The position numbers and the translations under genes are program-made. Below are positions 1 through 44,181 of a stretch of DNA of 44,181 bases, piece by piece. The number at the start of each line of letters is the position of its first letter. The first letter of the stretch is position 1. The DNA is from a virus. The stretch lies in the IMG/VR virus record IMGVR_UViG_3300010042_000004, positions 1 to 44,181 of that record; one strand, given 5' to 3'. Under the pieces are notes generated by a model. That model did not search any database. It saw nothing but the letters and a program-made list of their open reading frames with translations, and was not told the origin of the DNA.

Positions 1-123
1 AATCGAGAAGCACTCTCTGCCTGGCGTCGGCTTCAACATGAATTATTTCACGGCCTCCGCTTCTGAAAACGACCCGCTCGACAAACTCAAGGTTGTCGGA
101 TGCGGCACCATTGCTTGCATCGC
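1..123. repeat. Direct terminal repeat, left copy
   Basis: Bases 1-123 are identical to bases 44059-44181. A coding frame runs without a break through the junction (ATG at 44021, stop at 346), so the molecule is circular or circularly permuted. An exact overlap of this size is typical of assembly of a circularly permuted phage genome. A true short terminal repeat is less likely because the repeat lies inside a gene. Confidence 0.95.
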
Positions 124-346
124 TGGCTGGACCGAGTTGCTGTTTTCGGAGCCCGGCGTGCAGACCTACACCAAGGCGGGCAAGAAACTTGGGATCGATA
201 GTGAACAGATCGAAAATCTTTTCTTCGCCCGAAATTACCCCGGCGCTGGTGGGGATTATGGACCTCTAGAGGATATCGGGCCTGATCAAGCCATCCGCAC
301 TCTCCGCCATCTCGCCAATACCGGCGAAGTCGATTGGACCGCCTAA
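2..346 (+). CDS. Hypothetical early protein, 3' part (gene spans the junction)
   Basis: This is the rest of the gene that starts at 44021. Joined across the junction it encodes 127 aa. I do not recognise a family. The protein is soluble and mildly acidic, with a GCGTIACIAGW stretch in the middle and a C-terminal part ending GEVDWTA. It belongs to the rightward early operon, whose promoter lies at about 43.16 kb, and is followed by more small accessory genes. The start at 44021 is preceded by AGGAG with good spacing. Confidence 0.8.
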   Translation: MEKHSLPGVGFNMNYFTASASENDPLDKLKVVGCGTIACIAGWTELLFSEPGVQTYTKAGKKLGIDSEQIENLFFARNYPGAGGDYGPLEDIGPDQAIRTLRHLANTGEVDWTA

Positions 347-383
347 CCGCCCCTAGTGGGCTCCCTATTCATGGAGAACGAAG

Positions 384-644
384 ATGCGATTTTGGAATGA
401 GCTTCGCAACCCGAAATTGAAGTGCGAACGGGTCGGCCACAAGCGCCAAACCCGGACCCGGAACGGCATGGTTCGGTCAAACTACTACGTCGCGGATTGC
501 GTCGAACAGAAACGCGAGTGGTGCCCACGTTGCGGCCTGGCTCACGGCGGATGGGAAGATGTGAGCCGTACCGGAATTTCGTCTTGGTCGGCGCCATCCG
601 AGGTCATGCGCGAATTCGAGCGTACTGGCGAGCATTGGTACTGA
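384..644 (+). CDS. Small putative zinc-binding protein
   Basis: An 86-aa basic protein with cysteines placed as C14, C39, C47 and C50 (the last two as CPRCG), which suggests one zinc site. No named family is recognised. The start is preceded by GGAG (370-373) inside an ATGGAGAACGAAG leader that resembles those of several other small genes here. It lies 37 nt after the preceding gene in the early operon, so it is probably co-transcribed. Role unknown, possibly nucleic-acid binding. Confidence 0.6.
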   Translation: MRFWNELRNPKLKCERVGHKRQTRTRNGMVRSNYYVADCVEQKREWCPRCGLAHGGWEDVSRTGISSWSAPSEVMREFERTGEHWY

Positions 645-668
645 AACCCCTATTTCATGGAGGCCATA

Positions 669-959
669 ATGGCTGAGTACGTAGTCTGGTCGAACGAACA
701 TATGGCGTGGTGGGGGCCAAATCGGGCCGGATATTACACGCACCTCTCAGCCGCCGGCCGGTATTCCCGTGAAGACGCCTTGCGCATTTGCAAAGGCGCG
801 CGAGGCGGTCGGCGCTTCAATGCCAACCCCTCCGAAGTTCCGATCGCCCTTGCCGATGCCGAAGAGTTCTGGACTGAGGACGGTCTTGCAGAGCGCCGCC
901 GTGATGAACACGAGGCCATTGTTCGCGAGATCGAGCAGGCTGAGGCTGAATACTCATGA
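669..959 (+). CDS. Hypothetical early protein
   Basis: A 96-aa soluble protein with an aromatic N-terminal half (VWSNEHMAWWGPNRAGYY) and an acidic, helical C-terminus rich in Glu. I chose the ATG at 669 because GGAGG lies just upstream (659-663); the in-frame ATG at 657 overlaps that ribosome site. The aromatic, tyrosine-rich opening is common in short phage accessory proteins that bind small ligands, but no function can be assigned. Its stop overlaps the start of the next gene. Confidence 0.6.
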   Translation: MAEYVVWSNEHMAWWGPNRAGYYTHLSAAGRYSREDALRICKGARGGRRFNANPSEVPIALADAEEFWTEDGLAERRRDEHEAIVREIEQAEAEYS

Positions 960-1063
960 CCCGCCTTCACTCCGATCTAACCGACGCCTTCGGACTGCTG
1001 GTGTTGGCGATAGTCCTTTTCCCACCTTTGTTCATTTTGGCCGATTGGCTGAGGAGCTTCTGA
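956..1063 (+). CDS. Very small single-pass membrane protein (35 aa)
   Basis: The ATG overlaps the stop of the previous gene in an ATGA arrangement, so translation is probably coupled. The 35-aa product starts with a short polar segment (MTRLHSDLTD), followed by one hydrophobic helix (residues 11-29) and the polar end DWLRSF. Its reading frame ends one base before the next start, which leaves no spare DNA and supports a real gene. The function is unknown. Tiny early membrane proteins in phages often act in superinfection exclusion or lysis timing, but nothing in this sequence shows which. Confidence 0.5.
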   Translation: MTRLHSDLTDAFGLLVLAIVLFPPLFILADWLRSF

Positions 1064-1064
1064 C

Positions 1065-1805
1065 ATGTCCGCTACCGAACTCTCCACGACCGGCAATGAG
1101 CGAATTCATCCCGGCGCGAACATGTCGCCCTTTGACCTGATCAGCGGCGAAATCGAGGCGCTCTATGAAGAGGCACGTCATTGGGCCGATGGCACCGACA
1201 TCGAGAACGATGAGCAGGATGCCGCGCTCGATACGCTGGACAAGGCGCTGCTCAAGGCCGGACAGGAAGCCGACGCGCTCCGCTCTGCCGAGAAAGAACC
1301 GCTGGATGAGCAGATCAAGGCCATCCAGGCGAAGTTTCATCCCCTGATTGGTGACACCAAGGCAGGAAAAGGCAAGGTCATCTTGGCCCGCGCCGCCCTC
1401 GCCCCGATCCGCACGAAATACAAGGCCAAGAAGCAGGCCGAAGCCGCTGCCGCTGCCGAGGTTGCCCGCAAGGCCGCCGATGCGGAGCGCGCCGCAGCTA
1501 TCGAGGCCATGCAGTCATCCTCTGGCAATCTTGAGGCCCGCGAACAGGCAGAGCAGCAAGTTGCCGCCGCAGAAGCCGCCGAGAAGATCGCGAAGAAGGC
1601 TACGAAGGCAGCAACCACCGGAACCGGGCTCCGCACTAGCTGGGTTCCAAGGCTCACCGACCGCAATGGCGCCATCAAGCACTATTGGGCCAAAGACCCA
1701 GAGGCTTTTGAGCGGCTGGTTCTCGACATGGCGATCACAGAAGTCCGCCAAGGCACCCGCTCTATTCCCGGCTTTGCAATCGAAGAAGTGAAGGTAGCAA
1801 TCTGA
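1065..1805 (+). CDS. Coiled-coil protein paired with the ERF recombinase
   Basis: A 246-aa protein. Residues 25-185 are almost wholly helical and charged, with a long Ala/Glu/Lys-rich coiled coil (about 125-185). A compact C-terminal domain with NGAIKHYWAKDPEAFERL follows. GAGGAG sits upstream of the ATG, and the TGA overlaps the ATG of the ERF gene (TGATG), so the two are translationally coupled. Proteins of this build often sit next to phage ssDNA-annealing genes. A role as partner of the recombinase is inferred from position, not from a motif. Confidence 0.7.
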   Translation: MSATELSTTGNERIHPGANMSPFDLISGEIEALYEEARHWADGTDIENDEQDAALDTLDKALLKAGQEADALRSAEKEPLDEQIKAIQAKFHPLIGDTKAGKGKVILARAALAPIRTKYKAKKQAEAAAAAEVARKAADAERAAAIEAMQSSSGNLEAREQAEQQVAAAEAAEKIAKKATKAATTGTGLRTSWVPRLTDRNGAIKHYWAKDPEAFERLVLDMAITEVRQGTRSIPGFAIEEVKVAI

Positions 1806-2698
1806 TGGGCGCAGTTTCCAAAATCGAGGCGCAGGAAGTCGCTGCGTCCAACATCATCACCCCGCAGGACATGATCCAGCAGGCCATTCAGTCCGGTTCG
1901 GGCGTCGAGGTCATGGAGCGGCTCTTGGCTCTTCAAGAGCGTCATGACGCATTCCAAGCCCGCAAGGCTTTTGACGACGCCATGGCCGATATGCGGTCTG
2001 ATATGCCCACCATCATCAAGGGCCAGTCCGCCGATTTCGGTAAGGGCAAGACCGCCTACAAGTTTGAAGACCTCTCCGCCGTGACCGAGGCGCTGTCGCC
2101 CATCATGGCAAAGGTTGGCTTGTCTTTCAGGTGGCGCACCCAGAGCCAGCAGCATGGCGTTGCCGTGACATGCATCATCTCGCACCGCGAAGGCCATAGC
2201 GAGGAAACTACCCTGTTTGCTGGCCTCGATACCAGCGGCAGCAAGAACGCCATCCAAGCCCTTGGCAGCGCTGTGACCTATCTCCAGCGCTATACGCTCA
2301 AGGCCGCCGTTGGCGTTGCCGCCGCGAAGGATGATGACGGGCAGGAAGTGAGCCGTCAGGCCGAACGCGAACCAGAGCAACGCCAACCGGTCGACAACAG
2401 CCGCGCCATCCTCGCAGGCTTCGACAGCGAAATCCAAGCTGCCGGAAACTCTGCAATTCTGCAGGCCATCTGGAAGCGCATTGAGGCGTCCACCCTATCA
2501 GATGATCAGGTGGGGGAGTTGAGCGCGATCATCAATGTTCGGCTTGCCGCGCTCAAGGCGAAGGCGACTGCCACCAAACCCCAGAGCGACGATCCATTCG
2601 GCTTCGACAAGATGGACCGCGACATTCCTTACGGTTCGAACGGCAATCGGGACATGGACGAAGATGTCCAATCCTTGATGGACCGCGACCGCGAATAA
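1805..2698 (+). CDS. erf: ERF-family single-strand annealing protein
   Basis: A 297-aa protein with an ERF superfamily domain at about residues 45-180. It begins MERLLALQERHDAFQARKAF and contains YKFEDLSAVTEALSPIMAKVG, a conserved GLDTSGSKNAIQALGSAVTYL region and the acidic end AAKDDDGQE. ERF proteins anneal complementary single strands during phage recombination and help circularise incoming DNA. The C-terminal 115 residues are charged and poorly conserved, as usual for this family. The gene is coupled to the coiled-coil gene upstream. NinB and an HNH nuclease follow in the same operon, and RusA is in the opposite early operon; together they form a recombination set. Confidence 0.92.
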   Translation: MGAVSKIEAQEVAASNIITPQDMIQQAIQSGSGVEVMERLLALQERHDAFQARKAFDDAMADMRSDMPTIIKGQSADFGKGKTAYKFEDLSAVTEALSPIMAKVGLSFRWRTQSQQHGVAVTCIISHREGHSEETTLFAGLDTSGSKNAIQALGSAVTYLQRYTLKAAVGVAAAKDDDGQEVSRQAEREPEQRQPVDNSRAILAGFDSEIQAAGNSAILQAIWKRIEASTLSDDQVGELSAIINVRLAALKAKATATKPQSDDPFGFDKMDRDIPYGSNGNRDMDEDVQSLMDRDRE

Positions 2699-2718
2699 CC
2701 AGTTCCCCAACCCCAGGG

Positions 2719-2754
2719 CGGGAGAGCCCAACTCATCAGACGAAAGCTCTCCCG
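2719..2754 (+). promoter_or_regulatory. Perfect 9-bp hairpin before a start codon
   Basis: CGGGAGAGC (2719-2727) pairs exactly with GCTCTCCCG (2746-2754) around an 18-nt loop. It fills most of the 63-nt gap between the ERF gene and the ATG at 2762. There is no T run after it, so it is not a standard terminator. The downstream start lacks a clear Shine-Dalgarno sequence, so the stem may affect translation or RNA processing. This role is inference. Confidence 0.5.
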
Positions 2755-2761
2755 GTAAATC

Positions 2762-3107
2762 ATGACCACGCAAGAAGACCAATGGGACGAAACGATCCGC
2801 GGCAAGAAAATGTCCGATGCCGAAGGTCGCGTGATTTTCAAATACCAGATGCCGGTCTTGGAGCGCTTCCACCATGCGCCTTCCGGTTGGCGCCGAGATT
2901 GTCCGCATGGCCGATCAGGGTGGCATGTTCTGGCTTTGGGCGCTCGTTCGCACTGATGTTCCCGACGAAGAACGGCACTTTTGGGCGTTCAAGTGCGGCG
3001 GCAAAATCCCTGATGACCTGAATATTTCCTATGTCGGCTTCTGCGCCGTGTTCGTCCAGCAAGAGCTTGGGCTCTATATTTTCGAGGAGATTGGGAATGC
3101 AAACTGA
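2762..3107 (+). pseudogene. Small phage protein split by an apparent frameshift
   Basis: Two overlapping frames make one plausible protein. Frame 1 (2762-2956) begins MTTQEDQWDETIRGKKM and carries VIFKYQMPVLERF. Frame 2 (from about 2868; its own ATG at 2874, stop at 3107) continues MRLPVGAEIVRMADQGG, then WLWALV and YVGFCAVFVQQELGLYIFE. The joined order (K-Y-P, then P-x-GA-x-I, then DQGG-x-x-LWALV, then YVG) matches a widespread family of short phage proteins, which I recall as DUF7352-like. One extra C near 2868 would explain the break. Either the gene is disrupted, or this is a sequencing error, or the second frame is made alone from 2874 (GGAG about 10 nt upstream). Confidence 0.55.
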
Positions 3108-3738
3108 ACGCATCTATGGCGCCCCGCCTGTCGATCTCGGCCTTATCGACTTAAGCCCTGTGGAGTGGATGGCATGGCTCTATCTGCCGATCAAGCTCGC
3201 TAATTCCTTCACCGAAAGCCTTCCCCCAAACCTTGAGCAGTTCCGCCCGCTCATCGACGCCACTTGCCGCGATGTTGGCGCTGATCGCTGGCACGAAAGC
3301 TACGTCTATATCACGGCCAAGACGCTGTTCGTGACCGCCTCAAACCCCGGCAATCGGCCCGGCTGGCATAGCGACGGCTTCATGACCGATGACCTGAATT
3401 ATATCTGGGCTGACGAAAACCCGACCGTCTTCTGGACGCGCCCGGAACGCATCAGTTTCACCGCCGATCATGGCATTTCGCTCCACGAAATGGCGCACTG
3501 CGAACACGATGCGGCGAACCATAAGACCTATCCTCTGAAACACCTCCTGCGCCTCGACCAGACGGTCATGCACAAGGTTGCTGACAATGCCAAGTCTGGC
3601 ATGCGGTCCTTCGTCAAGATCAGTGTTTCGCGGCATCGCTACGCGCTCAAGGGCAACTCGATCAATCACGAGATTGCGGCCGATTGGGACTATGGCGACC
3701 GCTCGACCGAGCGCAACGCTCCCGAGAAGGTTGCGTGA
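3097..3738 (+). CDS. Hypothetical protein with dioxygenase-like residue pattern
   Basis: A 213-aa protein. The start at 3097 has GAGGAG 8 nt upstream and overlaps the preceding frame. The middle holds W90-H91-S-D93 and, further on, H159 followed after ten residues by R170. This H-x-D ... H-x10-R spacing resembles the iron and 2-oxoglutarate sites of Fe(II)/2OG dioxygenases. The region SRHRYALKGNSINHE also looks well conserved. A second cluster, SLHEMAHCEHD (129-138), could instead be a metal site. No family was recognised with certainty; the dioxygenase idea is a hypothesis. The next gene overlaps its stop. Confidence 0.65.
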   Translation: MQTERIYGAPPVDLGLIDLSPVEWMAWLYLPIKLANSFTESLPPNLEQFRPLIDATCRDVGADRWHESYVYITAKTLFVTASNPGNRPGWHSDGFMTDDLNYIWADENPTVFWTRPERISFTADHGISLHEMAHCEHDAANHKTYPLKHLLRLDQTVMHKVADNAKSGMRSFVKISVSRHRYALKGNSINHEIAADWDYGDRSTERNAPEKVA

Positions 3739-3938
3739 TGACCAACATCGAAGCCGAAAAGTATGTGACCGATGCGATAGCGGAACTTGATCTCGTCAAG
3801 TCCGATGGCTCTCTGGTCGCATGGCACGAGAGCCGGATGAACACGACAGAGTATTTGCATCTGTCGGAGGATCATGCCCGGAAGCTCGAAGACGGCTACC
3901 AGCGCAAGGCCGCGTGGCTCATGGGCGTAGGTGCGTGA
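3738..3938 (+). CDS. Hypothetical early protein
   Basis: A 66-aa acidic, helical protein without cysteines or a membrane segment. The ATG overlaps the previous stop (TGATG) and its own stop overlaps the NinB start in the same way, so it is part of a tightly coupled run. GAGAAGG lies upstream of the start. Function unknown. Confidence 0.6.
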   Translation: MTNIEAEKYVTDAIAELDLVKSDGSLVAWHESRMNTTEYLHLSEDHARKLEDGYQRKAAWLMGVGA

Positions 3939-4363
3939 TGGCGGACTATTTTACGATCCGAAACGAAACCGTTCTCCGCAACTGCTTCAATGCAATCCGC
4001 GATGCCGGCGCCAATGCCCGCGTGACCATCGCCGCGGCACAGCGATCGAGCGATCAGAACGCCATGTTCCATGCACTTTGCAGTGACCTTGCCAAGTCGT
4101 CGCTGATGTTCGCCGGCAAGCGCCGCAACCTCGATGAGTGGAAGGTTCTGCTCGTCTCCGGCCATGCAGTTGCCACCGGAACGCAGGGCGAGGTCATTCC
4201 TGGCCTTGAAGGGGAGTTCGTCGCCATTCGGGAGAGCACTGCCAAAATGGGCGTGGCCCGCGCGTCGAGCCTCATTGAATACACGCTCGCCTATTGCGCG
4301 ATGAACGGCGTGGAAATCACCGAAACCCGCAAGGGCGGCTGGCTTGAGGAGAAAGCAGCATGA
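3938..4363 (+). CDS. ninB: NinB/Orf-family recombination protein
   Basis: A 141-aa protein of the NinB (lambda Orf) type. Characteristic stretches are AQRSSDQNAMFHALCSDLA, followed by the K-W-KVLLVSGHA region, FVAIRESTAKMGVARASSL and a C-terminal YTLAYCAMNGVEI. Lambda Orf binds single-stranded DNA and single-strand-binding protein and can replace RecFOR in phage recombination. Length fits the family (about 140-145 aa). It lies in the recombination segment with ERF and an HNH nuclease and shares overlapping start and stop codons with both neighbours. Confidence 0.9.
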   Translation: MADYFTIRNETVLRNCFNAIRDAGANARVTIAAAQRSSDQNAMFHALCSDLAKSSLMFAGKRRNLDEWKVLLVSGHAVATGTQGEVIPGLEGEFVAIRESTAKMGVARASSLIEYTLAYCAMNGVEITETRKGGWLEEKAA

Positions 4364-4575
4364 AACGACCCACCCCAGACGAACGCTCATTCCTCTCCAT
4401 GCTCTCCAGCGTCGGCGGACAACATCGCTTCGGCCCAGAGGACAAGGTGACTTCGGAAATTCATCGCATGATCCGCACATTGGATCGTCGCGGCTATCTC
4501 TCGGCCTCCGAAGAGAACGGCGTAACTACCGTCACCCTTCTTCCTGCGGGACGTGAGGAGGTAGAACATGGGTAG
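4360..4575 (+). CDS. Small winged-helix-like protein
   Basis: A 71-aa protein, ATGA-overlapped with ninB. The pattern of three helices followed by a hairpin (SEIHRMIRTLDRRGYLSASE, then VTTVTLLPAGREEV) looks like a small winged helix, with the GYL-x-V-T-L-T-x-x-G wing seen in many phage regulators. Its stop lies inside the HNH gene start (8-bp overlap). A DNA-binding role is an inference from the fold pattern only. Confidence 0.55.
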   Translation: MKRPTPDERSFLSMLSSVGGQHRFGPEDKVTSEIHRMIRTLDRRGYLSASEENGVTTVTLLPAGREEVEHG

Positions 4576-4996
4576 GACGCGCCGCTACGAATTCAAGAAG
4601 GAAGTCAGGCGCGCTGCGAACGCTAGATCAGGCGGGCGCTGCGAGGCCGTAGGAAAGGTTTACGGACTAGAGCCCGGCCAGCGTTGCAATGCGCCCTTCA
4701 AGGGTCGCGCCAAGGAGTTTGATCACTATCCAGAACCAGCGACCGAGGAAGGCAGTGATACGCTCGAAAACTGCGTAGTCTGCTGCCCGAAATGTCACGG
4801 CCACAAAACGGCAACCTTCGACATTCCCGGCCAAGCCGCCGCCAAGCGGATCAGTGACAAGGCCCAAGGCATCAGCCGGACAAAGTCTCAATGGGGCGCA
4901 CAGAGCCTTGGCAGCGGCAATCAGCAGCACCGCGCAACGACCCCTCTCACCAAAGGCGTAGGCCTTGCCTATTTCCAGGAGCCAGAACAGCCATGA
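4568..4996 (+). CDS. HNH endonuclease
   Basis: A 142-aa protein. The HNH core has paired zinc ligands: C26 and C39 in the N-terminal half, then the first catalytic His in KEFDHYPEPATEEGSD, N-C-V-V-C-C-P-K-C-H as the Asn plus Cys cluster, and the final His in CHGHKTA. HNH nucleases nick or cut DNA with one metal ion. Next to ERF and NinB the likely role is in phage DNA recombination or processing rather than packaging, since the terminase genes are far away. GAGGAGG precedes the start. Confidence 0.85.
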   Translation: MGRTRRYEFKKEVRRAANARSGGRCEAVGKVYGLEPGQRCNAPFKGRAKEFDHYPEPATEEGSDTLENCVVCCPKCHGHKTATFDIPGQAAAKRISDKAQGISRTKSQWGAQSLGSGNQQHRATTPLTKGVGLAYFQEPEQP

Positions 4997-5571
4997 GGCC
5001 GATTTGGATTGATCGTTGCCCAGATTGCTGCGGCAAAGAAAAAGCAGCCATGCAGAAAGCAGACGGCTCGCCAGATGGTCGCGTTCGCTGCGTCGAGTGC
5101 AAAGGCATATTTCATCAACCTCTTCAACCGAGGACAAACCCAATGAGCGCAGACCTGAATGCACTGCTGGAGAGGGTTCGGAAAGCCTCTGGGGCCGATC
5201 GATTTATTGATGCCCTAATCGAAGCGGAGGGGCGTCGCCAGGAGGCATACCGCGTTGGTCTTGATGACGGCACACGCGCGCACTGGAAGGCGACAATTGA
5301 CGGTGACGTGTTTGACACTAGCACCGCTTATGCAGCCCCGCGCTTCACCTCCTCCATCGATGCCGCCGTTGATCTTGTAGGGCGCTGCTTCCGGCATGCC
5401 GCTCAGATCGACATTCAGGTCAGCGTCGGCGCGGCTTTCCATAGCTGCTCAATCCAGTTGGTCGAAACCGGCGACTGGATCTCGGCCGAACAATTACGAT
5501 CGCCTGCACTAGCCGTCGTTGCCGCCCTCCTTCTAGCCCTTCAATCCAATGAGGCTACCAATGTCGAATGA
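4993..5571 (+). CDS. Zinc-ribbon protein fused in frame to a small phage domain
   Basis: A 192-aa protein. Residues 1-45 hold a zinc ribbon (CPDCCGK ... RVRCVECKG). After a proline-rich linker comes a domain starting MSADLNALLERVRKASGADR, which looks like the N-terminus of a separate and common small phage protein (LLERV-x-x-A-x-G-x-D-R-x-x-D). The second ATG, at 5143, has GAGGA 9 nt upstream, so two products are possible: the fusion and the free 142-aa C-terminal protein. The first start overlaps the HNH stop. Function unknown for both parts. Confidence 0.65.
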   Translation: MRPIWIDRCPDCCGKEKAAMQKADGSPDGRVRCVECKGIFHQPLQPRTNPMSADLNALLERVRKASGADRFIDALIEAEGRRQEAYRVGLDDGTRAHWKATIDGDVFDTSTAYAAPRFTSSIDAAVDLVGRCFRHAAQIDIQVSVGAAFHSCSIQLVETGDWISAEQLRSPALAVVAALLLALQSNEATNVE

Positions 5572-6199
5572 ACCTGTGAGCCAGATAAGCGACGCACAAC
5601 GAGCCCTTAACCTGCTCAAGGCGCAGGATGAGCGCACACAGAAAATCCATGACATGCTCGAAGATATCCGCGAGCAGATACTAGAAATGCCCGTGGAGCA
5701 TCGCCCTGCCGGCCTGTTCAACAATATGCAGCATGTCGTCTATGCCATGCGTGGGCGAGTGCCGTTGATGAGTGATGCTGCGATCACATCGCCACTGCTT
5801 GCTCAAGCCCAGGGAGTGAAGGTTCCGAACGGCAAATGGTCTGATCGAGAAGCAATCTACGAGGCGGCAATTGCAGCTTATGAGGCCGCAACACCGCCCA
5901 ACTATCGCTATTCCGCGATTGCCATGGTCAAGGCTATCGACGCCGCTATCGCAAAAATAAAAACGGCCTCCCTCGATCTCTCTCCCAAGCCTTTAGAGAT
6001 AACGGAGGAGATGGTCGAAAGGGCAATGAACGCCTTCTATCACGATGCGCCTAAGGTCTTGCGTCCTATCACAGACGATGAATTGGACACCTATACCGGG
6101 TTCTTCGAGGACATGCGCGCCACCCTCACCGCCGCCCTTGAGTTGGATAAGCAGCCAGTCTCCGGCCATATCCAACCCAGCGATGGAGACACGAAGTGA
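5561..6199 (+). CDS. Hypothetical early protein
   Basis: A 212-aa mostly helical protein with a coiled-coil N-terminus (residues 8-45) and the motif ITEEMVERAMNAFYHD near residue 150, a pattern common in small alphaproteobacterial phage proteins. I chose 5561 over 5549 because GAGG lies 6 nt before 5561. It overlaps its upstream neighbour by 11 bp. Function unknown. Confidence 0.65.
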   Translation: MSNEPVSQISDAQRALNLLKAQDERTQKIHDMLEDIREQILEMPVEHRPAGLFNNMQHVVYAMRGRVPLMSDAAITSPLLAQAQGVKVPNGKWSDREAIYEAAIAAYEAATPPNYRYSAIAMVKAIDAAIAKIKTASLDLSPKPLEITEEMVERAMNAFYHDAPKVLRPITDDELDTYTGFFEDMRATLTAALELDKQPVSGHIQPSDGDTK

Positions 6200-6393
6200 G
6201 CGGGGTGAAGCTGACGAAGGCTCAGTTTGAACTCCTGCACGAACTGCCGACGCATGTCGTGCCCGAGTATAGGCCAGCCCAAGCGCTGATCAAGAAGGGA
6301 ATGGCCGTCTGGCATGATGACCAGTCTACCCTCCTCGACCCAACCCCTTCCGGCCTCCAAGCTCTCGGAGGCTCCAATGACCCCAGTGAATGA
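6196..6393 (+). CDS. Small winged-helix-like protein (GTG start)
   Basis: A 65-aa protein starting at GTG, which overlaps the preceding TGA (GTGA). The sequence LTKAQFELLHEL ... AQALIKKGMAVWHDD ... LLDPTPSGLQAL fits a short winged helix with a terminal wing and 'TPSG' turn. It sits just before the excisionase gene, so a regulatory role in the integration module is possible. No family was recognised. Confidence 0.5.
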   Translation: MSGVKLTKAQFELLHELPTHVVPEYRPAQALIKKGMAVWHDDQSTLLDPTPSGLQALGGSNDPSE

Positions 6394-6787
6394 GGTGATG
6401 GACATCGACCGGCCGTATCGGCTGAAGGACATTCTGCCGCTTGCCTATCCAGGCGGGGAGATGACGGTGAGCGGGCTCCGAAAGGAGATTGCCAAGGGCC
6501 ACCTGATCGTTGAGCAGGTGGCCAACAAACAGTTCGTGACGATGCGCGCGATATTGGAGATGAGAGAAAAATGCCGCGTGTCAGGAAAGGCCCCCGCCTC
6601 TGGTTCCGACCGGAGCGCTTCGACAAGAAGACCGGCGGCCGCATCTCGCATGGCGCGTGGATCATCATCGATGGCACCAAGCATGTCGCCACGGGACATT
6701 CTGCTGGAGAAGAAGCGGCTGCAGAGCGAGCACTCGCGGAATACCGCGTCGAGCAATTCCAGCCGTCGCGCCGTGAACGCGACATAG
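6377..6787 (+). CDS. Excisionase-like protein overlapping integrase
   Basis: A 136-aa protein. Residues 8-66 look like an AlpA/excisionase winged helix: the opening YRLKDILPLAYPGGEMTVSG is followed by a reader helix LRKEIAKGHLIVEQVANK and QFVTMRAILEMREKC. Excisionases bend attachment-site DNA and steer integrase toward excision. The start at 6377 has GGAGG 6 nt upstream. The frame continues 217 bp into the integrase gene, giving a Ser/Arg/Ala-rich tail of 72 residues that may have no fold. Position directly before int supports the call. Confidence 0.75.
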   Translation: MTPVNEVMDIDRPYRLKDILPLAYPGGEMTVSGLRKEIAKGHLIVEQVANKQFVTMRAILEMREKCRVSGKAPASGSDRSASTRRPAAASRMARGSSSMAPSMSPRDILLEKKRLQSEHSRNTASSNSSRRAVNAT

Positions 6788-7809
6788 AGCAAATCACAGT
6801 GGCCGAGGTGTTGACCATATATGATGCCGACTGCCGCGAAAAGCAGGTCAACAAGCGTACCTTTGATGGGCGCATCGTCCGGCTGGCGGAGCACTTCGGC
6901 AATATGCTGCTGGCCGACATCAACGGCCAGACCTGCCGCGACTATGTGAAGGTACGCCAGAGCCCCGGCGGCGCGCGGCGCGACCTCGAAGACCTCCGGG
7001 CCGCCATCAATCACCACGCCAAGGAAGGCCTGCACCGCGGCATTGTCCGGGTGTCGCTGCCGGCGAAAGGCCAGCCGCGTGAACGCTGGCTGACGCGCTC
7101 AGAAGTCGCCCGCCTCGTTTGGGCGTGCTGGAGCTATCGTGAATTGCAGATGCGGCACCGTGGGCCGAACAAAGGAAAGGTGCTGCCGACCAAGCGCCGC
7201 CCGTTGAAGCATATCGCCCGGTTCATTCTCATCGCGGCCTATACCGGTACGAGAGCCGGCGCCATTGCTGCAGCCTCGCCATATCGGGCTGAGGGCCGCG
7301 CGTGGGTCGATCTCAATGCTGGCATGTTCTATCGCAGGGCCGAAGGCGCTCGCGAGACGAACAAGCGCCAGCCGCCCGTACCTATCCCAACGCACCTTTT
7401 GGCGCATATGCGGCGCTGGCAGGCAAAGCAGATCGCGACGAGCCATTTTATCGAGCACAATGGCGCCCCGGTGAAAGAGGTCAACAAGGGCTTTGCCAAG
7501 GGCGTCGAGTTGGCGCACCTTGATGGCGCGGTGACGCCGCACACGTTGAGGCACACCGCCGCTACTTGGCTGATGCAAAACGGTGTAGAATTATGGGAAG
7601 CTGCCGGGTTCTTGGGCATGAGCGAGGAGACGCTGCGCAAGGTTTATGGGCACCACCACCCGGACTATATGCGGGGTGCCGCAGAAGGAATTCGGAGGCG
7701 GAAAGCGACCTCCAATGCATCTCCAATGGTTTCAGCGAGAATAGACGCAACCAAAAGAGAACATTCGCACACGGAAATTGACAAAAATACAAATACAACA
7801 GATAGTTAA
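6571..7809 (+). CDS. int: Tyrosine-recombinase integrase
   Basis: A 412-aa site-specific recombinase. The N-terminal arm-binding and core-binding parts cover about residues 1-165 and the catalytic domain about 175-375. Active-site residues can be read: R228 in AAYTGTRAG, H324-x-x-R327 in TPHTLRHTAATWL, H361 in VYGHHHP and the nucleophile candidate Y366 in HPDYM. The tail after residue 375 is long, polar and probably disordered. The gene ends 15-20 bp before a tRNA-derived attP, the usual arrangement for phages that integrate in tRNA genes. Start: GGAGA upstream of the ATG at 6571. Confidence 0.95.
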   Translation: MPRVRKGPRLWFRPERFDKKTGGRISHGAWIIIDGTKHVATGHSAGEEAAAERALAEYRVEQFQPSRRERDIEQITVAEVLTIYDADCREKQVNKRTFDGRIVRLAEHFGNMLLADINGQTCRDYVKVRQSPGGARRDLEDLRAAINHHAKEGLHRGIVRVSLPAKGQPRERWLTRSEVARLVWACWSYRELQMRHRGPNKGKVLPTKRRPLKHIARFILIAAYTGTRAGAIAAASPYRAEGRAWVDLNAGMFYRRAEGARETNKRQPPVPIPTHLLAHMRRWQAKQIATSHFIEHNGAPVKEVNKGFAKGVELAHLDGAVTPHTLRHTAATWLMQNGVELWEAAGFLGMSEETLRKVYGHHHPDYMRGAAEGIRRRKATSNASPMVSARIDATKREHSHTEIDKNTNTTDS

Positions 7810-7823
7810 ACCTGAGGCGATCC

Positions 7824-7870
7824 CGCTCATAACGGTCTGGTTGGGGGTTCAAGTCCCTCTGGGCGCACCA
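7824..7870. other. attP: attP core: 3' half of a CAT-anticodon tRNA
   Basis: Downstream of int lies a sequence identical in form to the 3' half of a tRNA: an anticodon loop CTCATAA (7825-7831), a T-arm GGGGG-TTCAAGT-CCCTC (7844-7860, 5-bp stem with one G-U), a 3' acceptor strand TGGGCGC and ACCA ending at 7870. The anticodon 5' stem pairs only in part (three of five), so identity with the host gene probably begins at about 7822-7826. No 5' tRNA half is present, so this is not a functional tRNA gene. The host target would be a tRNA-Met or tRNA-Ile2 gene, which integration would restore. Confidence 0.88.
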
Positions 7871-7967
7871 GATATTTCAAATACTTAGCGTTATGCAGCT
7901 TGCCCGCCTCCAATGCTACCACCAATGAAACACAACCGTGTTTCTGGTTCGTTCATGGAGAGCGCAA

Positions 7968-8447
7968 ATGACCAGCCTGCCCACAAAGGTAATCTTCCTC
8001 GACATCGACGGCCCTATGATTCCGGCCAGCTTTTTCTTGGTGGACAGCATGGCCTCGTGGAAGCGGCATTTCCCAGAAACCACCGTCGCCGTCATCCGCG
8101 AGCTGTGCGTTCGGACTGGCGCGAAGGTCGTATTCAACACCACTCACAACCGGCCATTCGTTGACACCGACGACATCGACGTTGCGCTGGAGAAGCAAGG
8201 GCTGGACCGCGACCATATCCACGAGACGGACCTCGCCACCAAGTATCCCGACATGTCTCGCGACTTGGCTGTGAAGGATTGGCTTCTGCGTCACCCCGAG
8301 GTCGCCGAGTGGGTCGCCCTAGATGATGTAAAGTTCACCGACGACGAACGGCTGATCTGGGTTGATCCTGATGCTGGCGTTCATCTGGGCCATCTCAACC
8401 ACGCCATAGAACGGTTGGGCGGCAAGCCTGTCATCGTCTTGATGTAG
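7968..8447 (+). CDS. HAD-like phosphatase-fold protein
   Basis: A 159-aa protein with HAD motifs: motif I VIFLDIDGPM (nucleophile D12 and D14), motif II VVFNTTHN (Thr/Ser), and motif III/IV WVALDDVKF. Short cap-less HAD proteins of this kind occur in phages and include RNA-repair phosphatases of the Swiss-army-knife class; which substrate applies here cannot be told. The start at 7968 has GGAGA upstream; the in-frame ATG-less extension from 7938 is not used. It is the first gene beyond attP, so in a prophage it would sit at the far end from int, a usual place for cargo genes. Confidence 0.8.
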   Translation: MTSLPTKVIFLDIDGPMIPASFFLVDSMASWKRHFPETTVAVIRELCVRTGAKVVFNTTHNRPFVDTDDIDVALEKQGLDRDHIHETDLATKYPDMSRDLAVKDWLLRHPEVAEWVALDDVKFTDDERLIWVDPDAGVHLGHLNHAIERLGGKPVIVLM

Positions 8448-8479
8448 CCCTCCCTGTCTAATCCCTATGGAGAATGAAA

Positions 8480-8755
8480 ATGGATGAAAGATTTGCTCCA
8501 GAGGGAGCGATATGGGTCTGCCAAGCATGTGGCAAGACGCACTCGGACAAATACGGCATCGAAGGCGCAGGCAGTCGCGGATGGGATGAGAGCTGCATGC
8601 TCAATGCGATCCTATGCCATCAAAACAAGCGGGTTTCTCCCGGCGGCATGATTGCCTATGAGCCGGTGGCACTTCCGAACCCGCCTTTTCCCAAGAATAA
8701 GATTTGGGCGGGTCAGGATCCACTACTCGCGCAGCGATTAATCCTCCCCTCGTAA
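8480..8755 (+). CDS. Small putative zinc-binding protein
   Basis: A 91-aa protein with WVCQACGKTHSDKYG near the N-terminus and further Cys residues in ESCMLNAILCHQNK, which could form one zinc site. GGAG (8469-8472) fits the ATG at 8480; the ATG at 8474 is too close to it. The C-terminal part is proline rich. It belongs to the post-attP cargo block. No family recognised. Confidence 0.55.
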   Translation: MDERFAPEGAIWVCQACGKTHSDKYGIEGAGSRGWDESCMLNAILCHQNKRVSPGGMIAYEPVALPNPPFPKNKIWAGQDPLLAQRLILPS

Positions 8756-8777
8756 CCCCTATGGAAGGAATGAAAGA

Positions 8778-9047
8778 ATGGACGATGTGATTGTGGTCGG
8801 ACCCATCGGCGGGTTTGCGTCTCAATGGATGGCGACAGGGGAGCTAAGGTGGATCGTGCCCAATGCCACCATGACCGATATGCCGAAGCTGCAGCAGCGT
8901 TGGATCGAGAAGTTCTCAGGCCGCGACGAATGGCGTACAATTCCGAGAGTTGTGGTCAGCAGCCAAGAGTTCTTTGCGGCCTTGACCCTTCCAAGCCCAC
9001 CCTTCCCCAGGAATAGGAGAGGCTATGAACCGCTTCAGCCGCACTGA
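8778..9047 (+). CDS. Hypothetical cargo-block protein
   Basis: An 89-aa protein with a compact N-terminal part (DDVIVVGPIGGFASQWMATGELRW broken into short strands) and a proline-rich end (TLPSPPFPRNRRG). A similar proline-rich end (PNPPFPKNK) occurs in the preceding gene, which suggests a duplicated or shared C-terminal segment. AAGGA lies upstream of the start. Function unknown. Confidence 0.5.
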   Translation: MDDVIVVGPIGGFASQWMATGELRWIVPNATMTDMPKLQQRWIEKFSGRDEWRTIPRVVVSSQEFFAALTLPSPPFPRNRRGYEPLQPH

Positions 9048-9123
9048 CACTTGGAAGGGCATGGTTGCCCTGTTCGTTCTATCCTGCGCCGTGCTGGCGA
9101 TAGCCCAGCTATTAGGCGCCTAA
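9025..9123 (+). CDS. Very small single-pass membrane protein (32 aa)
   Basis: A 32-aa product: polar opening MNRFSRTDTWKG, then one hydrophobic helix (MVALFVLSCAVLAIAQLLGA). AGGAGA precedes the ATG with normal spacing, and the start overlaps the end of the upstream gene. Its TAA lies in the palindrome TTAGGCGCCTAA (9112-9123), where it overlaps the end of the convergent gene by 4 bp. Function unknown. Confidence 0.5.
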   Translation: MNRFSRTDTWKGMVALFVLSCAVLAIAQLLGA

Positions 9124-9425
9124 TCCCCGACAGCCGTCCGCTTCGCATCCTCGACATTGCGCCGCAAATACCCAACATCAATCCTAATCCCCTCTAGGAC
9201 GATGTTCATGGCATTATACCCCTTGGTGAGATCGGCAATGGAGGCGTCTTGTTTGGCGTCTCGTTCGAGAGATGAGGCTTTTACCTCAAGCGTGGCTTTC
9301 TCGTTCGATGTTACCCGGTTGTCGAGATTGCCCCATGCCAGCACGACCGTGACGAGCAAAAGGACTATCTGAATGATCTGTCCGAACGAAATCTTCTTGT
9401 CGATCTGAATGCCGCCTACGGTCAT
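9120..9425 (-). CDS. Membrane-anchored coiled-coil protein, lysis cluster
   Basis: A 101-aa protein with one transmembrane helix at residues 15-32 (FGQIIQIVLLLVTVVLAW), followed by a charged heptad-patterned stretch (residues 33-95). The topology resembles an inner-membrane spanin (Rz-like), or a holin partner. It follows the endolysin/holin gene on the same strand. No lipoprotein gene that would be the outer-membrane spanin partner was found nearby. AGGA precedes the ATG. The spanin call is an inference from topology and position. Confidence 0.65.
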   Translation of the reverse strand: MTVGGIQIDKKISFGQIIQIVLLLVTVVLAWGNLDNRVTSNEKATLEVKASSLERDAKQDASIADLTKGYNAMNIVLEGIRIDVGYLRRNVEDAKRTAVGD

Positions 9426-9495
9426 AACGATATCCTAACTGACCTTGGCGCATGTTTCTAGCAGCCATGATCCTGTTGTCTCAGGGTAATGGTTA

Positions 9496-9529
9496 GGCCG
9501 GCGCGCGGGTTGCTGCCCCTGCGCCGGCC
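9496..9529 (-). promoter_or_regulatory. GC-rich hairpin after the lysis gene
   Basis: GGCCGGCGC (9496-9504) and GCGCCGGCC (9521-9529) are exact inverted repeats with further G/C pairing in the loop. It lies 7 nt past the end of the endolysin/holin gene and 70 nt before the next start. It lacks a T run, so it may be a weak terminator, an attenuator or an mRNA-stabilising 3' end. Confidence 0.4.
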
Positions 9530-9536
9530 GATTTGC

Positions 9537-9737
9537 TTAGCGAACTGGCGGCTGCTCTTTGAACAGACCGGAGAAGCCATCACGGGCGATGTTGATGATC
9601 GTCTTGAGCACGCCGACGATGCCCACCAAAGCGAGCCCAACATCGGGGGGCAGAACTGCAACGACTTCGGGCAGGCTCAGGATCGCGACAATGGCAATCG
9701 CGATGTTCAGAATGTTGTGAAACAGATTGGACGACAT
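9537..9737 (-). CDS. Nested holin-like protein made from an internal start
   Basis: The last 66 codons of the endolysin gene begin with ATG at 9737, preceded by AAGGAG (9749-9744) at 6-nt spacing, as good as any ribosome site in this genome. The product has two hydrophobic helices (about residues 8-29 and 31-50) separated by a PP turn, and a charged C-terminus (KEQPPVR), which is the build of a class II holin. No other holin candidate lies in the cluster apart from the single-pass protein at 9120-9425. The separate product is predicted, not shown. Confidence 0.65.
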   Translation of the reverse strand: MSSNLFHNILNIAIAIVAILSLPEVVAVLPPDVGLALVGIVGVLKTIINIARDGFSGLFKEQPPVR

Positions 9738-10487
9738 TTTCGTCTCCTTGACGATGGTTGAAGCGATTTTCGTAGTGGCTTGCTGGACGAACCAGCCCTT
9801 GAACAGGTCCGAGAGCGTCTTGCGTTTCGGGCTTGCTGAAGTTGGGGGCGCGACGGTTGGCGCGGGGCCGTTCGCGGTGTATTTCGACGCCTTGAGCGCC
9901 TTTTCGAACAGCAGGGCATATCCTGCTATGGCTGCGGCCTTGTCGGTGCCATTGACAACGCGGCGGGCATTGGCGAATTCGCGAAGATCCTCCGCATCCG
10001 CTTCGTCCAGATCATCGATGTAGTCGGAGAGATCCTTACCGGTGAACCAGCCTTCCATGCAGCCGACGACGCAGATATGTGCCGACACGGAAATATCGAG
10101 AGCGCGGTCAGGGGCGGCAGCAAGATCGAGCCCGACCGCTTTCCCGGCCCTGACGTAGTTGGCACGCCCGGTCAGCTGAACATGGCCGCGCCCGCGGAAT
10201 AGGTAGCCGTCGCCGGGAAGAGTGTTTCCCAGGGCCTTCCCGATCTTGGTGCCTGGCTCATATTTATTGAAATATGCCTTTGCCCCGCGCTCATAAATGG
10301 GCTGCATCGTCCGGGCAGTCTCGTGGTATGCCGTGCCGAGGATATAGGCGAGCCGTTGATTGTTGCCGTCACCACGCGCCGCCCAAGCGCGCTCAAGTGC
10401 CTCCATGCCTTCGACTTGGGCGGTAGAGAGCCGGCCGGCGAACAGGCTAGTGCGCACCGCGTCAAAGAACGCAGCCTTAAGGGCCAT
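9537..10487 (-). CDS. GH19 endolysin with C-terminal membrane domain
   Basis: A 316-aa protein. Residues 1-195 form a glycoside hydrolase 19 (chitinase-like lysozyme) domain with catalytic-type glutamates E56 (TAYHETART) and E66 (PIYERG) and the family signature FRGRGHVQLTGRANY at 97-111. These enzymes cut peptidoglycan glycan strands. Residues 195-250 are a linker with a Pro/Ala/Ser-rich part. Residues 251-316 contain two hydrophobic helices. Phage GH19 lysins normally end after the catalytic domain, so the membrane part is unusual. An internal ATG with its own ribosome site begins exactly at this part. AGGAGG precedes the main start. Confidence 0.9.
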   Translation of the reverse strand: MALKAAFFDAVRTSLFAGRLSTAQVEGMEALERAWAARGDGNNQRLAYILGTAYHETARTMQPIYERGAKAYFNKYEPGTKIGKALGNTLPGDGYLFRGRGHVQLTGRANYVRAGKAVGLDLAAAPDRALDISVSAHICVVGCMEGWFTGKDLSDYIDDLDEADAEDLREFANARRVVNGTDKAAAIAGYALLFEKALKASKYTANGPAPTVAPPTSASPKRKTLSDLFKGWFVQQATTKIASTIVKETKMSSNLFHNILNIAIAIVAILSLPEVVAVLPPDVGLALVGIVGVLKTIINIARDGFSGLFKEQPPVR

Positions 10488-10510
10488 ATTGGCCTCCTAT
10501 CGATGAAATG

Positions 10511-10537
10511 AAAAAGGCGGCCCACATTGGACCGCCT
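10511..10537 (-). terminator. Rho-independent terminator after the antirepressor gene
   Basis: On the minus strand an AGGCGG/CCGCCT stem (with CC/GG inside) is followed by TTTTT. It separates the antirepressor transcript from the endolysin gene, whose start is 24 nt further on. Confidence 0.8.
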
Positions 10538-10561
10538 TCAGAGAAACAGTGTTCTACGCCT

Positions 10562-11155
10562 TTATGCGGCGGTCGATTTCCCGGATGCGGGCGACGCTGT
10601 TTTCACGCTGTTGAAATCGAGCAAGGAGAACTGACGGTTCTCTTCGATCATCGCAGGGACCATCGGGAGGCCAAACTTGACCCAGAGTTGGCCAGCAGCT
10701 TTAGTCCCGAATGTCTGACGAGCTTCGGTGACGAGGCGAAGCTTATTGTTCTCCGGTTCGTGCGCCTGCTCATGATCCTCGATGACCAACGGCTCTTCCT
10801 GCGCGCCCTTGTAAAAGTGCTTGAAGAGGACGCCGTAGCATTCCTCTTGGTAAAGCTGCACGCGGTCACGGGTTTCAACATCTGCGATCCGGCTGCTATC
10901 GATGGTAAAGAGCCAACCATTGACCTTATCCATCTTGAGGCAGACGGCATCCTGATCGCCGCCAAGGCCGTAGGGTGTGGCCATCATGGCCATACCTTTC
11001 GCCAAGATTGGGTCTCGTTTGACCCGCTTAAGCTGGGCAGACCAGTCGAGCCCCATTGCACGAACGATGGGCTTGAGCGCAACATATACGCCGTCGTCGT
11101 TCTCAAAACCGTAGAGTTCATCGCCACGGAAGTTGACAGTGATTATCTTACCCAT
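10562..11155 (-). CDS. ant: P22-type antirepressor
   Basis: A 197-aa protein. The N-terminal domain (about residues 1-115) matches the phage antirepressor N-terminal family (P22_AR_N). Readable marks are VNFRGDELYGFENDDGVYVA, IVRAMGLDWSAQLKRVKRD, a middle region CLKMDKVNGWLFTIDSSRI and a YQEECYGVLFKHF end. The C-terminal 80 residues are a distinct domain, as in other modular antirepressors. Such proteins bind and inactivate CI-type repressors. I chose 11155 because of GAAAGG upstream; a frame opening at 11233 lies inside the structured leader. Between late genes and with its own terminator, it resembles the immI locus of P22. A LexA-type box lies at its predicted promoter. Confidence 0.85.
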   Translation of the reverse strand: MGKIITVNFRGDELYGFENDDGVYVALKPIVRAMGLDWSAQLKRVKRDPILAKGMAMMATPYGLGGDQDAVCLKMDKVNGWLFTIDSSRIADVETRDRVQLYQEECYGVLFKHFYKGAQEEPLVIEDHEQAHEPENNKLRLVTEARQTFGTKAAGQLWVKFGLPMVPAMIEENRQFSLLDFNSVKTASPASGKSTAA

Positions 11156-11175
11156 GGTAAGACCTTTCTCGTTTC

Positions 11176-11272
11176 CGGTCCTCTCCAAAGGACCGAGGAC
11201 AATGCGAGTGCGGCGGCTTTCCCCGGTGTCCAATCAGAGAAGCCGCCCCACCCACCCGCGTTGGAGCGCGGG
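11176..11272 (-). promoter_or_regulatory. Structured leader of the antirepressor mRNA: three hairpins
   Basis: Between the predicted promoter and the ATG at 11155 there are three exact stems: CGGTCC/GGACCG (11176-11195, loop 8), GGCGGCTT/AAGCCGCC (11212-11247, loop 20) and CCCGCG/CGCGGG (11255-11272, loop 6). None ends in a T run. About 200 nt of leader for one gene is unusual in this compact genome and suggests control after transcription starts. Confidence 0.5.
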
Positions 11273-11358
11273 CAATCCACGAGCGACGTGGAATTCCAGT
11301 ATTTTAAGGATATTCGCGCAATCACGCACGTTCAGCGCGGCGCTTATCCACGGTGATC

Positions 11359-11383
11359 TGGGGAAAAGGCACGGTTTTCCCCA
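11359..11383. promoter_or_regulatory. Perfect 9-7-9 palindrome downstream of the ant promoter
   Basis: TGGGGAAAA (11359-11367) and TTTTCCCCA (11375-11383) are exact inverted repeats around GGCACGG. The element starts just after the predicted -10 of the antirepressor promoter, so it covers the likely transcription start. It could be a repressor operator or an RNA hairpin at the 5' end of the mRNA. Confidence 0.5.
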
Positions 11384-11384
11384 T

Positions 11385-11399
11385 GTTCATATTGCGTTC
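11385..11399. promoter_or_regulatory. LexA-type SOS box (GTTC-N7-GTTC)
   Basis: GTTCATATTGCGTTC fits the direct-repeat box GTTC-N7-GTTC bound by LexA in many alphaproteobacteria. It overlaps the predicted -10 region of the antirepressor promoter on the minus strand. Eight fixed bases would occur by chance about once in a genome of this size, so the position rather than the motif alone carries the weight. Confidence 0.55.
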
Positions 11400-11412
11400 T
11401 GATTTTTGACAA
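11386..11412 (-). promoter_or_regulatory. Predicted antirepressor promoter
   Basis: On the minus strand TTGTCA (11412-11407, five of six to TTGACA) is followed after 15 nt by TATGAA (11391-11386, four of six to TATAAT). The spacer is short, so the exact -10 is uncertain. The site directly follows the terminator of the upstream hydrolase gene, so the antirepressor needs a promoter about here. Confidence 0.35.
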
Positions 11413-11413
11413 G

Positions 11414-11434
11414 AAAAAACCCGCCGAAGCGGGG
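11414..11434 (-). terminator. Rho-independent terminator after the hydrolase gene
   Basis: On the minus strand CCCGC-TTCG-GCGGG is followed by TTTTTT. The UUCG tetraloop makes it a strong terminator. It ends the transcript of the alpha/beta hydrolase and probably of the late operon. Confidence 0.88.
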
Positions 11435-11451
11435 TCTAAAAGAGCGTCGAT

Positions 11452-12144
11452 CTAGCGGCGGCTTTGCCAGTTCTCATTGAGCCATTTGGCCATGACTTGC
11501 TGGGGGTCTGGCGCACGGTGGCCCGGATCGGGCAATAGCTCGATCATTGCGCCAACGCTTTCCCCGAAGCGAACGGCAGCGGCGGTATTCACCCTGTCGT
11601 CATTCTGGCTGATACGGATCATAACGGGGATTTTGGAGAGCGCTTCGGCATAGCGGTCTAGCCCGAAACTTGCGGGATCTACCTCGACACCATCGAACTC
11701 ACTCAGTTCGGTCAAGTCCGTGACGGGAGCAATTAGAGCGAGTGCCCGAATTCGATCATCCTGAGCTGCGCAAGTCGCTGCCACATATCCACCCCGCGAG
11801 GTGCCGGCCATTTGGACATAGACATTGCCCCAACCGTCGATGACTTCACGGATATGCTGGCAAAACTCATTGACGAAATTTGTTTCGCCCTGTTTCACGC
11901 GCCACGACCAGCAGGTCAGTTGCTTATCGCTCTCGCAGAATAGATCGAATGATCGCACCGAGTAGCCATATTGGGCCATGTCGGCACCGAGAGGCTCAGC
12001 CCCATTGGTGCCATTGATCGCATAATCCGCCTTGCTCGCAAGAAAGATGACAACCGGCGTGGGTGCATCCCGCATGAACCAAGCTGACGAGATAACTCCG
12101 ACAGCTACTATCAAGGCGACGGCGAGGGCGATTTTTGCAAGCAT
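11452..12144 (-). CDS. Secreted or membrane-anchored alpha/beta hydrolase
   Basis: A 230-aa protein. Residues 1-22 are a hydrophobic signal or anchor (LAKIALAVALIVAVGVIS). The rest fits an alpha/beta-hydrolase fold: nucleophile elbow AGTSRGG (Ser at about residue 114), an acid candidate in ISQNDDRVN and a His in DPGHRAP, the full Ser-Asp-His order. The substrate is unknown; an esterase or deacylase acting in the periplasm is likely from the fold and signal. It lies between the tail fibre and the antirepressor and has its own terminator. It may modify the cell envelope, either during infection or as a lysogenic-conversion gene. No lipobox cysteine follows the signal. Confidence 0.7.
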   Translation of the reverse strand: MLAKIALAVALIVAVGVISSAWFMRDAPTPVVIFLASKADYAINGTNGAEPLGADMAQYGYSVRSFDLFCESDKQLTCWSWRVKQGETNFVNEFCQHIREVIDGWGNVYVQMAGTSRGGYVAATCAAQDDRIRALALIAPVTDLTELSEFDGVEVDPASFGLDRYAEALSKIPVMIRISQNDDRVNTAAAVRFGESVGAMIELLPDPGHRAPDPQQVMAKWLNENWQSRR

Positions 12145-12185
12145 GATCGAGGCTTACATTAGCCGCGCACTAAAGAACAGAGGAC

Positions 12186-13796
12186 TTACAGGATCAAATG
12201 ATCCGCCGCGCCCCGCACTGAAATGCTTGTGCTGAAGCTGCTGACGGCATTTGCCCAGTCGATGCTACCGGAGCCACTCCTCCCGATGGCATTAGAGCCC
12301 ACACTTCCGCCAAACAGAGATCCCCGCGCGAACGTAGGGCCTGGTTGAGGGCTCCATCCGCGCACCCGCCCATTATAGTCTTGGTAGTAGTTCGGATTGA
12401 TCTGCGGCGCTGTCTGCGCCCCTCCGGTGTATGCTCCGTTGTACGTGTGACCGATGAGGTCTTGACCCCACACGTAATGGTTGGCGATCGATAGGTTTAG
12501 CCCCCAGAGTGAGGTGTAGCGCTCGTCATTGTTGGTGCCGCCGCCGTTGTTGTTGAAATTGATGCCGGTCTGTACAGCCGCATTTGCCCGTCCGCCGGCG
12601 GCTTCCTCGATGACGCCAAAAGCCGCAGTGCGGAACTCGGGATGCCGCATCATCCGCTTGCCATGGCTATCGAGTATTTCGTTGGACCAGAACCAATCGA
12701 GCTCTGTTACCAGAGTGGTCCCGTCGCCTCCAAAGAGCAGGGGAAGCTTGGGCTTTACGACGCCAGTAGCGATAGTTGCGCCCATGCGGCTGGTGCCGTT
12801 CAGATGGTGATCAACTCCGGTGAAATAGATGTCAGCCCAGAATTTGCCAGCTACCAGCGTCATGCCGCGGGGGTCGGGGCATTTGGGGCGAAACTGTAGA
12901 TCCCAGATAGAAAAAGCATTTATCTGAGGGGTGCGGTTCCCGCCGGTGTTGTAGGCCGTGGCATTGGAACCAGGAGCAAAATGGAATCCGCCGATCCACG
13001 TCCATACTCCGCCGACAGGCTGGGTTGGCGCAACGCCAGTATTGGCGCTCCATGCAACTGCTTGGATGGCGCCCGCAGTGGAAACAAAAATCGCATAGTC
13101 TGTGCCTGCAACCAGCGTCGGCATAGTAATGGCCGTATCGCTTGCAAAGTGCACGAGCACAGTTCCGACCTTAACGACCGTCCCTGCCTTTACGGATGCA
13201 GTGCCGATGCCTGTTCGGGTAAATGCAACGCTGAGCGCATCCGCCTTGGCCATCACAGGAGTGGCAATCGTCAGCGCCGTGTTGAGCTTTGCGAGCGTCA
13301 CAGACCCATCGGCGGGCGCAGCGCCATCGGCCCAAATCACATCATTGTTGGTATTACTGGCCTTGGCCAAGACCTGTCCCGTGGTGCCGCCCGTAGGCAC
13401 TGCCCGCGCGATCGGCGTCCATGCGCTCGTGTTTTGGGCCGCCATCGTGCCTAGTGATGGCTTGCCAGACAAATCAGCATACGCGCCAGATGTTGCAACG
13501 GTCGCCAGGTCGACCGGCTGGGTAGCGCTATCGGCAAGGTCGCCTTGGGCCGCCGAGGCGAAGCGAACATCACCTTGAGCAATAATTGCCTGCTTTGTTG
13601 TCAACGGGCTCATGGTGTCGGTAGCGCTTATGCCAGCCTCGCCACTTGCTTGGCTTGCAAAGGGTCGCGCAGCAGCAACGCCAGCAGACCAGGTGACACC
13701 CCCCACGATGGAGCCGTTGTCGGATGGGACAATCTCGCTCGCGACCGGGTTGGGTCGTGCTGGCAGATTGGATGGACGAATGATTTCGCCGGCCAT
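12186..13796 (-). CDS. Tail fibre or receptor-binding protein
   Basis: A 536-aa protein with a modular build. The first 150 residues resemble fibre shaft/attachment sequences (repeated GDVRFASAAQGDLADSATQ and GAYADLSGKPSLGT segments, the latter a well-known phage fibre motif). Residues 150-250 are Thr/Val/Ala-rich beta repeats. The C-terminal half is Asn/Gly-rich with many aromatic residues (NFNNNGGGTNNDERYTSLWG), as in receptor-binding heads. GAGG precedes the ATG. It follows the collar-like gene by 9 nt, so the two probably act together at the tail tip. Confidence 0.8.
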   Translation of the reverse strand: MAGEIIRPSNLPARPNPVASEIVPSDNGSIVGGVTWSAGVAAARPFASQASGEAGISATDTMSPLTTKQAIIAQGDVRFASAAQGDLADSATQPVDLATVATSGAYADLSGKPSLGTMAAQNTSAWTPIARAVPTGGTTGQVLAKASNTNNDVIWADGAAPADGSVTLAKLNTALTIATPVMAKADALSVAFTRTGIGTASVKAGTVVKVGTVLVHFASDTAITMPTLVAGTDYAIFVSTAGAIQAVAWSANTGVAPTQPVGGVWTWIGGFHFAPGSNATAYNTGGNRTPQINAFSIWDLQFRPKCPDPRGMTLVAGKFWADIYFTGVDHHLNGTSRMGATIATGVVKPKLPLLFGGDGTTLVTELDWFWSNEILDSHGKRMMRHPEFRTAAFGVIEEAAGGRANAAVQTGINFNNNGGGTNNDERYTSLWGLNLSIANHYVWGQDLIGHTYNGAYTGGAQTAPQINPNYYQDYNGRVRGWSPQPGPTFARGSLFGGSVGSNAIGRSGSGSIDWANAVSSFSTSISVRGAADHLIL

Positions 13797-13805
13797 GGTT
13801 GAACC

Positions 13806-14591
13806 TCAGGTCTTGATCAAAACGGGATAGGCGATGTTTTTGGGGCGAGCCTCTACCCCGCCGACCGCATCGATGGTCAGAGTGTGGCTGTGTGACCCAG
13901 CCTGTAAGGTATTGTCCGGTGTGGAGCTGACATATCCGCTGTTAGGTCCACCACCGAAAAATGAGTTGAGCGCGGGAGAGGTGTAGCCGTGAGAGTGCTG
14001 ACCATCTGTGCTGGTGATGCCGGTGTGGGTGTGACTTTTGTTTTCGTCAGCCTGCACCGTGCCGATTGTGCGCCCCGAGCTGATTGGGCGGATGAAATAC
14101 CCATTGTCCGCATAGAGGTTTGGCACGGTGAAAGTGGTTGAACCATCGCCTGGGCCATATTGTCCCGCGGTCTTTGCGCCCTCTGTGGCGGCGAGGTTTC
14201 CGCTAGCCTGCACCCATGTCCAGAATGTCTGAAACGTCGCTCGGAGAAGCGCCTGGCCGTTCGCAATGACCCATGCAGCTGGAACCACCATGCCAGTGAG
14301 CGGAATCAATGCACCGGTCGGGATGCCCTGCACTGACGCAAGCAGCGCTTGGACCTGAGAGAGAGTTACAAGGTCTTGTGGATCGACGGCATTTCCCGCG
14401 CCCGTTGCTCGATAGCCGTTCATAGGAAGATTGCCGAGCAAAGGCGCACGCCCATCGCGCGGCATGGATGCCGTCATGGCCGCGCCTAGATCCTCAAGGG
14501 GGGGATTGTGCTGACTGGCAAGAACCGTCTGGCCCGTCACCGCCAGATAGCCAGGTGGCAGGCTGTAATTCCCGGCTGAATCGCGAGGCAT
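13806..14591 (-). CDS. Tail-collar domain fibre protein
   Basis: A 261-aa protein. Residues 1-90 resemble a tail-attachment region (SQHNPPLEDLGAAMTASMPRDG, then NLPMNGYRATGAGNAVDPQDLVT). From about 92 onward comes a phage tail-collar type domain: PTGALIPLTGMVVPAAWVIANGQ, TFTVPNL, then His-rich loops (ENKSHTHTG, GSHSHT) typical of trimeric collar/fibre tips with metal sites, ending ARPKNIAYPVLIKT. GGAG precedes the ATG. A terminator lies just upstream, so the gene either uses read-through from the late operon or has its own promoter. Confidence 0.85.
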   Translation of the reverse strand: MPRDSAGNYSLPPGYLAVTGQTVLASQHNPPLEDLGAAMTASMPRDGRAPLLGNLPMNGYRATGAGNAVDPQDLVTLSQVQALLASVQGIPTGALIPLTGMVVPAAWVIANGQALLRATFQTFWTWVQASGNLAATEGAKTAGQYGPGDGSTTFTVPNLYADNGYFIRPISSGRTIGTVQADENKSHTHTGITSTDGQHSHGYTSPALNSFFGGGPNSGYVSSTPDNTLQAGSHSHTLTIDAVGGVEARPKNIAYPVLIKT

Positions 14592-14606
14592 TGGCTACTC
14601 CAAAGC

Positions 14607-14630
14607 AAAAAGCCCCGCTTGTCGGCGGGG
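14607..14630 (-). terminator. Rho-independent terminator upstream of the collar gene
   Basis: On the minus strand CCCCGC-loop-GCGGGG is followed by CTTTTTG. It lies between the ejection-protein operon and the two fibre genes, so it should reduce fibre expression relative to the head genes unless antitermination acts. Confidence 0.85.
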
Positions 14631-14653
14631 TTGGGAGGCTGTAGTTTCGGGGG

Positions 14654-14854
14654 ATGAAACAAATTGATGGAAAGTCCCGGCGCGTCGTGAAATACGACCG
14701 GGCGTTTTTCTGGTATCTGCCGCTATGTGCGCTTTTTATGCTCTTCCTGGGCTATGCCGGCGCACCAGGCGCATGGGTCCAAGTCAGTTGCGGCCTATTT
14801 GCCGGCTTACTCATTGGAGCCGCCTTGGGCGTCCTACTGCGGGACGTTCCCTAG
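14654..14854 (+). CDS. Small two-helix membrane protein, opposite strand (moron-like)
   Basis: A 66-aa product on the strand opposite to all surrounding late genes. It has a basic N-terminus (MKQIDGKSRRVVKYDRA) followed by two hydrophobic helices (about 19-36 and 42-61). It overlaps the 3' end of the ejection-protein gene by 21 bp. The only ribosome site is GGGGG directly at the ATG, which is weak. The topology is clear, but expression is uncertain. A prophage-expressed membrane protein is one possibility. Confidence 0.4.
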   Translation: MKQIDGKSRRVVKYDRAFFWYLPLCALFMLFLGYAGAPGAWVQVSCGLFAGLLIGAALGVLLRDVP

Positions 14855-16888
14855 AAGCATTTCTGCGATTTGCTGGGTTGTGGTGTTTGCGGCACCCGGA
14901 GCCAGCGATGCGCCGAACCGTGGATTTCCTGCCAAGGCCTTGCGCGTTGCGAGCCCTGAAATGAGGTCCATTCCCGCATCGGGGCCCTGAATAAGCAGCT
15001 GCGCAATTTCCGAATAGACCTTGTCGCTGATGGCCTTGTTCCCGCGCGCATCGCGGCCTGTCAGGGCCTGAATGATGGATTGGGTGGCGTTGAGCGGTTT
15101 GCCCTGCAACGCCTGATTAATCGGGCCGTCATTGATATAGCTGTTGACCGTGGCATCGGTGCTGGTGCGGGCAAAGGTCTTGCTATTGGTCGCGACCGAG
15201 GCGCGCAGCTCTAGGGCCTTTGCTGCCTCATCGAGCTTTGCGAAGAAAGCCTCCGCCTGAGGCTTTCCAACAATCATTTCCACCTTATCGCGGGCAGCCC
15301 GACTGGACAGGCCGCGGAGCGCGGCAACGGCCTCCCGCGCATCCATGTTCGAATCCGTGACCGAGCGCGTGACATTTGCAAGCATGTCGTCAAACTGCTG
15401 ACGAACGCCTTCACGGACCTTGCCCATTTCGGCAGCGCTCATCCCGGCAAGTTCTTCGGCAAGTTCCGCGCGCGTGGTGCCAGAGGAAAACACGGTTTCG
15501 CCGAGCTGGCGCGCATTGAACTTGCCGATATCCGTCGCGGCACGATCTAGAGCCGTTCGGTATTCTGGCACCAGCTCCTTAAGTTTGCTGCGAATGTCGC
15601 GAGAAAGGTTGCCGTAGGCCCGGCCGATCGCCGTTGTGCCGCCGAGCTTGCCTTGCCCATTGGCTTGGTCTGCAACCTCATTGAGGCCGCGGGTGATATA
15701 ATCCAGCTGGCGAACGTCTGGCTGTTGGGTGAATGTGACCGTGCCATCGTCGGCAAAGTTCGCCATGATCTGCTGCGAGGTTTTGCCCTCGACACGCATC
15801 AATTCGTTGGCAGCCTTGATCGCAGAGGCGGGAACGCGGGTTCCTACGATATCCTCAATTTCCATCGCTAGCGGATTGGAATAGTCGATCGGCGTTTCGT
15901 ATGCTCGCTTGTAGATTAGATCGAGCGGGTTGGTTTTGTCGCCATATACGATCAGGTCGCGCGCGCTGCTTTCACCCACCTTGCCAAAGGCGCCATCCAG
16001 CGCGTTGGCGATGTCGAGATTGGCCTGCGAGGCGCGTGTTTCGACGGCGTCTGCGGCGATACGAGAAGCTGGGCCGCTTTTCTGAATGGCGGTGTCGAGC
16101 AGCTGAGCAGTGTTGTTTCCGGCATCGGCAAGCATTGCACGAGGACCGGCATTGCTCATATTGATGCCAGCTTGGGTGCCAAGCGTGCCATCGGCGCTGA
16201 GAACGTCTGTGAGGATATCTGCGGCAGGGCGTGAAATACCAACTTCCCCAGCGGACGGACCCATGTCGAGCGCCTTGCGCCCGATCTCGCCCGCTTTGCT
16301 AAAGCCCGCACCGATATAGGGGGCGACCGCGCCGCCGCCGGCACCTATTAGTCCGCCCCCAAGTGCCGTAAGACCCGCCGTGCCAAGATCATTGCCACGT
16401 GCCAGGCTATCAGCGCCCGATATAAGAGCGCCCGACCCCGCGCCGAAACCAAGCCGCGACAGCAATGCCTGCCCCGGCGCTGCTCCAAGGAACCTAGCGC
16501 CGGCCGCAGACATGCCGAGCGGCGCCATAGCCGCAGTACCGCCCACCATCTGCCCCGTGGTGGACAAGATAGGGTTTTCTTCCTCATAGGCGTCCTGCTT
16601 GGCATAGACCCGGTCTTTGATCGCCTGCGGATTTTCGCCGGTCAGTAGGCCAGCAAGGTTCGTGGTCACGGCGTCGACAGCGCCGGTATACATTGGGCCG
16701 AGGATTGGAATGCCATTGACGAGATCGCGCGAAAGACCGAGGGCCGGGTTCCACGCCTCAGGCTCCGGCGTTGGCGCAGTGCTCTCCAGCATCGGCGCAT
16801 CGCCAGAAAGGGCGTCCTGCTCCCAGAAGTTTACGCGCGCCGGAGACTGGCCGCCTGCAACCTCGTCATTTTCCCAGAAGTTTGCCAT
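14834..16888 (-). CDS. Large ejection (internal virion) protein
   Basis: A 684-aa protein with two copies of an N-terminal motif (NFWENDEVAGG and NFWEQDALSGD), a pattern seen at the start of podovirus internal virion or DNA-ejection proteins. A glycine/alanine-rich hydrophobic segment (about 120-200) could insert in a membrane. The remainder is long, helical and charged. It is coupled to the lysozyme-containing protein upstream (TGATG). Such proteins leave the capsid with the DNA and form a channel through the envelope. The exact family was not identified. Confidence 0.75.
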   Translation of the reverse strand: MANFWENDEVAGGQSPARVNFWEQDALSGDAPMLESTAPTPEPEAWNPALGLSRDLVNGIPILGPMYTGAVDAVTTNLAGLLTGENPQAIKDRVYAKQDAYEEENPILSTTGQMVGGTAAMAPLGMSAAGARFLGAAPGQALLSRLGFGAGSGALISGADSLARGNDLGTAGLTALGGGLIGAGGGAVAPYIGAGFSKAGEIGRKALDMGPSAGEVGISRPAADILTDVLSADGTLGTQAGINMSNAGPRAMLADAGNNTAQLLDTAIQKSGPASRIAADAVETRASQANLDIANALDGAFGKVGESSARDLIVYGDKTNPLDLIYKRAYETPIDYSNPLAMEIEDIVGTRVPASAIKAANELMRVEGKTSQQIMANFADDGTVTFTQQPDVRQLDYITRGLNEVADQANGQGKLGGTTAIGRAYGNLSRDIRSKLKELVPEYRTALDRAATDIGKFNARQLGETVFSSGTTRAELAEELAGMSAAEMGKVREGVRQQFDDMLANVTRSVTDSNMDAREAVAALRGLSSRAARDKVEMIVGKPQAEAFFAKLDEAAKALELRASVATNSKTFARTSTDATVNSYINDGPINQALQGKPLNATQSIIQALTGRDARGNKAISDKVYSEIAQLLIQGPDAGMDLISGLATRKALAGNPRFGASLAPGAANTTTQQIAEMLLGNVPQ

Positions 16889-18867
16889 CAGCGCTTAGTC
16901 CTGATCGTTCCATCCGGGGCCTTGTAAGGGGCGCCCGATGGGAGTGCGTCATATTCCTGCTGCGTCGTGACTGTCGGCGCTTGAGACTGGCCCAGCGCAG
17001 GCTGTTGCGACATTGGCGGTGTCGCGTCCGAGCCGGCTCCCTCCAATTGCTTCCGGGCCTCACGGAAGCCATCGATTGGGTTGGGGACTTTCGCCATCTC
17101 CTCGCGCGCTTGGGCGCGGGTGAGAACGCCATCTTCCACTTTGCCAGCAATGTCAGCGATCTGCATGTCGTATTGATTTATGGCCCTTGCCGTATCAATG
17201 ATCAGCTTATTGCCGCCGGGCATATTCGAGAGCGACACGACCGAACCGCGATACATTTCGATGTCTTTGTCCGACATCGGCCCCGCTCCGGGCTCGCGCT
17301 GCGCGGGTACCATCTGCTCAATAACGGCGTTCAAGGCTTGGGTTTCATTCAGCCCGCCAAGATCGACGCCGAGCTTGCCTGCCAGGAGCGTCGCAACGCC
17401 CATTGGGCCCTGTGGTGCGGTATCGAGAAGGTCGCTGGCAACGTCGAGTTGAGAAAGGTTGCGACGCGCGTCGGCGCCCTGCTGTATCATAGCGGAGAAC
17501 CGCTTGCCGCTTTCCGTCCCCAATGTTTCATAAAACTTGTCGTCGCCCGGCGTCTGGCTAGTCCCGCCAACGTTGATATTGCTAGCGCCCGATTTGCGGA
17601 CCTCCTGTTCATACGCCAGTCGACCGATAGGCTCTCGTCCTGCCGCGCGCTCGTCGGCAGCATATGCCTCATAATCCTGCATGTTGCTTGTCGGATCGGG
17701 CTGCCCTTCGTAAATAGGCAAACCCGTGCTGACATCGATGACGGCGTTACCAACGGTAGCTGTATTTGGATCAGAATAATCCGCGATAACCTCTCCGTTC
17801 GCCGGGTTCACAAGCCGGCCATTGACCTCGATTGGCTTTTGGGGCGCTGGATTGAGCAGCTGCGCAATTTCAAGATCCCCCTTAGTCAACCCCTGCTGGG
17901 CGGCCTGCATTTGGAGCTGATACATCGGATCTTGACGCTGCATCTGCTGCCCCAGAAGGGACTGCACGATGCTCTTCTGCGTGTCGTTGGCCCATGGGTC
18001 GCTGGCGAGGCCCATAAGCTGCTGCATCGATGGCGCACCGCCGCCCTGGCCTCCGCCGGAGCCCATGAGAGCCTGTGCGACAGGGTCGACACCGCCGCCA
18101 GTATATTCGGCCACGCGCGCGGCGCGATGCTGCTCCGCCGGCCGCAAGAACTTGTTCACGATGGCGGCGGCTGCCGAGCCAGTATCTGGTGCCGCCATGA
18201 TTGCCTGATAGGCCGAAGCCTCTGGCCCGGCCAATTCGCTCATCATGAAATCGAGCTGCGCATCGACGTTCGACGGATCGACGCCTTGCTGCTGAGCATA
18301 CTGCTCATAGGCTACACGGCGCGGCCCTGTGAGCTGATAGAGCCCATAGCCACCACGAGAGCCGGGAACAGTTGGCGCGGCTTCATTGATGCTCGGATCA
18401 AAGCCGCTTTCGTCCTGAAAGTTCATCAGGAAGCCGTCAGCGACATGCTCGGGAAGGCCGCGAGAAAGGAGGCCTGAGCGAATGTATTCAGCCGTGTTGC
18501 CGGAAGGCACCGCTGCCATTGCCGCCGTGGCGTCGTTTGCCGTCTGTGGCGTGCCGGTCAAGGCCTGCGCAACTGGATCGATCGAGGCAACCTGAGGAGA
18601 TGCACCTCCGAAGACGCTGTCCCACTGCTGCTTATAGCCATCGCGGCCGGCGGTTTCTGCCTCGTTCGCCCACACATCCTTGAGCGCACCAACACCGCCT
18701 TGAGCCGCGCGCGCCGCGCCCTGAAGCCAATGATCAACGGGCGAGAAGTCCATGCCACCCTGCATCAGCGCCGCGGCAATCTCTCGATCGCGCGCAACCT
18801 GCTCGGGCGTCTTCATGGAGCCGCCAGCGCCCCAAAGGAACGGCGTTTCTGGAGCAGCGAGAGCCAT
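16888..18867 (-). CDS. Ejection protein with phage tail lysozyme domain
   Basis: A 659-aa protein. At about residues 110-260 there is a phage tail-lysozyme type domain (YIRSGLLSRGLPEHVADGFL, DESGFDPSINE with the likely catalytic Glu, GGYGLYQLTGPRR, VDAQLDFMMSEL). It would open peptidoglycan locally during DNA entry. The rest is helical, Gln/Gly-rich and resembles an internal virion protein. I use the ATG at 18867 (overlapping the upstream stop, TGATG) rather than the TTG at 18870. Confidence 0.85.
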   Translation of the reverse strand: MALAAPETPFLWGAGGSMKTPEQVARDREIAAALMQGGMDFSPVDHWLQGAARAAQGGVGALKDVWANEAETAGRDGYKQQWDSVFGGASPQVASIDPVAQALTGTPQTANDATAAMAAVPSGNTAEYIRSGLLSRGLPEHVADGFLMNFQDESGFDPSINEAAPTVPGSRGGYGLYQLTGPRRVAYEQYAQQQGVDPSNVDAQLDFMMSELAGPEASAYQAIMAAPDTGSAAAAIVNKFLRPAEQHRAARVAEYTGGGVDPVAQALMGSGGGQGGGAPSMQQLMGLASDPWANDTQKSIVQSLLGQQMQRQDPMYQLQMQAAQQGLTKGDLEIAQLLNPAPQKPIEVNGRLVNPANGEVIADYSDPNTATVGNAVIDVSTGLPIYEGQPDPTSNMQDYEAYAADERAAGREPIGRLAYEQEVRKSGASNINVGGTSQTPGDDKFYETLGTESGKRFSAMIQQGADARRNLSQLDVASDLLDTAPQGPMGVATLLAGKLGVDLGGLNETQALNAVIEQMVPAQREPGAGPMSDKDIEMYRGSVVSLSNMPGGNKLIIDTARAINQYDMQIADIAGKVEDGVLTRAQAREEMAKVPNPIDGFREARKQLEGAGSDATPPMSQQPALGQSQAPTVTTQQEYDALPSGAPYKAPDGTIRTKR

Positions 18868-19820
18868 CAATGCACCCTTTCGTAATCGACCTTCAAGAAG
18901 CCGCTGCTATCCATTTCAGCGGCGTCCGGAACGTCTTGAGCCATGACGCCCATCATGGTTGGGCCGCCCCACTTGTAGCGATAGGTGTAGATCGGAACGC
19001 CAGCATCGGTCTGGCCTACGCGGCGAATCTCGGTCTTGAGGCGCTCGTCGGAGAAAAGCGACATGCCAGCACCCAGAAGGCCGAAGAGGCCACCATTCAT
19101 TGCGCTGGATTGACGAGAATCCGCCTCGTATTTGCTGTTCACGAGGCCGGAGTAATCTACGCCGCCCACGCCCGTTTGCGGCGTTGCGCCAAACTGTGGC
19201 ATTCCGACCTGGGAGCCTGAGAGCAGCGCAGACAATTCGTTGATCGGCTGATTTCGGCTCGTCAAAGCCTCGTTATATGCCTGCCCACGCCCGGTGAGCG
19301 CCAGCTGGTTCAACTGGTCGCTGTTGGAGTTGGTGAGACGCGCCATCTCTGCATTCCATGCAGGCGAACCCTCTCGGATACCCTTTGCCCCAAGCGTGGA
19401 GCGCAGCGATTCCTCGTTCTGCCCCTGCTGCGCGAGAATGCGCGGTGAGGCCAGATCATAGGCCCATTGTTCCGCATCGCCGTTGTTGAACTCGAACGGC
19501 TTATTGAGATAGTCGCGCATTGCTGCGGACTGGTCGGACGCCAGGCCTGCCAGATTACCCTGAGCGCTCTGCGTCTGCTCGAAGATGGCCTGCTGCTCGG
19601 GGGAGAGCGTTGTGGTCTGCTGGTACTTCGGAACGCTGATCGGCTTACCATCGGCGCCCACAATGGTCTGGGTGCCATTCTGGCTATAGGTGGACGATCC
19701 CCATGGGTTCGTCTGGTCGACCATATTAAGGGCCTGCTGCGTCTGCGCTGTGGTGTTGTTCCACTGGCTTTGCGCAGAGGCGGTTTCCCATGGATCTGGT
19801 GCGGCGGGAGAACTCACCAT
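18867..19820 (-). CDS. Virion protein with S74-type C-terminal chaperone region
   Basis: A 317-aa protein. The N-terminal 220 residues are Gln/Asn/Ser-rich and helical, like structural or ejection proteins. The C-terminus (about 255-317) has the marks of an intramolecular chaperone (Peptidase_S74) domain: FSDERLKTEIRRVG, YTYRYKW and MMGVMAQDVPDAA. S74 domains assist trimer folding and cut themselves off fibres and spikes. Here it lies next to ejection proteins, a pairing I have seen in other podoviruses. It overlaps the GNAT-like gene by 7 bp. Confidence 0.75.
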   Translation of the reverse strand: MVSSPAAPDPWETASAQSQWNNTTAQTQQALNMVDQTNPWGSSTYSQNGTQTIVGADGKPISVPKYQQTTTLSPEQQAIFEQTQSAQGNLAGLASDQSAAMRDYLNKPFEFNNGDAEQWAYDLASPRILAQQGQNEESLRSTLGAKGIREGSPAWNAEMARLTNSNSDQLNQLALTGRGQAYNEALTSRNQPINELSALLSGSQVGMPQFGATPQTGVGGVDYSGLVNSKYEADSRQSSAMNGGLFGLLGAGMSLFSDERLKTEIRRVGQTDAGVPIYTYRYKWGGPTMMGVMAQDVPDAAEMDSSGFLKVDYERVH

Positions 19821-20191
19821 GGATAGTCATCCTTCAATACGCCGACGATGAAGCCGGGCCGGTCTTTTCCGAAATGGTTGCGTAGGAGGCCTTCGACTTG
19901 GCCACCAAGACGTTCCGCGAGCCGAACCACTGAGGGCTGCTCGGTGACAAAGGTCATTCGCTCGCAACGGTGCTGGGTGAATACGAAGTGGCCAACCTCT
20001 GCGAGAAATCCCCTGGTCCAGCCATGGCCCGCGACGGTCAGATGAATGTCGGGCCCGGTCCAGAGGTTGAAGACGACGCCGCCGATGATTTCGCCGCCGC
20101 GCTCGATCCCGACGGCGGTATAAGGCGGCACAATCTGCACCTTGCAGGCTTTCGCCACGAAGGGGGCAACCCGATCATCGGAGACAATCAC
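19814..20191 (-). CDS. GNAT-like acetyltransferase fold protein (GTG start)
   Basis: A 125-aa protein starting at GTG in a GTGA overlap with the gene upstream. The order of strands and helices (YTAVGIERGGEIIGGVVFNLW, then HLTVAG, then FLAEVGHFVF, then FVTEQPSVVRLAERLGG, then FIVGVLKDDYP) follows the phage GNAT-like proteins often found between tail and ejection genes. The canonical acetyl-CoA loop is degenerate, so it may be structural or inactive. Confidence 0.7.
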   Translation of the reverse strand: MIVSDDRVAPFVAKACKVQIVPPYTAVGIERGGEIIGGVVFNLWTGPDIHLTVAGHGWTRGFLAEVGHFVFTQHRCERMTFVTEQPSVVRLAERLGGQVEGLLRNHFGKDRPGFIVGVLKDDYPW

Positions 20192-21876
20192 GAGATAGGC
20201 TTTGCCACGCGATAGGTGGTCTGGACGCTCACCAGCTCATAATCCAATGGCACGAGTGAACCGGACGACACCTGAATGGCGGGGGAGAGCGCATATCCTT
20301 CGCCGGCCGCTGCTTCCCATTGACGCCGCGGGATGAGTGTCGGCTGGCTGCCCCACACGCTTTGCCCCCAGATCGCATTGCCCCATTCATTGCCGATCGG
20401 CACGGGCAAAGCATCAGGCGCAGGCGGCAAATCAACCACGAAATCAATCTGCATTGAGGTTTGGACCGTGACCGGCGTTGGCGACATGCCAAAGGCCATG
20501 ATCATTTCGCTGATCTTGAGCGAGGCCGGGGCGCCGAGGCTATCGAAGAGCGGAACGCAAACGCCGGTATAGGGCAAGCCTTGGTCAAGGCCGGTCACGT
20601 TGGCCTCAACGACCTTGCCGTCCTGCGAGCCGTAAAACAGCCGCTCCTTGAACACCAGAACGCAGGTTGCGCTCCAGTTTAAGCGTCGGCACCATGCCCC
20701 GGTGCGAACATTGGCGAGGAACATGGCCGGAGCCTCTTCGCCCTGCGTAGGGAGTGCCACCACGGCCATTTGCTTGTTAGCCCATATCTCGCAGTGCCAA
20801 GGATCAGAGCGCCGCTCCACGGCCTCGTTCCACGCTGTCTCGATGGGGTAGGAAACGGCCACCGGGCCAAGCGCTGCGACTTCACGCCGAACCGCCTCGC
20901 TCAAGCGCACATAACCGATTGAGGTTGCGAATATCAGATCGCCGCCATCGCGCACCCAAGCCTTGTTGCCGCGCGGAATACCGATGCGATAAACACCGAC
21001 CTTTGACCACGCATTTGCATCGCTGGGATTGAGGCCCTGAAACACCGCCACTTCGCCTTTGGTGGTGACGAAGATGCACTGCTCCGAAAGGCCACCCTGG
21101 TTGCCGCTATCATTGGACCAGACGCCGCCGAACAGCAGCGAACCGCCGCGCTCGAATACCCCGCCCAATGGGATTTTCTTGAGTTCCCCGCCGATCTGGT
21201 CGACGGGCAGATACCAAGCGTCCAGACTGTCTTTCTGGATGAAGAAGAGGCGCTGCTGATAGGCCCAGACATAGCTCAAGATCGAAGGATCAAGGTCTTC
21301 ATCGGGCGTGGCGAAGGTCAATGCTGGGATGACATCGAAATCAGTGCCATCATAAACAAGAGGCGTATCCATGCCATTGACGAGACGTAGAAACACGCCG
21401 CCGGCCGTTGCGAATTGCGCCGAGATCCAGTTGCCACCGGTCTGGTCCGCGACAAGATCGAGGCCTTCGGTTGAGAGCCACCCAATCTCATCATCGTCCT
21501 CTGTGCCGATTACGTCCTCGTTTTCAGTGCCGAGACGGTCATTGGCCGGGTTCAGAATGGTGGTGATGTCGTAGATTGCCGTTTCAGTGGCGGCGAACAT
21601 CTTCTCGTCCGAGCCTGCCACATAGGAGAACATCGCAGTGACCGACTGGTCGCCCTGCCCCAGCGTGGCGTAAAGCTCGCTGCCGCGGAGCAGCAGAACG
21701 CCGGTTGCGGTCGGGAACATGTTGTCCAGCACCTTTGCGCCAGCCAATGTCGTGCCGTCTGCCTTCTTGGCGCCCGGCTGGGCAAGGTTGAGGTTGGCAA
21801 TCCAGCCGTCACGCGGGGCTGGCCATTCCTTTGGTATTGCTGCGGCCTGCTTGGCCTGTTGAACGGGCTGCCTCAT
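20188..21876 (-). CDS. Tail nozzle/hub-like protein (tail tubular B type)
   Basis: A 562-aa protein of many beta strands, with PRDGWIANLNLAQPGA at the start, TGVLLLRGSELYATLG and repeated FATSIGYVRLSE- and NDSGNQGG-type blades that look like a propeller. This matches the nozzle proteins (tail tubular protein B type) of short-tailed phages, which close the tail tube. The ATG at 21876 overlaps the TGA of the adaptor gene (ATGA); a TTG at 21900 would only add 8 residues. Assigned from length, fold pattern and gene order, not from a signature. Confidence 0.7.
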   Translation of the reverse strand: MRQPVQQAKQAAAIPKEWPAPRDGWIANLNLAQPGAKKADGTTLAGAKVLDNMFPTATGVLLLRGSELYATLGQGDQSVTAMFSYVAGSDEKMFAATETAIYDITTILNPANDRLGTENEDVIGTEDDDEIGWLSTEGLDLVADQTGGNWISAQFATAGGVFLRLVNGMDTPLVYDGTDFDVIPALTFATPDEDLDPSILSYVWAYQQRLFFIQKDSLDAWYLPVDQIGGELKKIPLGGVFERGGSLLFGGVWSNDSGNQGGLSEQCIFVTTKGEVAVFQGLNPSDANAWSKVGVYRIGIPRGNKAWVRDGGDLIFATSIGYVRLSEAVRREVAALGPVAVSYPIETAWNEAVERRSDPWHCEIWANKQMAVVALPTQGEEAPAMFLANVRTGAWCRRLNWSATCVLVFKERLFYGSQDGKVVEANVTGLDQGLPYTGVCVPLFDSLGAPASLKISEMIMAFGMSPTPVTVQTSMQIDFVVDLPPAPDALPVPIGNEWGNAIWGQSVWGSQPTLIPRRQWEAAAGEGYALSPAIQVSSGSLVPLDYELVSVQTTYRVAKPIS

Positions 21877-22595
21877 GCGAGATCGGGCCCCAATGGCCAA
21901 GGCCAGCCAGTGCTGACACCGGATGGTACATTGCGGGAGTTGCGGCGAATGACGCGGCTTCCCTTGTCACGGGCCTGCTCTTGGGACAGCGCCATCTCAT
22001 AGGTCGCCATGTCCTCGGCATAGCCCATGCCCTTCTGCTCCCGATAGCGCCAGATGACGCCGAGCGTGATCAGCCGATCATCGAGAAGGAACGTGTCATC
22101 ATCGGCCGTGAATGCTGCTTTCGGCGTGATAATGCCAGTTCCGGATGCTGGAGCTGATCGCGCAAAATTCTTGCTGATATAGGGGTATGGCGCATTGCCG
22201 CTTGGGGCGGGATAGAATTGGAACTGGTTTTCCAGCAAAATCCACCAGCCCGGATTGAGGGCTTCCCATCCGCCAGACTGGAGATAAAGCCATTCATTCA
22301 GATCGGCGGCCGGGGTATAATTCCAAAACCAAGAATTGCCATCGTGCATGGCCTGCCCCTGACACATGCGGTCATAGTCCGAGGGCTTGTCGAAGGCGGT
22401 TGCAACGCCGTCTCCAACAATGGTCTCGATCTTGGTCAGCGCCTGCCATTCGTGCGACTTCATGATGTCGGTCGCGACTTCAGTAGCGAGGTCAGCCAAC
22501 TCCAATTCGGTCTGATTGGTCGTGGAGAAAATGGTGTTGGGCCTGCGGCCGACCAATCTCACCATCGCACTTTGAAGGGCGCTGAGGATCGTCAT
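21873..22595 (-). CDS. Head-tail adaptor (tail tubular A / gp11-like)
   Basis: A 240-aa protein, mostly helical at the N-terminus (ADLATEVATDIMKSHEWQALTKIETI), with DGVATAFDKPSDYDRM and QFYPAPSGNAPYPYISKNF, a pattern typical of podovirus adaptor (tail tubular protein A) proteins that bind under the portal ring. Order portal-scaffold-capsid-adaptor-nozzle is consistent with this role. Confidence 0.75.
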   Translation of the reverse strand: MTILSALQSAMVRLVGRRPNTIFSTTNQTELELADLATEVATDIMKSHEWQALTKIETIVGDGVATAFDKPSDYDRMCQGQAMHDGNSWFWNYTPAADLNEWLYLQSGGWEALNPGWWILLENQFQFYPAPSGNAPYPYISKNFARSAPASGTGIITPKAAFTADDDTFLLDDRLITLGVIWRYREQKGMGYAEDMATYEMALSQEQARDKGSRVIRRNSRNVPSGVSTGWPWPLGPDLA

Positions 22596-22598
22596 GGC

Positions 22599-23354
22599 TT
22601 ATGCCGCCGCCGGCGCCGTGGCGAGTTCCATGGCGGTATTCACCAGCCATTCATGGCTTGGTGTGCCGCGCGGCGCCGATCCTGTCTTGGCCTTGATAAA
22701 GGTCTTCAGCTGCGCGTCGTCCATCTGGTCGATTTCGAGATTGGCGGCCAGAATAGCGGCATCAACCTGAGGCTCTGTGGCAACAGGAACAAGCACTTCG
22801 GTAGTCTGCGGGGTCGCGCCAGCCTGCGCAAGCTTTAGGGCTGCAACCTCGGCGCGCAGCTCGGCAAGCTCATCGACATGTCCGGTGTTGCGCTCGCGGT
22901 CCGCCATATAGGCACGAGTCATGTCCTTGAGGGTGTTGCTGGCCATGCCAAGGCTTTTGAGGCCGTCGCCTTCAAGGTGATGCAGAGCTTCGATGGAATA
23001 GATCTTGAGCGCGCGGCAAAGGGACAAAAGGGCATCGGAGATGCCGTAGTTCCGAAGCATTTCGAGCGGCGTGCCTTGTGCTTCCTGGGCATTGCCGGCG
23101 AGAAAGGCGCGATACTGCTCACCCCAGCGCTCGGCATAGGTGACCGCGCGGCCATTCTCGCGCTTCCAGATGGCTTCAACGGGAAACACCGGCTGATAAT
23201 TGCGGGAGCCGGCGAAGCGCACTTCGACAACCTGGATCATCTCTTTGACCAGATGACCTTCGCGCTCGGATTGATTGATGTTCTCGACAGTTTCCCAGCG
23301 GAAAACCGGAGTGACGGTAATATCTCGGGTATCGATAAGAACGGATTCGGCCAT
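22599..23354 (-). CDS. Hypothetical head-region protein
   Basis: A 251-aa protein between the capsid and adaptor genes. The N-terminal part has beta character (VEVRFAGSRNYQPVFPVEAIWKR split over several strands), then a helical middle and a C-terminal coiled region (ELRAEVAALKLAQ) with a final SHEWLVNTAMELAT. A minor capsid or head-completion role is likely from position. No family recognised. Confidence 0.65.
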   Translation of the reverse strand: MAESVLIDTRDITVTPVFRWETVENINQSEREGHLVKEMIQVVEVRFAGSRNYQPVFPVEAIWKRENGRAVTYAERWGEQYRAFLAGNAQEAQGTPLEMLRNYGISDALLSLCRALKIYSIEALHHLEGDGLKSLGMASNTLKDMTRAYMADRERNTGHVDELAELRAEVAALKLAQAGATPQTTEVLVPVATEPQVDAAILAANLEIDQMDDAQLKTFIKAKTGSAPRGTPSHEWLVNTAMELATAPAAA

Positions 23355-23379
23355 GCTTCAATTCCTTCTGAGGGGTGTG

Positions 23380-23404
23380 AAAAAGGGGCAGCCGGAGCCG
23401 CCCC
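23380..23404 (-). terminator. Rho-independent terminator after the decoration-like gene
   Basis: On the minus strand GGGGCGGCTCCGGCTGCCCC folds on itself (GC-rich stem with one mismatch) and is followed by TTTTT. It divides the abundant capsid genes from the tail genes and probably sets their relative expression. Confidence 0.82.
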
Positions 23405-23427
23405 TATCGCGCTTGAAGGGAGGAAGA

Positions 23428-23778
23428 TCAGAGGGCGCCAAGGATGCCCTTGCGCGCGTGGAAGTACTGGCCGGAGCTGACGCCAGCGATAGGGGCATAA
23501 AAGCCGCCAGAGCCCGTCGCTGCCGTGAAGGCGGGTTCGGTAATGGCGATCTGGGTGCCGGGGGATGCAGCGGCCGCAATATTGGCCGATGCCTGGACCC
23601 AGACATAGTCATGGCCATCATCACCGACTTCTTTGTTGCCGAGCTTATAGGACGGGCCCTGACCATTGGCCGGGGTGCCGATACCAAGGCCGGTGTCCCA
23701 ATAGGGAACGCCGGTGAAAACCTCATTGAGCTGCGGGCCCAGCTGAGGCGTAGTGCGGAACGGAACGGAATTAGGCAT
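23428..23778 (-). CDS. Small head protein, possible decoration protein
   Basis: A 116-aa protein directly after the major capsid gene and before a terminator. It is Gly/Ala/Thr-rich and appears beta-rich (YKLGNKEVGDDGHDYVWVQA, IAAAASPGTQIAITE, GSGGFYAP), as expected for a capsid-decoration protein. AGGAG precedes the ATG. No named family is recognised; decoration is inferred from position, size and composition. Confidence 0.65.
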   Translation of the reverse strand: MPNSVPFRTTPQLGPQLNEVFTGVPYWDTGLGIGTPANGQGPSYKLGNKEVGDDGHDYVWVQASANIAAAASPGTQIAITEPAFTAATGSGGFYAPIAGVSSGQYFHARKGILGAL

Positions 23779-23802
23779 TTCGTTCTCCTTTCTGTTCTGG
23801 GG

Positions 23803-24813
23803 TTACGCCGTGCGGAGACGGACCTGGTGGAGTGGATTTTCGACCACGAACTGACCGGACCACACGATGCCCTGAGCCCATGCATCCTGATTGATCGGAC
23901 GGATGCCGTCGCCGGGATGGAAGGGCACGAAGGACTGGCCGGGGAATTCGTAGATGGCGAGGCCGGCTGTATCGAGCATGAAGGCGGTATTCGCCGGCAT
24001 GACATTGCCGATGCCGCCTGCGGCAACCACGTCGACCAGACCGGCAGGGGTCCACACGCCAAGGCTTTCAAAGCCGAGATTAGCGGCGCGCTGTGTGGTG
24101 ATGCGCTGGTGCGCAACCATGGAAGCGGAGATCGGCGCGTAAGCCAGAGAATCCGTGATCATCAGATCGGGATACTGAGCATTGCGCGAACGGTTGAGGG
24201 CGATGCGCTCGATGATTGGGCGCGCCGTGGTCGAATCCCAGACCGTGCCGATGTCGGTGAAGTCGGTCGTGACCTGATAGGAAGTCGTGCGCCAGTTGGG
24301 CACTGCGGCGCGGTCAATACCGCCATAGACGCCGGTATTGGCGACGATGGGAACGGCGCCACCGAGGCCGATCATCTGGCGCCCGCCGGAGCCGGTGCCG
24401 TCAGCGACGATCGAGGCTTCCCATTCTTCCTTGATGGTCTTCTCGGCAGCCGAGATATAGAAATCCATCAGGTCGATCTGCTCTTCCTCGCCAGAGGTAT
24501 AGAGCAGTTCCGTGCCGTTCAGCGAGAACATGCTGACGACGCGGGCCCAATTGAACACTGCGGAGTTGAGCAGTTCCTTGGGGGTGATTTCGATCTTGTC
24601 GTACCCGGTGAACCACTGCGCCTGCAGCTTGTCGAACTCAATGGGAACGCGAAGCTCTGGGCCGCCGGCGCGCTTGGTCTTGATGCGCCCGGAATCCTTG
24701 AGAATGCGTGTGAGCGGGGTCGCCTTATAGACGATGTCCTGAACCACGCGCGAACGCTTGGCGACAGCCGCCGTCAGAAGCTGACGGTACTGCCGATCGG
24801 AAGTGATAGGCAT
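23803..24813 (-). CDS. Major capsid protein
   Basis: A 336-aa protein of the HK97-fold capsid type as found in podoviruses. It begins with a short helical arm (SDRQYRQLLTAAVAKRSRVVQDIVYKA), contains an E-loop-like strand pair (ELRVPIEFDKLQAQWFTGYDKIEITP) and the spine helix (MDFYISAAEKTIKEEWEASIV). It ends with P-domain strands and the C-terminal QGIVWSGQFVVENPLHQVRLRTA. It follows the scaffold gene, is followed by a small protein and a terminator, and has no protease gene nearby. Confidence 0.88.
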   Translation of the reverse strand: MPITSDRQYRQLLTAAVAKRSRVVQDIVYKATPLTRILKDSGRIKTKRAGGPELRVPIEFDKLQAQWFTGYDKIEITPKELLNSAVFNWARVVSMFSLNGTELLYTSGEEEQIDLMDFYISAAEKTIKEEWEASIVADGTGSGGRQMIGLGGAVPIVANTGVYGGIDRAAVPNWRTTSYQVTTDFTDIGTVWDSTTARPIIERIALNRSRNAQYPDLMITDSLAYAPISASMVAHQRITTQRAANLGFESLGVWTPAGLVDVVAAGGIGNVMPANTAFMLDTAGLAIYEFPGQSFVPFHPGDGIRPINQDAWAQGIVWSGQFVVENPLHQVRLRTA

Positions 24814-24825
24814 GTTGGTTGCTCC

Positions 24826-26109
24826 TTATGAAGCCAGCTTGCGCTTTTCGCGCTCGAGCAGCTTCCTGAGATCAGTTGCGTCGTCGCCGTCATCGTCGTG
24901 GTCGGAACCACCGGACGGCGCACCACGGACGGATTTGCTGCCTGCGTCATCGACGGTGGCAGCCTTCTTGACATCAGCCGGAGCGGTGTCGCTGTTTTCC
25001 AGAGCCTGAGACGCAGAGCGAGAACCAACAGGGTTGATCCTCTCAGCCATGTCATAGGCAGCCGAAAGACGTTCGGACGGGCTTAGAGATGTCGGGATTT
25101 TCCCAGACTTGAGGAAGAACGCGATGTCTTCCTGCAATTCCTGGTAACGGGGATGCTCGGCTTTGAACGGCTCGATGATCTTTTCGGCGGCGCGTTCTGC
25201 CTGCAAGGATTGGACGGTTGAGCGAAGCTCCTGCACTTCGCTGGTTTGGGCCTGCTCGCGCTGCTGGTTCTGCTGCTGCGAAAAGGCGCCGTTGATTGAG
25301 GCCCGATACTGCTCGGGGGATTGCTTGGCGATGTGCTGCGCAACCTCATAGAGCGAGAGAGCCGAGCCATCAGGACGGCGCGGGCCGATCTCTCGAAGGA
25401 TCATCTCAATCCCCATGATGGGGTTGCGGGCCAAGGCCTGCTCAACCTGCACGACCTTAGCGAGGCTGTCTTTCAGCTGCCGGCCGTTCTTCTGGGCTGT
25501 CTCGTCGTACTGCCGGATGCTTTCGTAGCGCTCCACGACCTGCTTGGTCTGGGTGCGCTCGGCTTCGTGCTCCTGCTCCATGCGGTAAACGTCCTCGCGG
25601 ACTGCATGGGGAACGTTGATCCAAGCCTCTTTGGCCTTGGGAAGGAAACGGGCAGGAGGATCGGCGCGTTTCGACCCCTCAGACTGGCGAGACTTATCGG
25701 CCTCCTGCCCGGTTGCGGGCTTGTCAGCCGCGCTCTTTTCCGCCTTGTCGGCAGGTTCGCTTGTCTCGGTGTCGGTGTCTTTTGTGGCCTTTTCGGCAGC
25801 GGGCTTGCCATCTTCTGGCTTGGCCTTATCGTTGCCCTCGTCCTTCTTCTCGGTCTCCGCCAGCTTGGTCTTGGCGTCTTTGGCCGCATCTTCGCCTTGG
25901 GCCTTGACCTTGTCGGCGTCCTTGGACTCTTCCTCGCGTTGGCGAGCAAGTTCGGCGCGCATGGTGTCGCCGGGGCTTTCGGGCTTGGCCGGAACGTCTT
26001 TGACCTCGGGAGGCGGAGCGCCTGCACCAACTGCGACGGAAGAGGCACCCACATCGAGAGTCGTGGAAATGGGCGCCGTGCCCTGAATGGGCGCTGCGGT
26101 ATTGGACAT
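24826..26109 (-). CDS. Scaffold protein
   Basis: A 427-aa highly charged protein. Residues 30-175 are Lys/Glu/Asp/Ala-rich and likely disordered. Residues 180-310 form coiled-coil helices (RMEQEHEAERTQTKQVVERY, QQQNQQREQAQTSEVQELRS). The last 30 residues are an acidic patch (DHDDDGDDATD) followed by a basic helix (LRKLLEREKRKLAS), the usual coat-binding end of scaffolds. It lies just upstream of the capsid gene. The composition fits a scaffold with no protease activity. Confidence 0.85.
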   Translation of the reverse strand: MSNTAAPIQGTAPISTTLDVGASSVAVGAGAPPPEVKDVPAKPESPGDTMRAELARQREEESKDADKVKAQGEDAAKDAKTKLAETEKKDEGNDKAKPEDGKPAAEKATKDTDTETSEPADKAEKSAADKPATGQEADKSRQSEGSKRADPPARFLPKAKEAWINVPHAVREDVYRMEQEHEAERTQTKQVVERYESIRQYDETAQKNGRQLKDSLAKVVQVEQALARNPIMGIEMILREIGPRRPDGSALSLYEVAQHIAKQSPEQYRASINGAFSQQQNQQREQAQTSEVQELRSTVQSLQAERAAEKIIEPFKAEHPRYQELQEDIAFFLKSGKIPTSLSPSERLSAAYDMAERINPVGSRSASQALENSDTAPADVKKAATVDDAGSKSVRGAPSGGSDHDDDGDDATDLRKLLEREKRKLAS

Positions 26110-26141
26110 GAGGGGTTATCCTAGTCTGAGGAGGACAGGGG

Positions 26142-26510
26142 TTATTCGATTGCTGCGATTTCCGGCGGCAGGTTGCCGGTCACCACATCATGGATGGCCT
26201 GGCGCATATCGTTCCGGCGCTCGGTGGCGTCGGGCACGTATTCGGTGGTCTTGATCGTCTCATTGCCCAGGGCGATGAATTCTTCGCCGCGGGGATTGCC
26301 ATCAGCGCGATAGGTGCGCTCAAGGTCGCGTGGCGTGTCGTAGTATTTGCCATCGGCCATTGACTGGATCGGCTCGGCAAAGTTGCGGACGATCATCGGA
26401 CAGGCGAGAGTGGAGCGTTGTGCCGCAGCCTTGACTGGACGCGGAGCCTTTGGGGGAGGCCGGGACCAATCAATGAGATTGTAGTTGTCCCGAAAGGCTT
26501 GGGAGGTCAT
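26142..26510 (-). CDS. Hypothetical head-region protein
   Basis: A 122-aa protein between scaffold and portal-side genes, rich in Arg and Pro at the N-terminus (DWSRPPPKAPRPVK), then ADGKYYDTPRDLERTYRAD and an acidic C-terminus. Its ATG overlaps the stop of the preceding gene. No family recognised; a structural minor protein is possible. Confidence 0.55.
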   Translation of the reverse strand: MTSQAFRDNYNLIDWSRPPPKAPRPVKAAAQRSTLACPMIVRNFAEPIQSMADGKYYDTPRDLERTYRADGNPRGEEFIALGNETIKTTEYVPDATERRNDMRQAIHDVVTGNLPPEIAAIE

Positions 26511-26815
26511 CAGGCTTTGAGGGCTGCGATGATGGTGTTGACCTTGGCCGCAAGGTCAGCGAGATCGGCCTTCACGGCGTTGATAGCCGCATTGGTCGAG
26601 GTGAGAGACGCTGCCGTGGTGTCTGTGGTTGCAGCCGTTGCCGCAGGCACCACGACCAGCGTGTTATCCGCAGCGCCGCCGCCGGTATTGTCGGTGAGGG
26701 CAACAATGGCCGCAACCTGAGCTTTGGCGGCAATTGCGCCGTCAATCTGGGATGCAACCTCTTTGGCAAGAGGCGGCACCATTGCGAGTTCAACAAGACG
26801 TTTTGCGCTGGCCAT
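26510..26815 (-). CDS. Hypothetical head-region protein, Ala/Val/Thr-rich
   Basis: A 101-aa protein with a helical first part (LVELAMVPPLAKEVASQIDG) and a C-terminal Asn/Ala helix (TSTNAAINAVKADLADLAAKVNT split in heptads). It resembles short head-fibre or coiled-coil virion proteins. AGGAGG precedes the ATG. Function not assigned. Confidence 0.55.
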   Translation of the reverse strand: MASAKRLVELAMVPPLAKEVASQIDGAIAAKAQVAAIVALTDNTGGGAADNTLVVVPAATAATTDTTAASLTSTNAAINAVKADLADLAAKVNTIIAALKA

Positions 26816-26835
26816 GTTGGCCTCCTTTTGGGTGT

Positions 26836-26859
26836 AAAAAAGCCCGCTCTAGGCGGGCT
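26836..26859 (-). terminator. Rho-independent terminator after the glycosidase gene
   Basis: On the minus strand AGCCCGC-CTAGA-GCGGGCT is followed by TTTTT. It ends the terminase-portal-glycosidase section before the capsid genes, so the capsid genes need read-through or an internal promoter. Confidence 0.88.
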
Positions 26860-26890
26860 GGGTGGTTGCCAGATGATTTGCGGGTGTGGG

Positions 26891-28354
26891 TTAGGCGCGA
26901 TCGATGCGCACGTTGTCGAACTGGACAACCTGCCCAGCCTGTCCATTGTAGGGCAACACTTGGATAATGACCTGCCCGCTTTCTGGCGCATTAAATGCGA
27001 GGGTACGTGTCGATAGCGATGATGTTGTGAAGTTTTGGGCCACCAAAACAGGTGCGGGGGCGTCGGCATCTCTGACAACGACACGACCAGCCAGCCCACC
27101 TGTATGGATGTCGATTGAGAGGACGCAGGCTTTGCCGTAATCGACAACGGCGCCGACATACTGAGTAAGGTCAGAATAGTTCGCAACGTTGGTAATGCTG
27201 GCAACGCCGCTGGTTACGGAGAATACGGCGCCACCAGTCTTGGCCCACCCTTGAACGCCATCCACGAAGTCGGCCGTGTACATGGGAGCGGGCGCACCGG
27301 AAGGCGTGCCAAACCGGCGGATGAATTGATCACCTGCATTCGGCTTCGAACCATCGCTCAAAATTCCGTTGAAAGCAGCCGTGTCATTCCAATAGCCAGA
27401 ATACGCGTATTTGTTCTTCTCAAGCCAATTGGCCACGAGATTGATCCAGTCTGGCTTGTCCCAGTTAAGACCCCACTCGTGAAGCGAAAGCGCCCGACGA
27501 TGCGCCTTCGCAAAAGCAACCTGCCACGCTAGGCCGTAGTCTTTATCACGAGCGAATATGAATGAAGCGCGAGCATTCGCATTGTCGTAGAGCGAATTGT
27601 AGTAATAATCCATGCCGACCACATCGACATAGGCATCACCCGGATAGCAAAGCTCATTGTTGAAGTATGGGGGGCTTCCAGAGGTCCACCCCAGACACCA
27701 TTCGAAGCGGAACCGTGGCGAGACAGCGCGATAGCAGTTCACCAGCCGCCGGAACATTGCGATGTATTCAGCCGGGGTATTTGTGAAGTTCGCGTTCCAT
27801 GGATAGGTCGGCGCGGGCAATTGAGGCTCATGACCGGGACGGACAATGATTTGCCCCGATGCCGGTGCATTCGCCAAGATCGCCTGAGCTGCTTGCGTAT
27901 AGTAAGTGTCAAACGCACCGCCAAGGCCGTCTGACAGCGTGACAGTGTCGATGCAGAGGGCGACGGCCCACAGCTTGGGCGTCGCGAGGCCCGAATACCG
28001 GTTAACATAGAAACCGATTGACCCGAGGTAGTCGGCCCAACTGACATGACCTTGGAACACGATCACAAAGTCTGCACTCTTCCCACGCCAAGTGCCGAAC
28101 TGATTGAAGTTAGCTGGGGTATTATCCAGTGGCTTGATAGACAGCCGGTTGTTCGCCGGCACATCAGAACCACCCCCGCCCGTATATGGGGTGCCATCCC
28201 GGTTGAAGAGCATCAGTGGAGCGCCGCCTGCCTCCACGAGGGTGATGGGAGCGCCCAGGTTATCGGTCACAGTCGCCACAGGCGCATTGCCCATCACCTG
28301 AGTGAACGGAGCGCCGCCCTTTTCCACGACAACAACGGGGAAACCGCTAGGCAT
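26891..28354 (-). CDS. Virion-associated GH26-like glycoside hydrolase
   Basis: A 487-aa protein. Residues 1-65 hold repeated GAP-type motifs (GGAPFTQV, GAPITLV, GGAPLMLF), a pattern of virion-anchor segments. Residues 95-350 fit a TIM-barrel hydrolase like GH26 mannanases: VRPGHEPQ (acid/base E176), FEWCLGW, YVDVVGMDYYYNS and SLHEWGL (nucleophile candidate E293). The C-terminal 120 residues form a beta-sandwich carbohydrate-binding-type module. It probably cuts host surface polysaccharide. I start at 28354 (GGAG upstream, ATG overlapping the portal stop), which drops an 79-codon extension that is antisense-like in composition. Its place between portal and scaffold genes is unusual. Confidence 0.78.
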   Translation of the reverse strand: MPSGFPVVVVEKGGAPFTQVMGNAPVATVTDNLGAPITLVEAGGAPLMLFNRDGTPYTGGGGSDVPANNRLSIKPLDNTPANFNQFGTWRGKSADFVIVFQGHVSWADYLGSIGFYVNRYSGLATPKLWAVALCIDTVTLSDGLGGAFDTYYTQAAQAILANAPASGQIIVRPGHEPQLPAPTYPWNANFTNTPAEYIAMFRRLVNCYRAVSPRFRFEWCLGWTSGSPPYFNNELCYPGDAYVDVVGMDYYYNSLYDNANARASFIFARDKDYGLAWQVAFAKAHRRALSLHEWGLNWDKPDWINLVANWLEKNKYAYSGYWNDTAAFNGILSDGSKPNAGDQFIRRFGTPSGAPAPMYTADFVDGVQGWAKTGGAVFSVTSGVASITNVANYSDLTQYVGAVVDYGKACVLSIDIHTGGLAGRVVVRDADAPAPVLVAQNFTTSSLSTRTLAFNAPESGQVIIQVLPYNGQAGQVVQFDNVRIDRA

Positions 28355-30776
28355 CTGGCTTCTCCATCTCAGCCTGCCGCTCGGCAAAGGTCTGCTGGCG
28401 ATCCGTGTTGCGTTCGGTGAAATCCTGCTGCCGATCGGCGCGCTCTTCGCCCTTGGCCCGGAAAGCAGATTCCTCGGCATGATGCTGGGCGCCCATCGCG
28501 CGGTCCTGCTGCTGCCCTTGGATATCGGCCGCGGTGCGAACCGTCTCACGCTGCTCGCGCTGCTGCTCGATGCCGACCTTTGCCACATCAACTTGGGTCT
28601 TGATCCCCATGGCTTCGATCTCAGCGAAGATCTTCTGAATGCGCGCGTTGGTTTCTTCCAGAGCAGACTGGCTGGCCTGCAATTCGAGCATCAAGCGCTG
28701 CTGGTCCTGCTGTGCCTTGGATTGCGCTTCGGCACCCTTCAGTTGCAGTTCCTGCATCTTGCCCTGGGCATCGGCGCTAACCTTCTGCGTCTGGGCCTGC
28801 GCCTTCATGATCTCGGCTTCGGCAAGCTTGTTCTGGGCCGCGATAAGCTCCGCCTGCCCTTCTGGCTGCCCCTGCCCTGCCATCTGCTGTGCCATCTGCG
28901 GCGCGGCGTCGACAAAGTCGTCGATCAGGCCATTCAGCTCACGGCCAACGCGATATGGCGCCGTGGTGAACTTGATAAGCCCGCCGGCCAATGCCGCACC
29001 AGCCTCGCCAGCTGCCGCCAGACCCATGAGGGATTGAACAGAGGTTGCCACCACGCCCAAGAACTCATTGCGAGAGGCCTTTTCGGCCATCTCGTCAGTC
29101 ATGATGGTGCTGTCGGTGGCAATCTCGAATGCAAAGCCGCGCGCCCGGTCATCCCTGAGCAGCGCCACAACGTCTTCGATCGGCACGACCTTTTCGACCT
29201 CGGCAAGCTGCTGTGCATATTTCTGCAGGACTTGCTGCTGTGCCTTGCCGAACTCGGCGTCCGGGTCCATCGGCGGCCCGCCATTGTGGCCCATCATTGG
29301 GTCTGGCTGGCCTTCTGCCGTGGGCTGCTGGGCCTTCTCAGCCATCTCCTGGGCTTTGACCTTTAGGGCCTTCAATTCCTCTTCGGCGGCCTTCTCAATG
29401 CCTTTGATCTGCTTGGCAATGTCAGCCTTTGACGGGATCTCCATCATCGACATTTCGAGCAGCGTCTTCTGGCTGAACTTGTCGGCTGCGATCTCGGCAA
29501 CGATGCGCGCCACATCACGGGCTACGCGCTGCAACTCATCGATCTTGTCGCGGACGCGAACCGAGCCGTATTGGCTCTTGAGCTGTTGTGCGCCCAAGGT
29601 TTCCTCAGCCTCGGTCGCGCCACGCATAATGTCGCTGATGCCCGAAAGCTGGTAGAAGTCGTCAAACAGTTGGCCGCGGGCTGCAATCAAGCCTTGGATA
29701 GCCTCTGCAATCTCCTTGATCGGCAGCCAGACCACGAACTGGCCGCTGCCCTGCATGAGCGCGGCGCCGGGCACGGGAATAAGCAGCTCATCGTCATCGC
29801 TGCGCAGAGCCTGCTCAACTGCAGCGCCAATATCACCGCCGGCCGGCACCAAGCCCTTGAGCTTGATCTTGTCGAGCAGCAGATAGATGCGGCCCGTGAG
29901 GGTGTTGATCTGGTTCAGGTGCGCCGCATACCGCACATAGTCGGGGATCGGCACCAGCGAGCGACGGCGCAGCGTCCCATAGGCCGGGCGCGGGCACGGA
30001 AAGAAGTCCTTGAGCGTGAGGTGCGGCTTGCCCTCATCGAGCAGCTTATCGCAGCCATCAGCAACCCAATAGACCTTGTTGTCAGCCTTGTGCCAAACCT
30101 CCCAAACGCCAGCCTTCTTGCTGTCGTCCGCGCCGCCATTGTCCTTGTCGTCGCGGCGGATCTCGGTCTTGGCTGCTTTGTAGGTTTCGCCGCTCGTCTT
30201 GAGGAAACGCTTGCGCATTTCCGTCTTGGTCATCCAAGCGCGGCGCGCAGCCCAACCAACCTCAGCCCATGAGCGGGCGGGCTCGTGCAGGAAGTCCATG
30301 CGGTCAATGTGATCAACACAGGCGCGCTGTCCGCCGCCCTTCTCGTCGCTCTCATAGATGACCCAAGGCACACCGCGATTGGTGAATGCCAGGTCATCCC
30401 GCAGCGATAGCATGGTCTGATCGATATTGGCGCGATCGAAGTCCGTCGACACCACGCGCTCAAGCAGTTCAGCCGTCACATTGTAGAGCGGACGGCGATC
30501 CGAGAACATGGGCGCGACGGCCGGCACTGGAGGCTTGGCATAGATCGCGGGCTTGAGGATTTCCATCGAAGCCCAGAACAGATCATAGTTCGGGTCAAGC
30601 CAATTGCCATCGGCGCCTTCACGCGAATAGACATCATCGATGCGGCGGCACGTGTCCTGATAGTCCCGAAAGGTGTCTGTTGCCTTCCGAATGGCCGTGA
30701 GGACGCGAGACGAAGACTTAGCTTCGCCTTCGACCTTCAACGTATCGACCAGTTCGGTGTCTTGGGTATCGGCCAA
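28347..30776 (-). CDS. Portal protein (TTG start)
   Basis: An 809-aa protein. The first 480 residues follow the portal pattern of podoviruses with large portals: SRVLTAIRKATDTFRDYQDTCRRID, DPNYDLFWASMEILKPAIYA, SLRDDLAFTNRGVPWVIYES, FPCPRPAYG and GISDIMRGATEAEETLGAQQ (the last is typical). Residues 480-800 are a long Gln/Glu/Ala coiled region like the barrel of P22-type portals. The start codon is TTG, with no clear alternative nearby. Portal forms the DNA entry ring at one vertex and works with the TerL/TerS proteins encoded upstream. Confidence 0.9.
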   Translation of the reverse strand: MADTQDTELVDTLKVEGEAKSSSRVLTAIRKATDTFRDYQDTCRRIDDVYSREGADGNWLDPNYDLFWASMEILKPAIYAKPPVPAVAPMFSDRRPLYNVTAELLERVVSTDFDRANIDQTMLSLRDDLAFTNRGVPWVIYESDEKGGGQRACVDHIDRMDFLHEPARSWAEVGWAARRAWMTKTEMRKRFLKTSGETYKAAKTEIRRDDKDNGGADDSKKAGVWEVWHKADNKVYWVADGCDKLLDEGKPHLTLKDFFPCPRPAYGTLRRRSLVPIPDYVRYAAHLNQINTLTGRIYLLLDKIKLKGLVPAGGDIGAAVEQALRSDDDELLIPVPGAALMQGSGQFVVWLPIKEIAEAIQGLIAARGQLFDDFYQLSGISDIMRGATEAEETLGAQQLKSQYGSVRVRDKIDELQRVARDVARIVAEIAADKFSQKTLLEMSMMEIPSKADIAKQIKGIEKAAEEELKALKVKAQEMAEKAQQPTAEGQPDPMMGHNGGPPMDPDAEFGKAQQQVLQKYAQQLAEVEKVVPIEDVVALLRDDRARGFAFEIATDSTIMTDEMAEKASRNEFLGVVATSVQSLMGLAAAGEAGAALAGGLIKFTTAPYRVGRELNGLIDDFVDAAPQMAQQMAGQGQPEGQAELIAAQNKLAEAEIMKAQAQTQKVSADAQGKMQELQLKGAEAQSKAQQDQQRLMLELQASQSALEETNARIQKIFAEIEAMGIKTQVDVAKVGIEQQREQRETVRTAADIQGQQQDRAMGAQHHAEESAFRAKGEERADRQQDFTERNTDRQQTFAERQAEMEKPDA

Positions 30777-30781
30777 GTCGG

Positions 30782-30967
30782 TTACTCGGCCTTGTCGTCG
30801 CGCTTGGCCTTGCGAGCCTGCTTCTCGGTGTAGTCGGTATCGTAAGCCACGACCTTTCCGCGCAGCTCATCACCGATCTTGAGGGCATCGGGAATCGTTG
30901 GCGCATTGCCCTCGATGTAGCCAATGGCCTTCAACATCGTGAGTTCTTCTTTGGTGAGCTTGGACAT
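30782..30967 (-). CDS. Small hypothetical protein between TerL and portal
   Basis: A 61-aa protein with MSKLTKEELTMLKAIGYIEG at the N-terminus and a basic end (EKQARKAKRDDKAE). GGAGA precedes the ATG at 30967, and an in-frame ATG at 30973 overlaps the TerL stop. Small proteins in this slot occur in many podoviruses. Function unknown. Confidence 0.6.
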   Translation of the reverse strand: MSKLTKEELTMLKAIGYIEGNAPTIPDALKIGDELRGKVVAYDTDYTEKQARKAKRDDKAE

Positions 30968-30969
30968 GG

Positions 30970-32442
30970 TCATCTCCGTTTCATGCTCGGCAATGCCGGG
31001 GCGAGAACGTACCCGTCTTCCATCTGATAGACGGGCTTATCTGGGGGAGGCTTCGGCTTGCTGCCGTTGCTCATTCTGTCGATCAGCTGGCCGATAAGGC
31101 CGAGCATATCGACTTGGTCATCATGCACGCCGACAGGGAAACTCATCATTTCGCTGACCAGATCGGCCAGGAATGGTGCGTCTTTGTGTATGCGCAAACC
31201 ACGTGTTGCGATTAGGCCTCGGAACGATTGCGCACGGATGGCTTTGTCACCCCTTGTGGCAAACTGCTCGCGCGCAACATAAGCCTCTCGCTCCATTTGG
31301 CGTTTGAGCAGGAATGGCCCAACACCCGACTTGATCTGACCTGTCTCTTCGGCCCACCCAACTGGCTTATGCTTGCGGACTAGGTCGCAGAAGGCGTCCA
31401 CCCAAACATCGGACGAGGCCTGCTGACGCCATAGATCGAGAAGCCAAGGATTGCCGTCAGGATCAAGGCCAAGGACGCCATGAACGGTGTAGTCACCGCC
31501 GTTGGCTGTTACAGCATAGTCGCTGCCACCATAAACCAGCATGCTTTCGCGGGGCGGCAGGTGATCAACTGTGTGGATCCACTCGCGCTTAAAATAGTCG
31601 CCCGTCTCTGGGCTGGGTCGCTGCTGATAGAGCGCAGACCAGTCGCGAGGGCCAATGGCTTTCTTGATCTTCTCTAAGACTGGCAAGTCATATTGCTCTG
31701 GCCAAAGCGCTTTACCATCATCGCCAATAGCTGGCAGGTCGAGAACTACCCATCCCTCGTGCGCGTGGTCAGCTTGGAGCCAGCCGCTAAGATCGTCCTC
31801 GTGCCAGCGCGTCTGGATGACCACAATGCGCCCGCCTGGCATAAGGCGGGTGTACGCCGTCGATGTGTACCAGTCCTTGGTCTTCTTGCGGATAACTTCG
31901 GATTCGGCGTCTTCTCGGTTCTTTACAGGATCATCGATAAGCAGCAGATGGGCTCCGCGACCTGTGAGAGGACCGCCTACGCCAACGGCATAGAATGCTC
32001 CGCGCTGCGTCAGACCATGCTCGTAACCGCCGTCCGATCCCTCAATATGAAAGCGCTTGGCACTTTTGCTGTCATCGGCCAACCCCACGCCAGGGAACAC
32101 AGCAGCATATGCTGCATCCTCGATCTGGTTCTTGACCTTGCGGCCGAAGTCGTCAGCCAGTTCCTGGGCATATGTCGCCGTGACCACGTAATGATCAGGG
32201 TTGCGACCGAGGTACCAAGCCGGGAAGAACTCTGAAGCCAGCATGCTCTTGCCGTGACGCGGCGGCATCGTGATCATGAGGCGTGTGATGTCGCCGCGCT
32301 CTACAGCTTCGAGGTGACGAGCAATCAAACGGTGATGGCCGGCATCTCTATATCCAGGCCACTGGTAAGCGGCATAGCTTATGAGGCGGGAGAACGCGAA
32401 GTCCTCAGGTGTCGGCGCGGGCAGCGGCTGCAACTGCGGCAT
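30970..32442 (-). CDS. terL: Terminase large subunit
   Basis: A 490-aa DNA-packaging motor. ATPase: Walker A at residues 60-66 (PPRHGKS), Walker B at 166-172 (LLLIDDP) with the catalytic acid, and the coupling motif TRWHEDD. Nuclease: first acidic motif VYGGSDYAVT near residue 305, and the C-terminal DDQVD. It pumps DNA into the capsid through the portal and cuts concatemers. Overlaps TerS by 38 bp. The circularly permuted ends of this genome fit headful packaging, though TerL class alone was not tested. Confidence 0.96.
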   Translation of the reverse strand: MPQLQPLPAPTPEDFAFSRLISYAAYQWPGYRDAGHHRLIARHLEAVERGDITRLMITMPPRHGKSMLASEFFPAWYLGRNPDHYVVTATYAQELADDFGRKVKNQIEDAAYAAVFPGVGLADDSKSAKRFHIEGSDGGYEHGLTQRGAFYAVGVGGPLTGRGAHLLLIDDPVKNREDAESEVIRKKTKDWYTSTAYTRLMPGGRIVVIQTRWHEDDLSGWLQADHAHEGWVVLDLPAIGDDGKALWPEQYDLPVLEKIKKAIGPRDWSALYQQRPSPETGDYFKREWIHTVDHLPPRESMLVYGGSDYAVTANGGDYTVHGVLGLDPDGNPWLLDLWRQQASSDVWVDAFCDLVRKHKPVGWAEETGQIKSGVGPFLLKRQMEREAYVAREQFATRGDKAIRAQSFRGLIATRGLRIHKDAPFLADLVSEMMSFPVGVHDDQVDMLGLIGQLIDRMSNGSKPKPPPDKPVYQMEDGYVLAPALPSMKRR

Positions 32443-32704
32443 CGCGCTGTTCCTTGGTCTGGCTAGTTACGTCGAGCTTGCCGCTTAGTTCAACACTCGC
32501 CAGCTTGGCATGGACATAGGGCGCCGCAGCCTTTGCCGCATCCATCCGATCCTCACGCCCAGCCGTCTCATCACGAAGCACCGACAGCATGAACTCCAGC
32601 GGCATTAGCCCGCCCTCAGCAGCAGCTTGGCGCGCCTTCTCGTTCATCTTGGTTGCAGCGCCTGGCTTACGGCCGGCGCCTTCCCTTGGTCCGCCTCGGG
32701 TCAC
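32405..32704 (-). CDS. terS: Terminase small subunit (GTG start)
   Basis: A 99-aa protein. The N-terminus is basic with GGPREGAGRKPGA, a DNA-binding opening shared by many phage small terminase and homing-type proteins. The middle is helical (PLEFMLSVLRDETAGREDRMDAAKAAAPYVHAKL split in turns), as in TerS oligomerisation domains. It is the first gene of the late operon. Start is GTG at 32704 and no good ribosome site precedes it. Confidence 0.8.
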   Translation of the reverse strand: MTRGGPREGAGRKPGAATKMNEKARQAAAEGGLMPLEFMLSVLRDETAGREDRMDAAKAAAPYVHAKLASVELSGKLDVTSQTKEQRDAAVAAAARADT

Positions 32705-32721
32705 TTTGAATTTCTTTGATT

Positions 32722-32740
32722 GTTTGAATTTGTTTCAAAC
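32722..32740. promoter_or_regulatory. Perfect 7-5-7 palindrome upstream of terS
   Basis: GTTTGAA (32722-32728) and TTCAAAC (32734-32740) are exact inverted repeats. A direct repeat TTTGAATTT also occurs twice with 18-nt period (32705-32713, 32723-32731). It lies 18 nt from the start of the late operon. It may be an operator for late transcription. Confidence 0.45.
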
Positions 32741-32821
32741 AGGCTGAGACTGAGAGACAAGCCCATGGGAAACCTCGGGTTAGGCGGGGAGGATTTCGGA
32801 TAAACAGGCCTAGTGCACTTT

Positions 32822-32838
32822 ATCCGAATTACTCGGAT
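32822..32838. promoter_or_regulatory. Operator 1, ATCCGA-N5-TCGGAT
   Basis: ATCCGAATTACTCGGAT is a perfect 6-5-6 palindrome. Its centre is 31 bp, about three helical turns, from a second copy, so two dimers would sit on the same DNA face. A half-site TCGGAT occurs at 32796-32801. It lies between the divergent late operon and the rightward mini-operon. Confidence 0.65.
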
Positions 32839-32852
32839 TTAGCACTTGCATC

Positions 32853-32869
32853 ATCCGAATATCTCGGAT
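32853..32869. promoter_or_regulatory. Operator 2, ATCCGA-N5-TCGGAT, over the mini-operon promoter
   Basis: ATCCGAATATCTCGGAT is the second copy. It would overlap a possible promoter (TTGCAT at 32846-32851, 17 nt, TAGATT at 32869-32874) for the rightward gene at 32899, so a bound dimer should block transcription. Confidence 0.65.
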
Positions 32870-32898
32870 AGATTGATCTCACAAACAAGGAGATCGAA

Positions 32899-33099
32899 AT
32901 GACCAAGACCGCAGCCATCACCAAGTTCGCAACCGCCTACATGGCCCATGTTGCACCGAAGGCCGCTTGCCTCGACAAGAACGTGGCACTGGCTTACGCG
33001 GTCCAAGACATTCTCAATCAGGCAAAAGGGCAGAGCGAAGAGTACCAGATTGCCCTGATCCTAGACGAAGCCGCTTACATCGAGGAGAAGGCCGCGTGA
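32899..33099 (+). CDS. Small hypothetical protein, first gene of the mini-operon
   Basis: A 66-aa helical, Ala-rich protein (KTAAITKFATAYMAHVAPK, then ALAYAVQDILNQAKG). AGGAG precedes the ATG with normal spacing. Its stop overlaps the next gene (GTGA). It lies 30 bp from operator 2, so it is probably under that control. No family recognised. Confidence 0.65.
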   Translation: MTKTAAITKFATAYMAHVAPKAACLDKNVALAYAVQDILNQAKGQSEEYQIALILDEAAYIEEKAA

Positions 33100-33341
33100 G
33101 CGGCCACCACGAGTCCTGTGGCTCTCAAGAGGTTTTCTTGGGGAACACGGAGCGGGAGGGCGGCGGCATGACATACTTGCAAGGGCGCTTTCGAACAGCA
33201 CGGCTAGGCGACAAAGCCTTTGATATCGAAGGAAAATCCCTACCTAGGCACTATGCTCCAATTTTCATACACAGGAGCGAAGAGCAGGCTTATAGCGATT
33301 ACATGATGGCCAAGACATTCGGCCCCAACTGGAGGCGCTAA
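33096..33341 (+). CDS. Small hypothetical protein (GTG start or ATG at 33168)
   Basis: A GTG at 33096 overlaps the upstream stop and opens an 81-aa frame. An ATG at 33168 with GGGAGGG upstream would give 57 aa (MTYLQGRFRTARLGDKAFDI onward). The second part looks conserved (LPRHYAPIFIHRSEEQAYSDYMMAK). The end overlaps the HTH gene (TAATG). Function unknown. Confidence 0.55.
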   Translation: MSGHHESCGSQEVFLGNTEREGGGMTYLQGRFRTARLGDKAFDIEGKSLPRHYAPIFIHRSEEQAYSDYMMAKTFGPNWRR

Positions 33342-33538
33342 TGACGCCGGAACAATTCACTGCTTGGCTCGATGAAATGAAATCAGCGGGCCTCGCTCGT
33401 TCGGATGCTGAATGCGCCCGGATGCTGGGCAAAACTGACGACACCATTATCAGCTACAAGAAAAAGGGCACTGACAAGACCGTTGCACTTGCCTGCCGCG
33501 CGCTTCTTCATCGGTTTGGACCTTACGGCGGGCTATAG
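33341..33538 (+). CDS. Small HTH DNA-binding protein
   Basis: A 65-aa protein that is almost all one Cro/C1-like helix-turn-helix: LARSDAECARMLGKTDDTIISYKKKGTDK gives the recognition part, followed by ALACRALLHRFGPY. It is the last gene of a mini-operon whose promoter carries an operator pair, so it may repress its own operon and the divergent late operon. Binding to ATCCGA-N5-TCGGAT is a hypothesis. Confidence 0.7.
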   Translation: MTPEQFTAWLDEMKSAGLARSDAECARMLGKTDDTIISYKKKGTDKTVALACRALLHRFGPYGGL

Positions 33539-33968
33539 GGTCGAGCGGGCGATACTCTGCTTAATGGCTGTGGGTGTTCATGCCGCGCTCGATGGGGTGA
33601 GGAACCGACCGGGCGCACCAGAGTGCTTGTCTATCCTTGCGGACCCGTTCTGATTTTCGATGGCCGCGAGATGGCGGCACCGCCTCAAAATAGTTGGGCG
33701 GCTATCGTTGCAGGCTGATAAGGCCCGCTATTGTCGCCTGACCGCCTCGGTTGCTGGCGCTCGGGAATCACCCCGCCGCTACAGCATCCTGCGCATCCCC
33801 ATTTCGTATGCCCATCGGGCAAATTCTAGACGCAAAAAAGAATCGGGCTTTTCTACGTGAAAGCTGGGGGCCAACCGGCGAGAGTCTCAGCACAAAGCTG
33901 CCTCGCAACATATGACATCGGCCTCATCCGTGGGTAATTCTATGATGATTTGCCCACGGATGCAAGCG
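33539..33968. other. 430-bp region without a supported gene
   Basis: No coding frame with a ribosome site or protein-like composition is seen. A 66-aa frame at 33660-33860 (+) is Arg-rich and lacks a ribosome site. The region lies between the convergent ends of the rightward mini-operon and the leftward early operon and should receive transcripts from both sides. The one clear element is the inverted repeat at 33925-33962. Confidence 0.6.
33925..33962. promoter_or_regulatory. Perfect 10-bp inverted repeat beside the NusG-like gene
   Basis: CATCCGTGGG (33925-33934) and CCCACGGATG (33953-33962) match exactly around an 18-nt AT-rich loop. It lies 6 nt beyond the stop of the NusG-like gene. There is no T run, so it may be a processing site, a weak terminator or a recognition element for the antiterminator. 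Confidence 0.5.
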
Positions 33969-34523
33969 TTACGCTGCCTCTGCCCACTCGGCTTTGATGG
34001 TTACGGGCGTCAATTCCCCAAAAACCCTGATAAGCGCCTCTAGCTTGCCCTTCGCGGTGACGTTGGTAACCTCTGCCATGAACTCCGCAAACGGCCCTTC
34101 TGTCACCCGGATGGTCGCGCCAGTGGGGAATTTCATGCGCACGGTGTCTCGCTTGTTCTTCCCGATCTCGCCGCGACGGATTTTTCCGGCCCGCGTGGTG
34201 TCGAATTGCAGATCAGCCTCGGCCGCCATGACTTCGCGGAGGGCGCGCTCCTCAAGGCCATGGAGACGGCATGGGCAGCCTTCGGAGCCCAAGACACTCT
34301 CTACCCCCTCACAGGCCCGGAGAACGAACCACGGGACCGCGCCAGTCGTTTCCACGAACAGATAGCGCGGCATGAGTCGAAGCTCTGTTTCGATCCACAC
34401 CTTGCGGCGCTTGTTGAAGCGCTCGATCCGCGCCAGTGGGGCATAGGTCGAGAACCCGGCCCGGCGAAGATTCCGCTCTGCCTTCTGCTCGCTTTTGATA
34501 TTTGTACGAACTACAAACCACAT
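33969..34523 (-). CDS. NusG/RfaH-like transcription antiterminator
   Basis: A 184-aa protein. Residues 1-110 form an NGN domain: MWFVVRTNIKSEQKAERNLR, GFSTYAPLARIE and LMPRYLFVE, with the conserved aromatic and Arg positions. The C-terminal part has a KOW segment: GATIRVTEGPFAEFMAEVTNV. Length and order fit NusG paralogues. These bind the RNA-polymerase clamp and reduce pausing or termination. It lies at the end of the leftward early operon with the late operon just downstream on the same strand, so it may allow read-through of the several terminators in the late operon. Confidence 0.9.
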   Translation of the reverse strand: MWFVVRTNIKSEQKAERNLRRAGFSTYAPLARIERFNKRRKVWIETELRLMPRYLFVETTGAVPWFVLRACEGVESVLGSEGCPCRLHGLEERALREVMAAEADLQFDTTRAGKIRRGEIGKNKRDTVRMKFPTGATIRVTEGPFAEFMAEVTNVTAKGKLEALIRVFGELTPVTIKAEWAEAA

Positions 34524-34526
34524 ATT

Positions 34527-35063
34527 TTAGCCCCTGTATGACTCGCCGGCACGAAGCCTGATTATTGTTGAGGTGCTGACACCGATCGATCTTGCCAATT
34601 TGGATAGGTCGCCCCACCGAGATAGATCCGCGCTGCGCGCTCGACTAACGTCCTCCGGGGTCAGCGCGGAGGCGTAGTGCCTGTGCCCAGCGATCACCGT
34701 TCCATGAATGAACTTGTCGTGGCTGTTTTCTAATGGGGTTGCCCAGCGCAAGTGCTTGGGGTGAATACATCCGCCATATCCATTCCCACACGAATGCGCG
34801 GCTTGATGGTCGGCAGTGGGAGGCGCGCCATGCGCAGCGGCACACATAACCCGGTGTGCCGCCATCACCTTGTTGGCGATGCCAACTTTCCCGTACCCAA
34901 CGGGGAAGCGAGAGAAAGGCCAGATGAGGCATTCATCGCTATCATGGCCTGTGTGAGCCATAATGAAATCCAGAGATGTCTCGACTGATGGCTTTCTGGC
35001 CTTTTGCCGTGCAAGCACATCCATCAACATCTCCGGTCCAATTGCTATGCTGCGTCTTGCCAT
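34527..35063 (-). CDS. HNH homing-type endonuclease
   Basis: A 178-aa protein. It has the HNH_3-type core seen in free-standing phage homing enzymes: CLIWPFSRFPVGYGKVGI, HRVMCAAAHGAPP, AAHSCGNGYGGCIHPKHLRW and ATPLENSHDK. The C-terminal 45 residues are a small HTH (DLSKLARSIGVSTSTIIRLRAG) that would bind the target site. It ends 3 bp before the NusG-like gene. It is probably a mobile gene inserted into the operon. Confidence 0.9.
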   Translation of the reverse strand: MARRSIAIGPEMLMDVLARQKARKPSVETSLDFIMAHTGHDSDECLIWPFSRFPVGYGKVGIANKVMAAHRVMCAAAHGAPPTADHQAAHSCGNGYGGCIHPKHLRWATPLENSHDKFIHGTVIAGHRHYASALTPEDVSRARSADLSRWGDLSKLARSIGVSTSTIIRLRAGESYRG

Positions 35064-35086
35064 TGGGGTTTCTCTTGTTGGGTGGG

Positions 35087-35326
35087 TTAGGAAAGGGAAA
35101 TCGTCTTCTGGGTGCGCTGGATTTTCTCGGTCACCTCTACGATCTCGAAATCCTCGAAAGGAATGAGGCCGCGGTAACCGTAGGGCCTACCTCTCGTGAT
35201 CAGGCCTTTCACCTTCGACAGCTCATACCAGCGGTCGGTTCCGTTGTTTGAGGAGTAAAACTCGCCTCCTGTCCCCGCCTTCGCTGGGAATCGGATTTGG
35301 TAATAAACACTGGTGATCGCCTTCAT
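35087..35326 (-). CDS. Hypothetical early protein
   Basis: A 79-aa protein starting MKAITSVYYQIRFPAKAG, with TDRWYELSKVKGLITRGRP and FEDFEIVEVTEKIQ; beta-rich. GGAAGAGA precedes the ATG. A frame opening at 35506 lies on the neighbouring gene and is not used. Function unknown. Confidence 0.6.
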   Translation of the reverse strand: MKAITSVYYQIRFPAKAGTGGEFYSSNNGTDRWYELSKVKGLITRGRPYGYRGLIPFEDFEIVEVTEKIQRTQKTISLS

Positions 35327-35622
35327 TTCTCTTCCCTCTCTGTCTGGGGTGGTGGGGGTAGTGGCATCCAGTGGGTTGGCGGGTTCTCGACGGTGAATCC
35401 GCCATCCCAAGACAGCCAAAATGGGTCGGTATATTCGTATTCCCGGCACCGGCACTCTCCGCCGCAGTCGCCAATATCGACTTGGCACTCCTCGGCAGTC
35501 GTCCAATGCCCAACGGTCGAGCGCGGCTCTGTAGGCTTGCCCTGATACTCTTGGGCAGGAGCGCCAAGGATGATGTCTGTCCCATCCTTCGGCGCTGTTT
35601 CGATCGGTTGCCAGTCGCTCAT
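35323..35622 (-). CDS. DUF551-like small protein
   Basis: A 99-aa protein starting MSDWQPIETAPKDGTDIILG, the standard opening of DUF551-type phage proteins, and ending with a conserved THWMPLPPPP motif. Cys residues in GDCGGECRCREY are extra. Found in many phages and prophages; the function is unknown. It overlaps both neighbours by 4 bp. Confidence 0.8.
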   Translation of the reverse strand: MSDWQPIETAPKDGTDIILGAPAQEYQGKPTEPRSTVGHWTTAEECQVDIGDCGGECRCREYEYTDPFWLSWDGGFTVENPPTHWMPLPPPPQTEREEK

Positions 35623-35807
35623 CTCATCCTCTCCATTCTGTTGATCTCGTCTTCAAATGCTGCGTAGGCGGTAAGGGTCAAAAGGATCGCCTCGGCAATA
35701 TCGAGCGCCGCTTGTGTCTCCGGCTTGGTCTTGACCATCTCCCGGCCCTTGTCCCGATGTCTTTCCATGTAGGAAATCTGGGCTTCGAGAGGGACGCGGA
35801 TCGTCAT
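35619..35807 (-). CDS. Hypothetical helical early protein
   Basis: A 62-aa protein with no cysteines and two predicted helices (ISYMERHRDKGREMVKTKPE and AEAILLTLTAYAAFEDEIN). Coupled to the replication gene upstream by a 4-bp overlap. Function unknown. Confidence 0.55.
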   Translation of the reverse strand: MTIRVPLEAQISYMERHRDKGREMVKTKPETQAALDIAEAILLTLTAYAAFEDEINRMERMR

Positions 35808-36490
35808 GCAGCGGCCTTTCGGACCTCATCTGGGGCTTTGCATCCGGCCTCATCTGGCTTGGGGCCCCACGATGTCGCCCAAGTGCCGTCCTCGCGGAAG
35901 GCGCGGACCCGGCTCGACCAATCGACCGCCTTACCTGTCGGGGCGGACTTCAAACCGGCGTTCACGAGGTATTCGATTTCGACGGACACCCAGCCCTTCC
36001 TCATCGCCAGTTCGATTGCCTCGAATGGGTTGCCGCCCATCTCCCGCCATTTGCGAAGCTCGCTGACGATTGCGCTGGCGGTTTCCGCAGACAGTGGCCG
36101 GCGTTTCTGAGCGCAGTGATCCGAAAACCGCTTTGCCGTCATGCCGTCAAGAACGCCTTGAAGCACGATCGATGGGTCTGCGAACCGGTCGCGCTCCGCC
36201 ACGGGGCGGGGGGTAAGGGGGGAGTTAATTTCTTTAGGGGGTGTGGGGGAGCTTTCTTTATCAGAGGGGGAAAGGGGGGCGGGGACGTTACACTCGTCAC
36301 GCGTGACAGGTGTTACATCGCGTGACACTTCGTTGCGGGAACGGTGACGGCGTTGACGTTCGGCATCATTCTGACGTTTGACGGCGCGACGGCTTTCGTC
36401 TGCGGCCTCAATCACCTCAAGAGCAATCAATGCCTGGTCATGGGTGAGGCCGCGCTCAACCATTTGACGGATCATTGCAGAAGCGCTCAT
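35804..36490 (-). CDS. Replication initiator or helicase-loader-like protein
   Basis: A 228-aa protein. The N-terminal part is helical with a possible HTH (MVERGLTHDQALIALEVIEA). A polar, Pro/Ser/Thr linker at 55-95 contains repeats SRDVTPVTRDE. A C-terminal domain follows (DHCAQKRRPLSAETASAIV, MGGNPFEAIELAMRKGWVS). The polar linker and C-terminus are typical of phage replication proteins in the O/P-like position next to DnaB. The linker DNA carries iteron-like repeats, so the origin probably lies within this gene as in lambda. Confidence 0.7.
   Translation of the reverse strand: MSASAMIRQMVERGLTHDQALIALEVIEAADESRRAVKRQNDAERQRRHRSRNEVSRDVTPVTRDECNVPAPLSPSDKESSPTPPKEINSPLTPRPVAERDRFADPSIVLQGVLDGMTAKRFSDHCAQKRRPLSAETASAIVSELRKWREMGGNPFEAIELAMRKGWVSVEIEYLVNAGLKSAPTGKAVDWSSRVRAFREDGTWATSWGPKPDEAGCKAPDEVRKAAA
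36220..36345. other. ori: Candidate replication origin with iteron-like repeats
   Basis: The stretch holds a purine-rich, partly AT-rich tract (36225-36275), then GTTACA at 36287 and 36312, the 9-mer CGCGTGACA at 36300-36308 and 36319-36327 (19-nt period), a perfect palindrome GTCACGCGTGAC (36296-36307) and more TGAC copies up to 36357. Iterons beside an AT-rich tract inside the initiator gene match the lambda origin layout. No experiment supports it. Confidence 0.5.
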
Positions 36491-36882
36491 TCAGATGCCC
36501 TCGCCACCATTTCTGCTGCGCTCATCACCCCAGACCATTCCATGAGAAGCTCGGCGTCCTTATCGTTTCGAACATCCTGCAGAATCAGCGCCGCGAATGC
36601 AGAGGAAAGGCCCGCCAGGGCCTTTATGGGAGCGGTAGAGAACCACTCGCCTGAAAGGCGATCCGATGCCGCCACACGATGGAAGTAAGCCTCAGACTGC
36701 CTCGCCAATTCGACAGATGGCGCTCGCAACTTGAACATCATCACAAGTCGAGATGGGTTGCCTGTCTGAAGAGTTGCAAGCCGCTTGTCTGGGAAAGAAG
36801 AGTAGCCAATTTTCACAGGGGCCGTACATTCGCCGGCGCCATCCAGATGCGCAATCAGGTACACATAGGTTTCTTGGATCAT
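36487..36882 (-). CDS. T5orf172-like (GIY-YIG type) nuclease protein
   Basis: A 131-aa protein beginning MIQETYVYLIAHLD. The TYVYLI ... VKIGYSS spacing is the GIY-YIG-like strand pair of the T5orf172 family. It continues DKRLATLQTGNPSRLVMMF, SEAYFHRVAASDRLSGEWF. Such proteins are found as free-standing nucleases in phages. It lies between DnaB and the replication gene, in a place typical of homing genes. Start at 36882 has GGACA upstream and overlaps DnaB by 4 bp. Confidence 0.85.
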   Translation of the reverse strand: MIQETYVYLIAHLDGAGECTAPVKIGYSSFPDKRLATLQTGNPSRLVMMFKLRAPSVELARQSEAYFHRVAASDRLSGEWFSTAPIKALAGLSSAFAALILQDVRNDKDAELLMEWSGVMSAAEMVARASE

Positions 36883-38234
36883 AGATTGTCCCTGATGCTG
36901 GAGTGGGCGATGGAACACCACAGACGACAATCCGCCGTCTCGCCGTTCCGGTTCTTGCGAATGAGGAAGTCCATCTTCCAACGTGCATCGCGCAGCGCGA
37001 ACTCGTCGGCGTCCGGGTCTTGGTTGAGGTAATATTCTTCACGGAACAGGAAGCCGACCACATGGGCGTCCTGCTCGATTTCACCGGACCAGCGCAGATC
37101 CGACATGATGGGGCGCTTGTCGTCGCGCTTCTCAACCTCACGGGAGAGCTGGCACAAAAGGATGACACAGCAATCTAGCTCCTTGGCCAGCGCGCGAGCC
37201 CGCCCAGAGACTTCCCCGGCTTCGGCAACCTTGTTGCCGGCGTATCGATCAGAAGGCGTCACGAGCCCCATATGGTCGATGCAGACCACGCCCAGCTTGA
37301 CGCCATAGGATTCCATCTCGGTTTTGACGCGCCGGCTCTTTGCCGCAATCTCCGCAAAGGTCAGGCGGGCGCTGTCATCAACGTGCATGGGGGCATCGCG
37401 CATGGCCTCATAAGAGCGGCCCAGCAGATCTTCGTGGCCCTCGATAGAGCCTTTGATCACGTCGCCAAACTTGGGGGCTCCGGTCCAATCGCATTGATCC
37501 GAGATCATGCGGGCCGAGATTTCCTGCCGCGTCATTTCCAGCGAGAAGATTGCCACACCTGTACCGCGCAACGCCGTTTGGCGGAGCGAGGAGCACATGA
37601 AGGCCGATTTACCCATGCCAGGACGCCCGGCGATGACGTAGAGCTGCCCGCGGCGATAGCCGTTGAGCTTTGCATCCAAAATGCGAAGGCCGGTCGTGGC
37701 ACCCTTGAGGTTGTCCGGGTTGCGAATGTCCTCGAACAAGTCCTGCATGGACCGATTGAGGCTCACGCCAGATTTGGCCGCCTGCACTTCCATGAGGTTG
37801 TCGAGATCAGAGAGACATGCGCTGGCGACCTTGTATGGATCAGCTTCAAACTGCTTGGCCTGTTCGACGGCCATCTGACCCATATTTACCAGCGAGCGGC
37901 GGGCCCAGCGGTCCTTGAGCGTGGCGATGAGGCCGCCGATTGTATTGATCGGCAGGCCGGCAGAGCATGCGCGGGAGTAGAATTCACCGCGTGAGATGCC
38001 GCCAAGATCGAGCGGTAGAACCGCCATGATTGCGGGCGCCGATAGCCGGTTTCCAGCCTCAACGATCTTCAGACATTCGGCATAGAGATATTGCGAAAGG
38101 CTATCGCCAAACCACTCGGGCTTGATGAACGGACCATACTGGTCAAAGGCACCATCGTTGATGAACAGCGAGCCAAGTAATGTCAGCTCGACATCGACTT
38201 CTGAAAGTTCGATCTTGGCGGCGGGGGCGTTCAT
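36879..38234 (-). CDS. dnaB: DnaB-type replicative helicase
   Basis: A 451-aa protein. The N-terminal domain (residues 10-145) has the DnaB primase-contact fold (VELTLLGSLFINDGAFDQY). The C-terminal RecA-like motor starts with Walker A GRPGMGKS at 203-210 and continues VAIFSLEMTRQEISARMIS, VCIDHMGLVTPSDRY and LLCQLSREVEKRDDKRPIMSD, the standard helicase motifs. It moves on ssDNA 5'-3' at the fork. Start at 38234 is coupled to the small gene upstream by ATGA. Confidence 0.94.
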   Translation of the reverse strand: MNAPAAKIELSEVDVELTLLGSLFINDGAFDQYGPFIKPEWFGDSLSQYLYAECLKIVEAGNRLSAPAIMAVLPLDLGGISRGEFYSRACSAGLPINTIGGLIATLKDRWARRSLVNMGQMAVEQAKQFEADPYKVASACLSDLDNLMEVQAAKSGVSLNRSMQDLFEDIRNPDNLKGATTGLRILDAKLNGYRRGQLYVIAGRPGMGKSAFMCSSLRQTALRGTGVAIFSLEMTRQEISARMISDQCDWTGAPKFGDVIKGSIEGHEDLLGRSYEAMRDAPMHVDDSARLTFAEIAAKSRRVKTEMESYGVKLGVVCIDHMGLVTPSDRYAGNKVAEAGEVSGRARALAKELDCCVILLCQLSREVEKRDDKRPIMSDLRWSGEIEQDAHVVGFLFREEYYLNQDPDADEFALRDARWKMDFLIRKNRNGETADCRLWCSIAHSSIRDNL

Positions 38235-38413
38235 GCGCACACCGTCTGAAAGGCCGCGAGCCATGCAGCCCAAGCCTTTCCCGCAAGAATACCGTGCTTT
38301 ATGTCGCCGCTGCGCTGGGCCACACCTTGCGCCTGGCGATAGTTGTCCCAAAGCGCCTGAAGAGTATCGTCACGCCGCTCTTGAGCCTGCTTAAACAAGA
38401 TCAGGTCACCCAT
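38231..38413 (-). CDS. Small hypothetical protein between helicase and DnaA-like gene
   Basis: A 60-aa helical protein (LILFKQAQERRDDTLQALWD, AGKAWAAWLAAFQ). It overlaps its neighbours by 8 and 4 bp, so it is co-translated. Similar tiny genes in this place are common in phages of this kind. Function unknown; a helicase-associated role is a guess from position. Confidence 0.6.
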   Translation of the reverse strand: MGDLILFKQAQERRDDTLQALWDNYRQAQGVAQRSGDIKHGILAGKAWAAWLAAFQTVCA

Positions 38414-38894
38414 TCTGACGCTCCATGGTGGAGGTTTTCGCGCGCTGCTTGGCCTCAACCCATTCGTGGATATCGACCAGCTTCCGACGCGCATTGAGCT
38501 TCTTGAGCGCGTGCAAAATCGACGTGTGGTTCATTCCGAAGAAGCCCGCGACTTGCGGCATGCTGTTCTGTGTGTGCTGATAGATGAGCGCCATGGCGTA
38601 GTGCCGCGCTGCAACGACCTCGACATTGCGGGAATCGCTGCAAATGCTGCGTTTTCCGATGCCATGCTTTGCTGATGCGAGCGCGAGCAGGAAACGCCAG
38701 GATGATCCGCCAAGCATATTGAGCGGAGCACCGTGCGGCGCATTCTCTGCCTCGTCGCACTCTTCATCGGGCTCGACATACAGCGGATCGATCTCGACAG
38801 CCGCCGGCGCTGCCAATGCCATAACAACCTTGGCGCCATAGAGACGCGATCGCACGCCAGCGTAATGGTCGAGCAGATTGAGGGTGTAGCTCAT
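38406..38894 (-). CDS. DnaA domain-IV-like DNA-binding protein
   Basis: A 162-aa protein. The C-terminal 70 residues match the DNA-binding domain of DnaA: VVAARHYAMALIYQHTQNSM, then GFFGMNHTSILHALKKLN in the place of the DnaA signature (G-R-D-H-T-T-V-L-H-A). The N-terminal half is an acidic spacer. There is no AAA+ domain. It may bind DnaA boxes or the phage origin and steer DnaB loading. It precedes the helicase gene in the operon. Confidence 0.82.
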   Translation of the reverse strand: MSYTLNLLDHYAGVRSRLYGAKVVMALAAPAAVEIDPLYVEPDEECDEAENAPHGAPLNMLGGSSWRFLLALASAKHGIGKRSICSDSRNVEVVAARHYAMALIYQHTQNSMPQVAGFFGMNHTSILHALKKLNARRKLVDIHEWVEAKQRAKTSTMERQNG

Positions 38895-39247
38895 GCGATT
38901 GCCTCAATGGTGATGGTGCAAGCCGGGCCTTCCGTGACCTCACGGACGGAAACCGCCTTGACGAATTTGTTGCTGTCATCGGAGAGCACGCCGCACGCGA
39001 CCAGAATGTCGAGGCAGGGCTTCACCCGGTTATCGAGATCAAAGGCCCTCTTGTTGGCCGGGCGAATATCGATGTGGACACTCACGGCCTCGGTGATGGA
39101 ACCATTGCGCTTTGCCTTGACCATCCAGCCCGCTTCTTCAGCCCATGCCCTATATGACTGTGAGCGAACGCGGCCTTTGCCTGGCACGTTGAGGAAAGCG
39201 TTGTTCAGGGATGGCGGCATGGGCACCGAAGCCGAAAACAGGATCAT
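38891..39247 (-). CDS. rusA: RusA-type Holliday junction resolvase
   Basis: A 118-aa protein of the RusA family: ASVPMPPSLNNAFLNVPGKG, RSQSYRAWAEEA and the catalytic segment AFDLDNRVKPCLDILVACGVLSDD with conserved Asp residues. RusA cuts four-way junctions. Length fits. It is on the leftward operon, while ERF and NinB are on the rightward one. Confidence 0.93.
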   Translation of the reverse strand: MILFSASVPMPPSLNNAFLNVPGKGRVRSQSYRAWAEEAGWMVKAKRNGSITEAVSVHIDIRPANKRAFDLDNRVKPCLDILVACGVLSDDSNKFVKAVSVREVTEGPACTITIEAIA

Positions 39248-39444
39248 TCCCCTGCCCTCTCGAAATACGCCGGCACCGACTGCCCCTTAGCCAACCGTTC
39301 GGCCAATACAGGATCAACCTTCTTTTCAGACTTGGTTGAGCAGAAGCGTCCGCATGTGCAGCGGGGCTGGACGGTGACGGTGGGCTTGGAGGCAATGAGC
39401 CGGGAGAGCCAAGCCGGGAGCGCTGGGGTGAAATGGGCGTTCAT
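39244..39444 (-). CDS. Small hypothetical protein with one Cys pair
   Basis: A 66-aa protein with CTCGRFC in the middle, which could take part in metal binding, and a basic segment after it. 4-bp overlaps with both neighbours. No family recognised. Confidence 0.55.
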   Translation of the reverse strand: MNAHFTPALPAWLSRLIASKPTVTVQPRCTCGRFCSTKSEKKVDPVLAERLAKGQSVPAYFERAGE

Positions 39445-39863
39445 TGTTTGTCGCCAGTGAACACGTCGAGATCGATACGCCAGTTGGCAATCTTTCCGTC
39501 CGCGCCGATGTCCATAATCACATAGTCGCCGTATCCGGGCTCGTTAGGGCACATGATGTCGGGCACATAGCCGTCAATCTTGGTGAGGACTGCTTTGTCC
39601 GCATCGAGCAGCCAATAGACCCCGGCATCGCAGACCTTGTAATGAACAGATGCAGTGGTGCCCTGAGGCCAATCAACAATGGCCCCGGCTTCGATGTCGA
39701 TAAGCGGCGCCCACGTGTCATTCGTGACGAACGGAATGGTGGGGGCCTCTTCGCTGTCCTGCTCGCCATTGACCGAGCCATCATCCCAATAGCGGACGCC
39801 ACATTCGGCGCGGAGGTACACCGCATTGACTTCGACTGGACGATTGAGTGTGATCTTGACCAT
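39441..39863 (-). CDS. Hypothetical beta-rich early protein
   Basis: A 140-aa acidic, beta-rich protein. It opens MVKITLNRPVEVNAVYLRAE, has a VRYWDDGSVNGEQDSEE loop, and closes with VIMDIGADGKIANWRIDLD. Proteins with this opening occur in many alphaproteobacterial phages, and none that I know has a function. AGGA lies before the ATG. Confidence 0.7.
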   Translation of the reverse strand: MVKITLNRPVEVNAVYLRAECGVRYWDDGSVNGEQDSEEAPTIPFVTNDTWAPLIDIEAGAIVDWPQGTTASVHYKVCDAGVYWLLDADKAVLTKIDGYVPDIMCPNEPGYGDYVIMDIGADGKIANWRIDLDVFTGDKQ

Positions 39864-39869
39864 GATGGT

Positions 39870-40031
39870 TCAGTCCTCGACGCGTGGGGTTGATTTCTCA
39901 GTTGACGGGGCCGGCGGAGCGTAATTGCCAAAGGCCGGCGCAATGCCTGCGTACGGGTTAGCGATCCCGCTTTTCAGCGCCAGTTCGGGGCATATCCAGT
40001 CCGACAGATTGCCCGCCTGGGTATTCACCAT
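39870..40031 (-). CDS. Short protein, overlapping frame or 3' end of a shifted gene
   Basis: A 53-aa frame from ATG 40031: NLSDWICPELALKSGIANPY then APAFGNYAPPAPST. The composition looks coding, and the stop is 6 nt before the next ATG, which fits the dense packing. It overlaps the gene at 39958-40371 by 74 bp, and no ribosome site precedes the ATG. A frameshift that joins the two frames is an alternative. Confidence 0.35.
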   Translation of the reverse strand: MVNTQAGNLSDWICPELALKSGIANPYAGIAPAFGNYAPPAPSTEKSTPRVED

Positions 40032-40371
40032 CCGAGCCAAACGAGCCCGGCGAATGAGCGGAAAGAAACGCTGCCAGACGTTCCTCACGGGCTTGGATGC
40101 GTTGTCGTTCAATTCGGGCCTCCTCCACAGCAATCGCCGTAAGATCCTGGATTTCGTAGTGGTCGACGCGGCGTGCTTCTTGAAACCAGAGGGCCTTGAC
40201 GCGCCGCTCAGTCCATTGCCGTTGACGCGTCCGCAGCACGTCTTTAGGCAGCTTGCGCTCACGCCTCTTGAGGGCTTCGAACGCCTCCCCTATCGCGGCC
40301 TGCACGTTGCGGCCGGCGCGGGTGGGAAAAGTTTCATGGATAAGCTCGGAGGCAAAAGCGGCATCAGTCAT
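39958..40371 (-). CDS. Hypothetical charged helical early protein
   Basis: A 137-aa very basic helical protein (EAFEALKRRERKLPKDVLRTRQ in part, then EEARIERQRIQAREERL), preceded by TDAAFASELIHETFPTRAG. I use ATG 40371; upstream ATGs at 40446 and 40461 are possible. The last 30 residues (GSFGSDGEYPGG) look less protein-like than the overlapping frame that ends at 39870. Function unknown; DNA binding is possible from its charge. Confidence 0.5.
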   Translation of the reverse strand: MTDAAFASELIHETFPTRAGRNVQAAIGEAFEALKRRERKLPKDVLRTRQRQWTERRVKALWFQEARRVDHYEIQDLTAIAVEEARIERQRIQAREERLAAFLSAHSPGSFGSDGEYPGGQSVGLDMPRTGAEKRDR

Positions 40372-40804
40372 GGGAGCGCTCTCTGGTGCGGATTTTTCCG
40401 CATTCTTGGATAAAAATTCCACGGCCTTGGAAACCCTTGCTGGCATTAATTGAACCAGCACGAGAACAGGCTTTGGAAAGGCTTAGATGATGGATTTCGG
40501 AGATAGCGAGTTGAGACGCCGCCTTGTCTCCGAGGGATTGCGCAATGGATCGGCGGGAACCGAGACGACGCGCGGAATTGGTGATGGCGGGACCGCTGGC
40601 AAAAGCGATCCGCGCCACCAACCGGCTGGCGAGGGAGGAGAACGCCAACCGATGGGTATGAGGCAGGGCACGATACGCAAGACGCGCGTGCCCTTCCTGA
40701 TGCTCATCATTGGGGGCAAGCGATGACGACCGTGCAGAAAGGCTGGCCCTGGAAAGGCCAGTTGCCACGGCGGCATAATTGGATGGACAATATTCGGGTG
40801 CCAT
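40364..40804 (-). CDS. Uncertain frame in a gap of the early operon
   Basis: A 146-aa frame whose ATG overlaps the stop of the wHTH gene (TGATG) and whose stop overlaps the next start. The linkage is good, but the product is Ser/Arg/Ala-rich and does not look folded. On the plus strand a 38-aa frame at 40545-40661 (GAGGG upstream; MAGPLAKAIRATNRLA inside) looks more natural. The region may hold either or none. Confidence 0.25.
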   Translation of the reverse strand: MAPEYCPSNYAAVATGLSRASLSARSSSLAPNDEHQEGHARLAYRALPHTHRLAFSSLASRLVARIAFASGPAITNSARRLGSRRSIAQSLGDKAASQLAISEIHHLSLSKACSRAGSINASKGFQGRGIFIQECGKIRTRERSHD

Positions 40805-41127
40805 CACGCCGCCTTCCTGTCGCCGGTCAGTGCGAGGCAATACCCCTCACCCCAGACGCTACGGACGCGGTATCCGGTTCCGACCAACTTCTTGTTGAGC
40901 CGATGCACGAAAACTTTGATGAGATTATCAGCCGTCATCGGGCCGCCGTCAGGATCGCCGCCCCACATATGGCTGATGATACCGCCATGCGTGACGGTCC
41001 GCCCGTTGGACGCCGCAACGGCAAGGAAGATCGCCGCCTCGCTTCGGGTGAGGCGAGCGGATTTCGCCACCTCGTCAAATAGGTCGGGAAGTATCTGCCC
41101 GCAGCACTCGCAAACCTTCGGGGCCAT
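40804..41127 (-). CDS. Winged-helix regulator (OmpR-type DNA-binding domain)
   Basis: A 107-aa protein. N-terminal CECCGQILPDL gives a small Cys motif. Residues 25-103 form an OmpR/PhoB-type winged helix: LTRSEAAIFLAVAASNGRTV, ISHMWGGDPDGG, NLIKVFVHRLNKKLVGTGYRV and the wing SVWGEGYCLAL. There is no receiver domain. It probably acts as a transcription factor of the phage early operon or of a host gene. Coupled to the tiny membrane gene upstream (TGATG). Confidence 0.85.
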   Translation of the reverse strand: MAPKVCECCGQILPDLFDEVAKSARLTRSEAAIFLAVAASNGRTVTHGGIISHMWGGDPDGGPMTADNLIKVFVHRLNKKLVGTGYRVRSVWGEGYCLALTGDRKAA

Positions 41128-41237
41128 CACACAGCCCCCATGACAAGGACAGCGGCCTGAATAGCGCAGTAGGCGGTGCCGATGATCAGACCGGCACCAA
41201 GCCATGACAGGAGGGCGTATTTGATGCGCTGGGTCAT
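41127..41237 (-). CDS. Very small single-pass membrane protein (36 aa)
   Basis: A 36-aa product: MTQRIKYALLSWLGAGLIIG, then TAYCAIQAAVLVMGAV. It is almost all one long hydrophobic stretch (two short helices possible). GGGAG precedes the ATG by 7 nt. Start and stop overlap both neighbours (TAATG and TGATG). It is too short for most gene finders. Function unknown. Confidence 0.55.
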   Translation of the reverse strand: MTQRIKYALLSWLGAGLIIGTAYCAIQAAVLVMGAV

Positions 41238-41341
41238 TACCATGCTCCCGTTGCAAGCCATGCGCCGAGAAGGACGCCAGCCGATAGCCAGAGGAACCAT
41301 GCGAAGTCAGAGAGTGCTTTGGTGGAGCGGGTCGGGCTCAT
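41237..41341 (-). CDS. Very small single-pass membrane protein (34 aa)
   Basis: A 34-aa product: polar MSPTRSTKALSDFA, then WFLWLSAGVLLGAWLATGAW as one helix. GGAGG precedes the ATG by 8 nt. It overlaps the GapR gene by 4 bp, and its stop overlaps the next start. It forms a pair with the next tiny membrane gene; they may act together. Function unknown. Confidence 0.55.
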   Translation of the reverse strand: MSPTRSTKALSDFAWFLWLSAGVLLGAWLATGAW

Positions 41342-41574
41342 TCTGCAGCCTCCGCTTCGGCAAGATACAGTTCCAAAAGGGCCTCCTGCTCCATGCGCTC
41401 GGCCTTTGGGATTTTCCGCAGACGGACGGCGCGCTTCATGATTTTGGTATCGAGGCCGGAAGACTTGGCCTCTTTGTAAATTTCACCGATGTCAGCCACG
41501 AGCGCGGCTTTTTCTTCCTCCATCCGTTCTATGCGGGCGAAGTAGGAGCGCAGTTGTCCATTCCCCTCGGTCAT
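41338..41574 (-). CDS. gapR: GapR-like nucleoid protein (DUF2312)
   Basis: A 78-aa protein matching GapR/DUF2312 throughout: QLRSYFARIERMEEEKAALV, DIGEIYKEAKSSGLDTKIM and KRAVRLRKIPKAERMEQEAL. In Caulobacter, GapR is an essential nucleoid protein that clamps AT-rich, overtwisted DNA and supports topoisomerases. The family is mainly alphaproteobacterial, which supports the host group. In the phage it may help replication or copy the host protein. Confidence 0.9.
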   Translation of the reverse strand: MTEGNGQLRSYFARIERMEEEKAALVADIGEIYKEAKSSGLDTKIMKRAVRLRKIPKAERMEQEALLELYLAEAEAAE

Positions 41575-41577
41575 GGC

Positions 41578-41931
41578 TTAGCCCTCGATTTCGGATTTGC
41601 GAGCAGTGCTTACATCAGCGTTTCCGCGCTTACGGATGGCGGCGGCATCAATGCGATGATTGGAAGCGCGAGCGAGGCACTTTTGGGCTTGCCACTTGGT
41701 GGCAACATCTTGGTCGTACCCAACAGCCAATTGCTCAAGCACTTCGCGCTCATGGTCGTGCCATGCCGCTATGTCCTCGCGCTCCTCTGCCTTCGCGGTA
41801 AGGATGGCGCGGGCGAGCACGACCAAGTAGCCCTCCTCAGTAGCGTCCATGTCGTGCGCAGGCGGGAAGTCATCCCAGCACTTTACAGCCGCTTCCCAAG
41901 CCTCTTGGCTGATATCCTCGGGGCGGCTCAT
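41578..41931 (-). CDS. Hypothetical early protein
   Basis: A 117-aa acidic, helical protein, MSRPEDISQEAWEAAVKCWD, then AIRKRGNADVSTARKSEIEG. The ATG at 41931 overlaps the upstream gene; a frame opening at 42090 has no ribosome site and is antisense-like. Similar 'ISQEAWE-A' openings occur in many phage small proteins. Function unknown. Confidence 0.65.
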   Translation of the reverse strand: MSRPEDISQEAWEAAVKCWDDFPPAHDMDATEEGYLVVLARAILTAKAEEREDIAAWHDHEREVLEQLAVGYDQDVATKWQAQKCLARASNHRIDAAAIRKRGNADVSTARKSEIEG

Positions 41932-42200
41932 GCGTCCTCTCCCACTGGCTGGAATGTCGGGGTAATGGACGCAACGGAAACACGGGTGCAGCCAACGGCA
42001 GCGGCGAAAACCAGCTTGCACTTGCGGGCCTGTTCGTCGGATCCTGACCACGCTTCGGAGCGCTTCTCGGTCAGTTTTGATGCCGACCAATGAAGGTACT
42101 GCCCGCCCTGCATGAGGTAGTATTTTCGCTCTGTCTTGGAGGCGTGTTCTGCTCCACCAGAGAGAGCGCGGGCTTTGGGATGGTCGAAGTTGACGGTCAT
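41928..42200 (-). CDS. Hypothetical early protein
   Basis: A 90-aa protein, second gene after the Cro-like gene. Starts MTVNFDHPKARALSGGAEHA, then KYYLMQGGQYLHWSASKLTE. It overlaps its neighbours by 4 bp. Role unknown. Confidence 0.6.
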   Translation of the reverse strand: MTVNFDHPKARALSGGAEHASKTERKYYLMQGGQYLHWSASKLTEKRSEAWSGSDEQARKCKLVFAAAVGCTRVSVASITPTFQPVGEDA

Positions 42201-42421
42201 GCGGAGGCCTCTGGTGATGGGGCAGCGTCCACGAAAATTCGCGACAGGTCGGGGCGCAGCTCGTGGCGGGAAATGCCCGTTACACGCTCGACATCAACCA
42301 CGCGATCTTCTGGAACCTTCCGCCACTGTGAGATGGCTTGGGAGGAAATGTTGCCGAGGAGCCGGGCCAACTCTGCCGGTCCAAAGCCTGCGGTGCGGAG
42401 ACGTTCAATAGGATCACTCAT
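42197..42421 (-). CDS. Cro-like HTH repressor (YdaS type)
   Basis: A 74-aa protein with an HTH at residues 10-45: RTAGFGPAELARLLGNISSQ, followed by AISQWRKVPEDRV, the recognition-helix signature of YdaS/Cro proteins, and DVERVTGISRHELRPD. It is the first gene of the leftward early operon, opposite the CI-like gene, as lambda cro is to cI. I use ATG 42421, because operator 1 begins 9 bp upstream; the longer frame to 42457 would place the operator inside the gene. Confidence 0.85.
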   Translation of the reverse strand: MSDPIERLRTAGFGPAELARLLGNISSQAISQWRKVPEDRVVDVERVTGISRHELRPDLSRIFVDAAPSPEASA

Positions 42422-42429
42422 GCCCCTAT

Positions 42430-42446
42430 TGAAAGCATATCTTTCA
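42430..42446. promoter_or_regulatory. Immunity operator O1, TGAAAG-N5-CTTTCA
   Basis: TGAAAGCATATCTTTCA is a perfect 6-5-6 palindrome, extended by one pair on each side. It lies just before the Cro-like start and would block the leftward early promoter when repressor binds. Confidence 0.8.
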
Positions 42447-42452
42447 ATGCTT

Positions 42453-42469
42453 GGCAAGCATCTCTTTCA
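42453..42469. promoter_or_regulatory. Immunity operator O2 (imperfect)
   Basis: GGCAAG-CATCT-CTTTCA matches the right half exactly and four of six on the left. Its centre is 23 bp from O1, the spacing typical of lambda operators. It directly abuts the -35 of the repressor promoter, so bound repressor could contact RNA polymerase. The 13-bp inverted pair CTTTCAGTGAAAG (42464-42476) overlaps it. Confidence 0.6.
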
Positions 42470-42498
42470 GTGAAAGCAGCGCGTGTGTCAGCGATAAC
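42470..42498 (+). promoter_or_regulatory. Predicted promoter of the CI-like gene
   Basis: GTGAAA (42470-42475, four of six) and GATAAC (42493-42498, four of six) are 17 nt apart. The transcription start would fall at about 42505-42506, the A of the ATG, so the repressor mRNA would be leaderless as in lambda P-RM. No Shine-Dalgarno sequence precedes the ATG, which agrees. Confidence 0.5.
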
Positions 42499-42505
42499 TG
42501 CATTT

Positions 42506-42928
42506 ATGACCAGCAAGAAACCGCCCGATTTGAAAAGAGCCCAGCGCATTCAAATTTTGCGCGAGCAGGTTCTCGATCTATCGAGCCAGGACGCGTTGGC
42601 CGTCAAAATCGGCGTAAGCCGGGGCGCGGTCGGAAATTGGGAATTGGGTCAGCCTATAGGCGTGAAATACGTAAAGGCCCTAGCTGAGATGTCGGGCGCG
42701 TCTATAGAGTGGATATTGTCAGGGACAGGCCCGACCCCGGAAAAAGCTTCGAATGCTATGTCCGCTATTGATCGGCCTACGACCGCCGACGCTTTGAAGA
42801 TCTACGCGCAGCTTCCAGAAGCGGACAAACGTGAGTTTCTCCAGTTTGTGCTCGGGCTTGTAGATGACGGCCAAATCGGAGCGCCTCCGACAACTGCTCC
42901 GGCGTCAGCCGCAAAAGCGCGAAACTAA
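42506..42928 (+). CDS. CI-like repressor without S24 domain
   Basis: A 140-aa protein. The N-terminal HTH (residues 16-75) is of the HTH_3/CI type: RIQILREQVLDLSSQDALAV, then KIGVSRGAVGNWELGQPIG as the recognition part. Residues 90-120 are a helical segment (TADALKIYAQLPEADKREFL). There is no S24 peptidase Ser/Lys pair, and the protein is too short for one, so RecA-driven self-cleavage is not expected. It should bind TGAAAG-N5-CTTTCA sites and maintain lysogeny. The antirepressor elsewhere in the genome would be the means of induction. Confidence 0.85.
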   Translation: MTSKKPPDLKRAQRIQILREQVLDLSSQDALAVKIGVSRGAVGNWELGQPIGVKYVKALAEMSGASIEWILSGTGPTPEKASNAMSAIDRPTTADALKIYAQLPEADKREFLQFVLGLVDDGQIGAPPTTAPASAAKARN

Positions 42929-42993
42929 ATCGCTCCTCATCCGTTTGCATTATCTGTTCCCCTCTTGTTCCGATTAAGGCACAGTAAGGGTCT

Positions 42994-43048
42994 GCGCTCA
43001 AGACAGAATAGCTGACCTGTTATCTCGCGGCATCAGCACCTTGAGCGC
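42994..43048. repeat. 9-bp inverted repeat with long spacer
   Basis: GCGCTCAAG (42994-43002) and CTTGAGCGC (43040-43048) are exact inverted repeats, with GCTGA/TCAGC as an inner pair. It lies 66 nt past the repressor stop. There is no T run. It may be a repressor mRNA 3' structure or a protein site. Confidence 0.4.
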
Positions 43049-43143
43049 CAAACGCCGATATCCTGCGATCATCATCGTGCTCACCGATCTGCGATTGCCG
43101 GCAACCAGTTTCGCTGGTCAAGAATCCCCTTTCTCAAAGAAAT

Positions 43144-43160
43144 TGAAAGCGATGCTTTCT
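43144..43160. promoter_or_regulatory. Immunity operator O3
   Basis: TGAAAGCGATGCTTTCT matches the 6-5-6 operator at 11 of 12 positions. It lies 34 bp (centre to centre) from O4 at the rightward early promoter. Confidence 0.7.
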
Positions 43161-43162
43161 TT

Positions 43163-43190
43163 TTGCTTGCGGACATCTGAAAGATATGCT
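43163..43190 (+). promoter_or_regulatory. Predicted rightward early promoter
   Basis: TTGCTT (43163-43168) and TATGCT (43185-43190), 16 nt apart. The -10 lies inside operator O4, so repressor binding should exclude RNA polymerase. Transcription would start about 43197, giving a 37-nt leader before the ATG at 43234. Confidence 0.55.
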
Positions 43191-43194
43191 TTCA
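43178..43194. promoter_or_regulatory. Immunity operator O4, TGAAAG-N5-CTTTCA
   Basis: TGAAAGATATGCTTTCA is a perfect copy of the same 6-5-6 palindrome as O1, 748 bp from it. The pair places the rightward early operon and the repressor region under one regulator. Confidence 0.8.
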
Positions 43195-43233
43195 TCATCT
43201 CACACCACAGACGCACCGCGTTGGGAGATGAAG

Positions 43234-43653
43234 ATGCAAACCATAGTCGCGATCAACACCCACAAGCTCTCCCTTGTGCAGGGCGTCTTTGTCATCGCAC
43301 AGAAGGGCAAGCCAGTTGCGTACTGCCCGTCAATGAAGCTGGTGAACGAATGGCTCGACAGCGCCTCCTATGAGGAAGCCAAGGCCATCTCGATCTCGCT
43401 TCTGAGCATTGAGGACTTTGCCGCCGACGATATCACCCACGTCATCGCTGATGATCTGATGGGCGATTACCAGAGCTACGCCGATTTCTCCGAAGATCAG
43501 GGCTACGTGTTTCCGTGGCTGGAATTCTGGTTCGATGAAATCACGGCTGGCGAGTTTGTCCGCGACCTCAAGATGCGTCGTGACCGGGCCAAGGCGATCA
43601 ATGCGCCGATGGTGGCTGATTGCTTCGACGCAATGAAGATCGCTGCGGAGTGA
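43234..43653 (+). CDS. First protein of the rightward early operon, hypothetical
   Basis: A 139-aa acidic protein, opening MQTIVAINTHKLSLVQGVFV and with YCPSMKLVNEWLDSASYEEA. The C-terminus is charged (LKMRRDRAKAINAPMVAD). I chose 43234 because GGGAG lies 6 nt upstream; 43228 is too close to it. As the first gene under the repressor-controlled promoter it is probably made at once after infection. No family recognised. Confidence 0.7.
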   Translation: MQTIVAINTHKLSLVQGVFVIAQKGKPVAYCPSMKLVNEWLDSASYEEAKAISISLLSIEDFAADDITHVIADDLMGDYQSYADFSEDQGYVFPWLEFWFDEITAGEFVRDLKMRRDRAKAINAPMVADCFDAMKIAAE

Positions 43654-43898
43654 TGGCCATGGCACAGGAACACACGCCTGCATGGACTGTAGTGACGCGC
43701 CCGATGCTGGTGGACAGCCAACGTCCAGAATACTGCGGGGCGACCGACGAGGCTCTGCCTTGCCCTGATTGTCCAGCTACGGCTGCCGGTGACGATATCG
43801 TCGGAGGCGTCTGTCAGGCGCGGAGAAGCGGCCCAGCACCACGACCCCTAGTCGAACTTGTCACCGTGCCCCGAGCCGCTCTCTCAGAGGGCAAGTGA
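43653..43898 (+). CDS. Small Cys-containing early protein
   Basis: An 81-aa protein (ATG 43653 overlapping the previous TGA). It contains EYCGATDEALPCPDCPATAAG, a CPDC-type zinc knuckle with only one pair and a nearby Cys. Its end overlaps the next possible ATG (43898). Function unknown. Confidence 0.55.
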   Translation: MAMAQEHTPAWTVVTRPMLVDSQRPEYCGATDEALPCPDCPATAAGDDIVGGVCQARRSGPAPRPLVELVTVPRAALSEGK

Positions 43899-44020
43899 TG
43901 ACTTCCACCACCCTCATAGGGCTCCCACCCTTCCAGCCCCTCAAGAGCTTCACAGCCTATGCGTGTGGAGATGAGACCCCAACCCTTCGCCCATCGTGGG
44001 CGCATCTAGGAGATAGAGAG

Positions 44021-44181
44021 ATGGTCAATGCCGAGAACATTCGGAAGGTCGCTGACGCAATCGAGAAGCACTCTCTGCCTGGCGTCGGCTTCAACATGAA
44101 TTATTTCACGGCCTCCGCTTCTGAAAACGACCCGCTCGACAAACTCAAGGTTGTCGGATGCGGCACCATTGCTTGCATCGC
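44021..44181 (+). CDS. Hypothetical early protein, 5' part (continues at position 2)
   Basis: The ATG at 44021 has AGGAG about 8 nt upstream. It encodes MVNAENIRKVADAIEKHSLP and continues over the circular junction to the stop at 346 (127 aa in all). The frame is open back to an ATG at 43898 that overlaps the previous stop; this would add 41 residues rich in Pro and Thr, so the shorter start is preferred. Confidence 0.75.
   Translation, partial: MVNAENIRKVADAIEKHSLPGVGFNMNYFTASASENDPLDKLKVVGCGTIACI
44059..44181. repeat. Direct terminal repeat, right copy
   Basis: Identical to bases 1-123. Removing one copy gives a circle of 44,058 bp. Confidence 0.95.

Follow-up and report, generated by a model that had tools for sequence, protein, structure and literature searches.

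A structured leader RNA and a LexA-type box precede the antirepressor gene of a phage of probable rhizobial hosts, suggesting two layers of silencing

Antisense control of antirepressors has been described in a few enterobacterial phages (P1/P7, P22), and phage 186 (Tum) and podophage SPC32H encode antirepressors controlled by LexA. LexA-controlled antirepressors also occur in the Gifsy prophages (Lemire 2011, PMC3121763), with further cases listed in PMC9437464. In P1, translation at the icd-ant operon is blocked by the C4 RNA (PMC12197685), and C4-type RNAs are already known (PMC2864571; RF01695). In the P1 sequence, which was examined here, C4 sits in the icd-ant leader in the order b'-a'-a2-b2-ribosome-binding site, the b' loop and the a' that follows it being complementary to a2/b2 just before the first gene of the operon. 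Another RNA, sar, silences ant in P22 (PMC12197685), and at IsrK-anrP of Gifsy-1 the mRNA of an antirepressor-like gene is untranslated by default (PMC4825925).

The DNA analyzed here is a phage sequence of 44,181 nucleotides (IMG/VR record IMGVR_UViG_3300010042_000004, whole length; hereafter the window). Its ends, 1-127 and 44055-44181, are identical over about 127 bases, which fits a phage genome that is circular or was assembled as a circle. The host is probably a rhizobial bacterium, relatives pointing to the Hyphomicrobiales. A DNA-level search of the phage collection for the nearest phage relatives found none, and the tail protein and endolysin used as queries gave no useful neighbours, leaving no close kin in which to compare the box described below. 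A tail protein (12186-13796, minus strand) contains a second domain of the Mtd family (PF21916, E=3.1e-16). Elsewhere, a candidate antiterminator of late genes, a NusG-like protein (PF02357, E=2.7e-15), is encoded at 33969-34523 on the minus strand, and a small protein consisting of a DnaA DNA-binding domain only at 38406-38894 on the same strand (PF08299, E=1.8e-13), beside a DnaB-type helicase gene. Between the leftward replication genes and the repressor gene, about 2 kb (40364-42473) hold just overlapping listed open reading frames with no family assignment.

The antirepressor-like gene, ant, occupies 10562-11155 on the minus strand (ATG at 11155) and encodes 197 aa. Its assignment to the P22 type in an initial annotation made from the letters alone is borne out by matches of the N-terminal part of the product to P22_AR_N (PF10547, E=1.4e-28, residues 6-117, 99.8 bits where the gathering cut-off is 30.7) and of the product to PHROG 524 'anti-repressor Ant' (E=4.9e-44), the C-terminal part lying outside the coverage of the P22_AR_N family. 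Homologues of 45-70% identity occur in other phages and prophages. Ant may bind and inactivate the phage repressor. Three of the relatives (L107, L110 and L115) have the ant leader and the C-terminal part of ant in common and diverge strongly at ant residues about 25-110, a pattern that an exchange of the repressor-binding part would produce.

An intrinsic-terminator-like stem (11420-11433, minus strand, T-run at 11410-11419) separates ant from the gene upstream, and another (10513-10539, minus strand) lies 3' of ant, before the endolysin gene. Since terminator-like hairpins flank it on both sides, ant would form a separate transcription unit, located in the late region. Its neighbours are a hydrolase-like gene and the endolysin gene. 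The immI region of P22 (ant, arc, mnt, sar) likewise encodes an Ant with P22_AR_N; in the window, however, no arc or mnt RHH genes accompany ant. Four relatives (L005, L006, L114 and L116) resemble immI more closely, with RHH (Arc/Mnt-like) genes, judged by eye from translations, directly before ant.

Between the LexA-type box reported by the initial annotation and ant lies a conserved feature that this annotation missed, a structured leader RNA of about 145 nt with four hairpins (11153-11297, minus strand). It is matched at 58.6 bits (E=1.2e-17) by a covariance model, R1, built from 13 training sequences with the window among them, and the leader of the window folded as a single sequence reaches z=-4.3. 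All its parts read on the minus strand. Hairpin H1 (11274-11295) contains covarying helix 1; H2 (11255-11272) contains helix 2, with 100% of cells paired, and exposes the loop CTCCAA (11261-11266), here termed b'; H3 (11206-11253) contains helix 3 and carries in its apical loop GGACA (11227-11231), termed a'. A linker 3' of H3 holds TGTCC (11197-11201), target site a, and H4 (11176-11195; helix 4) holds TTGGAG in its loop (11183-11188), target site b. The presumed Shine-Dalgarno sequence of ant, AAAGG (11163-11167), follows about 15 nt 3' of site b. The leader also precedes ant in about 15 other phages and prophages, and the layout of these relatives is H1, H2, H3, short linker, H4 and then the ribosome-binding site directly before ant.

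Over the 13 aligned sequences, 96.3% of the cells are paired and two-sided changes occur at 24 of the 27 pairs; cells with two-sided changes number 98, versus 18-25 in controls with the partners slid by 1-3 columns. The alignment was made by hand to the structure, because MAFFT by itself misaligned the leader, and was padded with N, some loop letters being trimmed; as it was fitted in this manner, the independent evidence consists of the loop complementarities. In the stems, read on the ant-sense strand, G-U exceeds A-C by 8 to 2, which weakly favours a sense RNA.

In each phage genome the leader model hits a single place, which is at ant (the L001 record is duplicated around an N), and the few weak hits on the opposite strand coincide with this same place. 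An insensitive search of 298 Hyphomicrobiales genomes, with ten candidates scored per genome, recovered the known locus only. Three additional hits (L119-L121) were rejected on inspection. Rfam yielded no match to the leader at gathering or permissive thresholds; hits to RsmY, STnc180 and isrK correspond to the terminator hairpin and not to the leader. The leader is kept in all aligned relatives of the non-RHH type and is missing from the four with RHH genes, so distributed that leader RNA and RHH genes look like alternative systems of ant control.

The loop of H2 (b') is complementary to the loop of H4 (b) in 13 of 13 phages, and the loop of H3 (a') to the linker (a) in 12 of 13, L113 having no a'/a match. 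The loop letters change from phage to phage and the match is retained: the b'/b pairs include CTCCAA/TTGGAG (window), CTCTAAA/TTTAGAG, CGCTAA/TTAGCG, TTGCCTA/TAGGCAA and CTGTGA/TCACAG, and the a'/a pairs GGACA/TGTCC (window), TGCACA/TGTGCA, TGGACGC/GCGTCCA, GTGGAAAGC/GCTTTCCAC and TGCTAAAC/GTTTAGCA. Mean match lengths within a phage and across phages are 6.15 and 3.31 bp for H2-H4, and 6.08 and 4.01 bp for H3-linker. No permutation reached the own sum in either test, also with whole hairpins and 100,000 permutations; untrimmed leader sequences were used throughout. Two divergent leaders outside the model have complementary segments as well, L145 with a b'/b match of 6 bp and an a'/a match of 7 bp including G-U, and L136 with the a'/a match only (7 bp). 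The a'/a match of the window itself is just 5 bp, a length with a 10% chance of arising at random when this match is considered by itself. Loops that vary and yet always match look like immunity specificities. We regard this structured leader, with its two antisense-like pairings, as the probable primary lock on ant.

The LexA-type box, GTTCATATTGCGTTC (GTTC-N7-GTTC; GAACGCAATATGAAC on the ant sense strand), is indeed present at 11385-11399, on the minus strand in the sense of ant, with a third, imperfect half-site, AAAC, 7 nt past it (11374-11377). The initial annotation had placed it over a predicted promoter. It does lie upstream of ant, but 230 bp 5' of the ATG, within the 116-bp gap from terminator to leader, and no sigma70-type promoter was found between the upstream terminator and the leader; a second promoter position, immediately 5' of the leader, is equally possible. 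A DnaA-box-like sequence in the same gap (TTATCCACG at 11344) was discarded, being as frequent in the window as expected by chance and without conservation.

A LexA matrix was built from 31 distinct GAAC-N7-GAAC boxes in recA/lexA promoters of Hyphomicrobiales, drawn from relatives of a genome (L088) that has a homologous ant; its training boxes, nearly all GAAC-N7-GAAC on the sense strand, score 12.2-23.7 bits. In the scan with this matrix, one of the checks proposed at the outset, the ant box is the top-scoring site of the window at 16.9 bits, the matrix being that of a host group inferred from relatives. It matches the recA/lexA boxes of Hyphomicrobiales both in sequence and in orientation (GAAC-N7-GAAC, sense strand).

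It is conceivable that the box is a chance match and that ant depends for all of its control on the leader RNA and on a constitutive promoter immediately 5' of H1. The caution that about 1.3 such boxes are expected in the window was correct (1.32, with four found and 3 of 100 shuffles reaching four) and speaks for chance, as do the distance of at least 88 bp between box and H1 and the absence or weakness of the box at roughly half of the leader loci. The box is stronger than that count implied, however: a shuffled 44-kb window contains 0.075 exact boxes scoring 16.5 bits or more. Upstream of related ant genes the half-sites speak against chance as well: scored alone at leader-type loci, they average 8.27 at spacing 7 versus at most 5.95 at 11 control spacings, and at the four RHH-gene loci spacing 7 scores lowest. 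One-mismatch boxes upstream of ant number 19 at spacing 7 versus 5-10 at the other spacings between 4 and 10, and the best matrix scores upstream of the 16 leader-type ant genes stand at 7.3 versus 2.2 (sd 1.0) in shuffled upstream sequence. Three relatives, L097, L108 and L110, have exact boxes within 400 bp upstream of ant, against 0.69 expected across all 24 loci, and each box reads GAAC on the sense strand of ant, the orientation it has in the window. Two p-values, to be taken as guides only since the analysis was made after the fact and the loci are partly related, accompany these counts: P=0.03 for the exact boxes without the window, and p=2.6e-5 (Mann-Whitney) for the best matrix scores upstream of the 16 leader-type ant genes, which exceed those of other 300-bp stretches of the same loci. 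On this evidence, a box arisen by chance seems somewhat unlikely.

Conservation of the box in homologous ant promoters, also asked for in the initial annotation, was thus found in the form of spacing-7 enrichment and of three exact copies, but not as a perfect box in most relatives: only 4 of 21-24 ant loci have one, its distance to the leader varies, and the region around it is not conserved in sequence, whereas the leader layout is strikingly so. Given the matrix rank of the window box and the spacing-7 enrichment upstream of related genes, LexA control of ant is plausible, though it would not be general among relatives.

P1/P7 C4 and the leader of the window are both structured RNAs in the leader of an antirepressor operon, ordered b'-a'-a-b and placed beside a ribosome-binding site. 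As order and place are the same as in P1, a C4-like RNA lock is proposed. The scaffolds differ: in C4 a single outer stem surrounds two hairpins, one with UUCG and one with b', whereas the leader has four consecutive hairpins, the third of which carries a' in its apical loop. The target of C4 is icd-ant and that of the leader would be ant directly; the window combines a P22-type Ant with a LexA-type box, in place of which P1/P7 have a C1 operator. Upstream copies of the type a1/b1 of P1 were not found in the window. The RF01695 model matches neither the window (E up to 10) nor the relatives (E up to 5), while P1 itself is matched at 3.5e-13. With no RF01695 match and another scaffold, homology to C4 is unproven; the leader is proposed to act like C4 but falls outside RF01695 by this test. 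The sar RNA of P22 is also distinct, being a divergent antisense transcript, while the RNA described here is part of the leader and has the same sense as ant. IsrK of Gifsy-1 resembles the leader in being a structured RNA that precedes an antirepressor-like gene and shares its transcript, but the two differ in sequence and structure. In P1 the isrK model has a match upstream of C4; it does not match the leader of the window.

The covariation of the loops would fit pairing in cis and in trans alike. The leader could therefore be read as a folded switch in cis, in which kissing loops H2-H4 and a pseudoknot H3-linker within one molecule gate the ant ribosome-binding site in response to temperature, to a host factor or to folding during transcription, with no trans-acting RNA. 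Both pairings lie and co-vary in one transcript, single-molecule folding is strong, and a CC is conserved immediately 3' of a', all of which agree with such a switch. We nevertheless consider it unlikely, since the loops vary widely among phages, in the manner of immunity specificities, which ligand pockets usually do not, and since P1 uses the same order of elements for silencing in trans.

The repressor that Ant would act upon is encoded at 42506-42928 on the plus strand. This CI-like protein of 140 aa has an HTH only (HTH_3, E=5.5e-6 / Phage_CI_repr) and, as the initial annotation had stated, no S24 domain; Peptidase_S24 (PF00717) has no match across the whole window. Four copies of the palindrome TGAAAGnkATGCTTTC flank the CI gene, forming two presumed operators of TGAAAGATATGCTTTC type at 42430-42469, 5' of the CI gene, and two at 43144-43193, 5' of the rightward early genes. 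No CI operator lies near ant or in its promoter region, making direct control of ant by CI unlikely and calling for another regulator. A second good LexA-type box, GAACAAGAGGGGAAC (42956-42970, 14.2 bits), is located 27 bp past the CI stop codon, about 175 bp ahead of the first early-region operator. Relatives of the repressor have little in common outside the HTH region, and a search for CI homologues in four prophage genomes was empty. The association of the box with a non-cleavable repressor, on which the initial annotation had built its induction switch, holds in the window but appears weak across relatives: L108, which has a box, encodes an S24 repressor in which a Ser and a candidate Lys are present; the repressor of L097, also with a box, is of S24 type but degenerate; and box-less L113 has a short HTH repressor like that of the window.

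Like the window, the Gifsy, 186 and SPC32H systems combine a repressor that apparently does not cleave itself with an antirepressor gene that has a LexA-type box and is located outside the immunity region. The Gifsy antirepressors are small and unrelated to the Ant of the window, the box there is the enterobacterial CTGT-N8-ACAG, and no structured ant leader has been described there. That LexA alone represses ant, damage lifting LexA and Ant then removing a non-cleavable CI with the leader irrelevant, is improbable, as this explanation draws on the quality and spacing-specific enrichment of the box, on a CI without S24 and on the Gifsy precedent (PMC3121763), but leaves unexplained a conserved leader with two co-varying complementarities, found in all aligned non-RHH relatives, whereas most relatives have an imperfect box or none.

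The reading that we favour, with a probability of roughly 0.55, is that an SOS-type promoter and a C4-like RNA lock jointly hold ant off. The gene would be a transcription unit of its own, outside CI control and under two silencing layers. The first would be a promoter within 11299-11414, with the LexA-type box, from which transcription would rise after DNA damage. The second would reside in the transcript itself, which would start with the leader of about 145 nt, H1-H3 presenting b' and a' to sites a and b. The 5' part (H1-H3) is probably processed off and may act in trans on other ant transcripts, and on the ant of a superinfecting phage having the same loops; by pairing with a and b just before the ant ribosome-binding site it would block translation of Ant, as C4 does in P1/P7. 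A burst of transcription in the SOS response, or incoming DNA that is unsilenced, would permit Ant to be made, which would then inactivate the short, apparently non-cleavable CI. The two locks would be compatible if the RNA silences a low leak and not the burst that follows damage.

Several observations count against this combination. In a P1 lysogen, the promoter of C4 is expected to be active. Strong LexA repression of such a promoter would silence the RNA too, so that the logic of LexA-controlled and C4-controlled promoters may be partly opposite. Also against it are the mismatch to RF01695, the small number of perfect boxes, the S24 repressor of L108 and the short a'/a match of the window.

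Beyond the joint silencing of ant, we advance tentatively, as a possibility, that the leader represents a new class of immunity RNA with a non-C4 fold, governing antirepressors of alphaproteobacterial phages, in which interchangeable loop pairs set superinfection specificity and, together with the LexA promoter, lysis would need both damage and escape from the RNA lock. LexA-controlled antirepressors and C4-type RNAs are each known; what appears uncatalogued is this RNA fold in phages of Hyphomicrobiales, neither the fold nor its presence there having been found in Rfam 15 or in the literature searched. In that literature there was also no description of a LexA-controlled antirepressor in an alphaproteobacterial phage, in agreement with the initial annotation. 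If the box works, the window would provide one, with an SOS input layered on an RNA lock. Swapping the loop pairs would test superinfection specificity directly. In Hyphomicrobiales phages, another RNA scaffold with C4 wiring would suggest that immunity of this kind arose repeatedly or diverged beyond recognition.
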